Shown here: positions 1-50,013 of the stretch, in pieces
How positions within the stretch are numbered: position 1 is the stretch's first letter
Layout of the letters: every line of letters begins with the position of its first letter
Origin: Clostridiaceae bacterium
GTDB taxonomy: Bacteria; Bacillota; Clostridia; Acetivibrionales; DUMB01
Direction: 5' to 3'
Length of the DNA: 50,013 nt
Assembly (NCBI GenBank): GCA_012840535.1
Contig: DULF01000062.1
Span: 1-50,013, forward strand
Position numbers and translations under genes: made by a program
The notes under the pieces: model-generated
Seen by the model: the letters and a program-made list of their open reading frames with translations, nothing else
What the model was told of the DNA's origin: nothing
Database searches by the model: none

Positions 1-75
1 AAGCACCGTTTAACATAAAATGTAGATAAAGAAAACAGATTAAATTATTATTAACTTGGTTGAGGTGATACATAT

Positions 76-474
76 ATGGATAGATATGTGGATAGATACA
101 AAAAGCTGGAGGCGATTGCAAACGGGTTTTACGCCGCCAGCAGAATTCAAAAAGCCTTAAACTCTGATTTTGAAACAAGCCCCGGAACATCCGTCAGATC
201 CAGTACCCTTGATAAAATATATGAAGTGTTTAATATAATTGACAAGTACTCACCGGAAAGTTACAGGCGGAATGTATCAGATATAGTAAAAAAAAGCTTT
301 CGGTACAGCCGGGCATATAAGGACATAAAACAGCATCTTTACTCGGCGAGGAACAAAAAGGCTGACAAGGACATGTTTATTAATACGCTGAAAGTGCTAA
401 AACCAATTCTTAGTAATAAACAGATTATGTTAGTGGATAAATTTATCAAGATAACAGAAATACTGTATTCATAA
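76..474 (+). CDS. Small basic protein of unknown function
   Basis: I do not recognise this 132-residue protein. It is soluble-looking, rich in Lys, Arg, Tyr and Ser, with no signal peptide, membrane segment or cysteine. The predicted character is mostly helical (long stretches of alternating charged and hydrophobic residues). The start is well supported: GAGGTGA lies about 7 bases before the ATG. A G+C-rich hairpin follows the stop, so it is probably a single-gene unit. It precedes the polyamine-uptake operon on the same strand but has its own terminator, so a functional link is not shown. Confidence 0.65.
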   Translation: MDRYVDRYKKLEAIANGFYAASRIQKALNSDFETSPGTSVRSSTLDKIYEVFNIIDKYSPESYRRNVSDIVKKSFRYSRAYKDIKQHLYSARNKKADKDMFINTLKVLKPILSNKQIMLVDKFIKITEILYS

Positions 475-492
475 CCGTATTCGTAATCCATG

Positions 493-516
493 CTGCCGGT
501 CCTGTAAGACCGGCAG
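493..516 (+). terminator. Hairpin terminator after the first gene
   Basis: A perfect 9-bp stem (CTGCCGGTC paired with GACCGGCAG) encloses a 6-base loop and is followed by TTTC. The U-tail is short, so termination may be partial. Confidence 0.6.
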
Positions 517-592
517 TTTCAAATCTACAGCAGCCTTGGAAACACCGGGATGCCTTCCTTTGAAAATTCAAAATAATTTTTAAATAAAGTTA

Positions 593-622
593 TTGACTTT
601 ATTCCTACTATGTGTTTATAAT
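593..622 (+). promoter_or_regulatory. Sigma-A type promoter of the XRE-potABCD operon
   Basis: TTGACT (593-598) and TATAAT (617-622) are separated by 18 bases. The expected transcription start is near 629, just before two operator-like dyads and about 70 bases before the regulator's ATG. Confidence 0.7.
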
Positions 623-636
623 AAATTGTTTTTGCA

Positions 637-675
637 GTTTAGTTACTGTAAACAAAATGTTTAGTGACTAGAAAC
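637..675 (+). promoter_or_regulatory. Paired operator-like dyads upstream of the XRE regulator
   Basis: Two 17-base imperfect palindromes, GTTTAGTTACTGTAAAC (637-653) and GTTTAGTGACTAGAAAC (659-675), match each other at 14 of 17 positions. They repeat at 22 bases, about two helical turns. They lie between the expected transcription start and the regulator's ribosome site, so a dimer bound there would block its own transcription. Binding by the adjacent XRE protein is inferred from position and symmetry. Confidence 0.6.
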
Positions 676-697
676 TTTTTTTTACATGGGGGATGTT

Positions 698-1237
698 ATG
701 AAAATCGGTGAAAAAATTAAGAGGCTGAGAATTAAGAGGGCTCTTACGCAGGAAGAACTTGCGAACAGGTGCGAGCTGTCAAAAGGCTTCATATCGCAGA
801 TAGAAAGGGATTTAACTTCTCCTTCGATAGCTACGCTTGTTGACATTTTGGAATCTTTAGGTACGAACCTAAAGGATTTTTTTAACGAAACAATGGATGA
901 GAAAATTGTTTTCAGAAAAGAAGATGTTTTCGAGAAAGAAAGCGAATATTTGCACCATGTTATCAGATGGATTGTGCCAAATTCCCAAAAAAATCTTATG
1001 GAGCCGATTGTAATCAACCTGGAGGTAGGCGGCAGATCGGAGGAAGACAACCCGCACGACGGAGAAGAATTTGGCTATATATTGTCCGGCAGTGTTTACA
1101 TCCATCTGGGAAATGAAAAATATAAAGCAAAGAAGGATGAAAGCTTTTATTTTAAACCGACGGTGACCCATAGCATTTCAAATGCCGGTAAAACAAGAGC
1201 CAGTGTTCTTTGGGTCTCAACACCGCCTAGCTTTTAA
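698..1237 (+). CDS. XRE-family regulator with C-terminal cupin domain (PuuR-like)
   Basis: A 179-residue DNA-binding regulator. Residues about 1-60 form the XRE/Cro-type helix-turn-helix ([20 protein letters not shown], then a recognition helix region with [11 protein letters not shown]). Residues about 105-175 form a cupin barrel with [12 protein letters not shown] and a later PTVTHSISN motif. This pairing is typical of PuuR-type regulators that sense polyamines or amines. The ATG at 698 is chosen over one 12 bases upstream because GGGGGA sits at the right distance from it. It heads the potABCD operon, so control of polyamine uptake and of itself through the two upstream dyads is the likely role. 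The ligand is inferred from context. Confidence 0.88.
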
Positions 1238-1326
1238 TAAGATTACAAATGTTTACTTGCTGCGCTTCCTCTGCAGAAGGAGTAAACTTGAATAATAATA
1301 TTATTATATTTTGGGGGCAGGGCTGT

Positions 1327-2370
1327 ATGGCTAGGAAAATAATTGAATTAGTAAATGTATCAAAAGATTATGATGGAACTGAAGCTCTTAAAAATATTAA
1401 CCTTTATATAAGAGAAAATGAATTTGTGACTCTGTTGGGTCCCAGTGGATGTGGTAAAACAACTACCTTAAGGATTATCGGCGGCTTTGAATCTCCTACT
1501 TCAGGAGAAGTGCTTTTTGAAGGTGTTAATATTAACTCTCTACCTCCGTATAAAAGAAAGGTAAACACCGTATTTCAAAAATATGCCCTCTTTACGCACA
1601 TGAACGTTTTCGAAAATGTAGCTTTTGGACTCAAAATAAAGAAGCTTGACAAGAAAGTGATAAAAGAAAAAGTGGAAAACGCGCTGAATATGGTCAATCT
1701 CTCCGGATTTGAAAAAAGGTCCGTTGACTCATTAAGCGGTGGTCAGCAGCAGAGGGTGGCCATAGCAAGAGCAATAGTCAACGAACCCCAGGTACTTTTA
1801 CTGGACGAGCCTTTAGGCGCGCTCGACCTGAAACTTCGGAAGGAAATGCAAATTGAGCTTAAGAATATGCAGAAAAGATTGGGTATTACCTTCATCTATG
1901 TAACCCATGACCAGGAAGAAGCCCTTACAATGTCCGACACAATCGTTGTAATGCGGGACGGAACTATTCAACAGATAGGAACTCCCGAAGATATTTACAA
2001 TGAGCCAAAAAACGCTTTTGTGGCCGATTTTATCGGAGAAAGCAATATAATTGACGGCATAATGATAAAAGACTATCTCGTAAGGTTTGCGGACCATGAA
2101 TTTGAATGTGTGGATAAGGGATTTGATGAAGGGGAAGCCGTTGATGTTGTAGTTCGCCCTGAGGATGTAAAAATAGTCAAAGAAGGAGAAGGCATGCTGC
2201 GCGGCAGTGTTATTTCAGTGACATTTAAAGGGGTCCACTATGAAATGATAGTTGAAAGCAACGGGTATAAATGGATGGTCCACAGCACCATGATGGAACC
2301 GGCCGGCTCAAGAGTCGGTTTGTATATAAAGCCGTATGACATTCAAATAATGAAGAAGGTGGCAATCTGA
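1327..2370 (+). CDS. potA: Spermidine/putrescine ABC transporter ATP-binding protein
   Basis: A 347-residue ATPase that powers polyamine import. Visible motifs are Walker A (GPSGCGKTT), the Q-loop, the ABC signature ([14 protein letters not shown]), Walker B ([11 protein letters not shown]) and the switch histidine in [10 protein letters not shown]. The last ~90 residues look like the TOBE domain of PotA/MalK-type ATPases. The open frame reaches back to 1249, but the ATG at 1327 has a GGGGGCAGGG ribosome site and gives the usual family start. Its stop overlaps the potB start by one base, so the two are translationally coupled. A ~90-base gap separates it from the regulator, with no terminator seen. 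Confidence 0.93.
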
Positions 2371-3194
2371 TGAAGAGGAATTGGATTTCTTACCCCTACA
2401 TTATTTGGATGATAATATTTATAGTGGTTCCTCTGTTGCTTGTTGTGTTTTATAGCGTAATCGTTGTGACAGAAGACGGACTGACATTTACATTGGAATT
2501 TTACAAGAGGTTCATGCAGCCCGTTTATATAAAGGTTCTGATACGTTCAATCGTGTTGGCCCTGATAAGTACTTTTATATGTCTGCTTATCGGCTATCCG
2601 GTAGCCCTTATTCTTGCCGGAAAGGGGGTCAGCAGGAAAAATACCCTTATCCTGTTGTTTGTAATTCCAATGTGGATGAACTTCCTCCTGAGGACCTACG
2701 CCTGGTTGACCCTTTTGGAAAAAAACGGGTTAATCAATACCATGTTGTCGTGGTTTGGAATTAAACCTCTAAACTTGCTTTATACAAGTGAAGCGGTTGT
2801 CCTGGGTATGGTATACAATTTTCTGCCTTTCATGGTGTTACCGATATACTCGGTGCTCAGCAAAATTGACAAGAGTGTAATAGAAGCCGCTGAAGACCTG
2901 GGCGCAAATTCCTACAAGGTTTTCACAAAAATAATTTTCCCGCTCAGCCTCCCAGGTGTTATGTCAGGAATAACCATGGTGTTTATGCCTGCAGTTACAA
3001 CCTTTGTCATATCAAGGTTATTAGGAGGCGGGCAGTTTACTTTAATAGGCAATCTGATTGACCGTCAGTTCACTACTGTAGGAGACTGGAATTTTGGGTC
3101 TGCCCTTTCAGTAGTAATGATGATCCTCATACTGATAAGTATGGCAATTATGACACGCTATGATAAGGATCGTGAAGGGAGTGCCCTGCTGTGA
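2370..3194 (+). CDS. potB: Spermidine/putrescine ABC transporter permease PotB
   Basis: A 274-residue inner-membrane permease with about six hydrophobic segments. The binding-protein-dependent transport (EAA) loop is visible as EAAEDLGANSYKVFTKIIFP, about residues 170-190, where it docks onto PotA. It starts with ATG overlapping the potA stop (TGATG) and ends overlapping the potC GTG start by four bases. Length and order match PotB in the potABCD operon. Substrate choice between spermidine and putrescine cannot be told from sequence. Confidence 0.93.
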   Translation: MKRNWISYPYIIWMIIFIVVPLLLVVFYSVIVVTEDGLTFTLEFYKRFMQPVYIKVLIRSIVLALISTFICLLIGYPVALILAGKGVSRKNTLILLFVIPMWMNFLLRTYAWLTLLEKNGLINTMLSWFGIKPLNLLYTSEAVVLGMVYNFLPFMVLPIYSVLSKIDKSVIEAAEDLGANSYKVFTKIIFPLSLPGVMSGITMVFMPAVTTFVISRLLGGGQFTLIGNLIDRQFTTVGDWNFGSALSVVMMILILISMAIMTRYDKDREGSALL

Positions 3195-3982
3195 AAGGAT
3201 TTCTCAAACGCTTTTATGTTTTGCTGATTTTTGCTTTTTTATATGCACCCATAATCGTGTTAATAGTGTTTTCTTTTAATGATTCAAAATCAAGAGGAAA
3301 CTGGAGCGGCTTCACTCTTAAATGGTACCGCCAGTTGTTCCATGACCAGCAGATAATGAGCGCGCTTTACTATACAATAATTATCGCGGTGGTATCTTCT
3401 TTTGTAGCCACTGTGATAGGCACTGCTGCCGCAATTGGAATACACAACATGAAAAAGATTAAAAAAACAATAGTAATGAACATTACTTATTTGCCTGTGA
3501 TGAATCCCGACATTGTCACAGGAATTTCGCTGATGATTTTGTTCATATTTCTGAAACTGGAGCTGGGCTTTTTAACCCTGCTGCTTTCACATATTACTTT
3601 TAACATACCATATGTAATACTTTCTGTATTGCCTAAATTAAGGCAGCTTAACAAGCATATGTACGAAGCGGCGCTGGACCTTGGAGCCACACCGTTTTAC
3701 GCATATAGAAAAGTCATTCTTCCACAGATAATGCCAGGTGTGATAACCGGCTTGCTTCTGGCTTTTACCCTGTCGCTGGATGACTTTATAATAAGCTTTT
3801 TTACAACCGGGTCAGGAGTTGCAAACCTGTCAATAGTAGTTTATTCAATGGCAAGAAGAGGTATCAGCCCTAAAATAAACGCTTTATCAACGCTTATGTT
3901 TGTAAGTGTGCTGTTATTGCTTCTTATTGTCAACAGAAGAACATCAAAAGAAAATAATGTCAAGAAGGGGAGTCATGCATGA
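3191..3982 (+). CDS. potC: Spermidine/putrescine ABC transporter permease PotC
   Basis: The second permease, 263 residues, with about six membrane segments and the EAA loop (EAALDLGATPFYAYRKVILP, about residues 158-177). The N-terminal half contains FSFNDSKSRGNWSGFTLKWY, the typical PotC periplasm-facing stretch. It begins with GTG inside the 3' end of potB and overlaps potD by four bases (ATGA). With PotB it forms the heterodimeric channel. Nothing appears damaged. Confidence 0.93.
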   Translation: MKGFLKRFYVLLIFAFLYAPIIVLIVFSFNDSKSRGNWSGFTLKWYRQLFHDQQIMSALYYTIIIAVVSSFVATVIGTAAAIGIHNMKKIKKTIVMNITYLPVMNPDIVTGISLMILFIFLKLELGFLTLLLSHITFNIPYVILSVLPKLRQLNKHMYEAALDLGATPFYAYRKVILPQIMPGVITGLLLAFTLSLDDFIISFFTTGSGVANLSIVVYSMARRGISPKINALSTLMFVSVLLLLLIVNRRTSKENNVKKGSHA

Positions 3983-5082
3983 GAAATTTAGTTAAGATTG
4001 TTTTGGCTATAGTTTTATTTTCAATATTAATAGGCACCTTTGCAGGATGTAAAGGCGGTAACGGAAGCAAGGATGATTTGAATGCGAACCAAAGCGGTAA
4101 TAAGAATGAAAGCAAAAAAAAGGTTGTGTTAAATGTTTATAACTGGGGTGATTATATAGAAGAAACAGTCATCGATGGTTTTGAAAAAAAATATGGCATA
4201 AAAGTCAATTATGAAATGTTTACAACAAATGAGGATATGTATGTAAAGATTAAATCAGGTGCCGGCAACTACGATGTAGCCATCCCGTCGGATTATATGA
4301 TAAAAAGAATGATATCCGAAAATCTTTTAAATAAAATAAATTTTAACAATATCCCAAATTACAAATATATTGAGGAACGTTTTAAAAATCTGGCATTTGA
4401 CCCGAATAATGAATATTCAGTCCCATATATGTGGGGAACCGTAGGTATATTGTATAATACGACCATGGTTGATGAACCTGTGGACAGCTGGAATATACTG
4501 TGGAATAAGAAGTACGAAAAACAAATATTTATGCTTGACAGCCAAAGGGATTCCCTGGGCGTTGCCCTTAAAAAACTGGGGTATTCCATGAATACGCGCA
4601 GCGTCGAAGAATTGGAAGAAGCAAAGAAGGCTTTGCTGGAGCAGAAGCCATTGGTACTTGCCTATGTTGTTGACGAAGTGAAGGACAAAATGATCGCCGG
4701 TGAAGGCGCGCTTGCCGTTGTATGGTCCGGGGACGCATTTTACTGCATAAGCGAAAACCCGGACCTGGCATATGCAATTCCAAAGGAAGGGTCAAACCTG
4801 TGGTTTGACTCCATGGTAATACCTGTTACCAGCGGGCACCAGGAAGAAGCTGAATTATTTATTAATTATATGTGTGAGCCGGAAGTGGCATTTAAAAATG
4901 CAGATTATATCGGCTACGCCACTCCTCATTCAGAGGCTAAAAAGATGCTCGATCCCGAAGTCGTAAACGACAGGGCATTTTATCCTCTCGAAGAGGATTT
5001 GGGAAATTTTGAAATATTCGAGTATGACGCAGAAGCTATGAAAGATTATGACAGAATCTGGACAGAGGTTACATCTGAATAG
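3979..5082 (+). CDS. potD: Polyamine-binding lipoprotein PotD
   Basis: A 367-residue extracellular substrate-binding protein. The first 23 residues are a lipoprotein signal with lipobox GTFAGC, so Cys24 would be lipidated and anchored to the membrane. A Ser/Asn/Lys-rich linker follows. The mature domain begins with VLNVYNWGDYIEE, the characteristic opening of PotD/PotF proteins, whose Trp and Asp/Glu residues take part in polyamine binding. It is the last gene of the operon, overlaps potC by four bases, and is followed by a strong terminator. Polyamine class specificity is confident; the exact ligand is not. Confidence 0.93.
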   Translation: MRNLVKIVLAIVLFSILIGTFAGCKGGNGSKDDLNANQSGNKNESKKKVVLNVYNWGDYIEETVIDGFEKKYGIKVNYEMFTTNEDMYVKIKSGAGNYDVAIPSDYMIKRMISENLLNKINFNNIPNYKYIEERFKNLAFDPNNEYSVPYMWGTVGILYNTTMVDEPVDSWNILWNKKYEKQIFMLDSQRDSLGVALKKLGYSMNTRSVEELEEAKKALLEQKPLVLAYVVDEVKDKMIAGEGALAVVWSGDAFYCISENPDLAYAIPKEGSNLWFDSMVIPVTSGHQEEAELFINYMCEPEVAFKNADYIGYATPHSEAKKMLDPEVVNDRAFYPLEEDLGNFEIFEYDAEAMKDYDRIWTEVTSE

Positions 5083-5101
5083 AAGCTGTGCACACGCACA
5101 C

Positions 5102-5127
5102 AGGGGCTGTCTTTTCAGGCAGCCCCT
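5102..5127 (+). terminator. Terminator of the potABCD operon
   Basis: A 10-bp stem (5102-5111 with 5118-5127, one G-U pair) with a TTTTCA loop and a short CTCTT tail. It sits in the 55-base gap between potD and the converging minus-strand gene and may serve both. Confidence 0.75.
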
Positions 5128-5137
5128 CTTAGCTTGC

Positions 5138-5818
5138 TTATAAATACTTCTTTGCATATAAATCCTTATCATATGGAGCTCTTCTTCCTGGGCAATTCTC
5201 TCTTGGACAAAGCTGACAGTTTTCATAATCGGTTTCCGTAGGGAATTTTATGCCTGATACGGATTTCACAGGAACCATTAAAAAGCTGTCAGTCAATAAA
5301 ACTCCTGTCGTGTTTCTAACATCGCCTAGCAATTTAAATAACTTCGTCTGTTCGCTGATTGGCCAGTCTTCCAATGAACCCGGATTCATACATGCTGTTT
5401 TCCCGGGTTTAACGTGTTCTTCAAGATGCGTTTCCATGGCTTTAAACGCACAATTCATAGCCTGTATTTTAATTGCGTCTGCCCAATATCTTTCCAGCAT
5501 ATCAGATATTGTGTTGGACCAGTCTTCAAGTTCTACTCCGCAAGTCACAACAAACGGGAATACCCTGTGGACGTCTTTCAGATTTACGCTCATTACACGG
5601 CTTATAAACTTTACTCCATTGATAACTACAAAGTTGTCGCCTTTTTCCTCTATATATGCAATTTTGTAAAGTGCCTTGGGTCTGGCTATTGACTGAGCCT
5701 CTTTAGCCATCTTTATTACAGTATCAGCATCGTCGTCAGTTGGATCCATTTTGATTGTATTAAAAAGCTGATCAAGATCTACCGTAAATTCAAGGTTGTC
5801 AAGCAAAACTCCATCCAT
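5138..5818 (-). CDS. MetH activation-domain (B12-dependent methionine synthase reactivation) family protein
   Basis: A stand-alone 226-residue protein resembling the cobalamin-dependent methionine synthase activation domain, which binds S-adenosylmethionine and a reduced flavoprotein partner to reactivate an oxidised corrinoid cofactor. Visible features are VTCGVELEDW, a long central helix region, ACMNPGSLEDWPISEQ matching the family's catalytic loop, and a cysteine cluster at the C-terminus (Cys201, Cys204, Cys209) found in clostridial stand-alone members. The ATG at 5818 is preferred to a TTG nine bases upstream, because AAGAAGGG lies at good spacing only for the ATG. No corrinoid protein or MetH lies beside it. 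Partner proteins could be the URO-D-fold proteins near the right end of the window, but that is inference. Confidence 0.82.
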   Translation of the reverse strand: MDGVLLDNLEFTVDLDQLFNTIKMDPTDDDADTVIKMAKEAQSIARPKALYKIAYIEEKGDNFVVINGVKFISRVMSVNLKDVHRVFPFVVTCGVELEDWSNTISDMLERYWADAIKIQAMNCAFKAMETHLEEHVKPGKTACMNPGSLEDWPISEQTKLFKLLGDVRNTTGVLLTDSFLMVPVKSVSGIKFPTETDYENCQLCPRENCPGRRAPYDKDLYAKKYL

Positions 5819-5993
5819 ATAGCACAAATCCCTTCTTTATTGAAAATAGTATTGCTGGTTCTTATAGTAAAATGGTAACACATTTTTTAGCTTGCGGGTA
5901 TAAAAATCTATTGAAAAATTGGAATATTTTTTGCTTGATGAGTTTCCGTATGAATTTGAAATTTTATTTTTTAAGAAAATTTTGTTTTCCTTA

Positions 5994-6022
5994 TTGACAA
6001 TTTGTGCTATATTTTGTAAACT
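5994..6022 (+). promoter_or_regulatory. Promoter-like sequence for a possible small RNA
   Basis: A perfect TTGACA (5994-5999) is followed after 17 bases by TAAACT (6017-6022). It points away from any plus-strand gene nearby; the next structure is a terminator. Confidence 0.4.
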
Positions 6023-6028
6023 TTGTAG

Positions 6029-6082
6029 TAGTGGATTTCAGTTAGCCTCTTCTGACACTGGTTTCAGAGAGGTCTTTTTTTT
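6029..6082 (+). ncRNA. Candidate ~54-nt small RNA ending in a U-tailed hairpin
   Basis: A promoter-like sequence starts transcription near 6029, and a hairpin at 6046-6072 (5-bp and 4-bp stems separated by a bulged T) is followed by eight Ts (6075-6082). There is no open reading frame in between. It may be a small RNA, a leftover leader or a decoy terminator. No known RNA family was recognised. Confidence 0.35.
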
Positions 6083-6132
6083 AGCATAAAGCTTCTTTAC
6101 ATATAAACTGAATAAGCCCGGTCTTCTGATAA

Positions 6133-8151
6133 TTATTCCATGAAATTCGCGGAATACGAATAAACACCCCCATCCTTTTCTTTCTCAAGGTTTGCCGGTA
6201 TAAGGCATATTTCGCTGTACTTATTCGCACAATCATTTATGATGATTTCCGCTCTGCTAACGCCTTCCTTCGATGATATCCCTGCTATTTCACAATAACC
6301 GTCGCTGATTCTTCTTTTTTGTATCTTAAACCCCCATTTGTATTTATCCGAGCCTTCAATGGTGATTTTTAACTTTCTATTATTGATTTTACCCAACTTG
6401 AACAACTGGTAATTTGAAGCAAGGTGATTTAACGTTCCCCGCGTTTCCGGTACTGGATATTCTGAATATATGTTGCTTACACTTACAGATGCGTTCCATG
6501 CTGCCCCTTCTTTATAATACTGCGCAGGATTGAAATTCCACGCTGTGAATCCATCAAATACAGTTCCAATATCCTCATTGCCAAATTGTTCTCTTAACGC
6601 GGCATCAATTGCGTTGACACTTTTTCTGTACCTTGTTGCCTGAATTTCCCATATTCTTCTTATTATTTCATAGCCTCCCCATTTTTCTGAGAGATATTTA
6701 GCAAACAAAACCCTGCTGTAGGTATCTTCTTCCAATGATTTCTGAGGATTTGAAAAATAGTTTTTCAGATACTGAACATAGTCATTTACGGAGCTGTAAA
6801 TCTCATCCTCATTCCAGGTTGCGCAAGCTTCTTTCCACCATTTATCCGCATCCAGATTATACGCATACTGGACCGAATGGAAGAACTCATGTGCAACAGT
6901 TACTCTCATACAGTCGTCTCTGCTTAATTTAAATCCCTTAGAACGTGAATAGTTATTATCGATGCAAATATAGCTTGAAGCCCTTCTGGGAGCGTTGCTT
7001 CCTCCCCCATAATACCTTGAAGCAACGGTTACACCGTATTTCCCGTCAAGATTGAACACATACACATCCAGGGCATCTTTCCCCGGCTCAATTATCGGAG
7101 TTCTAAACCTTCTAATATTGCATGTTATATTCTTAACCTCATCAAATGAAGATGCTACCAATTCAATATAGTCCGGTATCCCATTACCGTTTAAGTCTTC
7201 ACCCGGAACAGCATGTATTCCTGTTGTTGTGTAGTGAATTTTGAAAAAACCCCCGGGGCTTCTGTACTCTTTATCAAGAGGAGGAACCGCCGATGCGATG
7301 TACCGCTTTGCTGTCTCAACCAGTATACTGTCTGCATCCTTCCTTCTGATATAATCAAGTATTTCCTCCATTATAAGCGTTCCGCTTTTTATTGGCCTGT
7401 CTTCTGCCCCAAAACCTCTCATTATTTTACCTTTATCAAACATTGCATAAAGATAAAGCAAGATTTTAGCTTTCTCATCTATAATTCCGTTTTTGTAGGC
7501 AATATCGATACGTTCAATCAGAGGTGCTTCAGGCATCCTTACTTCAACAGGGAACTGGCGGAACACGCTACCGGTGGCTATATTCAGATTAACCCATTTC
7601 CTTTCAAAATTACCCGGCTTAAATTCCAGTATATTTTCCTGCGACCTTACTGCATCATCACTTGAGCACTTTACTTTCGCCGAAAGCTTACACCCGTATT
7701 GGTCTCTTAATGTGGGATTTACCACTGCAGCCTCCCCGATGAATAACCTTTTTGCCTGGCTTAAATCAATGTCTATTGAATAAATATCCCTTACTATAAA
7801 GTCTATACTTTCCGAAGAGACCCTTTCTATAAAAACATTTGATTCAGTTACTCCCTTTCCTTCAGGAAGTGTATCCAAATCAATACTTAGTGAATATGTA
7901 CCGTCTCTTACATAAAACCTGTATTCGCCGTTCTCATTAGTCTTTGTGGTCATAATTAGTTTTTCTCTGTAAAGGCTGACTCCGTCATCATCAGCATCCT
8001 TAGACAAATCTACTTTCCTGACAGAATAAAGTTTAACCGTAACACCCGGTACACCTCTTATATTGCCAGCAATATCAGTCCCTATTCCTGTATCTTCATA
8101 TACTTTCCCAGTTATATACTTTTCAGGATATTTCCTTGTAAAAAGGCACAT
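6133..8151 (-). CDS. Putative zinc metalloprotease with N-terminal Cna-B-like domain (MXAN_6640-like)
   Basis: A 672-residue protein. Residues about 13-110 resemble a Cna-B/SdrD-type beta-sandwich (ITGKVYEDTG..., then NENGEYRFYVRDGTYSL). Residues about 319-330 hold a calcium-loop-like DLNGNGIPDYIE. HEFFH (His421-His425) is a HExxH zinc site, with nearby WWKEACATWNEDEI giving possible further ligands. This arrangement resembles the MXAN_6640 family of putative metalloproteases. No signal peptide or membrane anchor is visible, which is odd for such domains. The ATG at 8151 is better spaced from AAGGGGG than the one at 8157. It is a single gene divergent from mecA. The protease activity is predicted only. 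Confidence 0.7.
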   Translation of the reverse strand: MCLFTRKYPEKYITGKVYEDTGIGTDIAGNIRGVPGVTVKLYSVRKVDLSKDADDDGVSLYREKLIMTTKTNENGEYRFYVRDGTYSLSIDLDTLPEGKGVTESNVFIERVSSESIDFIVRDIYSIDIDLSQAKRLFIGEAAVVNPTLRDQYGCKLSAKVKCSSDDAVRSQENILEFKPGNFERKWVNLNIATGSVFRQFPVEVRMPEAPLIERIDIAYKNGIIDEKAKILLYLYAMFDKGKIMRGFGAEDRPIKSGTLIMEEILDYIRRKDADSILVETAKRYIASAVPPLDKEYRSPGGFFKIHYTTTGIHAVPGEDLNGNGIPDYIELVASSFDEVKNITCNIRRFRTPIIEPGKDALDVYVFNLDGKYGVTVASRYYGGGSNAPRRASSYICIDNNYSRSKGFKLSRDDCMRVTVAHEFFHSVQYAYNLDADKWWKEACATWNEDEIYSSVNDYVQYLKNYFSNPQKSLEEDTYSRVLFAKYLSEKWGGYEIIRRIWEIQATRYRKSVNAIDAALREQFGNEDIGTVFDGFTAWNFNPAQYYKEGAAWNASVSVSNIYSEYPVPETRGTLNHLASNYQLFKLGKINNRKLKITIEGSDKYKWGFKIQKRRISDGYCEIAGISSKEGVSRAEIIINDCANKYSEICLIPANLEKEKDGGVYSYSANFME

Positions 8152-8157
8152 ATCCAT

Positions 8158-8460
8158 ACCCCCTTAATTCTGTTCTTTATAAGCGCCAAATCTCCAGAAT
8201 AGTCCTTCCGGGAGACAAACAGCGCAGTATTGCCTTTAGCACAGCCATGTTTCAAGGCTGCACATCTCAACATACATTTTATAGTATTCAAAACGGGGGA
8301 ATTCTGTTACTCTCTGCGAATCCGGCCTTTTGCTTTTTGGAATAGAATAATTAGCATAATTTTATGCTTCTCTTTTTATGTTTTACGAAGTATAATATAT
8401 ATAACAAAATAAATATAAAAAATAATATTTTTTATGTAATGCATTATTTAGGTGATTATT
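8158..8460. other. Divergent intergenic region before mecA
   Basis: About 300 bases. A TATAAT at 8391-8396 is the likely -10 of mecA, but no good -35 lies 16-18 bases before it. A short inverted repeat (AGCATAA/TTATGCT, 8353-8368) precedes it. Nothing coding was seen. Confidence 0.4.
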
Positions 8461-9087
8461 ATGAAAATAGAAAGAATTGGTGAAAATATATTAAAAGTAA
8501 CAATATCGCTGGATGATTTGGAGGAAAGAAATATCAGCCTGGATTCGCTTAATTATAATTCCCCTGCAGCCCAGGAATTATTCTGGGACATGATGGAACA
8601 GGCTGAAGTTCAGTTTGGTTTCGACCTCTCTGATTCCCAACTCATTATCGAGCCGATATCTGACTTTGATGATGAGTTTGTGATAACTATTACAAGAATT
8701 GATGAAGACGGAGACTTTGAATCAATTCATAAATACATTAGGAGCAAGCTTCGTAAAAGCGACCTCAAAATTAAGAAGAAATCAAGGAAGCTGTATTCTA
8801 CACTTATTATTTACTCCTTTGACAGTTTCGATGACTTGAATATGCTTAGTAAAGAATTAAGCACCATATACAACGGGGAAAGCACACTTTACAAATATGG
8901 CAACACTTATTACCTGGTTTTGATAAGAAGCAGCTTTACGGTAACTAATATTAATAAATTCGAGGCTTTATTGGATGAATACGGAAGCCGTGTAACGAAT
9001 ACGAACTTCTATGAAGGTTATTTAAACGAATACGGCACAAAAATAGCTGAAGGAAATGCCCTGGAAATTATTAAGAACTATTTTTAA
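8461..9087 (+). CDS. mecA: Adaptor protein MecA
   Basis: A 208-residue adaptor that in Bacillus hands substrates such as ComK to the ClpC unfoldase. The N-terminus MKIERIGENILKVTISLDDL and the segment FWDMMEQAEVQFGFDL match the MecA substrate-binding domain. The C-terminal half (residues about 115-208) fits the ClpC-binding domain, with a central acidic linker between them. The ATG at 8461 is used because AGGTGA is spaced correctly for it; an in-frame GTG at 8452 overlaps that ribosome site. Standing alone and divergent from the metalloprotease gene, it gives no context on substrates. ClpC is not in the window. Confidence 0.9.
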   Translation: MKIERIGENILKVTISLDDLEERNISLDSLNYNSPAAQELFWDMMEQAEVQFGFDLSDSQLIIEPISDFDDEFVITITRIDEDGDFESIHKYIRSKLRKSDLKIKKKSRKLYSTLIIYSFDSFDDLNMLSKELSTIYNGESTLYKYGNTYYLVLIRSSFTVTNINKFEALLDEYGSRVTNTNFYEGYLNEYGTKIAEGNALEIIKNYF

Positions 9088-9113
9088 CCGTTACCCTTTG
9101 TAAAGGTTTGCCC

Positions 9114-10802
9114 CTATTGTTTAATATCCATAATGAAAAAAGTTATGTCGTCTTTAAGTTTATCAGGGTCTACAAACTCAAAGATGTGCCTCTCAATTGC
9201 CTCAGATAATTTAAGTCCGTCCAAATCTCTGTTCTGCTTTAATATTTCCTTTAGCCGCTTTTCTGAAAAGCTCACTCTTTGCTTATTTTCGGCCTCTATC
9301 ATACCATCGGTATAAAAAAGAACCCTGTCCCCCGGGTTTAGTTTTATACTTCTATCTTCATACACGGCATAATAGTAATCCCTAAATTTACATATGGGAA
9401 AACCGGTAACCGCAAGTTCGTCAATTTCACCGGAACTTCTTATAACAAACGGAGAAGCATTAATACCGGCAGATGAATAGGTAAATTCCTTCTTTTTTAT
9501 GTTGTATATACCGAATAATAACACTATATATACCTCATCCTTGAAATTCGTGTTGTTGAAGGACTCATATACCCTTCCCAATACCAGCGAAGGATTCAAC
9601 AGTTCTTTTTTTCCTGTACAGTTTTCGTTTACCGATTTAATGCTCTGCTTTGCAAAAACCGTTAACATTGCGGCGGGCACACCATGTCCGGAAACATCTC
9701 CTATGTATAATCCTATATTTTCATTATCAATTCTGAAAATATCGTAAAAATCTCCACCAACATGCTCTGCCGGAAAATATCTTGCCGTAAAGGAGACTTC
9801 CCTGATTTCAGGCAGCCTTGACGGAAGCATTGCCAGTTGAATGTCTCTTGCATATTCAAGATCTTCAAGCAACCTCCTGTTTACTTGTTTTAATTCCCCC
9901 GTTCTCTGTTCCACAATCTTATCAAGATTATCAGCGTAGTCCCTAAGCTCATCCTGGGCTTCTTTCAGCTCAATATACGGCTTTTGCACGTTTTCTACAA
10001 ATATTACCTTAAAGATAATAAAATAGGATATGAATTTGTATATATGACCAAGATAATTATATATATCATAGACAAGGAAATAACTTACAAAAGCAAGTTC
10101 ACTGAATATAATCAGAATCAGTGCAGAACAAAATAATATCTGGAGAGAATCTCTGTTCTTTTTATATTCGCGTATAAGCAAGACTGTTGAAGCTATCAGT
10201 AGAAATATAACAACATATTCAAGCACAATCTTGGTCTGGGTCAGGCCTTTGCCCTCAATGTACATAGGCGGCAGCAAATGAGGAAAATAAGTGGCAACGA
10301 CTAATATTAAAAGGCTTAGCGCAACCGCTGGCAGCATAAAAACTCTCCGGTTTATAACCGATTTCTTTTCCGCAGGAATGCATTCTGAAATGAGAAGTCC
10401 CAACGCCAGCAATATTCTTGACAATATCCAGAAAGTAGTGGCTCTATTAGCACATTTATTAGGCACAAAAAAATCAGGCATTCCTTTAAAACTAAGCGTG
10501 TGGAACATTTCAACCATGCCTACTGCCAGGAAAACGCAACCCAGAAAAACACGCCTTAAATTTTGTGTTTGTTCGTATGTAAAATAAGAAACGACAAATA
10601 CGGCAAAACATACCAAAATACCTGTAAATTCGAATATATTATGCCATGTAAGGTATGTTGCTACATCCATTATCCTATAAAAGTTATCCTCAAACAGATA
10701 TGCAAATTTAAACAACAATATGGAAAATATCGTCACGGCAACCGGAAGTACATATGGAAATTTGTCAATAAAAACCCTGCTAGACTTTTTGTTTGACCCC
10801 AT
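9114..10802 (-). CDS. Membrane PP2C-type phosphatase, MASE3 sensor plus SpoIIE domain
   Basis: A 562-residue signalling protein. About eight hydrophobic segments in residues 10-270 match the MASE3 membrane sensor domain (WHNIFEFTGILVCFAVF and EMFHTLSFKGMPDFF are typical). A short coiled coil (about 275-320) leads into a SpoIIE/RsbU phosphatase domain with metal-binding GGDFYDIF, GDVSGHGVPAAM, YTDGMIEAEN and KDDITFFIM. Such enzymes dephosphorylate an anti-sigma-factor antagonist, but no antagonist or anti-sigma gene is adjacent, so the target is unknown. The ATG at 10802 is chosen over a GTG 12 bases upstream, which overlaps the ribosome site. It converges with mecA, 26 bases apart. Confidence 0.87.
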   Translation of the reverse strand: MGSNKKSSRVFIDKFPYVLPVAVTIFSILLFKFAYLFEDNFYRIMDVATYLTWHNIFEFTGILVCFAVFVVSYFTYEQTQNLRRVFLGCVFLAVGMVEMFHTLSFKGMPDFFVPNKCANRATTFWILSRILLALGLLISECIPAEKKSVINRRVFMLPAVALSLLILVVATYFPHLLPPMYIEGKGLTQTKIVLEYVVIFLLIASTVLLIREYKKNRDSLQILFCSALILIIFSELAFVSYFLVYDIYNYLGHIYKFISYFIIFKVIFVENVQKPYIELKEAQDELRDYADNLDKIVEQRTGELKQVNRRLLEDLEYARDIQLAMLPSRLPEIREVSFTARYFPAEHVGGDFYDIFRIDNENIGLYIGDVSGHGVPAAMLTVFAKQSIKSVNENCTGKKELLNPSLVLGRVYESFNNTNFKDEVYIVLLFGIYNIKKKEFTYSSAGINASPFVIRSSGEIDELAVTGFPICKFRDYYYAVYEDRSIKLNPGDRVLFYTDGMIEAENKQRVSFSEKRLKEILKQNRDLDGLKLSEAIERHIFEFVDPDKLKDDITFFIMDIKQ

Positions 10803-10904
10803 AACACTTAGCACCTGTCAAATATAATCAAAATATGTTTTTTTATATAATTTTACCATTAAATTTTACGTTTAACAATAAAACATAGCCAAATGTTAAG
10901 GGTG

Positions 10905-10968
10905 TGTCAAGGGGACGGTTCTTCTGACAACTTTTGGCAAAGTTGTCAGAAGAACCGTCCCCTTGACA
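10905..10968. repeat. Perfect palindrome with 30-bp arms (REP/MITE-like)
   Basis: Positions 10905-10934 are exactly complementary to 10939-10968, around a TGGC loop. The arms contain the block GGGGACGGTTCTTCTGACAA. There is no U-run on either side, so it is not a simple terminator. The form suggests a dispersed extragenic palindrome of the kind mobilised by REP-associated transposases. That is inference, as only one copy lies in this window. Confidence 0.8.
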
Positions 10969-10984
10969 TTCTCATGACATCATT

Positions 10985-13432
10985 TTACTGTTCTATTAAA
11001 TTAGCATGCTCCATGCTATTGACAGCGGTTTGCTCTTCAGCAATAATCATCCTGTTGTTCTCCTCATGGTGAATGGCACCGATAAAGCGCCTGATTTTTG
11101 GTTTAACCAGGGCATTTTCAAGTACATCATCCATATTTGAAGCCAATATGAATTTAATGTGCTTTCTGACACTCTCTGGGATATCATCTATATCCTTACG
11201 ATTGTCAACAGGTATTATTACTGTGTTGATTCCGGCTCTGTGCGCTGCAAGCACCTTTTCCTTAAGTCCTCCTATAGGAAGAACCCTTCCCCTTAAAGTA
11301 ATTTCACCGGTCATTGCCACGTTCTTTTTGACAGGTATCTCCGTCAGTGCGGATACCATTGCAGTAGTAAGTGTTATACCTGCCGACGGCCCGTCTTTTG
11401 GTATTGCTCCTTCAGGAACATGCACATGAATATCAAGCTTTTTATAGAACTCACTGTCAATGCCAAACTGCTCAACTCTTGAACGGATATAGCTCAAACC
11501 TGCTTTTGCAGACTCCTTCATGACATCGCCAAGCTGGCCGGTGAGTTCTAATTTGCCGCTTCCTTTCATGAGCGTTACTTCAACGGATAATGTATCGCCG
11601 CCAACAGGAGTCCATGCAAGACCTGTTGCAATACCTATTTCATCCTTTTCGCCGGCTTTATCATATCTGTATTTTTTAGTTCCAAGGTACTTCTCAATAT
11701 TGTTGGGACTGATTTTAACAAACTTTTTGTTTGATTGTACAATGTATTTCGCCGCTTTTCTGCATACTGCCGCAATTTCCCTTTCCAGGTTTCGTACTCC
11801 GGCTTCCCTGGTATAATAATTGATAATATCTCTTACAGCCTGCTCGCTTATTCTGACATTTTTCATTTCCAGTCCATGAGCCTTAATCTGCTTCGGTATC
11901 AGGTATTTTATTGCAATGTTGACTTTTTCCTCTTCTGTATAGCCGGAAATACTTATTACTTCCATTCTGTCAAGCAGAGGCCTTGGTATGGTGTCCAAGG
12001 TATTCGCAGTAGTGATAAAGAGCACATCGGTAAGGTCGTAGGGTAATTCAATATAGTGGTCCCTGAAAGCAAAGTTCTGTTCTGCATCAAGAACTTCAAG
12101 CAATGCTGATGCAGGGTCCCCTCTGAAATCACTGCTCATCTTGTCAATCTCGTCAAGCAGTATCAGCGGATTTCTGGAGCCTGCCTGTTTCAGGGCGGCA
12201 ATAATCCTTCCCGGCATAGCGCCTACATACGTGCGCCTGTGTCCCCTTATCTCTGCTTCGTCCCTTACTCCGCCAAGAGACATTCTGACATAATTTCTGT
12301 TCAACGCCCTGGCTATGGACCTTGCAATTGATGTTTTGCCTACTCCAGGAGGCCCTACAAGGCACAGTATTGGACCTTTTAAGCTGTTGCTAAGCTTCTT
12401 TACAGCCAGGTATTCAAGTATTCTTTCCTTTACTTTCTCAAGTCCGTAATGGTCTTCATCCAGGATTTTTTCAGCCCTGTCCAGATCTATTATTTCATCC
12501 GTCTTTTTTGTCCAGGGTATATCGAAAATCCAGTCCAGGTACGTCCTTATTACGGAGGCTTCAGCAGAAGCCGGCTGCATTTTAACCAAACGGTCAAGCT
12601 CTTTTAACACTTTCTTTTCAACTTCTTCCGGAAGGTTTGCTTCCTTCAGCTTTTCCCGGTATTCATCAACCTCTCCCGCAACTCCGTCCTTATCGCCAAG
12701 TTCGCTTTGAATAGCCTTAAGCTGTTCCCTCAGGTAGTATTCCTTTTGCATTTTATCTATCTGCTTGCGAACTTTGGCATTTATGTTTCTTTCAACTTTC
12801 AATATTTCCGTTTCCTTAATCAATATCTCAAGGAGCTTTTCCGCCCTCTTTACAGGATCGAATTCATCAAGAATTTCCTGCTTCTGTTCAATTTTTATAA
12901 ACAAGCCGGAAGCTATCATATCGGAAAGTTGACCAATGTCATCACTCGACACTATATTCACAATAGTTTCAGGAGAAATTTTGCCGCTGAGTTTGACATA
13001 TTCGTCAAAAGCTTCCAATATGCTTCTTTTTAATGCTTCTATCTCGGTTTTGTCATTCTCTTCTGATGCATAAATTTTTTCTACAACCTCTGCCATGAAA
13101 AAAGGTTCTGTTTGTGTTATCTCATCTATTTCAGCCCTGCTCAATCCCTCAACCAGCACTCGTATTGTATCTCCAGGGAGTTTCAAAAGCTGTTTTACTT
13201 TTGATATTGTTCCAACATTATAAATATCATCCTTGGTTGGAGAGTCATTCCTAGCTTCCTTCTGGGCTACAAGGAAAATCAACTGGTCATTCAGCATTGC
13301 TTCTTCAAGAGCTCTTATTGACTTTTCCCTGCCAACATCAAAATGCAAAATCATATACGGAAACACAGTCAGTCCCCTGAGAGGTAGAAGTGGCAAAATC
13401 TGTTTCTTGATAGTTTTCTTTGCCCCTAACAT
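10985..13432 (-). CDS. lon: ATP-dependent protease Lon
   Basis: An 815-residue cytosolic AAA+ serine protease that degrades damaged and regulatory proteins. The N-terminal substrate-binding domain ([20 protein letters not shown]) spans about residues 1-205, followed by a coiled coil. The AAA+ module has Walker A GPPGVGKT near residue 360 and Walker B LLDEIDKM. The protease domain carries the catalytic Ser near 681 (PKDGPSAG) and Lys near 724 ([10 protein letters not shown]). The ATG follows a GAGGGGG ribosome site. Length is normal for bacterial LonA, with a ~30-residue polar tail. It has its own promoter at 13514-13542. No ClpX neighbour is present, unlike in Bacillus. Confidence 0.96.
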
Positions 13433-13513
13433 ATTACTAACCCCCTCTACACAACAAAACTACAAACTTAAAACCGACTAAACAAAGTAGCCATTTATCA
13501 ATCAATGGTCATT

Positions 13514-13542
13514 ATTATAACTTTTTAGTGCAACAAATTCAA
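13514..13542 (-). promoter_or_regulatory. Sigma-A type promoter of lon
   Basis: On the minus strand, TTGAAT (13542-13537) and TATAAT (13519-13514) are separated by 17 bases. The start would be near 13507, about 75 bases before the lon ATG. No CIRCE or CtsR-like heat-shock operator was recognised. Confidence 0.6.
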
Positions 13543-13581
13543 ATGATTTAAATGGCATATTAGGGAAGACTTGCCCGTAGT

Positions 13582-14247
13582 CTATTTTTGAACTTTTCCT
13601 TTTTCCCGCATTGCATAAAGTATATTCAGCTTATCTTCCGGCAGACTCTTTTCTCCTCCAAGCAGGTTTGTCAATAAAAGTACCTTTGCTATACATTCTA
13701 CAGATTCCAGCTTGAAAAATGCTTCGTACGCATCTTTGCCTACAGACATTACTCCGTGGTTTGCAAGCAAAATAACATCATAGTCTAATATATGTTTCTC
13801 AACCCCGTAATATATTTCATCCGTTGAAGGCGTTCCATAGTCAGCCAACGGCACCTTCCCAAACAAAGCAATCATCTCAGGATATGCCTTTGTTTCAATA
13901 GGTTTGTTTGCAACAGCAAAAGCGGTGGCATAAGGTGAATGGGCATGAATAACTGAGTTGATGCCCGGCCTGATCCTGTATGCCGCAAGGTGAAGCTTGA
14001 ACTCAGAAGAAGGCTTGTATTCGCCTTCAACAACATTTCCAAAAAGGTCAATTGTCACTATCATATCCTCAGTAAGAAATCCCTTGCATATGGCACTGGG
14101 AGTAATATATACCTTATCTTGAAATAACACGGAGATATTCCCTTCAAAAGCATTAACCATTCCTTTATCATACATTATTTTAGATATTTCAACGATCTGT
14201 TTCTTTATTTGAGCCGGTGTGCATGCATTTCTTGCTTCATCTTTCAT
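13582..14247 (-). CDS. Class II aldolase/adducin family protein (fuculose- or ribulose-phosphate aldolase type)
   Basis: A 221-residue zinc enzyme of the FucA/AraD fold. Zinc ligands are visible in HAHSPY and in LANHGVMS. The likely catalytic acid is the Glu of SSEFKLHLAAY, and the N-terminal GNISV loop binds phosphate. The family cleaves or epimerises sugar phosphates; substrates include L-fuculose 1-phosphate, L-ribulose 5-phosphate and methylthioribulose 1-phosphate. I cannot choose between them. The start at 14247 is decided by GGAGGAATT upstream of it; a longer frame reaches 14295 without a ribosome site. No kinase or isomerase gene is adjacent. Confidence 0.83.
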   Translation of the reverse strand: MKDEARNACTPAQIKKQIVEISKIMYDKGMVNAFEGNISVLFQDKVYITPSAICKGFLTEDMIVTIDLFGNVVEGEYKPSSEFKLHLAAYRIRPGINSVIHAHSPYATAFAVANKPIETKAYPEMIALFGKVPLADYGTPSTDEIYYGVEKHILDYDVILLANHGVMSVGKDAYEAFFKLESVECIAKVLLLTNLLGGEKSLPEDKLNILYAMREKGKVQK

Positions 14248-14372
14248 ATATAATTCCTCCATATTTAAGCCTAAAACCCTTTTAATAAAGCGCATTGTCT
14301 TATATATAGAACTAACTGATCTTCTAAATTGATTCTATCATATTCGCATTCTTCAAACAAATTTGTTTTTGA

Positions 14373-14392
14373 GGGAATCAACTATGATTCCC
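14373..14392 (-). other. Hairpin downstream of the flavodiiron gene
   Basis: An 8-bp perfect stem (GGGAATCA/TGATTCCC) with a 4-base loop just past the fprA stop on the minus strand. The U-run is poor (TCAAAAACAAAT), so it is only a weak terminator candidate. Confidence 0.4.
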
Positions 14393-14396
14393 AGTC

Positions 14397-15578
14397 TTAT
14401 TGCATGCTTTTTGAAAACCTATCTCCAAATTCCACACATTGCCTCAGTTCTTCCTCTGTTGGCACGTATTTAAATTGAATTGGTTCCTCCACTACTTTGA
14501 GGCCGGCTTCCTGAAGTCTTTGCGTTATAAGCTTTGGAGCCTCGCCGCTCCATCCAAAGCTGCCAAAAGCCGCGGCAACCTTACCTTTAAACTTATGTGA
14601 TTTTATCTCTTCCAACACCGCTCCTATGGTACGCAGGTAATTGTTATTAACCGTACAACTGCCGACTATAATTCCCTTAGCCTTGAACATCTCCGTGATC
14701 AAGTCGCTATGGTCAGTAACTGAAGCATTAAACAACTTGTATTTTATGCCGTTTTTCAAAAGGCCTTCGCCAATCGCCTCAGCCATTGCCCTGGTTGATT
14801 CATACATAGTGTCATATACAATTACCACGTTCCCTTCATTGTAATCCTGTGCCCACTCATAGTATTTGTCGACAATCTGCATAGGGTTTTCTCTCCATAT
14901 GACTCCGTGGCTAGGAGCAATCATGTCAATTGGAAGGTTCAATCCCCTGATTTGTTCAATTTTCTTTTTTATTAAGGGGCTGAACGGAGATAAAATATTT
15001 GCGTAGTATTTCATGGCTTCCTGGTATAGTTCACATGTGTCAACCTCGTCATTGAAAAAGCCCTGTGCTGAGTAATGCTGCCCGAAAGCATCGTTCGACA
15101 TGGCAACATTGGCGCCTTTAACGTATGTCAGCATACTGTCAGGCCAATGCAACATCTGCATCTCAACGAAAATAAGCTCGTATTCGCCGATATTTAGCGT
15201 ATCTCCGGTTTTGACAATTTTGAAGTTCCAGTCCTTGTGAAAGTGCTTTTTAATTATATCCGCGCCGTTTTTTGTGCAATATATAGGCGTGTCCGGTATC
15301 ATGGACATGATATATTCAAGGCTTCCGCCGTGGTCAGGCTCTGCGTGGTTGATTATTATACAGTCAATATTCCTGAGTCCGACTTCCTTTTCAAGAATTT
15401 TTGCAAATTCCTCTTTGTACGGATTCCAAACCAAATCAACAAGTACGGTTTTCCCGTCTTTAATTACATAGGAATTGTACGTTGAACCCCTGTGAGTGGA
15501 CAGCTCATGTCCATGGAACTTTCTGAGACTCCAGTCTTTGATTCCTACCCAGTAGATATTCTTTTTTATTTCGATCAT
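14397..15578 (-). CDS. Flavodiiron protein (A-type flavoprotein, FprA/NorV-like)
   Basis: A 393-residue cytosolic oxidoreductase that reduces O2 to water and/or NO to N2O in anaerobes. The N-terminal metallo-beta-lactamase-like half carries the diiron ligands in INHAEPDHGG, later MLHWPDSM and PSHGVIW. The C-terminal flavodoxin half begins near residue 250 with the FMN loop YDTMYESTRAMAEAI and includes GSFGWSGEAPK. There is no fused rubredoxin or reductase domain, so electrons must come from separate carriers. The ATG follows a GAAAGGATG-type ribosome site. It supports an obligately anaerobic host. A long inverted repeat (15634-15666) lies just upstream. Confidence 0.93.
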   Translation of the reverse strand: MIEIKKNIYWVGIKDWSLRKFHGHELSTHRGSTYNSYVIKDGKTVLVDLVWNPYKEEFAKILEKEVGLRNIDCIIINHAEPDHGGSLEYIMSMIPDTPIYCTKNGADIIKKHFHKDWNFKIVKTGDTLNIGEYELIFVEMQMLHWPDSMLTYVKGANVAMSNDAFGQHYSAQGFFNDEVDTCELYQEAMKYYANILSPFSPLIKKKIEQIRGLNLPIDMIAPSHGVIWRENPMQIVDKYYEWAQDYNEGNVVIVYDTMYESTRAMAEAIGEGLLKNGIKYKLFNASVTDHSDLITEMFKAKGIIVGSCTVNNNYLRTIGAVLEEIKSHKFKGKVAAAFGSFGWSGEAPKLITQRLQEAGLKVVEEPIQFKYVPTEEELRQCVEFGDRFSKSMQ

Positions 15579-15633
15579 AATATCATCCTTTCGTTTTTTT
15601 ATTATTTTTTTCTTTACTGCATTACCCTATATT

Positions 15634-15666
15634 CGATATTCTTATCCCGCTTCTTTAAGAATATCG
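15634..15666. promoter_or_regulatory. Inverted repeat between the chemoreceptor and flavodiiron genes
   Basis: CGATATTCTTA and its complement TAAGAATATCG form an 11-bp perfect dyad around an 11-base spacer. It is 56-88 bases upstream of the flavodiiron ATG and just past the chemoreceptor stop. No U-run follows on either strand, which fits an operator better than a terminator, though either is possible. Confidence 0.4.
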
Positions 15667-15700
15667 GTAAAACGGTTTTATTTAATACCAGAATTAAATG

Positions 15701-17152
15701 TTAAAAAACACTTTCTCCTTTCTCCTCCATTTCCTTTGTAATTGAAATCATTTCCTCAAAGAGGCTTACTATTTTATTTGAAAGTTGCCTGGCTTCCTTC
15801 GCAGCGCTTTTCGCACTGATATAATTACCCACTCTTACAAATTCAATTACTGTGTCACCTTTTTTATGTAATTCTGAATGGTATCCTTCTACCTCCCTCC
15901 ACAAAGGCAAAATCTTGCCTGAAGAAGGTGTGACGCCATAGTAAAAATGTCCGAAACCGCATTTGTGGTCATCGGTCTGAAGCGGCTGCAAACTCTGATT
16001 TTCCACCATTTGTTCAAGAGTTTTTACCCAGTTGATATGAGCATTTATTGCTGCTTCAATGCTGGCTATAAAATCATTGTTAGATAATCCATAAAGCTTA
16101 TTTACAGCCATTTTCCCGCTTTCTTTCGTCAAGGTGTCTATGCTTCCCTCAATCTCACTCATTGATTCAGATATTTTGAATATTTCATTTCCAATACCTT
16201 CAAGGTCAATAGCCAGATTGCTGACTTTCTCCGCATCGTGGCTGGCTGTATCCATAGCGGATGACACTTCCTCAAGGGATGCGTTCAATTCCTGGCTAAA
16301 TGATGTAATATCCTCCAGGCTCTGTGTAATACTATTTATGGACCTGTTGTTGTCAATAAGTATTTGGGTTATAGACTCGACAGCTGCATTAACCCTTTCT
16401 ATTGATTCAATTGTACGCTTAACGCTCTCCGAACTTTTTTGCGAAGCTTCATTTATCTGTTCCAGCAGCTTAACCATTGAGCCCAAAAGATTATTTGTGG
16501 TTTCCGAAAGCTTTCTTATCTCTTCAGCCACAACGGCAAATCCCTTGCCCGCCTCTCCTGCTCTTGCTGCTTCTATGGAAGCGTTAAGGGCAAGAAGGTT
16601 CGTCTGGTCAGAAATTTCGTAAATGCCCTGAATTGTTTCTTTCATGGTATCAAGTATATTAAGAAGATTATTGACATCTTTATTCATAGCACCGGATTGC
16701 TCTATAGCTTTTTTATTGTCGGTCCTGATATCGTCAATAACCTTATTGCTTGTTGCAGTATTTTCATTTAAAACCCTGGATTCATGTGAAATACGATCCA
16801 ATGAGTTTGTCAACTGATGATTTGCATCAGTTATCTGCGTAACAGCAGCAGTCGTTTCTTCGAATGCTGAGTATACACTCTCTGCCATCCTGCTTAATTT
16901 AACCGTGTCTTCCTTAATCTTGTTGCTGTAAAATTCCAGTTTCAGGTCGAAACTGCTTATTTACGTTGCAACCTGAAATATCCCTTTCATAATATGATTT
17001 GCAGTTTCCCGCCCATTTTTTATTTTCCGCACAACTTCCAAAATTCTTTTCAGACTAGGGTTTTTTTCGCGTCCGAAGCTGCTCTCAATTTCATCAAAAC
17101 CGCCTTTGTCAATCTTATCCAAAACATTGAAAAGCTTGCTTTTCATTAGCAT
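15701..17152 (-). pseudogene. Cytosolic methyl-accepting chemotaxis protein with CZB domain, interrupted by an in-frame TAA
   Basis: The frame is open for 483 codons apart from one TAA at 16963-16961 (codon 64). The same frame continues directly as [10 protein letters not shown] and onward, so there is no frameshift; one C-to-T change from CAA (Gln) would create it. Downstream come the chemoreceptor signalling hairpin ([13 protein letters not shown] and [20 protein letters not shown] near the tip) and a C-terminal zinc-binding CZB domain ([29 protein letters not shown]). There is no membrane segment, so this is a soluble receptor of the type that senses zinc-linked oxidants. It may be dead, be read through, or restart at the ATG at 16888 as a 395-residue protein lacking the N-terminal part. 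A sequencing error is also possible. Confidence 0.8.
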
Positions 17153-17336
17153 ATTTACCCTACCCCCTCTTCTTCCAGATTGTTTACATTCTGTTTACTG
17201 CAAGTGCCTTGCTGCGCACAAATATTTATTACCCCCTGTAAATATATATTAAAACAAAAAAGGCGCATAAATCTACTCATTTTATTATACTTTCTTTCTA
17301 CACAGCCGCTGTTCCAATAACCAGGCTGTTCAAATG

Positions 17337-17365
17337 TTGATTTTTTCTCAACCATACTTTAAAAT
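17337..17365 (+). promoter_or_regulatory. Promoter of the Rrf2-family regulator
   Basis: TTGATT (17337-17342) and TAAAAT (17360-17365) are separated by 17 bases. A small dyad, GTTGA with TCAAC, overlaps the -35 and spacer and could be an autoregulatory site. Confidence 0.6.
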
Positions 17366-17395
17366 AAAACATATATGATTTAGAGGTGAATGAGT

Positions 17396-17839
17396 ATGAA
17401 AATTTCTGCAAAAGGAAGGTATGGCTTGGCTGCCATGGTATACATGACCCAATACTTGGCTGCTGATTGCGTAACCGTATCAAAAATATCTGAAGATCTC
17501 GGCATTTCAAAGATTTATCTTGAGCAAGTATTTGCGCTGCTGAAAAAAGCAGGGCTTGTTACTTCAATTAAAGGCTCAAGCGGAGGTTACCAGCTTAGCC
17601 GTCCGCCTGAGGAAATAACCGCATTTGATATTTTAAATGCCATTGAAATAACTTTATTTGAACCAGCTGAGGCCATCTCTTCAGAAAAATCTTCATACAT
17701 TAATAAAGCCCTTGAATCACTTTTATGGAATGACCTTGACAACATGGTCAAACAGTTTCTGGGCAGCGTTACGCTTGACAAACTGTCAAACGAAGCGGTG
17801 AAAAACTTGGTCAATAATGAATATATGTATTATATATAA
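17396..17839 (+). CDS. Rrf2-family transcriptional regulator (CymR-like)
   Basis: A 147-residue winged-helix regulator. The N-terminus MKISAKGRYGLAAMVYM and the recognition segment ISKIYLEQVFALLKKAGLV are typical of Rrf2 proteins, followed by the wing GSSGGYQLSRPP. The three clustered cysteines that hold an iron-sulphur cluster in IscR are missing, which favours the CymR (cysteine metabolism) type. It converges with cysK, and in B. subtilis CymR is controlled by forming a complex with CysK, so a cysteine-repressor role is a reasonable inference. The ATG at 17396 is set by GAGGTG seven bases upstream; an earlier ATG at 17390 is too close. Confidence 0.87.
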   Translation: MKISAKGRYGLAAMVYMTQYLAADCVTVSKISEDLGISKIYLEQVFALLKKAGLVTSIKGSSGGYQLSRPPEEITAFDILNAIEITLFEPAEAISSEKSSYINKALESLLWNDLDNMVKQFLGSVTLDKLSNEAVKNLVNNEYMYYI

Positions 17840-17877
17840 ATCATGTCCTTAAAAATTTTTAAAAAGGCAGACTTTAA

Positions 17878-17916
17878 AAAAGAGACCTTGAGCGCTTTAA
17901 ACTCCAGGTCTCTTTT
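17878..17916. terminator. Bidirectional terminator between the Rrf2 gene and cysK
   Basis: AAAAGAGACCT-type arm (17878-17888) pairs with AGGTCTCTTTT (17906-17916), an 11-bp stem. The A-tract on one side and T-tract on the other give a U-tail in both directions. Confidence 0.75.
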
Positions 17917-17925
17917 AGTTTATAG

Positions 17926-18861
17926 CTACTCATTTTGCAAATATTCTGTAGAAAGGTATCTTTCTCCTGTGTCCGGGAGAATCACAACAATCATTTTGCC
18001 TTCGTTTTCAGGGCGCTTTGCGACTTCCGTTGCTGCCCAAAGCGCTGCCCCCGAAGAAATGCCGACAAGAAGGCCTTCTCTTTTTGCGACCGCTCTGCCT
18101 GCTTTGTACGCATCCTCACTTTTAACAGCAATTACCTCATCATAAACCGAAGTATTCAGTACATCAGGAACAAAACCGGCACCAATTCCCTGAATCTTAT
18201 GGGGACCTGCCACTCCTTTTGAAAGCACGGGTGAATCCGCAGGTTCAACAGCCACAACCTTGATATTTGGATTCCGGCTCTTTAAATACTCGCCTGCTCC
18301 CGTGATTGTACCACCTGTACCTATGCCAGCAACAAAAATATCTACTTTCCCATCAGTATCATCCCAGATTTCAGGGCCAGTAGTTGCCTTGTGAACAGCC
18401 GGGTTCGCTGGGTTGACAAACTGGCCGGGAATAAAGGAATTCGGTATTTCTCTTGCAAGCTCCTCTGCTTTATCAATAGCGCCCCTCATCCCTTTTGCTC
18501 CCTCAGTGAGGACTACTTCCGCGCCATATGCTTTTAGCAGGTTGCGGCGTTCAATACTCATGGTCTCAGGCATTGTGAGAATAATTCTATAGCCTCTTGC
18601 TGCTGCAACAGAAGCAAGGCCAATACCGGTATTGCCACTTGTCGGTTCAATAATAACGGAATCCGGTTTTAAAAGGTCTCTTGCTTCAGCATCCTCTATC
18701 ATTGCCTTTGCAATCCTGTCCTTTACACTTCCCGCAGGATTAAAATATTCCAGCTTTGCAACAATGGTCGCTTTTAAGTCATTGGCTTTTACATAATTGG
18801 ATAATTCCAGCAATGGTGTTTTACCAATTAAATCTGTCAGGCTTTTATAAATCTTTGACAT
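17926..18861 (-). CDS. cysK: Cysteine synthase A (O-acetylserine sulfhydrylase)
   Basis: A 311-residue PLP enzyme making cysteine from O-acetylserine and sulfide. Visible motifs are PAGSVKDR with the PLP lysine, the substrate loop [10 protein letters not shown], the phosphate-binding [10 protein letters not shown] and the PLP-facing SSGAALWAA. The ATG at 18861 has GGAG ten bases upstream; an in-frame GTG at 18879 overlaps that site. The C-terminal [10 protein letters not shown] gives the usual short tail. It converges on a CymR-like regulator, and an A+T-rich inverted repeat lies in its upstream region. No cysE is adjacent. Confidence 0.95.
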
Positions 18862-18915
18862 GCCAGCACACTCCTTCACATTTATTAAAAGTCAGTAAGT
18901 ACATTTAATTATATG

Positions 18916-18949
18916 AATACATATAAATCATATAGGTATTTTATGTATT
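18916..18949. promoter_or_regulatory. Possible operator upstream of cysK
   Basis: AATACATA (18916-18923) and its complement TATGTATT (18942-18949) form an 8-bp dyad with an 18-base spacer, in an A+T-rich stretch 55-90 bases before the cysK ATG. A TTGACA on the minus strand (18988-18983) lies further upstream. The A+T-rich sequence makes chance dyads common, so this is tentative. Confidence 0.35.
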
Positions 18950-19067
18950 TATATATTATATGGTAATATACTGAAAACCGTCTGTCAATAACGAATTAAA
19001 AAAGTTATATATTACATATATAAATTATATGTTTTTAATATCATGCCTGTTTAAACAATTCATCCGG

Positions 19068-20153
19068 CTACTCGTACGACATAAATAATTTTCCCCACTT
19101 TGTGTTGTTCTGGTAGTCCCTCACTATCTTTTTCCCTTTTAAAGGGTACCAATAAAGGTCATGATAAAACGCAGACCCGAATACAAAAATGTACACCAGT
19201 GGAGTATGAAAAAACAGCCATTGCAGCCTCTTCAGGGGGCCGAACCACATTATGTCGCCAACCCTGCTGGCTCCATTGTCGCCCACCTCAAACCCCAGGT
19301 TGACTCCTGAAATATCCCCACCGGCCACTTCAATGTTTTCCGGCCTTCCGTTTCCAAGACCTGCCTCGTCCCCTAATCTGATATAATCAATTTCCATTGG
19401 ATTAAAACCCATTATTTTGGATGCTATAGCATCTATAGCCACCTGGTCGCCGCTTGCCAGGATATAGTCCGCAATGACAGGTTTCATTGTCCTGGGACCT
19501 GGTCCGTTTCCGGCAACAGTCCCGTCAGTAACAGCAAATATTCCTGAATGAATCTCCTTCTGGATTGCAAGGAGGTCAACCAGTGTTTTATGAATAACGC
19601 TGTGGGTGTAGTGCCTCCTGGTATTTAACAGCCCTCCGAAAGCGTTCTTCATTGCGCCTGTCGTAGTTGTGTATATATGGCACTTCATCGTGGGCAAATG
19701 TATTATGTTTTTGTCAAAGAAATAATCAGGCACCATGATGCCCTTAGGAAAAACCTTGTCAAGTACCTGCATTTTTGCCTTCGGCTCGTACTTTACCCAT
19801 GTCATGTCCTCCTGTTTGAAGTTGTAAAGAACGGGAATATCATACTTTTTGAAAATATTTACGTATTTGTTAAGCCTCTCGCCTTTGTACGCATTTGTTA
19901 CAACAGTTTTATTCTGCACACATACTATATCGTCATACCCATCTTCCCTGAGACACCTGATTACTCCTTCAAGCTGCCACGGGGTGGTGTTGGCTCCCGG
20001 ATAGGGAAAATGCCAGGAAATATTATCCTTAAGTATTATGGTTTTTCCCTTTTTCAAAAATTTTTGATATTCCGCCAGTCTCATTAACCTTTTATAATCT
20101 TCAATAACAGTTTCGGGCTCAGTTTTCAACACGGCAACCTTTGATTTTTCCAT
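19068..20153 (-). CDS. DUF362 domain-containing protein
   Basis: A 361-residue protein of the DUF362 family, whose function is not established. The recognisable core runs from KTIILKDNISWHFPYPGANT through THSVIHKTLVDLLAIQKEI to TDGTVAGNGPGPRTMKP and a conserved DQVAIDAIASKIMGF. The usual C-terminal ferredoxin domain seen in some DUF362 proteins is absent. The C-terminus instead has a hydrophobic, aromatic stretch (WLFFHTPLVYIFVFGSAFYH) that may sit at a membrane. The ATG at 20153 is set by GAAGGAG. The longer frame to 20294 would overlap the UbiA gene. It is the last gene of a likely four-gene envelope operon. Confidence 0.8.
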   Translation of the reverse strand: MEKSKVAVLKTEPETVIEDYKRLMRLAEYQKFLKKGKTIILKDNISWHFPYPGANTTPWQLEGVIRCLREDGYDDIVCVQNKTVVTNAYKGERLNKYVNIFKKYDIPVLYNFKQEDMTWVKYEPKAKMQVLDKVFPKGIMVPDYFFDKNIIHLPTMKCHIYTTTTGAMKNAFGGLLNTRRHYTHSVIHKTLVDLLAIQKEIHSGIFAVTDGTVAGNGPGPRTMKPVIADYILASGDQVAIDAIASKIMGFNPMEIDYIRLGDEAGLGNGRPENIEVAGGDISGVNLGFEVGDNGASRVGDIMWFGPLKRLQWLFFHTPLVYIFVFGSAFYHDLYWYPLKGKKIVRDYQNNTKWGKLFMSYE

Positions 20154-20254
20154 TGGGACACTCCTTCTTTTTTTACATTTTTTATAAAGGAACGGTAACT
20201 TTTTTCTCACTTGGAACAGTCCTGTTTTCTGTAACCTTTTCGCATATATCTTTG

Positions 20255-21199
20255 CTAATCCGAGGCAACAATGACGATGCTTGCAATAACCCACAACACA
20301 ATATTGATAAGAAGAGGCTTGTCATTTAAGAGAGCAAGTTCAGGGCTTCCTCCCATGTCCCTGGTGGATGCCAGGTACTGGTACCTGAAAATCCCATATA
20401 AAACAAAAGGTATGGTCAGCATCATGCAGTAAGACTTTTCTGCATTGAAAGTATATAATGCATAAGAGATCAATGTCGTAGGCGTTACTACTGAAAGCAT
20501 CTGATCAATCAGTTCCGGCGTATACTCTTTAAGTATTTTCCTATGGCTGCCGGCATTTTTCGAAAGCACCAGCAGTTCGTTTTTTCTTTTATTTAAGGCA
20601 AGAAAAAGCGCCAGCAGAGTAGTACACACAATAAGCCACGGCGATATTCTTACATGAAGAACCACTGCCCCTCCTGCAGTCCTCAACACAAATCCCGTCG
20701 CAATGAGTATAACATCAATAATAACTACATTCTTAAGACTGATTGAATAAACCACAGCCTGTACGAAATATAAAACCAGGATGATGGAAAACAATATATC
20801 AAGCAAAAATGCAACCACCAATGATATAGTAAGCGTAATAAGCGCGCAAACCATAGCCTCGTGAGTTTGCAGATTCCCTGACGCAATCGGGCGAAAGCGC
20901 TTTTTTGGATGCAGCGCATCCCTTTTTCTGTCTATTATGTCATTTATAATATAAACGCTTCCTGAAACCAGTGAAAAAAGCATGAATGCACAAATAGACC
21001 TAAAAATGGATTCCGGCTTGAAAAATGATTTTGAAAAAATCAGCCCCGCAAAGACAAAGCCGTTTTTAATCCATTGCTTAGGCCGCATGGATGTTATAAC
21101 ATAGGCTATTTTATAAAAAGCTCTTTTGCTGTCTTCAGTTTTTTTATATATTTCTGATTTTGTCTTTACTCCGCTCATTATTAATAAAAGTATGCCCAT
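20255..21199 (-). CDS. UbiA-family prenyltransferase, decaprenyl-phosphate phosphoribosyltransferase-like
   Basis: A 314-residue membrane protein with about eight hydrophobic segments. The first aspartate motif is NDIIDRKRDALHPKKRFRPI (about residues 86-105). The PKKRFRPI extension is typical of the branch containing mycobacterial Rv3806c, which transfers phosphoribose from PRPP to polyprenyl phosphate. That reaction starts synthesis of lipid-linked ribose/arabinose donors. The N-terminal MRPKQWIKNGFVFAGLIFS also matches this branch. It sits 28 bases after a GT-C glycosyltransferase gene that could use such a lipid-linked sugar. The start has only a weak ribosome site; an ATG at 21178 is an alternative. 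Confidence 0.83.
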   Translation of the reverse strand: MGILLLIMSGVKTKSEIYKKTEDSKRAFYKIAYVITSMRPKQWIKNGFVFAGLIFSKSFFKPESIFRSICAFMLFSLVSGSVYIINDIIDRKRDALHPKKRFRPIASGNLQTHEAMVCALITLTISLVVAFLLDILFSIILVLYFVQAVVYSISLKNVVIIDVILIATGFVLRTAGGAVVLHVRISPWLIVCTTLLALFLALNKRKNELLVLSKNAGSHRKILKEYTPELIDQMLSVVTPTTLISYALYTFNAEKSYCMMLTIPFVLYGIFRYQYLASTRDMGGSPELALLNDKPLLINIVLWVIASIVIVASD

Positions 21200-21227
21200 T
21201 TATCTCAAATAAGATTAATAAAAACAA

Positions 21228-22787
21228 CTATAACGAAATTAAATAAATATCCCCGTCTTCAACTTCCGCAATATGTCTTACGTTGAAAAATTCGGACAGC
21301 TCTTTGACGTTGTAAATCAGGCTGTTTGTGTTTCCCTTAAACCAAATCAAATATGAAAGCTTTATTCTTTCCATACTTTGCTTAAACTGCTCCATTCCAT
21401 ACAACCTGCCGCAGTTTTTTCTTGGAGGATACATTGCGGGTGTACCAGTCAGTATATATATTGCATCAGGATAATTGCTGAATACTGTTTTTCTGGTGGG
21501 ATTTCTTTGCAAATATTTAATAGTTTCCCTGTTTATCCACCTGACGGTTGAAAATCCTCCCGTACCCTTTTGAACCGAATCCCTTAAATTTACAAGAGCA
21601 TTTGATAAGGGATGTATTGTCCAAAAAGCAAACGACACCAGTACCACATATTTGGCAATATTACCCCTGTGGGCAGTTATCATTGTGTCCATTGCAGAAA
21701 GTATAATAAGCAATAACGGTATAAAAACAGGCGACATCAGCCTGTTGTCTATGGCGTCAAAAGCAATCTTAGATGACATAACGACGAGATATAAAGTGTA
21801 ACTTGTAAAGAATATTACCGGAACCAATAAATGAGATTTTTTAACAAATACTTCTGTGATCATTCCTTTGCTGTTGGCAGAAAGTATCCCGGCCATAAAC
21901 ACGGCAATAATACCCATAAAGCAGAATAACAAAACGCCAACAGTTAAAAGCTTTAAAGCAAGCAATATGTCAGCGTCTTGCACTCTTTTCAACCGTTCCG
22001 CCGGCAAGAACCAGGAAATTAATACGTTAAAAGCAAGGTTGGCATTTTGGGAAAAGGTATATTTCGAACCGGTACGGATGCCTGTCAGTGTGGAAGAAAC
22101 GATATAGTTTCTCACAAGCCATAAAGAAAGCGGCAGGAATGAAATGAAACCAAAAAACATGGAATGCAATATTTTCTTCACGATACCTTTCCGCTTTATA
22201 AAAACAACAATTACCCCTGTTACAATAAAAACTGCGCCTATGTACCTGGTAAGGCAGGCAAGGGAGGCAAACAGCGCTGACAGGTAAAAGTTACGGTTGT
22301 CCTCTTTCTCTGTAAACAGCCCGGTAACAAATAAAAAAAGAGTGGCAAAAAGTATAAAAAGGGGCTCAGACCACGTATATCTGGAAACATATGTAAGAGG
22401 TATTGACAATAACACCGCCAATACCCCCACAATAACCAGGGGCCGGAACTTTACATATCTATCAAGCCAGACACCTGTGAAGAATATTGTCAACGATAAG
22501 CATATTATATTTATTAACCTCGATGCTGTGAGAGCATCAAGGCCGAGGATTTCAAATAAAGCCAATGCCACCGGCAGCAAGGGCGGCCATTGCACATAGG
22601 GCGCTTCATATCCGAAGTATCTGAATCCATTGCCGTTTAAAAAACTTCGTGAAGCATATATGTATGCCACGGAATCATGGGAAATACCAGGACCAAACCT
22701 TGATGTAACGGCAACTAGAAATAAAGCGCCTATGATACTTATTAAAGCAACAAAAAGCAGGATTTTTTTGTCTTCACTTTTAAGCAT
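21228..22787 (-). CDS. GT-C membrane glycosyltransferase (GT39/ArnT-like)
   Basis: A 519-residue polytopic membrane protein with roughly 11-12 hydrophobic segments. The first loop contains FGPGISHDSVAYIYASRSFL, an acidic-residue motif placed like the catalytic Asp of GT-C transferases (PMT, ArnT) that use polyprenyl-phosphate sugars. The pattern YVQWPPLLPVALALF and WSEPLFILFATLFLF are typical of the superfamily. The soluble C-terminal ~120 residues probably face outside. The start is uncertain: ATG at 22787 is the first plausible start, while a GTG at 22847 has no clear ribosome site. Being next to the UbiA-type gene suggests it transfers a lipid-linked pentose to an envelope acceptor (inference). 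Confidence 0.78.
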   Translation of the reverse strand: MLKSEDKKILLFVALISIIGALFLVAVTSRFGPGISHDSVAYIYASRSFLNGNGFRYFGYEAPYVQWPPLLPVALALFEILGLDALTASRLINIICLSLTIFFTGVWLDRYVKFRPLVIVGVLAVLLSIPLTYVSRYTWSEPLFILFATLFLFVTGLFTEKEDNRNFYLSALFASLACLTRYIGAVFIVTGVIVVFIKRKGIVKKILHSMFFGFISFLPLSLWLVRNYIVSSTLTGIRTGSKYTFSQNANLAFNVLISWFLPAERLKRVQDADILLALKLLTVGVLLFCFMGIIAVFMAGILSANSKGMITEVFVKKSHLLVPVIFFTSYTLYLVVMSSKIAFDAIDNRLMSPVFIPLLLIILSAMDTMITAHRGNIAKYVVLVSFAFWTIHPLSNALVNLRDSVQKGTGGFSTVRWINRETIKYLQRNPTRKTVFSNYPDAIYILTGTPAMYPPRKNCGRLYGMEQFKQSMERIKLSYLIWFKGNTNSLIYNVKELSEFFNVRHIAEVEDGDIYLISL

Positions 22788-22895
22788 ATTTCCATATATG
22801 GGAAAAGCACAACTCCTTTTTATGAAATTATGCGCGTCCGCAGCCACATTTATGCATGTGTATCATGCTGGGCCGCAGACTGTCCCATATATTTC

Positions 22896-24236
22896 TTAAG
22901 TATTCCTGGCTAAAAGCTTCCCGCTTTCGGGGTCAATAAATACAAGCCAGTATCCGAAAGCCCCATACCTTGGTCTGCTTCCTTCAAGCTGCACCCACCT
23001 GCAAAGCTCTCCGAAAGGCCTTTCGTCTACATTATATACCCCTGGTATTCCACAAACCAAATACTCTATATCTTTTGTCTTATCAGTGTAAATACCGACT
23101 ATTAAGTGCCTGTATTTAAAATGTGACATCATTACCACAGGGTTAAACAAAAGGGGAGTCTTTATGCCATATTGGTACATTATGTTGTTGAGATGTACAG
23201 GACTGCTTACCTTCCACCATTCGTAGTCTTTACGCTTGCTCATAAAAGGATTGTATTTCTCAAAAGACCTGTTAAAACTGGCCCTGAGTTTTTCCAGCAG
23301 GTTTCTGCGTTCATACTCTTCTGCCTGTGCCGCCATATTTTTGTCAGGATTGTTTATACATCCTGCACATGGGTTAAATTCCATGTTATGGACACCCGAA
23401 ACATCTCCTTCTTTTTGCGGCCTACATACGTTATTGCCCACGGTTTCCCCGGCTGCCTGGCCGCCGTCCTCCGTATTTGAAGCAGTTTGGATTTCAATAT
23501 CCCTGTCATCCGGAGCAGCCTTGTATGTACTGTTCTCATCTTCCTTTTCTATCTTTGCTTCCTCCTTATCCTGCCTGTTTGATTCAGCAATTTCAGTTTC
23601 TTCCCTGGTTTCCTCCGCCTGCTCCTTCCCTTTTTCTTCTTCTCCCTTTTCTTTTTCTCTCTTTTCTGCTTCTCCTTTTTCTTCTTCCCTTACTGCTCCT
23701 TTTTCTTCTTTCTTTTCTTCTTCTTTTTCTTCTCTCTTTTCCTCCTTCCCTTCTACCTTTTCTTCTTCTTTCTCTGCACTGTCAACCAGGTTCTCGCTCA
23801 AATACGCTCTCTTAAAAGCATTTCTCCAATCAATCTTTTTATCCCTGTATGCCGCAAGGGGACAAATGATTTTGCCATCCATCATATTTTCAGCTTCCAC
23901 AAGCAATATGGCAGCGCCAAATCTATCAATGCCTAATTCTGTATCAGCAACGCTGTAAGAATCAAATTCCCATTTAATATCTCCCTTTCCGTTTGCTACA
24001 GGGAGCGCACCAATCCTTACAGGTACAATCCGCTCTTTATCCTCTGCAAGTATATATACAACGTACATATAACCGCCCTGTAATACTCTCAGATTCTGCA
24101 CAGTTGCATAAAGCTTGCCCCTGCCGTCCCTTACTTCAATTTTCAGGTACCCGGAAGGGTTTCCTCCAGCCTCGTATCCTGCATCCTCATTATTGAATAT
24201 CATAAAAATTCTCTGAAATTTCTGCCTTTTCTCCAA
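22896..24236 (-). CDS. Unknown protein with Glu/Lys-rich linker between two conserved-looking domains
   Basis: I do not recognise this 446-residue protein. The N-terminal ~140 residues form a beta-rich domain (GYLKIEVRDGRGKLYATVQNL). Residues about 152-213 are an extreme Glu/Lys/Arg tract, and residues about 300-446 form a Trp/Tyr-rich domain (KDYEWWKVSSPVHLNNIMYQ). There is no signal peptide, so it is probably cytosolic. A CAGCINNPDK segment near residue 285 adds two cysteines. The TTG start at 24236 is supported by GGAGGGAGATAA just upstream and no better ATG. It is the first gene of the likely four-gene operon with the glycosyltransferase, UbiA and DUF362 genes. The linker makes the coding strand a long purine tract. 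Confidence 0.7.
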   Translation of the reverse strand: MEKRQKFQRIFMIFNNEDAGYEAGGNPSGYLKIEVRDGRGKLYATVQNLRVLQGGYMYVVYILAEDKERIVPVRIGALPVANGKGDIKWEFDSYSVADTELGIDRFGAAILLVEAENMMDGKIICPLAAYRDKKIDWRNAFKRAYLSENLVDSAEKEEEKVEGKEEKREEKEEEKKEEKGAVREEEKGEAEKREKEKGEEEKGKEQAEETREETEIAESNRQDKEEAKIEKEDENSTYKAAPDDRDIEIQTASNTEDGGQAAGETVGNNVCRPQKEGDVSGVHNMEFNPCAGCINNPDKNMAAQAEEYERRNLLEKLRASFNRSFEKYNPFMSKRKDYEWWKVSSPVHLNNIMYQYGIKTPLLFNPVVMMSHFKYRHLIVGIYTDKTKDIEYLVCGIPGVYNVDERPFGELCRWVQLEGSRPRYGAFGYWLVFIDPESGKLLARNT

Positions 24237-24361
24237 TTATCTCCCTCCCCCTGCATCATGTTTTGCTTTCCGGCAACATGTAAGGCCATATATTCCATAT
24301 AAGACCAGTTCATATATTATATATATGGTCCTGCCCCAAAAAATAAACCAAAAAAGTAAGA

Positions 24362-24405
24362 GGACACTCCATTCCCTCCGAAGTACTTTGCGTCAAGGAG
24401 TGTCC
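24362..24405. repeat. Inverted repeat between pckG and the envelope operon
   Basis: GGACACTCC (24362-24370) and GGAGTGTCC (24397-24405) are exact complements around a 26-base loop. On the plus side CCTTTT follows and on the minus side TTACTTTTTT, so it may end transcription or be a decayed extragenic repeat. Confidence 0.5.
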
Positions 24406-24471
24406 CCTTTTGCATTACAGCCTGTCTGTGACGGAACTTAGCTGCTGGAGACTGCTTTTCTCATGCCAATT

Positions 24472-24499
24472 AAAAAGGGACACCCCCTAAAGGTGTCCC
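24472..24499 (-). terminator. Terminator of pckG
   Basis: On the minus strand GGGACACC (24499-24492) pairs with GGTGTCCC (24484-24477), 8 bp with a 7-base loop, followed by TTTTT (24476-24472). It lies 18 bases past the pckG stop. Confidence 0.85.
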
Positions 24500-24516
24500 G
24501 ATTAAGATTATTTGTT

Positions 24517-26271
24517 TTATATCCCAAGCCTTTTTGCCAATGCGGCATGCTGGTCCCTGATTTCTTTCGGCAGCCTGTCAAACTTCTCAAAGAATTCGCC
24601 CGTACTTCTGTGCTCTTCCTTCCAGGCTTCTTTGTCAACCTTAAGCAACTCTTCCAGCGTTTCCCTTGAAACCTCATCTTCAATGCCTGTAAGGTCAATA
24701 TCTTCAGGCTTAGGAAGATAACCTATCGGTGATTCTACAGCGTCAACTTCGCCCTTGCAACGTGCAAGTATCCACTTCAGAACGCGGAAGTTCTCGCCGT
24801 ATCCAGGCCACATAAAATTACCGTTTTCGTCTGTACGGAACCAGTTAACATTGAATATCTTAGGCGGATTAGGTATCTTTTTGCCCATTTCGAGCCAATG
24901 TGAAAAGTAATCTCCCATATTGTATCCGCAGAACGGCAACATAGCCATTGGGTCACGCCTTACAACGCCAACCGCGCCTGTTGCAGCTGCAGTAGTTTCG
25001 GAAGCCATTGTAGCTCCGACAAATACCCCATGCTCCCAGTCAAAGGACTGATATACCAATGGAGCAACTTTAGCACGGCGTCCGCCAAACAGAATTGCAG
25101 AAATCGGCACTCCTTTTGGATTCTCCCACTCAGGAGATATTGACGGACACTGGGATGCAGGAGCTGTAAACCTTGAATTAGGATGAGCGCCCTTTACTCC
25201 GCTGTCCGGCGTCCATGGTTTTCCTGTCCAGTCTATACCGTGTGAAGGCGGTTCAACTCCCATTCCTTCCCACCATACAGTATTGTCAGGAGTAAGTACT
25301 ACATTTGTAAATATTGTATTCTTCTGGGTAGTAAGAAGCGCATTGGGATTGCTCTTCATGCTTGTTCCGGGTGCAACTCCAAAGAAGCCTGCCTCTGGAT
25401 TAATTGCCCACAATCTTCCGTCTTCGCCTATTCTCATCCATGCAATATCGTCTCCAACAGTCCAAACCTTGTAGCCCTTCTGTGAAGCAGGAGGAATTAA
25501 CATCGCAAGGTTGGTTTTACCGCATGCGCTCGGGAATGCGCCTGCAATATAGGATACATTCCCCTCTGGGTCTTCAATGCCCAGAATAAGCATATGTTCT
25601 GCCATCCAGCCTTCCTGTCTTCCCATGTAGCTTGCTATACGGAGTGAAAAACACTTCTTCCCAAGAAGGACATTCCCGCCGTAACCTGAGTTAATACTCC
25701 ATATGGTATTGTCCTCGGGAAAATGGCAAATATAACGGTTTTCAGGATCGAGATTTGCCTTGCTGTGCAATCCTTTAACAAAATCATCCGAATCACCGAG
25801 GTGTTCCATCGCCGGCCTGCCCATTCTTGTCATGATACGCATGTTAAGTACAACATAAATGCTATCGGTGATTTCTATTCCAACCTTGCTGAAAGGAGAA
25901 CCTACAGGTCCCATCAGGTAAGGTATTACATACATTGTCCTGCCCCTCATGGAGCCGTCAAACAACTTGCCAAGCTTTTCATAAGCCTCTTGGGGATCCA
26001 TCCAGTTGTTGGTCGGACCTGCGTCTTCTTTCTTTCTTGTGCAGATAAAAGTTCTGTGCTCAACTCTGGCAACGTCATTTACGTCTGTTCTATGCAGGAA
26101 ACATCCGGGCAGCTTCTCCTGGTTTAATTGAATCAGCTCTCCAGTGCTTAAAGCTTCTTTTTCAAGTCCCTCCTTTTCTTCCTCTGAACCGTCTATCCAT
26201 ACGATTCTGGCTGGTTTTGTAAGTTTAGCCATTTCATCGACCCATTTTTTGACTGCTTTGTTTGCATACAT
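24517..26271 (-). CDS. pckG: Phosphoenolpyruvate carboxykinase (GTP)
   Basis: A 584-residue cytosolic enzyme interconverting oxaloacetate and phosphoenolpyruvate with GTP/GDP. Features of the GTP-dependent class are the kinase P-loop region [14 protein letters not shown] (near residue 245), the reactive Cys in it, the metal-binding region before it, and [17 protein letters not shown]. Length agrees with the GTP class (about 600), not the ATP class. In clostridia it can run in the direction of oxaloacetate formation in the PEP-malate route; that is family knowledge. The ATG at 26271 has GGTGAG close upstream; the frame extends to 26349 without a ribosome site. It is a single-gene unit with its own terminator. 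Confidence 0.96.
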
Positions 26272-26491
26272 GCTACTCACCACTTTCCGTTTATTATTAG
26301 GTTTGCTTGAAAGAAATTGCAGAATTGGATGAAAACCACATATGTACAATCACATAAGGGTTAAAACCGGTCTTTGAATATTACACCCTCTGCAACGAAA
26401 TATCTTAAAATAAAACAAATTTACATTTTAAATTTTATTATACTTCAAAAAATATTTTTTTTAAAGACCTTTTTGAAAAATTATTAAATTT

Positions 26492-27367
26492 TTAACAATC
26501 TTCACGGGTAAATGAATTCGAAAGAAGCGCAAATTGCGTGATGGAAAGTGCCTCACCGCGCAAGTTTTCACTTATTCCAAGGTTATTCAGGATCTGCTTT
26601 ATTTTCTCCTTGTCAAGATTAAAATAACCTGAATTGGATAGCGCATTTAAAAGAGTCTTTCTTCTCTGTCCAAATGCCGCCTTTACAACTTTGAAAAACA
26701 TTTCTTTGTCATCTACCTTAACCGGAGGTTCTTTATTTATGCGCAGCCTGATTACTGTCGAGTGAACATCCGGCGGCGGCACAAAACAACCGGGCGGCAC
26801 ATCAAAAATTCTCTCGGGTGTTGAGTAATATTGCACCGCTACAGAAAGCACGCCATAATCCTTTCCTCCCGGCTTCGCAACCATTCTGTCGGCTACTTCT
26901 TTCTGCACCATTAAAACAAGCATATTTATGCCTTCCGCTTCTTCTAAAAACTTCATTATAATCGGCGTAGTTATATAATACGGGAGATTGGCCACAACTT
27001 TTATGTTTTCAGGCACAAAACCGCCTGATCCGGTATTTTCCGCTGACAAAACATCCCTTTTTATATCAAGCTTTAATATATCGTTGTTAATTATCTGGAC
27101 ATTATTAAAAGGCTTAATGTTCTCGGTCAGGGCCCCAATAAGGCGCCTGTCTATTTCAATAGCAATCACTTTTCCGGCTCTGGATGCAATTTCAGAAGTC
27201 ATGTTTCCTATCCCGGCACCAACTTCGATCACCATGTCGCCTTCGCTGATCTGAGCGCTGTCAACGATTTTTCTAACAATATTGTTATCAATCAAAAAAT
27301 TCTGCCCAAGAGATTTTGTCAGCCGTATATTATATTTTTTCATAAATTCTTTAACATTGTTTGACAT
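26492..27367 (-). CDS. rsmA: 16S rRNA (adenine1518/1519-N6)-dimethyltransferase
   Basis: A 291-residue SAM-dependent enzyme (KsgA) dimethylating two adjacent adenines in the 3' hairpin of 16S rRNA during 30S maturation. Visible motifs are SLGQNFLID at the N-terminus, the SAM motif EVGAGIGNMT, and the catalytic NLPYYITTPI. The ATG at 27367 is preceded by TAGGAGTTG at normal spacing; the frame reaches 27409 without support. It follows yabE as in B. subtilis, but the ribonuclease M5 gene (rnmV) that usually lies between them is missing here. Confidence 0.95.
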   Translation of the reverse strand: MSNNVKEFMKKYNIRLTKSLGQNFLIDNNIVRKIVDSAQISEGDMVIEVGAGIGNMTSEIASRAGKVIAIEIDRRLIGALTENIKPFNNVQIINNDILKLDIKRDVLSAENTGSGGFVPENIKVVANLPYYITTPIIMKFLEEAEGINMLVLMVQKEVADRMVAKPGGKDYGVLSVAVQYYSTPERIFDVPPGCFVPPPDVHSTVIRLRINKEPPVKVDDKEMFFKVVKAAFGQRRKTLLNALSNSGYFNLDKEKIKQILNNLGISENLRGEALSITQFALLSNSFTREDC

Positions 27368-27432
27368 ATGTGCACAACTCCTACCAAGCAAAAATTGAAT
27401 GAACATCAATTTTTGCCCTTTGAGTGAATACA

Positions 27433-27454
27433 GCCGGGATACGGATATCCCGGC
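27433..27454. other. Hairpin between yabE and rsmA
   Basis: A perfect 8-bp G+C-rich stem (GCCGGGAT/ATCCCGGC) with a 6-base loop. No U-run follows on the minus strand (TGTATTCACT), so it may be an attenuator or mRNA-processing site and not a full terminator. Confidence 0.45.
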
Positions 27455-27484
27455 CTTGATTTAGTCCCTTATTTTATAAATGCT

Positions 27485-28558
27485 TTAGTCTAAAAGAATA
27501 TAGACCTTGACAGGTCTGACACCCCAACTTCGGGCGGATTTAACATCCTCCATATACAAGTCTATCTTGTTTCCCTTTACAGCACTTCCTATATCTGCCG
27601 CGATTGCAAAACCATAGTCAGGTGCGCTTCCCGGAACCTCTATATACAGCCTTGTCCCAAGCGGAATAACCTTGGGATCAACTGCAACTACACCTTTCTT
27701 TGCCTTGATGCCTGTATAGGTCATGCCAAAATAGGGATGATCCGGGGTTTTCCCTGTATCTTCATACGAGGACGTATATGCGGTTGACTTCATATTAAGT
27801 ACTTTTTTGTATCTTATGATATCTCCTCTTGAAGTCTTGTAATTCAAAACGGTACCGTATTCTACTATTTTGCTTACCGGGTTTGAAATAATGCTTTCCT
27901 TGACCAATTCTCTCAATACTTCCTTACCGTTTTCCGTCACAACCCTATATACTTTTTGCAATAATCCTTCTTTGCCTTCCCTTACCACAACCTCTTTACC
28001 CTTGTCCATACGTTTGTTTTCTCTTCTTTCTGTCTCGTAAGGTATGGCAATATTTTCTTCCACAAACTCCTCCTTTACCCTGATTACTTTTATTTCCATT
28101 CCTTTTGCTATTTTATCGTCCAGGCCTACCCCATCCAGTCTGTCTTTTTCTCCCAAACTGACGGAAGCTTCCTCAAGAACTTCCCCTATAGTATCCTTAC
28201 AGGTCATGATCTGGATTTGCTTTCCATCCGCGATGATATTTACAGGTATAGCCCTTTCTATGTTTATCTCATTTACTTTCATCCTTTGTAGTTTAGCATC
28301 CAATGGCAAGCTGATGCAATCATAAGCGTTCAAACTGATCCCATTTTGCTCCAATACTTCGCCGACGGTGGTTTTAAATGTCTTTACTTCAATTACTTTT
28401 CCATCGTCATTAATAACAACTTCATTCTGAAGGTAGTTATAAATCCCTATGGTTGCAACAACAGCGGCAGAAGTGACAATAATTGCTATTGCGACAAACA
28501 CAATTACTGTCTTCTTCAATAAAAAAAACCTTTTGATATTTCCTACAAGTGGTATCAA
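27485..28558 (-). CDS. yabE: YabE-like cell-wall protein: ubiquitin-like (DUF348) repeats, G5 and 3D domains
   Basis: A 357-residue membrane-anchored cell-wall protein. One transmembrane segment lies at about residues 14-38. Two DUF348 repeats follow (VKTFKTTVGEVLEQNGI and IQIMTCKDTIGEVLEEASVS), then a G5 domain (about 155-235), then a C-terminal 3D domain with STAYTSS, GVVAVDPKVIPLGTRLYIE and AADIGSAVKGNKIDLY carrying the catalytic aspartates. This is the YabE/Rpf-like class that cleaves peptidoglycan glycan strands, linked to growth resumption. It starts with TTG eight bases after GGGAGG. A consensus promoter lies at 28601-28629. Position between tatD and rsmA matches B. subtilis yabE. Confidence 0.9.
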   Translation of the reverse strand: MIPLVGNIKRFFLLKKTVIVFVAIAIIVTSAAVVATIGIYNYLQNEVVINDDGKVIEVKTFKTTVGEVLEQNGISLNAYDCISLPLDAKLQRMKVNEINIERAIPVNIIADGKQIQIMTCKDTIGEVLEEASVSLGEKDRLDGVGLDDKIAKGMEIKVIRVKEEFVEENIAIPYETERRENKRMDKGKEVVVREGKEGLLQKVYRVVTENGKEVLRELVKESIISNPVSKIVEYGTVLNYKTSRGDIIRYKKVLNMKSTAYTSSYEDTGKTPDHPYFGMTYTGIKAKKGVVAVDPKVIPLGTRLYIEVPGSAPDYGFAIAADIGSAVKGNKIDLYMEDVKSARSWGVRPVKVYILLD

Positions 28559-28600
28559 AATTGCAACCTCCCATTTAAAAATTAATAAGGGACTGTAGTA

Positions 28601-28629
28601 ATTTTATTTAAAATTGAAACTTTTGTCAA
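28601..28629 (-). promoter_or_regulatory. Promoter of yabE
   Basis: On the minus strand TTGACA (28629-28624) and TAAAAT (28606-28601) are separated by exactly 17 bases. The start would be near 28594, leaving a leader of about 36 bases. Confidence 0.75.
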
Positions 28630-28817
28630 ATTTGTTTCCATGTAATCCCTTATGTAGCAGTATACTCCAATTATTAACCGCTTATACTAAAATTATTCAT
28701 CCAATATATATATTATGACAAGCCAACCGATACAAGTACTAGGAATGCTCCAAAGAGTGGTAAAAATCCTGTTTCCTTTTTCTTAAGACATACATTATTT
28801 CCCTGGATTAAATAAAA

Positions 28818-28860
28818 TGGCGGTTTTCCCGTCTTGCTTAAGAAAATCAGGGAGCCGCCA
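28818..28860 (-). terminator. Possible terminator after the Pro/Met/His-rich gene
   Basis: TGGCGG (28818-28823) pairs with CCGCCA (28855-28860), with additional inner GGGA/TCCC-like pairing. A T-rich tail (ATTTTATTT) follows on the minus strand. The loop is large, so strength is uncertain. Confidence 0.5.
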
Positions 28861-28922
28861 TAATTAATGTACCTTGTTTCTTCATATTTTACAAATACTT
28901 TGCGAATAGGCTGATGCTGAAA

Positions 28923-29294
28923 TTAATACTGCGATGTTCCCATCGGATACCCCATATACGGGTTCATTATATATGGACTGGACATGTACGAACCTGGCAT
29001 GGGAGCTCCTAAACCCATCATATCCTGATGTTGCATCATAGGACACTGTATGTTCATAAGGTATGGGCAACATATCATAGGAAGTTGCGGCGCCTGGTAT
29101 ATTTGCGGCATATGGTGCATATGGGGCATATGATGCATTTGCGGCATCATCTGGGGCATCTGATGAACTGGCTGAGGCATCTGCTGAATTTCAGGAAACT
29201 TAGTCACCTGGGGCACCTGCGGTTTTTGAGGCACCTGCGTCACTTGAGGTATCTGGATTTCCTTCTCATTTTTATTTTTTCTCTCTTCACTCAT
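28923..29294 (-). CDS. Pro/Met/Gln/His-rich low-complexity protein, possibly a spore coat protein
   Basis: A 123-residue protein. Residues about 17-45 are a PQVxQVPQ-type repeat, residues about 40-70 alternate Met-Pro, His-Met and Gln (QMPQMMPQMHHMPHMHHMPQ), and the C-terminus is rich in Met, Gly, Pro and Tyr (MNPYMGYPMGTSQY). There is no signal peptide. The composition resembles small coat or metal-binding proteins of spores, but I recognise no family. The start is well supported by GGAGGGA before the ATG. It lies between yabE and a membrane coiled-coil gene, where B. subtilis has nothing. His and Met runs could bind copper or similar metals (inference). Confidence 0.7.
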   Translation of the reverse strand: MSEERKNKNEKEIQIPQVTQVPQKPQVPQVTKFPEIQQMPQPVHQMPQMMPQMHHMPHMHHMPQIYQAPQLPMICCPYLMNIQCPMMQHQDMMGLGAPMPGSYMSSPYIMNPYMGYPMGTSQY

Positions 29295-29450
29295 AAAAAA
29301 TTCCCTCCGGTAACCTTATCTAATCTAACTGATTCACATTACCATTATATGAGTCCGGAGGAAATTTGTGATAATAATTATTATGTAAAATGCCACAACG
29401 AATTTACGGCATATTATGCTTCTCAACATAAATCATGAAAGAAATAATCA

Positions 29451-30161
29451 TTACAGGGAAGAAGAAATTCCTGTGATAACCCACTTTTCATTTTCTTTAT
29501 CAAAGTCAACTGTTACAAACCTTCTGTTCTGCCCTGCCTTGAAGCCATCAGGATTTTTCTCGGCTTCATCCAAAATAACCACATCAACCACTATTTCAAA
29601 AACAATTGAGCCTTTTATATCGTCAGGAACGTCGTCAGTGAGGAGATTTACAGATTCTAATTTCATTTCTTTAATTGTATTTTCATAATTGCTTTTGAAT
29701 TCTGCAAAGCTTAGGTTTTTATATTGATTTGCTATCTGCTTGCTCAGCAGTTCGTAGGCAGTTTCGTAGTCACCTTTATTTATCGAATCAATCCACTCCC
29801 TCACAGGAGCCTCAAGAAGCTTAATATCAACATGTTGCTTTAGCACGTTGATAAGTTCTATCTTTTCCTCAAGGAGCCTTTCAAATTCCTCTATTTTGAC
29901 TTCTAACTGGGATTTTTCCTGAAGCAGGTTTTTGTTTGCATCATCAGCGGTTTTCAGACTTTCTCTTATCTGTTTAATTTCTTCCTCAAGACTTTTAATT
30001 TCCCTTTCATAAGCGTTAATCCTGGTGTTACTGCTGATATTAAGATACTTTAAATTTTCGATGTCTTTTTCCTTGTTTTCGTTATCCCACAGCAAGTAAT
30101 TGAAAGCAATAAAAACGATTATTATTAGTGCACTCACCATTACAAGGGCCAGCTTTTTCAT
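29451..30161 (-). CDS. Membrane-anchored coiled-coil protein of unknown function
   Basis: A 236-residue protein with an N-terminal membrane anchor (about residues 4-25), then a coiled coil of about 85 residues (heptad-like Leu/Ile with Glu/Lys from 32 to 118). The C-terminal domain of about 110 residues (VREWIDSINKGDYETAYELL ... ENEKWVITGISS) resembles NTF2-like or DUF4878-like extracytoplasmic domains. The domain is probably outside the membrane. Function is unknown. The ATG follows GGGGGTGT. It is about 40 bases past tatD and may share its transcript. Confidence 0.75.
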   Translation of the reverse strand: MKKLALVMVSALIIIVFIAFNYLLWDNENKEKDIENLKYLNISSNTRINAYEREIKSLEEEIKQIRESLKTADDANKNLLQEKSQLEVKIEEFERLLEEKIELINVLKQHVDIKLLEAPVREWIDSINKGDYETAYELLSKQIANQYKNLSFAEFKSNYENTIKEMKLESVNLLTDDVPDDIKGSIVFEIVVDVVILDEAEKNPDGFKAGQNRRFVTVDFDKENEKWVITGISSSL

Positions 30162-30200
30162 CGTACACCCCCAAAACTACTTTGTAATCAGAAGTTCTGT

Positions 30201-31007
30201 CTATTTTATCCTAAAAAGTCTCTTTGCATTTTCTGTAGTAATTCCGGCAATCTCTTCAAAGCAAACACCCTTTATCTCCGCAACTTTTTCAGCAACCAAC
30301 CTCACATAAACCGACTCATTTCTCCTGCCTCTGTACGGTTCAGGGGTTAAATATGGACAATCAGTTTCAATGAGCAACCTGTCCAAAGGAACATATTTTA
30401 CTACATCTATTATCTTTTTAGCGTTTTTAAAAGTAACTGTTCCCCCCACAGATATATAAAATTCATTATCAAGCAGCTCTCTCGCCATTTCAACGCTTCC
30501 TGAATAGCAATGAAAAACTCCTCCTACTTCCCTGGCACCTTCATTTTTTATAATTCTTAATGCATCTTCATGCGATTCCCTGTTATGAACTATTACAGGA
30601 AGTGACAGTTCTTTTGCCAAATTTATCTGTTTTGAAAACCAATACCTTTGCAATTCTCTCGGTGAGTTGTCATAATAATAATCCAGACCTATTTCGCCGA
30701 TGGCCACCACTTTATGATCGGATGCAAAATCAAGAAGTATTGAGAGTGTACCGTCATTTATATTCTCAACATTGTGAGGGTGAACTCCGACAGCTGCATA
30801 TACAAAATCAAATTTCCGGGCAAGCGATATTGCTACCTTGGCAGACTCAACATCTGACGACGCATTTAAAATATATTTTACTCCGCTGTCAAAAGCCCTC
30901 TGAAGCGCTTCATCCCTATCATCCTGAAATCTCGCATCATCATAGTGTGCGTGACTGTCAAATAAAGCAAGGATTTCCCCCTTGCAATTCTGCGTATTAT
31001 CAACCAT
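30201..31007 (-). CDS. tatD: TatD-family metal-dependent hydrolase (YabD)
   Basis: A 268-residue TIM-barrel metal-dependent hydrolase; family members are DNases acting on DNA ends and abasic sites. Metal ligands are seen in DSHAHYDD, EIGLDYYYD, HNRESHEDAL, FHCYSGS and ETDCPYL, in the expected order. The ATG at 31007 follows GAGGTAG and adds ~15 residues to the usual family N-terminus (FDSHAHYDD). It lies downstream of metG, as yabD follows metS in B. subtilis, but a tandem-repeat spacer now separates them. Confidence 0.92.
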   Translation of the reverse strand: MVDNTQNCKGEILALFDSHAHYDDARFQDDRDEALQRAFDSGVKYILNASSDVESAKVAISLARKFDFVYAAVGVHPHNVENINDGTLSILLDFASDHKVVAIGEIGLDYYYDNSPRELQRYWFSKQINLAKELSLPVIVHNRESHEDALRIIKNEGAREVGGVFHCYSGSVEMARELLDNEFYISVGGTVTFKNAKKIIDVVKYVPLDRLLIETDCPYLTPEPYRGRRNESVYVRLVAEKVAEIKGVCFEEIAGITTENAKRLFRIK

Positions 31008-31145
31008 TTTCTACCTCTTACCTCATGCGGGCGGCCAAATGCCGCCTCTATATATTACCTTACGGTAACAGGTTACATGTTATGGATTATAGGTTAGAGG
31101 TTTCTATTAAACTCTCTTTTTATTCTGTTAAGGAGCTTTCCTCTT

Positions 31146-31290
31146 TTACCTATTACCCCGTACCCGCTGCAAGGTACCCCTTACCTCTTACCTATTACCC
31201 ATTACCTATCCCCTTACCTATCACCCATTACCTATTACCCCTTACCTATCACCCATTACCTATTACCCCTTACCCATTACCTATTACCCG
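31146..31290. repeat. TACCTATTACC-type tandem repeat array, right of tatD
   Basis: About 145 bases built from TTACC(T/C)ATTACC units. A clear 28-base period occurs from 31210 (two near-identical copies and a shorter third at 31266). On the minus strand it reads as runs of GG/GGGG spaced by TAAT, so G-quadruplexes are possible. It is not a CRISPR array, as no unique spacers are present. Confidence 0.85.
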
Positions 31291-31385
31291 ATTTATATTA
31301 TATCTCATTATGTAAAACTGGACAACGTGTTTTTGCTTATATAGCATCAGGCTTGCATAATCCGGCTTTATCAAATCTTTCATAT

Positions 31386-31410
31386 AAATCAAAAGGAGGC
31401 ATGAGCCTCC
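31386..31410 (-). terminator. Terminator of metG
   Basis: On the minus strand GGAGGC and GCCTCC pair (6 bp) around a TCAT loop, followed by TTTTGATTT. It starts five bases past the metG stop. Confidence 0.75.
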
Positions 31411-31415
31411 CGAAA

Positions 31416-33404
31416 TCAGCTTACTTTTACACCGCTTTCCATAGCTTTATCCAGCGTTAAGACCGCAAGGTCTTTATCGTCAGACGCTGCAAGAATCATA
31501 CCCTGCGATTCAATTCCTCTTAGTTTGACAGGCTTGAGATTGGCTACAAGTATGACATGCTTGCCTTTCAAGTCTTCAGGGCTGTAATATTTGGCAATAC
31601 CTGAAACAACTTGCCTGATCTCGTTTCCAACCTCCAGTTTCAGTTTCAAAAGCTTGTCAGTCCCCTCAACCTTTTCAGCTTCAAGCACTTTTGCGACTCT
31701 TAAATCCAGCTTGGCAAAATCGTCTATTGTAATAAAACCGTCCTTTTCCTGCGGTTTTGCCTGCTCTTTGTTATCATTATCCGGCGCGGGCTTGCTCTCC
31801 TTTTTATCCGCAGTTTTACTCTCATCAGGTTGAATTGTCATCTTTTCAAGCTCTTCAAGTTCCTTTTTCAAATCTATCCTCGGGAAAATAGCATCGCCTT
31901 TTTTAACCCTTGCATTTTCAGGATACCTGCCCCATTCTTTTGCGCTCTCCCACGCCAGCGCATCACTGTCGTTTATTCCTAGCTGCTCCCATATTTTAGC
32001 CGGAGTTTCAGGCATAAACGGTTGAATTAATATTGAAACCACTCTGATGCTCTCGGCAAGATTGTACAAAACCGCAGCAAGCCTTGCCTTGTTTGATTCA
32101 TCCTTTGCAAGGACCCAGGGCATGGTCTCGTCAATATACTTATTTGTCCTCGAAATGGTTTTCCATATCTCCGTTAATGCGGAGCTGAACTGCAATTTAT
32201 CCAAAAGCTCCTCTACCTTGCCTGGAGTTTCAATAACAGTACGCTTCAGGTCATCGTCAAAATCTCCGCTGACACGTTCTTTGGGAACAGTTCCTCCAAA
32301 ATACTTTTCGATCATCGCCACCGTCCTGCTTACCAGATTGCCAAGGTCATTAGCCAGATCGGAATTTATCCTGTTTATGAGGGCTTCATTGGAGAAAACG
32401 CCGTCGGAGCCAAAAGGAACCTCCCTTAAAAGAAAATACCTTATGGCGTCAAGTCCATATTTGTTAACCAAAATAACGGGGTCAACAACATTTCCCTTTG
32501 ACTTGGACATCTTTCCGCCTTCAAGGAGAAGCCATCCGTGTCCGAATACCTGTTTAGGAAGCGGCTCGCCCAAAGCCATCAGCATCGCAGGCCAGATTAT
32601 CGTATGGAACCTGACAATCTCCTTACCTACCAGATGTACGTCAGCAGGCCAGTATTTTTTATAATCAGAATCATCTTCGGACATATAGCCAAGTGCTGTT
32701 ATATAATTTGACAGCGCATCTATCCATACATACACAACATGTCCTTCATCAAAAGTCACAGGAACTCCCCAATTGAACGTGGTACGTGAGACGCACAAAT
32801 CCTCAAGTCCAGGCCTTAAGAAATTGTTCAGCATTTCGTTTTGCCTGGATACAGGCTGAATGAAATCAGGATTTTCCTCTATATACTTTATCAGTCTGTC
32901 CTGATATTTGGAAAGCCTGAAAAAATAGCTCTCCTCTTTTGTTAGCTCAACTTCCCTTCCACAATCAGGGCACTTTCCGTCAACAAGCTGTGTTTTTGTC
33001 CAGAATGATTCACACGGAGTACAATACCAGCCTTCGTATTCACTCTTATATATATCTCCCTGGTCATAAAGCTTCTTGAAAATTTTCTGGACGGTTTTCA
33101 CATGGTAGTCGTCCGTGGTTCTGATAAACTTATCATTTGTTATCTTCATAAGTTTCCACAGTTCTTTTATGCTGGCGACAATCTCATCCACATATTCCTG
33201 GGGTGTTACACCTTTTTCTTCCGCTTTCCGCTGGATTTTCTGACCGTGTTCGTCCGTACCTGTAAGGAACATTACATCGTAGCCCTTGAGCCTTTTGTAC
33301 CTGGCAATAGTATCAGCCGCAACGGTTGTATACGAATGACCGATATGGAGCTTGTCACTCGGATAATAAATCGGCGTCGTAATATAATAAGTATTTTTTT
33401 GCAT
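31416..33404 (-). CDS. metG: Methionyl-tRNA synthetase
   Basis: A 662-residue class I aminoacyl-tRNA synthetase. The catalytic domain has HIGH at residues 20-23 and KMSKS near 297-301, with a zinc knuckle CTPC...CPDC at about residues 127-147. The anticodon-binding helical domain follows, and residues about 555-662 form the C-terminal EMAP-II/tRNA-binding domain (DFAKLDLRVAKVLEAEKVEG) that promotes dimerisation. A Lys/Glu/Pro linker joins them. The ATG follows GGAGGCACAA. No T-box leader was recognised upstream. The gene is flanked on both sides by related TACCTATTACC repeats. Confidence 0.96.
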   Translation of the reverse strand: MQKNTYYITTPIYYPSDKLHIGHSYTTVAADTIARYKRLKGYDVMFLTGTDEHGQKIQRKAEEKGVTPQEYVDEIVASIKELWKLMKITNDKFIRTTDDYHVKTVQKIFKKLYDQGDIYKSEYEGWYCTPCESFWTKTQLVDGKCPDCGREVELTKEESYFFRLSKYQDRLIKYIEENPDFIQPVSRQNEMLNNFLRPGLEDLCVSRTTFNWGVPVTFDEGHVVYVWIDALSNYITALGYMSEDDSDYKKYWPADVHLVGKEIVRFHTIIWPAMLMALGEPLPKQVFGHGWLLLEGGKMSKSKGNVVDPVILVNKYGLDAIRYFLLREVPFGSDGVFSNEALINRINSDLANDLGNLVSRTVAMIEKYFGGTVPKERVSGDFDDDLKRTVIETPGKVEELLDKLQFSSALTEIWKTISRTNKYIDETMPWVLAKDESNKARLAAVLYNLAESIRVVSILIQPFMPETPAKIWEQLGINDSDALAWESAKEWGRYPENARVKKGDAIFPRIDLKKELEELEKMTIQPDESKTADKKESKPAPDNDNKEQAKPQEKDGFITIDDFAKLDLRVAKVLEAEKVEGTDKLLKLKLEVGNEIRQVVSGIAKYYSPEDLKGKHVILVANLKPVKLRGIESQGMILAASDDKDLAVLTLDKAMESGVKVS

Positions 33405-33533
33405 TATTGTGCCTCCCTACATATCAACTTCGCATTGTAATTACGTATATGGTTATATTTTCATTTTTTGCTATTAATAATACTATACATTTTGGGAAAT
33501 CTTTTTTCAAGGTAATTTTATTGTCCGCCGCAA

Positions 33534-33599
33534 CTTACCCATTATCTCTTACCTATTACCTGCCGTAAGGTTTACCTCTTACCTATTACCTCTCACCCA
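33534..33599. repeat. TACCTATTACC-type repeats, upstream side of metG
   Basis: The 15-mer CTCTTACCTATTACC occurs at 33546 and 33576 (period 30). A 19-base block TTACCTCTTACCTATTACC at 33572 is identical to one in the array on the other side of metG (31181). Confidence 0.8.
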
Positions 33600-33679
33600 C
33601 GCGCTTTGCGTGCATAAAAATCAACATAATTTAATATTATTTTAATAATAAAGGAATACTTACAAAAGAGGAGGCACTT

Positions 33680-34756
33680 ATGCAGGAAGAAAAACACGAA
33701 AAAAAATATGATTATGGTTTAAAACTTATTTACAAGTTTGTCAGGTACATATTCCCCGAAGTCGAAAGACAACTTAGAGCATGGACCTTAAAATGTATGG
33801 AAGCTGAGGATGACGTGCTGCGGGAGCAAGCCCTGTCGAGCATCAGACATAAGAAATTTCATGCCCAGGGAGGCAGCATCTATGCCCTTTATCCGGGAGT
33901 TGACATGAAGAGGGCCGCAAGTTTCATAGTTTCTTTTCAAACAATAAGCGATTACCTTGACAATCTTTGCGACAGGACGCATGTAAAAAGCGAACCGGCA
34001 TTCCGGCAGCTTCACCTTGCAATGCTCGACGCTGTGGATAAGCTCCGGGGTATTAATAACTATTACTACTATTACCCGTATAAAAAGGACGGAAGCTATC
34101 TGAGTTCCCTTGTAGAAACATGCCAGGAGCAAATTAGCGGACTCTCGTCATATAATCTTGTCATAGAGCCAATTAAAAAGTACGTCCACCTCTATTCCGA
34201 TTTGCAGGCATACAAACACCTTGACAGCAACATCAGGGAAGAATGCCTCAAGACATGGGCGGAATACTATGCCGGACGTTATCCTGACATATCGTGGTGG
34301 GAATTTTCAGCAGCTGCAGGCTCCACTCTTGGCATATTTGCATTATTTGCAGCTTCCTTCAATCCCGGTCTGACTGTTCAGGAAGTTAAAGCAATCGAAC
34401 AGGCATATTTCCCGTGGATATGCGGATTACACATTCTGCTTGATTATTATATTGACTCCCAGGAAGATTTACAGACGGGAGATTTGAACTTTACACAGTA
34501 CTATAAAAATCTAAAACAGTGTGAGGAAAGGATCGGCTTCTTTGTGAAACGTTCTTTTGAAAGCTGCTCCGGTCTTTCCTTCCCGGAATTCCACAAGACC
34601 ATAATAAGAGGACTTCTGGCGATGTATCTCTCTGATCCTAAGGCTCATATGGGGTTGAATAATATTACCAGCAGAAATATATTGTTGAGCAATGGACGCG
34701 GCACGGTTATGTATCACAAGCTTTGCAAAGCTTTAAGGGTGGCAGGGGCTCTGTAA
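33680..34756 (+). CDS. YtpB-like class IB terpene synthase (tetraprenyl-beta-curcumene synthase family)
   Basis: A 358-residue protein of the DUF2600/YtpB family, large terpene synthases that cyclise C35 heptaprenyl diphosphate in Bacillus without resembling ordinary class I enzymes. Two Asp-rich motifs fit metal binding: DYLDNLCD at residues 91-98 and DYYIDSQED at 255-263. FHAQGGSIYALYPG near the N-terminus is also a family hallmark. The ATG follows AGAGGAGGCACTT. It converges with a polyprenyl diphosphate synthase gene 39 bases away that could make its substrate. No squalene-hopene-type cyclase, which acts after YtpB in Bacillus, lies in the window. The product is inferred. Confidence 0.88.
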   Translation: MQEEKHEKKYDYGLKLIYKFVRYIFPEVERQLRAWTLKCMEAEDDVLREQALSSIRHKKFHAQGGSIYALYPGVDMKRAASFIVSFQTISDYLDNLCDRTHVKSEPAFRQLHLAMLDAVDKLRGINNYYYYYPYKKDGSYLSSLVETCQEQISGLSSYNLVIEPIKKYVHLYSDLQAYKHLDSNIREECLKTWAEYYAGRYPDISWWEFSAAAGSTLGIFALFAASFNPGLTVQEVKAIEQAYFPWICGLHILLDYYIDSQEDLQTGDLNFTQYYKNLKQCEERIGFFVKRSFESCSGLSFPEFHKTIIRGLLAMYLSDPKAHMGLNNITSRNILLSNGRGTVMYHKLCKALRVAGAL

Positions 34757-34795
34757 GGCATATCCATGCGATTAATCCATTGCATAACGCTTATT

Positions 34796-35800
34796 TCAGC
34801 TTTTCCTTGTCTTAAGTGCGTCTGCAAGCTCGTACAATAATTCCTTGTGCGGGGAATCGGGTAAGTATTTGAGGCACTGCTTTGCCTTTTCAATGTGGGA
34901 TTCAGCAAGCTTCATGCAATCATCAATCGCCCCGCTTTCCAAAAGAGCGCAATAAACCTGGTTTAAAACATGCTCAGAAAAATCCCTTCGCCTGACAATT
35001 TCCCTCATCCAGCTACCGTATTTTTCGCTTGTCAGCAAAAAAATAACAGGAATGGTTATGTTCCCCTGTGAAAGGTCTTCTTGTTTCGGTTTTCCCATAA
35101 TATCCGGGTTGCCGCAAAAATCAAGAACATCGTCAATTATCTGAAAAGCCAGCCCGATATTCAGCCCGTATTCCCCCATTATATCAATCTCTACGCTATT
35201 CCCTCCCCCGACACAAGCTCCGGATTTACAGCAACAACTTAAGAAAATGGCAGTCTTTTTCGCAATACGGTCATAATACGTATTGGTATCTATCTCCTGG
35301 CAAAACCTATCCTCCGCTTGTAAAATTTCTCCGTGGCACATATTCTGTATTGCTTCCACCATAAAATCCATGCTTCTTATCAGCCTGTACCTTGACAGGA
35401 TTCCAAAAGCCTTTGCAAAAAGGTAGTCTCCGCAAAGAACTGAAAAATTGTTGCCCCATATGCAATTAACAGACGGATGGTTTCGCCTTAACATTGAATT
35501 GTCAATTACATCGTCGTGGACAAGTGAAGCCATATGTATCAATTCAGCCGCTGCCGCTGCTTTAATCAGCTTTTCGCATGGATCCGAAAAAAGCATTCCG
35601 CTGTATAAAACAAGCAGGGGTCTTAACCTTTTGCCACCGGAATTTAATATATGGTTGCACATTTCACGGATAGGTCCTTTGCTGTCCGACAATTCGTTAC
35701 AAAGTTCCGTTTCTATTTTTTCAATTAACGCCGCATCTTTTTTAAAAACAGAATTCAAGCCCTGCCTGTCCTGTTTTAAAACTTGCGATTGTATTTCCAA
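34796..35800 (-). CDS. Trans-polyprenyl diphosphate synthase (heptaprenyl synthase component II-like)
   Basis: A 334-residue isoprenoid chain-elongating enzyme. GGKRLRPLLVL is the IPP-binding segment, the first Asp motif is HDDVIDNS (about residues 94-100), and the second is FQIIDDVLDF (about 217-226). The two residues before the first motif region are small (SLVHDD), consistent with a medium or long chain product; the exact length cannot be read with certainty. It starts at TTG 35800, nine bases after GAGG. A 15-residue extension precedes the fold. CCCKSGACVGGG near residue 190 is unusually Cys-rich. Convergence with the YtpB-like gene suggests a heptaprenyl product (inference). Confidence 0.88.
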   Translation of the reverse strand: MEIQSQVLKQDRQGLNSVFKKDAALIEKIETELCNELSDSKGPIREMCNHILNSGGKRLRPLLVLYSGMLFSDPCEKLIKAAAAAELIHMASLVHDDVIDNSMLRRNHPSVNCIWGNNFSVLCGDYLFAKAFGILSRYRLIRSMDFMVEAIQNMCHGEILQAEDRFCQEIDTNTYYDRIAKKTAIFLSCCCKSGACVGGGNSVEIDIMGEYGLNIGLAFQIIDDVLDFCGNPDIMGKPKQEDLSQGNITIPVIFLLTSEKYGSWMREIVRRRDFSEHVLNQVYCALLESGAIDDCMKLAESHIEKAKQCLKYLPDSPHKELLYELADALKTRKS

Positions 35801-35953
35801 TTTTCAATCCTCTTTTCATCATTTTTTCATTTGTATCGCTCAATTTATTTGCTTAATTAGTATATCCTTCATTAATAACATTTATTTGCTGTTATAAATT
35901 AACTTGTCGTGTCTCTGACTGAAATAATGATATGCAAAGAATGACATGCATTT

Positions 35954-36487
35954 TTATCGTCCGAAGACCAGAGCGCAAATCCAGACAGATACAACTATAC
36001 TTATAGTGTCAGCTATTAAGGCGGCAATTAAAGTATATCTTATGTTCTTTATTCCCACGGAACCGAAATATACTGAAAGGGTATAGAATATAGTTTCTGT
36101 TGAGCCCATCATGGTGGAAACAACTCTCCCGACAAACGAATCAGGTCCATGGACTTTTAAAATATCTGAAACTATGGCTAAAGATGCGCTTCCTGAAATT
36201 GGCCTCATAAGCACCAACGGCATTGCCTCAGCAGGTATTCCCACTAAAGAAGCAAGTGGTTTCGTTGCGTATATTAGAAGGTCCAATGCCCCTGAAGCCC
36301 TGAATACCCCTACTGCTACCAATAAACCCACCAGTACGGGCATTATCCTCACGACTGTCGTTATCCCTTCCTTTGCTCCTTCGATAAATATATCATATAT
36401 TTTTACATTCTTATACAAACCTGTGCACAAAATTACCAGAAACATCGCCGGAACGGCATAGGCAGATAAAAACTTAATAATACTCAT
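35954..36487 (-). CDS. spmB: Spore maturation protein B
   Basis: A 177-residue membrane protein with about five hydrophobic segments and a nucleoside-recognition-type core (MRPISGSASLAIVSDILKVHG, then STETIFYTLSVYFGSVGI). SpmB works with SpmA in core dehydration and heat resistance of spores. Its ATG directly abuts the spmA stop, so they are coupled. It shows the organism is a spore former. Confidence 0.93.
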   Translation of the reverse strand: MSIIKFLSAYAVPAMFLVILCTGLYKNVKIYDIFIEGAKEGITTVVRIMPVLVGLLVAVGVFRASGALDLLIYATKPLASLVGIPAEAMPLVLMRPISGSASLAIVSDILKVHGPDSFVGRVVSTMMGSTETIFYTLSVYFGSVGIKNIRYTLIAALIADTISIVVSVWICALVFGR

Positions 36488-37075
36488 CTATAACCCCGCT
36501 TTGTAAAAGGCTGCAAGCAGTTTTGCCGCAACTATGCCACCTATGGTTGCACAAATTGACGCCACCCAGACGGTGCCTATTATTTCTGCGGGATTTGCAG
36601 AATTTGCAGCGGCACGGATAGCAATAACACTGGCAGGTATCAATTGCAAAGCAGAAGTGTTCAAAACCAGAAACATGCTCATAGAATCAGTTGCGGTATC
36701 CTTCCTCGGATTAAGCTTCTGGAGCTCCGCCATAGCCTTAAGGCCTAATGGTGTAGCGGCATTGCCAAGTCCAAGCATATTGGCTACAAGATTCATTACA
36801 ATTGCACCCATTGCCGCATGTCTTTTGGGAACATCCGGAAACAAGAACCTTAATACAGGTCTTACAATCTTTGCTATATATTGAATAAGTCCGCTCTTTT
36901 CAGCAACGCTCATTAATCCTGTCCACATGCACATAATCCCCAGCAAGGCTATGCAAAGTTCCACCGCTTTACCCGCAGAATCGATTGCCGCCTGGGTGAC
37001 AGCCTCAATTCTCCCGTTAATAATACCAACCACAAATCCGATGACGATCATGCCGAGCCATATATAATTAAGCAT
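36488..37075 (-). CDS. spmA: Spore maturation protein A
   Basis: A 195-residue membrane protein with about five hydrophobic segments. GKAVELCIALLGIMCMWTGL and VMNLVANMLGLGNAATPLGL are typical of SpmA. It comes first in the spmAB pair. The ATG follows GCAGGAATT. The promoter was not identified and would be expected to be sporulation-specific. An exact 0A box lies about 125 bases upstream (37197-37203). Confidence 0.93.
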   Translation of the reverse strand: MLNYIWLGMIVIGFVVGIINGRIEAVTQAAIDSAGKAVELCIALLGIMCMWTGLMSVAEKSGLIQYIAKIVRPVLRFLFPDVPKRHAAMGAIVMNLVANMLGLGNAATPLGLKAMAELQKLNPRKDTATDSMSMFLVLNTSALQLIPASVIAIRAAANSANPAEIIGTVWVASICATIGGIVAAKLLAAFYKAGL

Positions 37076-37196
37076 AATTCCTGCTTTTCCCCCGGAAATG
37101 ATACTTACTAAATAAGTATGATTAAAAGTCTGTAACTATTCACGCATTCATTCACTTATTCTTTAATGGAAAAGAAATAGTATCTATGTCAAATTT

Positions 37197-37203
37197 TGTC
37201 GAA
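37197..37203 (+). promoter_or_regulatory. 0A-box-like site upstream of spmA
   Basis: TTTTGTCGAAT contains an exact TGTCGAA, the Spo0A box core. It lies about 125 bases before the spmA ATG. A related ATTGTCATG follows 10 bases later. A 7-mer can arise by chance. Confidence 0.4.
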
Positions 37204-37413
37204 TATTGTCATGTTATTTTCCAAATGATTTAATATAAACATCATCTGAATTACCAAAAACCGTATTTCACGAACTGGTTTTTTAGGGCAAAAAAATCCA
37301 TTAAAACCTAGTATTTACGCTAATTTTATAACTTAATAAAGAATTTCATCCAGAATATGAAAATTACAACTACCTTTACCATAACATAAATTTGAATTTT
37401 TTTAAAAATATTG

Positions 37414-37442
37414 TTGACGTTTACTGGAATTTATGGTACTAT
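37414..37442 (+). promoter_or_regulatory. Promoter of abrB
   Basis: TTGACG (37414-37419) and TACTAT (37437-37442) with exactly 17 bases between them. The start would be near 37449. Confidence 0.75.
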
Positions 37443-37457
37443 AAGAAAAGAAAAGTT

Positions 37458-37464
37458 TGTCGAA
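37458..37464 (+). promoter_or_regulatory. 0A box in the abrB leader
   Basis: TTTGTCGAAAC holds an exact TGTCGAA at about +10 to +16 from the expected abrB start. In B. subtilis Spo0A represses abrB from boxes downstream of its promoter, so both sequence and position fit. Confidence 0.6.
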
Positions 37465-37493
37465 ACCTGTAACATTTTAAGGAGGAGGCTAAT

Positions 37494-37736
37494 ATGAAAT
37501 CCACGGGTATTGTAAGAAAAGTAGATGAACTCGGTAGGGTTGTTTTACCGATCGAGTTAAGAAGGACTCTCGATATTGCCGAAAAAGATGCATTAGAAAT
37601 TTATGTCGACGGTTCAACTATTATTCTTAAGAAGTATGAACCAGCGTGCATATTCTGCGGCGACGCAAAAGATGTTACCGTTTATAAAGGCAAGAATATT
37701 TGTCCTAACTGCATGAAAGAATTAAAAAAATCATAA
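37494..37736 (+). CDS. abrB: AbrB-family transition-state regulator with Cys4 tail
   Basis: An 80-residue DNA-binding protein. The N-terminal swapped-hairpin domain (MKSTGIVRKVDELGRVVLPI ... LRRTLDIAEKDALEIYVDG) is the AbrB/SpoVT-type fold. The C-terminal part has CIFCGD...CPNC, a likely zinc ribbon usual in clostridial AbrB. It represses early sporulation and stationary-phase genes in the exponential phase in related species. The ATG follows a strong AAGGAGGAGG. Its own promoter, a 0A box and a terminator make it a single-gene unit. It is at the same chromosomal spot as B. subtilis abrB, between rsmI and metG. Confidence 0.93.
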   Translation: MKSTGIVRKVDELGRVVLPIELRRTLDIAEKDALEIYVDGSTIILKKYEPACIFCGDAKDVTVYKGKNICPNCMKELKKS

Positions 37737-37761
37737 AAGAGAGAAAAAATAAAATAAGGCT

Positions 37762-37803
37762 AATTTGAAAGGGGCATGATTTAAGTCACGCCCCTTTCAA
37801 ATT
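37762..37803. terminator. Bidirectional terminator between abrB and rsmI
   Basis: A perfect 14-bp stem (37762-37775 with 37790-37803) built on TTTGAAAGGGGC, with a 14-base loop. It separates two converging genes. Confidence 0.8.
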
Positions 37804-37840
37804 GCGGCTTTCAAATTATGGTTAATTGCACTTAATGAAG

Positions 37841-38686
37841 TCAATTTATCAGGTTTTTATAAATTTCCCTTTTGCTTATGCCTCTATCTTCAGCAATTTT
37901 TTTCATTGCTTCCTTTTTACTCATACCCTGTTTAATATAAAATTCCAGGTGCTCCCGGAGACTGATTTCATTCCACGCCTGCCTTTTATCCTCCTGCACC
38001 TCTTTCTCATCCATTCCTTCCACTATCAGTACAAACTCTCCTTTAGGCGGTTCAGCGGAATATTTTTCTATAGCCTCTTCCAAAGTACATCTGACAATCT
38101 CCTCAAACTTTTTAGTCAGCTCCCTGGCTAGTACAATTTTCCTGTTGCCGAGTTCCTCATATAAATCTTTTAAAGTATATATAAGCTTGTGAGGAGCTTC
38201 ATAAAAAACTATTGTTCTGACTTCGTTTTTTAGCAGCCGTATGCGCTCTTTCCTCATTCTCTTGTTTACCGGTAGAAAACCTTCAAAAACAAACCTGCCG
38301 GCAGGAAGTCCGGAAAGTACCAGTCCCATAATTGCAGCAGTAGGTCCTGGAACCATTGTAACTTCAATCCCGTTTTGTATAGCCAGTTTTACCATATCCT
38401 CCCCTGGGTCTGATATCCCCGGGGAACCAGCATCCGATACAATAGCGACATTCTTGCCCTCAAGAAGCTGCTGAATGAGATAATTCCCTTTCTCTGCCTT
38501 ATTATGTTCATAGTAGCTGGTAAGAGTCTTTTTTATGCCATAGTGATTTAAAAGTTTCAAAGTCTGCCTGGTGTCTTCCGCGGCAATAATATCAACTTCC
38601 TTAAGTATTCTTAGCGCCCTCAGGGTAATATCCTCGAGATTGCCTATAGGAGTTGCCACAAGATACAGTATTCCCTTCTCACCCAA
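37841..38686 (-). CDS. rsmI: 16S rRNA (cytidine1402-2'-O)-methyltransferase
   Basis: A 281-residue SAM-dependent methyltransferase of the tetrapyrrole-methylase fold that methylates the ribose of C1402 in the decoding centre. Motifs are GILYLVATPIGNLEDITLRA at the N-terminus, AEDTRQTLKLL, SDAGSPGISDPG and VPGPTAAIMGL. It starts with TTG at 38686, nine bases after GGAGG. Using the longer frame to 38731 would overlap trmN6 and extend the family N-terminus. It lies right downstream of the trmN6-like gene, as in B. subtilis. Confidence 0.94.
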   Translation of the reverse strand: MGEKGILYLVATPIGNLEDITLRALRILKEVDIIAAEDTRQTLKLLNHYGIKKTLTSYYEHNKAEKGNYLIQQLLEGKNVAIVSDAGSPGISDPGEDMVKLAIQNGIEVTMVPGPTAAIMGLVLSGLPAGRFVFEGFLPVNKRMRKERIRLLKNEVRTIVFYEAPHKLIYTLKDLYEELGNRKIVLARELTKKFEEIVRCTLEEAIEKYSAEPPKGEFVLIVEGMDEKEVQEDKRQAWNEISLREHLEFYIKQGMSKKEAMKKIAEDRGISKREIYKNLIN

Positions 38687-38712
38687 CTTAACAATCCTCC
38701 ATACAAAGCTCT

Positions 38713-39462
38713 TTATCTGTTCTCCCTGCAATATATTTGGTTTATTTCATGGGAATAATTCCCATTCTCATCATAAACATATAACGGCTCCATCATTTTA
38801 AGCTCCGGTCTCCCGTGCTTTGCTCCCTTTATCAAAATAAGGTTGGCCTTTTTATAAGGTGAAGGATGAACAAATCTTATATATTTGGGTTCTATTTTAT
38901 AATTCCTCATTAAGCATAAAATATCTACAAGTCTTTCCGGTCTATGCACCATCGCAAACTGCCCGCCCGGTACCAATAGCTTGCTGCTTACTCTTATTAC
39001 ATCTTCAAGAGTACATAGTATTTCGTGTCTTGATAACGCCTTTGAATCCGACGGGTTTATCAATCCTGATCCTTTGCTGATATAAGGCGGGTTCGTAACA
39101 ACAACATTAAACGTTGAAGAACCAAAATACTCTGCTGAATCTTTTATGTCACCGGTTACTATTTCTATTCTGTCTTCAAGATTATTTAATTTCACGCTTC
39201 GCGACGCCATCTCGGCCATTTCAGGCTGGATTTCCACTCCAACTATTTTTGAAGCCTGGGTTTTGCCTGCAAGCAATATGGGAATTACGCCTGTGCCGGT
39301 TCCAAGGTCGATTACTTTATCCCCTTTTTTCACGTCTGCAAAATTAGCCAGAAGCACAGCGTCAATACCAAAGCAAAAGGCTTCGGTATTCTGTATTATC
39401 ATCAAGCCTTTATACTGAAGGTCATCAATTCTTTCCTTAGCTTTTAATTCAATATGTTCCAA
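38713..39462 (-). CDS. TrmN6-like methyltransferase (YabB)
   Basis: A 249-residue SAM-dependent N6-adenine methyltransferase of the YfiC/YabB group, whose E. coli member modifies A37 of tRNA-Val. SAM motif DLGTGTGVIPILLAG and catalytic VTNPPY are present. FCFGIDAVLLANFA fits the group's N-terminal substrate-facing motif. The start is uncertain: TTG at 39462 with AGGTGG upstream is chosen, GTG at 39471 is the alternative. The small yazA-type GIY-YIG gene that follows in B. subtilis is absent. Confidence 0.88.
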   Translation of the reverse strand: MEHIELKAKERIDDLQYKGLMIIQNTEAFCFGIDAVLLANFADVKKGDKVIDLGTGTGVIPILLAGKTQASKIVGVEIQPEMAEMASRSVKLNNLEDRIEIVTGDIKDSAEYFGSSTFNVVVTNPPYISKGSGLINPSDSKALSRHEILCTLEDVIRVSSKLLVPGGQFAMVHRPERLVDILCLMRNYKIEPKYIRFVHPSPYKKANLILIKGAKHGRPELKMMEPLYVYDENGNYSHEINQIYCRENR

Positions 39463-39628
39463 GTTTCCCACCTGTCCAGCGCCTGTTTAATTAAAAAGTG
39501 CTTAAAATGCACATTCCCCATATTACCATTATTTATTATAATACTAAATAAGAGGTTATGCTTCAGTAAACAGTTACCTCTGCCTAACCCCTTATTCACA
39601 ACCTGCTATATTACAAAAACGCAATATA

Positions 39629-39799
<171 letters not shown>

Positions 39800-39911
39800 T
39801 TAAAAGACACCTCCTCAAAAATTACATTAACCCGACCATCTCTTACCAAACAGTTAGGTAGATGACTATACTATTGTATCACCAAAATTGCATTATGAAA
39901 ATAGTTTTTAG

Positions 39912-39948
39912 TTATTTTGCATACACTAACCAAAATTATTTTGTATAC
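39912..39948 (-). repeat. Direct repeat upstream of the ferredoxin gene
   Basis: TTATTTTGCATAC (39912-39924) and TTATTTTGTATAC (39936-39948) differ at one base and are 24 bases apart. They lie 110-150 bases before the ferredoxin ATG and could be regulator sites, though A+T bias weakens this. Confidence 0.4.
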
Positions 39949-39966
39949 AATATTCAATCTCTGCAA

Positions 39967-40845
39967 CTAATCTTCCAGTTGCTTTAGGGTTTCCAAGTCT
40001 ATATCCTCTTCTATTTCATCGGCTTTCTTGGCAACATCCTTTATTACTTTTATATCGTCAACTTTAAAAACTTCCAGGTCCGTTTCATTCCCTTTATCAA
40101 GTTTTACCTTTACCATTCCCTTTAAAAGGCTGACCTCCATAACAACACCCTGTCCCTCGGGAGTTTCGACAATTGCACCTACATTAGGCGTTTTCTCAAG
40201 CAATTCCTCATACACTTCCTGTTCATACTTCAGGCAGCACATAAGCCTGCCACAGGCTCCGGAAATTTTAGTCGGGTTAAGGGATAACCCCTGCTCCTTA
40301 GCCATTTTTATTGAAACAGGCTGGAACTCTCCGAGAAAAGACTTGCAACAAAGAATCCGCCCGCATATGCCCATTCCACCCATCATTTTTGCCTCATCCC
40401 TTACACCGATCTGCCTTAATTCAATCCTTGTTTTAAAAACAGCGGCAAGGTCTTTTACCAGTTCCCTGAAATCCACCCTGCCGTCGGCTGTGAAATAGAA
40501 CAGGATTTTATTATTATCAAACGTGTACTCCACATCAATCAGCTTCATTTCAAGGTTGTGTTTTTTTATCTTTTCCAGGCATATGCCAAAAGCTTCCTTT
40601 TCTTTCTTGCTGTTCTCTTCCGCGTGCTTCATGTCTTCCTCGGTCGCGATCCTGATTACCTTTTTTAAAGGCGCCACTATTTTTTCTTCCGGCACCTCCC
40701 TGTTAGGTATGACAACCTCTCCAAACTCAATGCCTCTGGCTGTCTCAACAATTACATTTGTATTAACTTCTATTTCAAGGTCGCCGGGGTCAAAGTAGTA
40801 TACCTTGCCCGCTTTTTTAAACCGTACTCCAACCACTTTTACCAT
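39967..40845 (-). CDS. ricT: PSP1-domain protein RicT (YaaT)
   Basis: A 292-residue cytosolic protein. In B. subtilis RicT joins RicA and RicF (YmcA, YlbF) in a complex carrying Fe-S clusters that speeds RNase Y-dependent mRNA processing and the Spo0A phosphorelay. The PSP1 core includes RGIEFGEVVIPNREVP and IGVRDEAKMMGGMGICGRIL. Cysteines implicated in clusters are seen in GICGRILCCKSF and GACGRLMCCLKYE. The C-terminus is an acidic tail. The ATG follows GAGGAATG. It is 6 bases past holB, so translational coupling is likely. Confidence 0.94.
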   Translation of the reverse strand: MVKVVGVRFKKAGKVYYFDPGDLEIEVNTNVIVETARGIEFGEVVIPNREVPEEKIVAPLKKVIRIATEEDMKHAEENSKKEKEAFGICLEKIKKHNLEMKLIDVEYTFDNNKILFYFTADGRVDFRELVKDLAAVFKTRIELRQIGVRDEAKMMGGMGICGRILCCKSFLGEFQPVSIKMAKEQGLSLNPTKISGACGRLMCCLKYEQEVYEELLEKTPNVGAIVETPEGQGVVMEVSLLKGMVKVKLDKGNETDLEVFKVDDIKVIKDVAKKADEIEEDIDLETLKQLED

Positions 40846-40851
40846 CTATAT

Positions 40852-41835
40852 TCATTCCTCCTGAATTTTCATCAGCATAACTTCTATAGTAAGTTGATAA
40901 TTCGCATTCTGTTTTAAGTTTTTGTGCGCCGTCTCCACTGCTTCTATATTGTCAAGCAGTTTGCGCAGCGAGAACCTTCGCGCGTTATCTAATATGATAT
41001 CCTTTTTATCTGAATTAATCAATATATGCCCGAATTGTTCCTTTTTTGCTATTATAAGGTCCCTATAAAACAAAACCATTATATTCAATATTGTTTCAAT
41101 ATTGCTTTTATTCTCATCGAAAAACTTGTATATATTGAAAATGCTTGCAAGCTTTGAATCAGAAAGCTTGATTACCAGGTCTATTGTTTTTTCCCTTATC
41201 GTGGTAAATTCATCTGAATCAGCCAATTCAACGGCAGTGCCGATTATTCCGTCTGCGTATGAGACAATAAAATCAACAGGCTTATTGCCATGTATATTTT
41301 TGGATTTAAGGAATTCCTTCACTTCTTCAGGAGTATTTTTCCTGAAGCTGTAGTTTGCTGCTCTTGAAAGTATGGTCTCCAAAAGCGCATCATTATTGGA
41401 AGAAGTCAATATAATAACTGCGTAGGACGGAGGTTCCTCAAGGGTTTTCAGCAGGCAGTTCTGTGCCTGTTCTGTCATTCTGTCAGCATCTACTATCAAA
41501 TATACCTTTCTGTCCGAGTATAAAGGCCGTATAATTATATCAGACTGCATATCCCTTATATCATCTATCTTTATGCTGGCATCAGCTGGATTTATTTCAC
41601 GAAAATCCGGATTGGAACCGCTGTCAAATAAACGGCATGGCATACATTTACCGCATCTTCTTCCACCACTGCCCTCTTCACAGAGAAGAAGACCTGCAAA
41701 TATCCTTGCCATGGTCTTCTTTCCTATACCTTTCGGCCCGCTGAATATATAAGCATGTCCCACTCTGCCGCTTGCTATTTTGTTCTTCAAACTTTCGACA
41801 ATCTCTTTCTGCCCTACAATGTCGCTGAAATCCAT
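40852..41835 (-). CDS. holB: DNA polymerase III delta-prime subunit
   Basis: A 327-residue AAA+ clamp-loader subunit. The Walker A-like FSGPKGIGKKTMARIFAG, the zinc cluster CEEGSGGRRCGKCMPC, and LIVDADRMTEQAQNCLLKTLEEPP (Walker B region) with TSSNNDALLETILSRA (sensor 1/SRC-like, here SRA) are visible. It loads the sliding clamp at replication forks. The ATG follows GGGAGAG. It is in the order darA-yaaR-holB-ricT as in B. subtilis. Confidence 0.94.
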   Translation of the reverse strand: MDFSDIVGQKEIVESLKNKIASGRVGHAYIFSGPKGIGKKTMARIFAGLLLCEEGSGGRRCGKCMPCRLFDSGSNPDFREINPADASIKIDDIRDMQSDIIIRPLYSDRKVYLIVDADRMTEQAQNCLLKTLEEPPSYAVIILTSSNNDALLETILSRAANYSFRKNTPEEVKEFLKSKNIHGNKPVDFIVSYADGIIGTAVELADSDEFTTIREKTIDLVIKLSDSKLASIFNIYKFFDENKSNIETILNIMVLFYRDLIIAKKEQFGHILINSDKKDIILDNARRFSLRKLLDNIEAVETAHKNLKQNANYQLTIEVMLMKIQEE

Positions 41836-41867
41836 ATACTCTCCCTTTTCTTGCGTAAACTCAAATC

Positions 41868-42320
41868 CTACATAAATATGTCCATTATGAGCCCTCTGAT
41901 ATCGTCAATCCTTTTCAGAATGGCAATATTATCCTTTTCAGTTTTCAATATATCCTGAGTCAGAAGTTCCAGCTCATCATTAATTTTTTTGACCACCGCA
42001 TAGATCCTGTGTCTTCCTCTTCTGTCGAGAAAGTTCTGCTTAGTAAATCTCCTTGAGTTATTGAGGGCCTCATCGAGGAACTCCGCAATAAGCTTCTTAT
42101 ATATCCTTAATTCCCGTATGTCAATTTTTTTCCCAAGTTTTTCCCCTTGCTCTGTAATTTGGCTGACAAGATGCCTAAGCCTTTCCTCATGGTTTCCGTT
42201 CTCAATGCGTTTCAACTGGCTTCTGAAGCTTGTTTCTCCGGCCTCTGCAACTCTTTTTTCATCCTTTCCATGCACTTCGGAAATTACAGAAGGGTTCTTT
42301 AAAGCATCACTTATTTTCAA
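41868..42320 (-). CDS. yaaR: YaaR-family (DUF327) protein
   Basis: A 150-residue helical cytosolic protein of unknown function, conserved between the c-di-AMP receptor gene and holB in Firmicutes. IRELRIYKKLIAEFLDEALN and FTKQNFLDRRGRHRIYAVVK are typical of the family. The TTG at 42320 is chosen because it gives the usual MKI start and has GTGGGG about eight bases upstream; a GTG at 42335 lacks a ribosome site. Confidence 0.88.
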   Translation of the reverse strand: MKISDALKNPSVISEVHGKDEKRVAEAGETSFRSQLKRIENGNHEERLRHLVSQITEQGEKLGKKIDIRELRIYKKLIAEFLDEALNNSRRFTKQNFLDRRGRHRIYAVVKKINDELELLTQDILKTEKDNIAILKRIDDIRGLIMDIFM

Positions 42321-42335
42321 AAATATCAACCCCAC

Positions 42336-42665
42336 TTATATCTTTTCGAATCTTTCGACATTCAACACAAAGATTGTCGCTCCGCCGACCACAACTTCTA
42401 CGGGATAAGGCACAAACATCCCGCCCACCCCGTTAGGCGTCATTGAAGAGTTTATCACCTGTTTCCTGCTTTTGGATTTCTTCTTTATTATGGCGATAAC
42501 GTCATCAACATCATTCTCGTCAACACCGACAAGCAGTGTTGTGTTTCCCGCCCTGAGGAATCCTCCCGATGAACATAGTTTTGTTACGCTGTAGCCTGCG
42601 CTGCTCAAACCATCCATAACTTTCGGGCCGTCTTCATCGTGAACGATAGCATATACAAGTTTCAT
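42336..42665 (-). CDS. darA: Cyclic di-AMP receptor (DarA/PstA)
   Basis: A 109-residue PII-like protein that binds c-di-AMP as a trimer. MKLVYAIVHDEDGPKVMDGL, VTKLCSSGGFLRAGNTTLLVG and the C-terminal ATIFVLNVERFEKI match the family closely, with the SGGFLRxGNTT loop forming the nucleotide site. Its downstream effectors are not known. The ATG has a strong AAGGAGG. It lies between tmk and yaaR, the usual place. Confidence 0.95.
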   Translation of the reverse strand: MKLVYAIVHDEDGPKVMDGLSSAGYSVTKLCSSGGFLRAGNTTLLVGVDENDVDDVIAIIKKKSKSRKQVINSSMTPNGVGGMFVPYPVEVVVGGATIFVLNVERFEKI

Positions 42666-42699
42666 AAAATAAAACCTCCTTCCTTTTATATGAAACTAT

Positions 42700-43323
42700 T
42701 TATTTTAACAGCCTGTCAATCCAGCCTATAACGTCCTTTGATATTTCTTCCACAGTCCTGTTGCTGTCAATTACCCTGATTCTTTCAGGATTCAATAAAG
42801 CTATCTGTTTGTAACCGTTATAAACCCTCATATGAAATTCCATGTCTTCCCTCTCGATCCTATCGGTTCCCGTAGCTTCAATCCGCCTGTTTAAGGCAAT
42901 TTCAGGGCTGATATCAAAGAAAAATGTAATATCAGGCATTGCCCCGTCCAGTGCTGCTTTATTGACACTTTCCACTACTTCTAAATCAATTCCTCTCCCA
43001 AATCCCTGGTAGGCATAGCTTGAATCGACAAACCTGTCACAAATGACAATCCTGCCGCTTTCCAGGGCTGGCTTAATTACTTCTGAAACCAGCTGCGCCC
43101 TTGCAGCCGCATACAGTATCATTTCAGTAATTGCGCTCATCCTGCTGTTTGCAGGGTCAAGGATTATTGCCCTTATTTTTTCGCTTATATATGTGCCGCC
43201 GGGCTCTCTGGTGAGCACTACACTATATCCCTTCCGTTCCAGGTAATCCTTCATAAGCCCTATCTGCGTAGTTTTCCCCGAGCCATCCGTGCCTTCAACT
43301 GTTATGAATAAGCCCCGCCCCAT
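42700..43323 (-). CDS. tmk: Thymidylate kinase
   Basis: A 207-residue P-loop kinase converting dTMP to dTDP. It has the P-loop EGTDGSGKTTQ, the DRFVDSSYAYQG motif that holds dTMP, and LID region NRRIEATGTDRIERE. The P-loop has TDGSGKTT, where many enzymes have LDGAGKST, a minor variation. ATG follows AGGAGGACTACA. It is first in the downstream run to rsmI. Confidence 0.95.
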   Translation of the reverse strand: MGRGLFITVEGTDGSGKTTQIGLMKDYLERKGYSVVLTREPGGTYISEKIRAIILDPANSRMSAITEMILYAAARAQLVSEVIKPALESGRIVICDRFVDSSYAYQGFGRGIDLEVVESVNKAALDGAMPDITFFFDISPEIALNRRIEATGTDRIEREDMEFHMRVYNGYKQIALLNPERIRVIDSNRTVEEISKDVIGWIDRLLK

Positions 43324-43353
43324 TGTAGTCCTCCTGATTTGTAAGATAGTGCG

Positions 43354-44790
43354 TTAATCAACTACAAGCACTTCCATATTTCCGCTAAGCCCATTAACTT
43401 TTCCGCCAAACTCAATTATATTATATACATATTCAACAGTTTCTTCCATAATTATTTCACCAGGACAAACAAGCGGGATGCCCGGAGGATATGGAGTGAC
43501 AATGCTTCTGCTAATCCTGCCTGCCGCCTTGCTTAACGGCAGTTTTGTGCATTTTGCGTTTTTTATGTCCTTTAATTCCATTGCCTGCTCCGGCAATTGC
43601 ATTTTCTTCGCATATTTGTCAGGCAAAGGCTCCTTCTTCCTAAAAGAGGCGCTTAAATCAGCCAGAGAAATTCCCAGGCTTTCAAGTTCCGCCGCTTCAT
43701 CAGCAACTGTTGTTATGCATACTATATTATAAAAGTCGGACATCTCAACCTGAATATTATAGGTATCCCGCAGTATTTTTTCGGTTTCATAGCCTGTCCT
43801 GCCAAACTCCTTTAAGTTTATTACCATGCGCGTTTTATCAAGGGAGCCTCCTCGTATATCCTTTTCCTTCAATAACCTCATACCTGGACATTCGTCAATA
43901 AGCGTTTCCAGGGAGTTTATTCCCGCCAAAAGCTTTTTCAAAAGCCCGGCTCCTTTTTCATCCATAATGCATCTGGCAATGTCAAGCATGGACATTATTA
44001 TATATGACGGGCTTGTGGTCTGGAGCAAATCAAGGAAAAACTCAAGCCTGTCAATATCGACTTTCCTTGACTTTACATGGAGGTAAGCCCCCTGTGTAAG
44101 GGCAGGCAACGTCTTATGCGCGCTCTGAACGCAAATATCAGCGCCAGCCTCCATTGCACTCTTCGGAAGGCAGCTGCTGAAACCAAGATGAGCTCCATGT
44201 GCCTCATCCACCATAAGGACCATATTGCGTGAATGCACTACTTTCGCTATACGTTCAACATCTGAGCAGATGCCGTAGTAATTCGGCCTTGTTATAAGCA
44301 CTCCCGCTGCATCAGGATTAAGTTCTATTGCTTTTGTAAGCTTTAGTACATCAACTGTCTCAGAAATAGCAAAATCACTGTTGAATTCAGGCAATACATA
44401 AACAGGCCTTACTCCTGCAAGGATCATTGCAGCGATAACCGACTTATGGCAGTCACGGGAAACAATCAGTTTATCACCGGGTTTGCATAATGCCATAATC
44501 ATTGCATGTATGCCGCTACTTGAACCATTTACAAGGAAATACGTCTTATCGGCGCCAAATGCTTTTGCGGCCAGTTCCTGCGCTTCCCTGATAACCCCTT
44601 CAGGCGCATGCAGGTTGTCCATGCCAGGTATCTCGGTTACGTCAAGGGATAACAGTTCCCTTCCCACGTCATCAGGAAGTCCCCTTCCCAGCTTGTGACC
44701 GGGCATGTGAAAGGGTACGGGTTTGGATGCAGCATATTTTCTAACCGACTGATATAAAGGAGCATTTAATTTCTTAATTAAAATCACCAT
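43354..44790 (-). CDS. Orn/Lys/Arg decarboxylase family protein (YaaO/SpeA-like)
   Basis: A 478-residue PLP enzyme of the aminotransferase-I-like fold Orn/Lys/Arg decarboxylases common in Firmicutes. The PLP lysine is in SAHKTLPALTQGAYL, with DEAHGAHLGF upstream and FLVNGSSSGIHAMI near the N-terminus. The family makes agmatine, cadaverine or putrescine; the substrate cannot be read from sequence. Its place just before tmk matches B. subtilis yaaO. The same window also holds a polyamine importer. The C-terminal part ends with the conserved PYPPGIPLVCPGE. Confidence 0.92.
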   Translation of the reverse strand: MVILIKKLNAPLYQSVRKYAASKPVPFHMPGHKLGRGLPDDVGRELLSLDVTEIPGMDNLHAPEGVIREAQELAAKAFGADKTYFLVNGSSSGIHAMIMALCKPGDKLIVSRDCHKSVIAAMILAGVRPVYVLPEFNSDFAISETVDVLKLTKAIELNPDAAGVLITRPNYYGICSDVERIAKVVHSRNMVLMVDEAHGAHLGFSSCLPKSAMEAGADICVQSAHKTLPALTQGAYLHVKSRKVDIDRLEFFLDLLQTTSPSYIIMSMLDIARCIMDEKGAGLLKKLLAGINSLETLIDECPGMRLLKEKDIRGGSLDKTRMVINLKEFGRTGYETEKILRDTYNIQVEMSDFYNIVCITTVADEAAELESLGISLADLSASFRKKEPLPDKYAKKMQLPEQAMELKDIKNAKCTKLPLSKAAGRISRSIVTPYPPGIPLVCPGEIIMEETVEYVYNIIEFGGKVNGLSGNMEVLVVD

Positions 44791-44930
44791 CCGGTATAAA
44801 CAGATTCAAAATAATCATATCATACAGTTCTGTTGATAATTAAATTTTATCATAAAATACTGTGGTATTACATTCTTAAAGCTCAAATTCGTTTCCATTT
44901 GTTTGATACAGTAAATTGAGCAGTGTAAAT

Positions 44931-44978
44931 AAAAAAGGGTAAAACTGCGTAACTCTTGGCAATTACACAATTTTACCC
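44931..44978 (-). terminator. Terminator of the URO-D/ABC transporter cluster
   Basis: On the minus strand GGGTAAAA... pairs with ...TTTTACCC (16-bp stem with two mismatches, 44978-44963 with 44952-44937), followed by six Ts (44936-44931). It lies about 20 bases past the stop of the last cluster gene. Confidence 0.85.
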
Positions 44979-44997
44979 CTAATTCTTTTTTCTTCGC

Positions 44998-46236
44998 TCA
45001 TCTGTATTCATCAACCGCTTCAAACATTGCCTCGATATTCTCAGGCGGCACATCCGGCATAATATTGTGTACAGTATTGAACACAAAACCTCCGCCCGGA
45101 GCAAATGTTTCTATATTCCTTCTTACATGGTCCTTCACCTGTTGTGGAGTGCCTTGGTTTAAAACAGTGCGTGTATCGCATCCGCCGCCCCAAAAAGTTA
45201 TGTCCTTGCCAAACTCCTTTTTCAGCTTGCCTGGCTCCATATCCTTTGCACTTATTTGAACGGGGTTAATAATATCATATCCTGCTTCGATTAAATCGGG
45301 AATCAACTTATATATGGAACCGCATGAATGTAATAAAGTTTTCATTCCGCTGTTTTTCTTTACATATTCGCATAACATCTTATGCCTTGGCTTGAAAATT
45401 TTTCTATATATCTCTGGCGACATAAAAGGTCCGCTGTCCATGCCCAGGTCGTCACCAAACCTTATAATATCAACTACATCGCCCACCGCTTGGCATACTT
45501 TGGCGAGTGTATCCATGTGTATTTCCATTAACGCATCCAGTAAACGTTCAACCTCATCCGGACAAAGCACAAGATCCATAAGGAAATTATCAATCCGCCT
45601 CAAAAAAGTACCCCATTCAAACAAATTGCATCCGCATACAATCATTATGGCAAGGTCTGATGTTTTCCTTAACTCTATCGCTTTTTCCCTGAGCTTTGTC
45701 CAGAAGTCCTTGTCACATGCATTATCCCAGGGACTATGGGCAAGAGCCTGCCAATGCACTTTATTCATACTTTCATGAAGGTTTTTGTAATTATCCGGGT
45801 AGCCGTCTATAAAAGGAAACAACAATTGATCAAAAAATGTTGCTCCTTTAGGCATTTTGGCAATGGCTTCTCCATCCTTGGAATATACGATGTATGAACC
45901 GTCATCCTGCCCTACAGGCCTGAACCAGGAAGGATATTGCGCCTTGCTGCCGTCAGGCAGAAGTACGTCATACCAGTCTTCATCACTGTCATTGAACATT
46001 CTTCCTACATCCAGCACGTCAATCCTAAACCTGTCCAGGACTTCCATTTCAGGCTGTGTAACCTGCTGTACCACATCATATACCCTGTTGCGCGTATTGC
46101 TGATATTCAAATACTTTATAAGGTTATTGTATGCAATTGCGGATATGCCTGAACTTGGTGTTGCACCAAGATCCACCGCCAAATGATCTGGCTCCTTATG
46201 TGATATGCTGGCTAAAACTCGCTCTCTCGAATTCAT
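44998..46236 (-). CDS. Uroporphyrinogen decarboxylase-fold protein, methyltransferase-like zinc site
   Basis: A 412-residue TIM-barrel protein of the URO-D/MtaA superfamily. True URO-D makes coproporphyrinogen in haem synthesis; MtaA/CmuA-type relatives bind zinc and move methyl groups to or from corrinoids. Here the HxC...C zinc ligands of the methyltransferase branch look complete: LLHSCGS gives His303 and Cys305, and WGGGCDT gives Cys353. The opening NSRERVLASISHKEPDHLAV is usual for this branch. It is the last gene of the right-end cluster with two further relatives, a rhamnose mutarotase homologue and sugar-type transporter genes. The substrate is unknown. ATG start has only a weak ribosome site. 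Confidence 0.85.
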   Translation of the reverse strand: MNSRERVLASISHKEPDHLAVDLGATPSSGISAIAYNNLIKYLNISNTRNRVYDVVQQVTQPEMEVLDRFRIDVLDVGRMFNDSDEDWYDVLLPDGSKAQYPSWFRPVGQDDGSYIVYSKDGEAIAKMPKGATFFDQLLFPFIDGYPDNYKNLHESMNKVHWQALAHSPWDNACDKDFWTKLREKAIELRKTSDLAIMIVCGCNLFEWGTFLRRIDNFLMDLVLCPDEVERLLDALMEIHMDTLAKVCQAVGDVVDIIRFGDDLGMDSGPFMSPEIYRKIFKPRHKMLCEYVKKNSGMKTLLHSCGSIYKLIPDLIEAGYDIINPVQISAKDMEPGKLKKEFGKDITFWGGGCDTRTVLNQGTPQQVKDHVRRNIETFAPGGGFVFNTVHNIMPDVPPENIEAMFEAVDEYR

Positions 46237-46340
46237 ATCTGCATCATCCTATTCTTTGCTGCATTTATACTTATAACTTCTTATTCATGTTTTCAAAACT
46301 ATCGTGTCTTTTAATTCTCAATATCGAAAAATCCTGCACT

Positions 46341-46664
46341 CTAGTCCAAGTGGAAAACTTCTTCCATGTTTGCCCACCATTCGCCCTCTTCTCTTGTTTC
46401 CAAGGGCTCCTGGCATGGTTTGCAAACATCCCACCACCGTTGTGTTTCAGGATCTGCTGCCATCTTTGCCATATCCGCTTCAAAGTCATCCCCTACGTAT
46501 TCAAAGTATGCAAAAAGGTAACCGTCCTTGTGGTATATTGAATAGTTTTTAATATTGCATTCCTTTATCATCTTCAGAACTCCCGGCCATGGATTTGCGT
46601 GAAGCTTTTTATACTCTTCAAGTTTTTCAGGTTTTACTTTTATTACTTGTCCATACCGTTTCAT
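46341..46664 (-). CDS. rhaM: L-rhamnose mutarotase family protein
   Basis: A 107-residue protein of the RhaM family, which interconverts alpha and beta anomers of L-rhamnose. MKRYGQVIKVKPEKLEEYKK, the likely active His22 in KKLHANPW, NYSIYHKDGYLFAYFEYVGD and ADPETQRWWDVCKPCQEPL all match the family, with normal length. Homologues also occur in clusters for other sugars, so rhamnose is not certain. The ATG follows GAGGGGGAATG. It lies between two URO-D-fold genes, 104 bases from one and 101 from the other. Confidence 0.92.
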   Translation of the reverse strand: MKRYGQVIKVKPEKLEEYKKLHANPWPGVLKMIKECNIKNYSIYHKDGYLFAYFEYVGDDFEADMAKMAADPETQRWWDVCKPCQEPLETREEGEWWANMEEVFHLD

Positions 46665-46765
46665 TAAACATTCCCCCTCGCAAAATATTTTTATTAACTT
46701 ACATTTTATTTCCTTGAGCAGTTTTAATCTGTTATATATTAATAACTACCGCTTTAAAACCATGA

Positions 46766-47923
46766 TTACAGTTTTTCAATTTCCTTTCTGATCCTGTCAA
46801 GGTCCAGCGGATAGGTGCCATATTCTTTTAAAACTTCAACCGCGTACTTGTAGCTTTCCGGATCTACATCGCTGCTGACAGAATGGTCGGATTGAAATAC
46901 CCAACCTCCCCCTTTTGCAGCCTGGAGCTTGTAAAGTACGTGCTTTTTAATTTCATTGCGGTCTCCTTTTTCCAGGACTCTTATATCAATATTTCCGACA
47001 AAAGCCAGGCGGCCTCCGTATTTTTCCTTTAAAACTACTACATCAAGACCGGATTTTGCTTCCAACGGATTATACGCGTCCAGGCCAATCTCAATAAAGT
47101 CTTCATAAATGGGAATTGCATTGCCGCACCCATGGTATATTACCAGCAGGTTATTAGAATGGCACAGATCTATTAATGCTTTTACGTGGGGTTTAAACAA
47201 TTGCCGCCATGTATCAGGGCTAAAAAGCATTCCGTTGCGGTAAGCAACGTCACCCCATATATACATTCCTGAAAGCCTTCCCTTTCCTGCTTCAATTTGG
47301 GCTTTGCAAAACTTCAGGAGAAACTTTCCTATCCTGTCAACGAAGTCTTTAAATAATTCAGGTTCTTCTGCCATCCAGTAAAGGGCATTAACAGTACCAA
47401 TTATTCTCCACAGGTATTCATAAGGCTCACATACTGAACCGAATACTGCAAAATCTTCTATATATGCATTGACCCTTTCATCCCATGATGGGATGTTTCT
47501 TAACAAGGTGTCCCCCACGCAATTTATCTGGTCATCTCCGCCGCTGTAAAAACGCCTTGGGTCTGCCGGGTCATCGAATTCAAATTTTGCCATTTCCTCC
47601 GGACTGTTAATTGAAAAGCTTTCAAAATGAGGCATGGGAGCTGTTCCGGATCTTCTTATGACAGCTTCAAAACCTGTTTTGACAACTATATCTTCTCCTT
47701 CTTCCTTAATTATTTCAAACTGCTTGATATGAGGGTCCATATTTGGTGTGATAACTATATAGTCCAGGTCGAAAAACCTGTAGGGGTCAAAGTCCTGCCC
47801 CCATTTTTCCTTGCATTTTAAAACAAAGCCGGTCCAAAAAAAATCGCTTACCGGTACCCTGTCACCCTCTTTATGAGACAGTGCTGATCGAAGTCTTTTT
47901 ATTTTTTCTTCAGCTTTACCCAT
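46766..47923 (-). CDS. Uroporphyrinogen decarboxylase-fold protein
   Basis: A 385-residue relative of the URO-D superfamily. It opens with KAEEKIKRLRSALSHKEGDRVPVSDFFW. The zinc site is partial: IYHGCGNAIPI has the His-x-Cys pair, but the third ligand position aligns with FVGNIDIRV and has no Cys. VFQSDHSVSSDVDPE near the end is the usual final active-site loop. It may bind metal differently or have another catalytic use. The ATG at 47923 is set by GGAGGGAGAG upstream; a GTG three bases earlier is possible. It is 37 bases past the truncated paralogue. The function is unknown. Confidence 0.83.
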   Translation of the reverse strand: MGKAEEKIKRLRSALSHKEGDRVPVSDFFWTGFVLKCKEKWGQDFDPYRFFDLDYIVITPNMDPHIKQFEIIKEEGEDIVVKTGFEAVIRRSGTAPMPHFESFSINSPEEMAKFEFDDPADPRRFYSGGDDQINCVGDTLLRNIPSWDERVNAYIEDFAVFGSVCEPYEYLWRIIGTVNALYWMAEEPELFKDFVDRIGKFLLKFCKAQIEAGKGRLSGMYIWGDVAYRNGMLFSPDTWRQLFKPHVKALIDLCHSNNLLVIYHGCGNAIPIYEDFIEIGLDAYNPLEAKSGLDVVVLKEKYGGRLAFVGNIDIRVLEKGDRNEIKKHVLYKLQAAKGGGWVFQSDHSVSSDVDPESYKYAVEVLKEYGTYPLDLDRIRKEIEKL

Positions 47924-47960
47924 CACAAAACTCTCCCTCCTTTACGCTTTAATCAATTCA

Positions 47961-48719
47961 TCAATATGTGCATTCTCTTGCAGCCTCTGCATATGCAATA
48001 AGGTTCTCTTTCGGCGCCTCAAAAAAATGGTCGCAGGTTGACATGATATACCCGCCGCCTCTGCCAAAAACCTCAAACAATCTGTAAACTTCTTTTTTAA
48101 TATCTTGTGGTTTGCCTTTTTCTAGAAAGTTTATCTGATCCATTCCTCCGATAAGGGCAACCTTTCCGTGAAGCGCCTCGTAGACTTCAGGACCTTCAAT
48201 ATTGCCACCTATACTCGCTGGAGACAATGTCTCTGAAGCGTCAGTGCCGGTAGCAATAATCAAATCAAATAATCCCTTCATTCCTCCGCAGGTGTGGTAA
48301 GTGGATATATGTCCAATATCATGAAGCGCATCATGTATTTTTTTATCATATGGCAGACAGAACTTCTCAAACAGCGCAGGAGATATCAAAGTTGATGACG
48401 CCGCTCCTCCGCCGGTTTCAATGAGGTCAAATTTTGCTCCCTTTAAAGATTCATAAATAAACTCAAGCTTTTTATCCAGGAGTATTCCTAAAAACTCGTG
48501 CACCCAGTCGGGCTGGTCATATGCTGCAAATATCATGTTGTTTTCGCCATAGTAACAACAAGCCTGCTGCCAGCAGCCTGCCTGTTCACCCCATACAAAT
48601 CCTCTAAGTATGCCCGCATCTCCGATTTCGTCATATCTTTTTTCAACATCCTTTTTATCAAGCTTGGGAACAGGTAAATATTTCAGTAACTTTATATCGT
48701 CATAATCCTTTATCAGCAG
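47961..48719 (-). pseudogene. Truncated uroporphyrinogen decarboxylase-fold gene (N-terminus deleted)
   Basis: The frame is open from 48719 to the stop at 47961 (252 codons) and starts abruptly after a TGA at 48722-48720. The encoded sequence is family-like from its first residues (KYLPVPKLDKKDVEKRYDEI, FVWGEQAGCW, then YHTCGGMKG as the His-x-Cys site). About 100 N-terminal residues usual in the family are missing. The first ATG, at 48536, has no ribosome site and would lose 61 further conserved residues. What lies upstream is the start of a permease gene instead. This is best read as the 3' part of a gene left by a deletion. Confidence 0.8.
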
Positions 48720-48825
48720 TCATTATAATTACTATCAGGATAAGCAGCACATATGCCCTGTTATTATTTAATTTTGATACAATCAATGTTTTGTCCGTTT
48801 TAAAATTCTTTATCATATTATGCAT
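48700..48825 (-). pseudogene. 5' fragment of a second sugar ABC transporter permease gene
   Basis: An ATG at 48825 overlaps the stop of the upstream permease gene by eight bases, as paired permease genes often do. It encodes 41 residues with a polar N-terminus and then the start of a membrane segment (NNNRAYVLLILIVIIMTA), which is how RbsC-type permeases begin. After that the frame runs into the URO-D remnant and stops at 48700. The rest of the permease (about 280 residues) is gone. The identification rests on position and the form of a short segment, so it is tentative. Confidence 0.6.
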
Positions 48826-49909
48826 AGTCACGCCCCATCTTTCTTAATGATCTGGCATTTACGTAAACTACCAGGATAAATATTGCTCCCGTTATCATTT
48901 TTCGCGTAAAGGTACCTATACCAATCAATGTAAGAATGTTGCTGATGAGCCCGAGTGTAAATACACCGCCAAAAACGCCAATCATATTTCCCCTGCCGCC
49001 GGCAAGGCTCATACCTCCCAGTATAAGAGCTGTTACTGCCTGGAAATCATAACCCTGTCCAATATAAAACGCACCTACCTGGTTTAATGATGTCATGAAT
49101 ATGCCTCCAATGGATGCACATATTGAAGATATTATAAAGGCAAACATGATCGTTCTCGTGCAGTTTATACCCGACATCCTGGCAACATTATAATTGGAAC
49201 CTACAACTTTGAGCTGGTTGCCGAATGTTGTCTTGGACATAACGATATATCCTGCAATCATCACTGCAAACATAATATACAAAACAAGAGGAACTCCAAG
49301 TGGATAAGTTAATGCAAGACCGTTAAAAGCAGCTGCCCTTGCCTGTAAATCAATGTTTAGTATATTTGGATCCAGCTTATACATTAGAGGAAGAAAAAAA
49401 CCAGTCTTATATGTCTCCTCAGTTGCCATGTCCGGGTAAATCTGCGTTCCGTGGTACGACCATCTTACAAGCCCTTCCAGAATAAAGTTCATTGCCATGG
49501 TCCAGATTACTGAATTAACCCTGATCTTTCCAACAACGAAACCATTAATGGTACCGATAATAATACCAGTAATCACTGCTGCAATCATACCATATACCAA
49601 GCCGTACCTCATGAATTCCACACAAATAACACCGGTAATGGCCATTGTCATCGGGGCCGACATGTCAGCATAATGCCCGCTGTAAATTACGAATGCAATA
49701 CCTGTTGCGACAATCCCCAAATATGAAACTGCATTTAATATATTTAACAAATTACTACCGGTTAGGAATTTTGGCGATACTATTATTCCAAATACAGCCA
49801 AAACACCTATCATAAAAAATACACCAAATCTTGATACAATTCTGCTGAATAAGTCAAATTTCAGGCTTCTTGTATCCCTTTTTACTTCACAGTATACATT
49901 TTCTTCCAC
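48818..49909 (-). CDS. Sugar ABC transporter permease (RbsC/BPD_transp_2 family)
   Basis: A 363-residue inner-membrane permease with about nine to ten hydrophobic segments. GNQLKVVGSNYNVARMSGIN is the ATPase-docking loop of ribose/galactose-type (CUT2) importers, and ALILGGMSLAGGRGNMIGVF is their typical C-terminal signature. SGHYADMSAPMTMAITGV near the N-terminus replaces the usual IDLSVG motif with a variant. The GTG at 49909 is chosen because AAGGAGG lies eight bases upstream; the longer frame to 49987 overlaps the ATPase gene. It probably pairs with a partner permease, which here survives only as a fragment. Confidence 0.88.
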   Translation of the reverse strand: MEENVYCEVKRDTRSLKFDLFSRIVSRFGVFFMIGVLAVFGIIVSPKFLTGSNLLNILNAVSYLGIVATGIAFVIYSGHYADMSAPMTMAITGVICVEFMRYGLVYGMIAAVITGIIIGTINGFVVGKIRVNSVIWTMAMNFILEGLVRWSYHGTQIYPDMATEETYKTGFFLPLMYKLDPNILNIDLQARAAAFNGLALTYPLGVPLVLYIMFAVMIAGYIVMSKTTFGNQLKVVGSNYNVARMSGINCTRTIMFAFIISSICASIGGIFMTSLNQVGAFYIGQGYDFQAVTALILGGMSLAGGRGNMIGVFGGVFTLGLISNILTLIGIGTFTRKMITGAIFILVVYVNARSLRKMGRDYA

Positions 49910-49922
49910 AAACAATACCTCC

Positions 49923-50013
49923 TTACCCGTTTGCTGCCAGCAGTAATTTGTTCTCGTCAAGTTCACCTGTAAGCTCTCCAGTAACATGCCCCCGTCTTAA
50001 TACCAGCACCCTG
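49923..50013 (-). CDS. Sugar ABC transporter ATP-binding protein, C-terminal end only
   Basis: The window cuts this gene. The last 29 codons read RVLVLRRGHVTGELTGELDE followed by NKLLLAANG and TAA. The form RxGxxTGEL is how RbsA/MglA-type CUT2 ATPases end. It lies 13 bases before the permease GTG, with AAGGAGG in between. It is in the right order for a sugar import operon. Too little is visible to say more. Confidence 0.65.
   Translation of the reverse strand, partial: RVLVLRRGHVTGELTGELDENKLLLAANG

Follow-up and report, generated by a model that had tools for sequence, protein, structure and literature searches.

Genes of the uroporphyrinogen decarboxylase (URO-D) superfamily lie at the locus described here in one run with genes for a sugar mutarotase and a sugar transporter, which raises the question of what URO-D-fold proteins do in such company. 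The window, that is, the whole stretch of DNA analysed, is the entire contig C43 (50,013 bases) of an assembly of 3.19 Mb in 240 contigs. Profile searches located three PF01208 genes, scoring 92, 86 and 71 bits against a cut-off of 23.9, together with one PF05336 gene and one CUT2-type permease gene on the minus strand at 44998-49987 (Table 1). In this study, the locus was found to be a damaged copy of a real and widely conserved deoxysugar operon in which URO-D-fold proteins occupy the enzyme slots. That this operon imports an O-methylated 6-deoxyhexose of the fucose or rhamnose type and demethylates it by way of a corrinoid is a prediction from sequence, to which we would give an even chance.

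The window copy and its intact counterpart

Table 1. Features of the URO-D/rhaM/CUT2 run in the window
Feature	Position	Strand	Evidence
URO-D1, URO-D-fold protein, 412 aa	44998..46236	-	PF01208, 92 bits; G001 ortholog 87% identical
rhaM-family sugar mutarotase, 107 aa	46341..46664	-	PF05336, 124 bits
URO-D2, URO-D-fold protein, 386 aa	46766..47926	-	PF01208, 86 bits; G001 ortholog 86% identical
URO-D3, truncated, last ~251 codons of 371 aa	47961..48719	-	aligns with G001 URO-D3 residues 121-371
CUT2 permease 2 start, ~40 codons	48700..48825	-	matches N-terminus of G001 375-aa permease
CUT2 permease 1, 389 aa as listed	48818..49987	-	PF02653, 106 bits
ABC ATPase, last ~30 codons, gene cut by contig end	49923..50012	-	DNA match to G001 ATPase end

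Read 5' to 3' on the minus strand, the order is the end of the ATPase, permease 1, the start of permease 2, the URO-D3 fragment, URO-D2, rhaM and URO-D1. An earlier sequence-only reading of this DNA had described three paralogous URO-D genes in one run with rhaM and CUT2 transporter genes. All of these kinds of gene were present, but two of the URO-D genes are intact and one is truncated, and among the transporter genes only one permease is intact, the second being reduced to ~40 codons and the ATPase gene being cut by the contig end. Permease 1 was AraH/RbsC-like in NCBIfam but fell below the equivalog cut-offs, and its true start probably lies nearer 49905 than the listed 49987. The rhaM product scored far above the PF05336 cut-off of 23.4 bits and reached 49 bits against the L-rhamnose mutarotase equivalog TIGR02625 (cut-off 99.6); on these model scores it would belong to the same family as L-rhamnose mutarotase, with the sugar left unassigned.

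An intact version of the operon (L069) was found in G001, a genome of the same family as that of the window. There, a divergent LacI regulator gene is followed by URO-D4 (349 aa), the ATPase, permeases 1 and 2, a binding protein, URO-D3 (371 aa), URO-D2, rhaM and URO-D1. This operon holds the CUT2 importer set (Peripla_BP_4, two BPD_transp_2 permeases and a double ATPase), whereas the window copy is incomplete; the supposed trio of URO-D genes is thus a set of four in G001, of which the window holds three, one of them broken. In the window, URO-D3 lacks its first ~120 codons and is fused at ~48716 to the start of permease 2. The ~2.9 kb that separate the permease 2 start from URO-D3 codon ~120 in G001, and that encode the binding protein as well as the remainder of permease 2 and the start of URO-D3, are absent from the window and were not found in a search of the rest of its assembly. 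The earlier reading had proposed to look for the binding protein and regulator beyond position 50013; the regulator was recovered, with a portion of the ATPase, on contig C5 of the same assembly, whereas the binding protein is present in the G001 operon and absent from the window's assembly. On C5, moreover, URO-D4 is gone and the ATPase is joined to mid-permease 1, and the 140 bases by which C5 and C43 overlap are only 95.7% identical. These deletions and the variant overlap indicate that several strains or assembly joins are likely to lie behind the differences between the two contigs. The dN/dS ratio was 0.04 for the URO-D3 fragment against 0.05-0.06 for the neighbouring genes; selection has held the fragment as tightly as the genes around it, and therefore any real deletion would be recent.

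Linkage with deoxysugar genes across phyla

The best 80 loci for URO-D1 in a single scan across GTDB species genomes consisted of 37 close (L089-L125) and 43 distant ones. The close clade, mostly 59-65% identical to the window protein with Lokiarchaeota members at 50-54%, was hosted by Clostridia, Spirochaetota, Verrucomicrobia, Lentisphaerae, Planctomycetota, Bacteroidota and Bipolaricaulota. A rhaM gene lay within 5 kb of URO-D1 at 13 of the 37 close loci, always on the same strand, versus 1 of the 43 distant loci, with ~0.4 such neighbours expected by chance. Other partners within 5 kb at the close loci were RhaT (9), GH29 fucosidase (9), URO-D2 (8), an SSF symporter (6), CUT2 ABC genes (4-6 of 37) and a Pfam-less protein of ~430 aa (5 of 37) whose family has the URO-D fold. 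Furthermore, mutarotases of the RbsD/FucU family replace rhaM beside URO-D1 relatives in G001 and G035, and the G001 locus concerned (L071) combines RbsD with the URO-D1 relative and has no kinase. Regulators at URO-D1 loci differ between phyla (LacI or AraC). The linkage exceeds chance, as follows from a dN/dS of 0.04-0.06 for every gene together with the recurrence across phyla, and the conserved association of rhaM and URO-D with deoxysugar genes that the sequence-only reading had anticipated was thereby confirmed. To judge from their families, the partner genes point to 6-deoxyhexoses, and they leave the exact sugar unfixed.

The core of these loci is a transporter, a mutarotase and URO-D proteins; no kinase, isomerase or dehydrogenase recurred as a partner among the URO-D1 loci surveyed. 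L-rhamnose and L-fucose operons (RhaT, RhaM, FucU, GH29) have transporter, mutarotase and glycosidase families in common with URO-D1 loci, but the latter show no recurrent isomerase, kinase or aldolase, and URO-D proteins fill the enzyme slots instead. The window's genome contains 40 URO-D matches in total, and its second rhaM, on contig C177, is accompanied by three URO-D genes and a GH106 rhamnosidase.

Fold and active site of the URO-D proteins

The AlphaFold2 model of URO-D1, built on a 50-sequence alignment (pLDDT 96.7, pTM 0.93), had a TIM barrel of the URO-D type. Its best PDB matches were MtaA structures 4AY8/4AY7 (E = 2e-13; TM 0.57/0.67 against 4AY8), followed by HemE and then, more weakly, by MetE structures. 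MtaA was the best PDB match by sequence as well, and CdmB, a chloromethane methyltransferase, gave a weak sequence match (E = 4e-4). Against the HemE equivalog TIGR01464 (cut-off 303 bits), the URO-D proteins of the window scored 30, 30 and 18 bits, which rules out HemE identity and upholds the earlier view that ordinary haem synthesis is not involved. Scores against TIGR01463 (MtaA/CmuA; cut-off 235 bits) were 58, 53 and 74 bits (73.5 before rounding) for URO-D1, URO-D2 and the URO-D3 fragment of the window, and 77 bits for full-length URO-D3. MtaA and MtbA, the methylcobalamin:coenzyme M methyltransferases of the UroD superfamily, share the fold and the barrel H-x-C motif with URO-D1; in contrast to them, URO-D1 stays far below this cut-off, carries His390 in place of the third zinc Cys, is ~60 residues longer and sits in sugar operons rather than in methanogenesis.

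The sequence-only reading had assigned to URO-D1 a full HxC...C zinc site formed by His303, Cys305 and Cys353. Among 50 relatives of URO-D1, which are 36-87% identical to the window's own protein, His303 (50/50), Cys305 (48/50), His390 (49/50) and the acidic residues Asp262 (50/50), Asp263 (49/50) and Glu207 (49/50) were conserved, whereas position 353 was Cys in 23/50 and Val, Ile or Ala in 27/50. The H-x-C motifs of URO-D1 and MtaA (4AY7) coincided in alignments, and the third zinc Cys of MtaA (in APGC) was aligned with His390 rather than Cys353. Conservation and the MtaA alignment thus rule out Cys353 as a zinc ligand, and URO-D1 does not have the His-Cys-Cys site of the MtaA/CmuA family. 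As read from the alignments, its centre is His303-Cys305-His390, which probably holds a metal; to our knowledge, no O-demethylase has been documented to bind zinc through His-Cys-His. Nor do the other paralogues keep only HxC, as had been stated: URO-D2, like URO-D4, adds a His at the third-ligand position of MtaA, and URO-D3 adds a Cys at, or one residue off, that position, so that URO-D3 may possess a His-Cys-Cys site, with the alignment uncertain by one residue.

The zinc site had also served as the argument for corrinoid demethylation, and this argument does not hold, since His-Cys-Cys is the pattern of S-methyltransferases in the superfamily, O-methyltransferases being without one or both Cys (PMC10418091, Kountz and Balskus). 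An HxC...C site, if real, would therefore point to sulfur. A third ligand other than Cys departs from the S-methyltransferase site and is counted for O-demethylation. The URO-D fold alone is insufficient proof of methyl transfer.

Corrinoid evidence and competing explanations

Glycans of plants, algae and bacteria contain O-methylated deoxysugars, whose methyl groups can be removed without oxygen only by special chemistry. In the pathway predicted here, GH29 fucosidase and GH106 rhamnosidase would free the sugar from glycans, and it would enter through the CUT2 ABC importer or, in other phyla, through RhaT or SSF symporters; the linkage of these genes is observed, and their substrate is a conjecture from it. 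The RhaM-family mutarotase, judged by its family, would interconvert the anomers. URO-D1, probably together with URO-D2 and URO-D4, would act as methyltransferase I, binding the sugar at His303-Cys305-His390 and passing the O-methyl group to cob(I)alamin carried by a standalone corrinoid protein whose gene lies away from the operon. Unloading of the methyl group might proceed through MtrH to folate, or through an MtaA-like-thioredoxin protein or URO-D3 to a thiol, and RACo would reactivate the corrinoid. The genes for these last steps are present in the window's genome (MtrH on C127, RACo on C65 and, on C86 beside a CobW GTPase, a full-length MtaA-like-thioredoxin protein). The demethylated sugar would then enter ordinary pathways.

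Independent support for methyl transfer came from a Carboxylicivirga operon with a corrinoid gene, from the joint occurrence of URO-D1 and standalone corrinoid proteins, and from the MtaA-like-thioredoxin partner in the window's own genome, whereas O-demethylation itself and the substrate are predictions. In Carboxylicivirga sediminis JR1 (L107), a single strand carries RhaT, URO-D1 (62% identical to that of the window), rhaM, a corrinoid protein (L107:11638-12306), an MtaA-like protein with a thioredoxin C-terminus, CobW and a MetH-activation-like domain, with gaps of ~50 bp or less and an adjoining GH29 fucosidase; the C86 protein of the window's genome is 56% identical to this MtaA-like protein along its entire length. 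A standalone corrinoid protein was found in 33 of 35 genomes with a close URO-D1. Among 247 Bacteroidales, URO-D1 occurred in 4 genomes, each of them belonging to the 26 that encode the L107-type corrinoid protein (p = 1e-4, uncorrected for ancestry). Moreover, three URO-D1 genomes (L206, L209, L214) have a corrinoid gene with MtrH and MTHFR and without a methyltransferase I of its own, an arrangement as would be expected of a shared acceptor system. Another (L218) has a corrinoid and MtaB cluster with FucU, an MFS sugar transporter and GH29, and MtaB clusters may simply use methanol.

A recognised corrinoid gene near URO-D1 was absent from the window and from 79 of the 80 loci, L107 being the sole exception. 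The window's genome encodes one B12-binding_2 corrinoid protein for its 40 URO-D matches, which rules out a separate corrinoid partner for every URO-D protein, and no corrinoid protein was found in two URO-D-rich relatives (G010 and G022, 85-89% complete). In clostridia, the corrinoid hub was present in 14 of 17 URO-D-rich genomes versus 14 of 43 others (p = 6e-4, uncorrected for ancestry). In the window's order, however, this hub often stands in place of full-length MetH, so that it may serve methionine synthesis, and it was set aside as clean evidence of demethylation.

In its predicted action, the operon is most like a UroD-superfamily O-demethylase, yet it is not assignable to that group, since neither the window's locus nor 79 of the 80 loci has the corrinoid gene and the activity is predicted only. 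The methyltransferase I proteins of these O-demethylases (MtvB, OdmB, VdmB, MtoB), and CdmB, belong to the same superfamily as URO-D1, which would likewise use a standalone corrinoid protein and an activase. Their substrates are methoxylated aromatics or haloalkanes and, unlike URO-D1, they are usually encoded beside their own corrinoid gene. Zinc is absent from CdmB (PMC13222342). Measured against a corrinoid methyltransferase I, the window has the TIM barrel and its genome the corrinoid protein, and the cluster has no corrinoid gene. The type 1 mlp clusters of non-methanogens resemble the present system in joining several MtaA-like paralogues with a corrinoid protein and an activase, but they are formed by His-Cys-Cys S/Se-methyltransferases in one cluster without a folate methylase (PMC10418091), whereas the URO-D genes here are scattered in sugar operons and are not His-Cys-Cys. 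Such a cluster is defined by at least two Mlps accompanied, in a single run on one strand, by a corrinoid protein and Ram, and the locus carries no corrinoid or Ram gene.

The same scarcity of corrinoid genes favours a possible but clearly less probable explanation, in which the URO-D-fold proteins perform other sugar chemistry without a corrinoid (isomerisation, epimerisation, or aldol or carbon-oxygen cleavage) at the His-Cys-His metal centre with the acidic residues Asp262/Asp263, and thereby replace the isomerase-kinase-aldolase route. The kinase-free core set, the RbsD locus L071 and the excess of 40 paralogues over one corrinoid protein all agree with it; it leaves the Carboxylicivirga operon and the corrinoid co-occurrence unexplained, and no URO-D-fold enzyme of such activity was found in the open-access literature searched. 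Its fullest form, a new class of metal-dependent, corrinoid-free enzymes acting directly on deoxysugars, with ~40 paralogues in one genome and many tied to their own sugar transporter, is a little more doubtful still; if true, it would add to anaerobic carbohydrate catabolism a layer whose chemistry has yet to be described.

The superfamily of URO-D and MetE includes corrinoid-free zinc methyltransferases, and URO-D1 might transfer a methyl group that does not come from a sugar, or hand it to a thiol with no corrinoid carrier, as MetE does, the sugar genes being merely co-regulated. The MetE structures among the weaker fold matches and the C-terminal Cys kept in URO-D3 and in the MtaA-like-thioredoxin protein suit this idea, which we consider improbable; co-regulation hardly explains why transporters, mutarotases and glycosidases recur in several phyla under LacI or AraC. 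Far less credible again are uroporphyrinogen decarboxylases of ordinary haem synthesis or functionless duplicates. All of the proteins have PF01208 and the URO-D fold and the window copy is damaged, but the HemE scores, the 40 copies in one genome, the strong purifying selection and the orthologs 59-65% identical across phyla speak against both.

The open-access text searched contained no report joining URO-D to rhamnose mutarotase, fucose or methylated sugars, and no methyl-removing system of this kind for sugars; novelty is not thereby proven. If imported deoxysugars are indeed demethylated by way of a corrinoid, O-demethylation would embrace carbohydrates as well as aromatic methoxyl groups, and the large sets of "uroporphyrinogen decarboxylase" genes that anaerobes carry next to sugar transporters would find an explanation. 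Carboxylicivirga sediminis is a cultured bacterium, so that the model is directly testable there. A second cluster of this species (L205) combines a URO-D protein, a corrinoid protein and an MtaA-like protein with galactokinase, KDPG aldolase and PfkB kinase.

URO-D1 variants and the ~430-aa family

In one Bipolaricaulota URO-D1 (L118), the Cys305 position of the HxC motif is occupied by Asp, a carboxylate like that reported for O-methyltransferases of the superfamily (PMC10418091). Beside the URO-D1 relatives of two CUT2 operons (loci L071 and L074), an RbsD/FucU-family mutarotase was found in place of rhaM, and this replacement hints at a ribose-type substrate. Genes of a ~430-aa protein family are frequently neighbored by URO-D1, URO-D4 and rhaM. 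This family had no sequence match in Pfam or PDB; the GCCEP motif was kept across it, and its members are predicted to adopt a URO-D fold.

Chimeric regulators of approximately 760-775 aa adjoin the URO-D deoxysugar operons at three loci (L069, L087 and L099), and are composed of a LacI DNA-binding and ligand domain fused with an extracellular-type SBP_bac_1 solute-binding domain.

Coordinates of the features described
Feature	Locus	Position	Remarks
~430-aa family protein	L099	12166-13446	relatives in L091, L092, L097, L098, L105, L030, L078
Second rhaM/URO-D cluster	L023	5567-12481	G000, contig C177
Corrinoid protein + MtaB cluster	L218	8724-16700	G093
MtaA-like methyltransferase-thioredoxin fusion	L019	3407-5050	contig C86
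LacI/SBP_bac_1 chimeric regulator	L069	12361-14646	
LacI/SBP_bac_1 chimeric regulator	L087	1323-3647	
LacI/SBP_bac_1 chimeric regulator	L099	1909-4194	
URO-D1 relatives in CUT2 operon	L071	7867-9592	
URO-D1 relatives in CUT2 operon	L074	8363-13769	
URO-D1 of Bipolaricaulota	L118	2383-3624	

Other URO-D genes of the Clostridiaceae genome

Genome-wide, 40 PF01208 matches were detected in G000 (3.2 Mb), many of them in genes adjoining sugar ABC transporters, glycosidases, PfkB kinases or dehydrogenases. The C177 cluster comprises three URO-D genes, a flavin-reductase-like protein, a GH106 rhamnosidase and rhaM. Further URO-D genes were broken, with split frames on contig C80 and an in-frame TGA on C11, and contigs C5 and C43 carry versions of one stretch that are 95.7% identical; these broken genes and divergent versions likely reflect mixed strains or assembly errors.

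Corrinoid and methyltransferase loci

The L218 cluster, in which the corrinoid protein and MtaB are accompanied by CobW, a FucU mutarotase, an MFS sugar transporter and GH29, is a fucose cluster holding a methanol-type methyltransferase. On C86, the gene for the MtaA-like-thioredoxin fusion precedes two others: a small thioredoxin-like ORF that stands apart from it, and a CobW GTPase gene. A conserved clostridial corrinoid hub (L169-L178) is built round a standalone corrinoid protein, near which lies a PocR-AraC regulator, RACo, MtrH or an MtaA-like URO-D protein; the genomes with this hub often lack full-length MetH.
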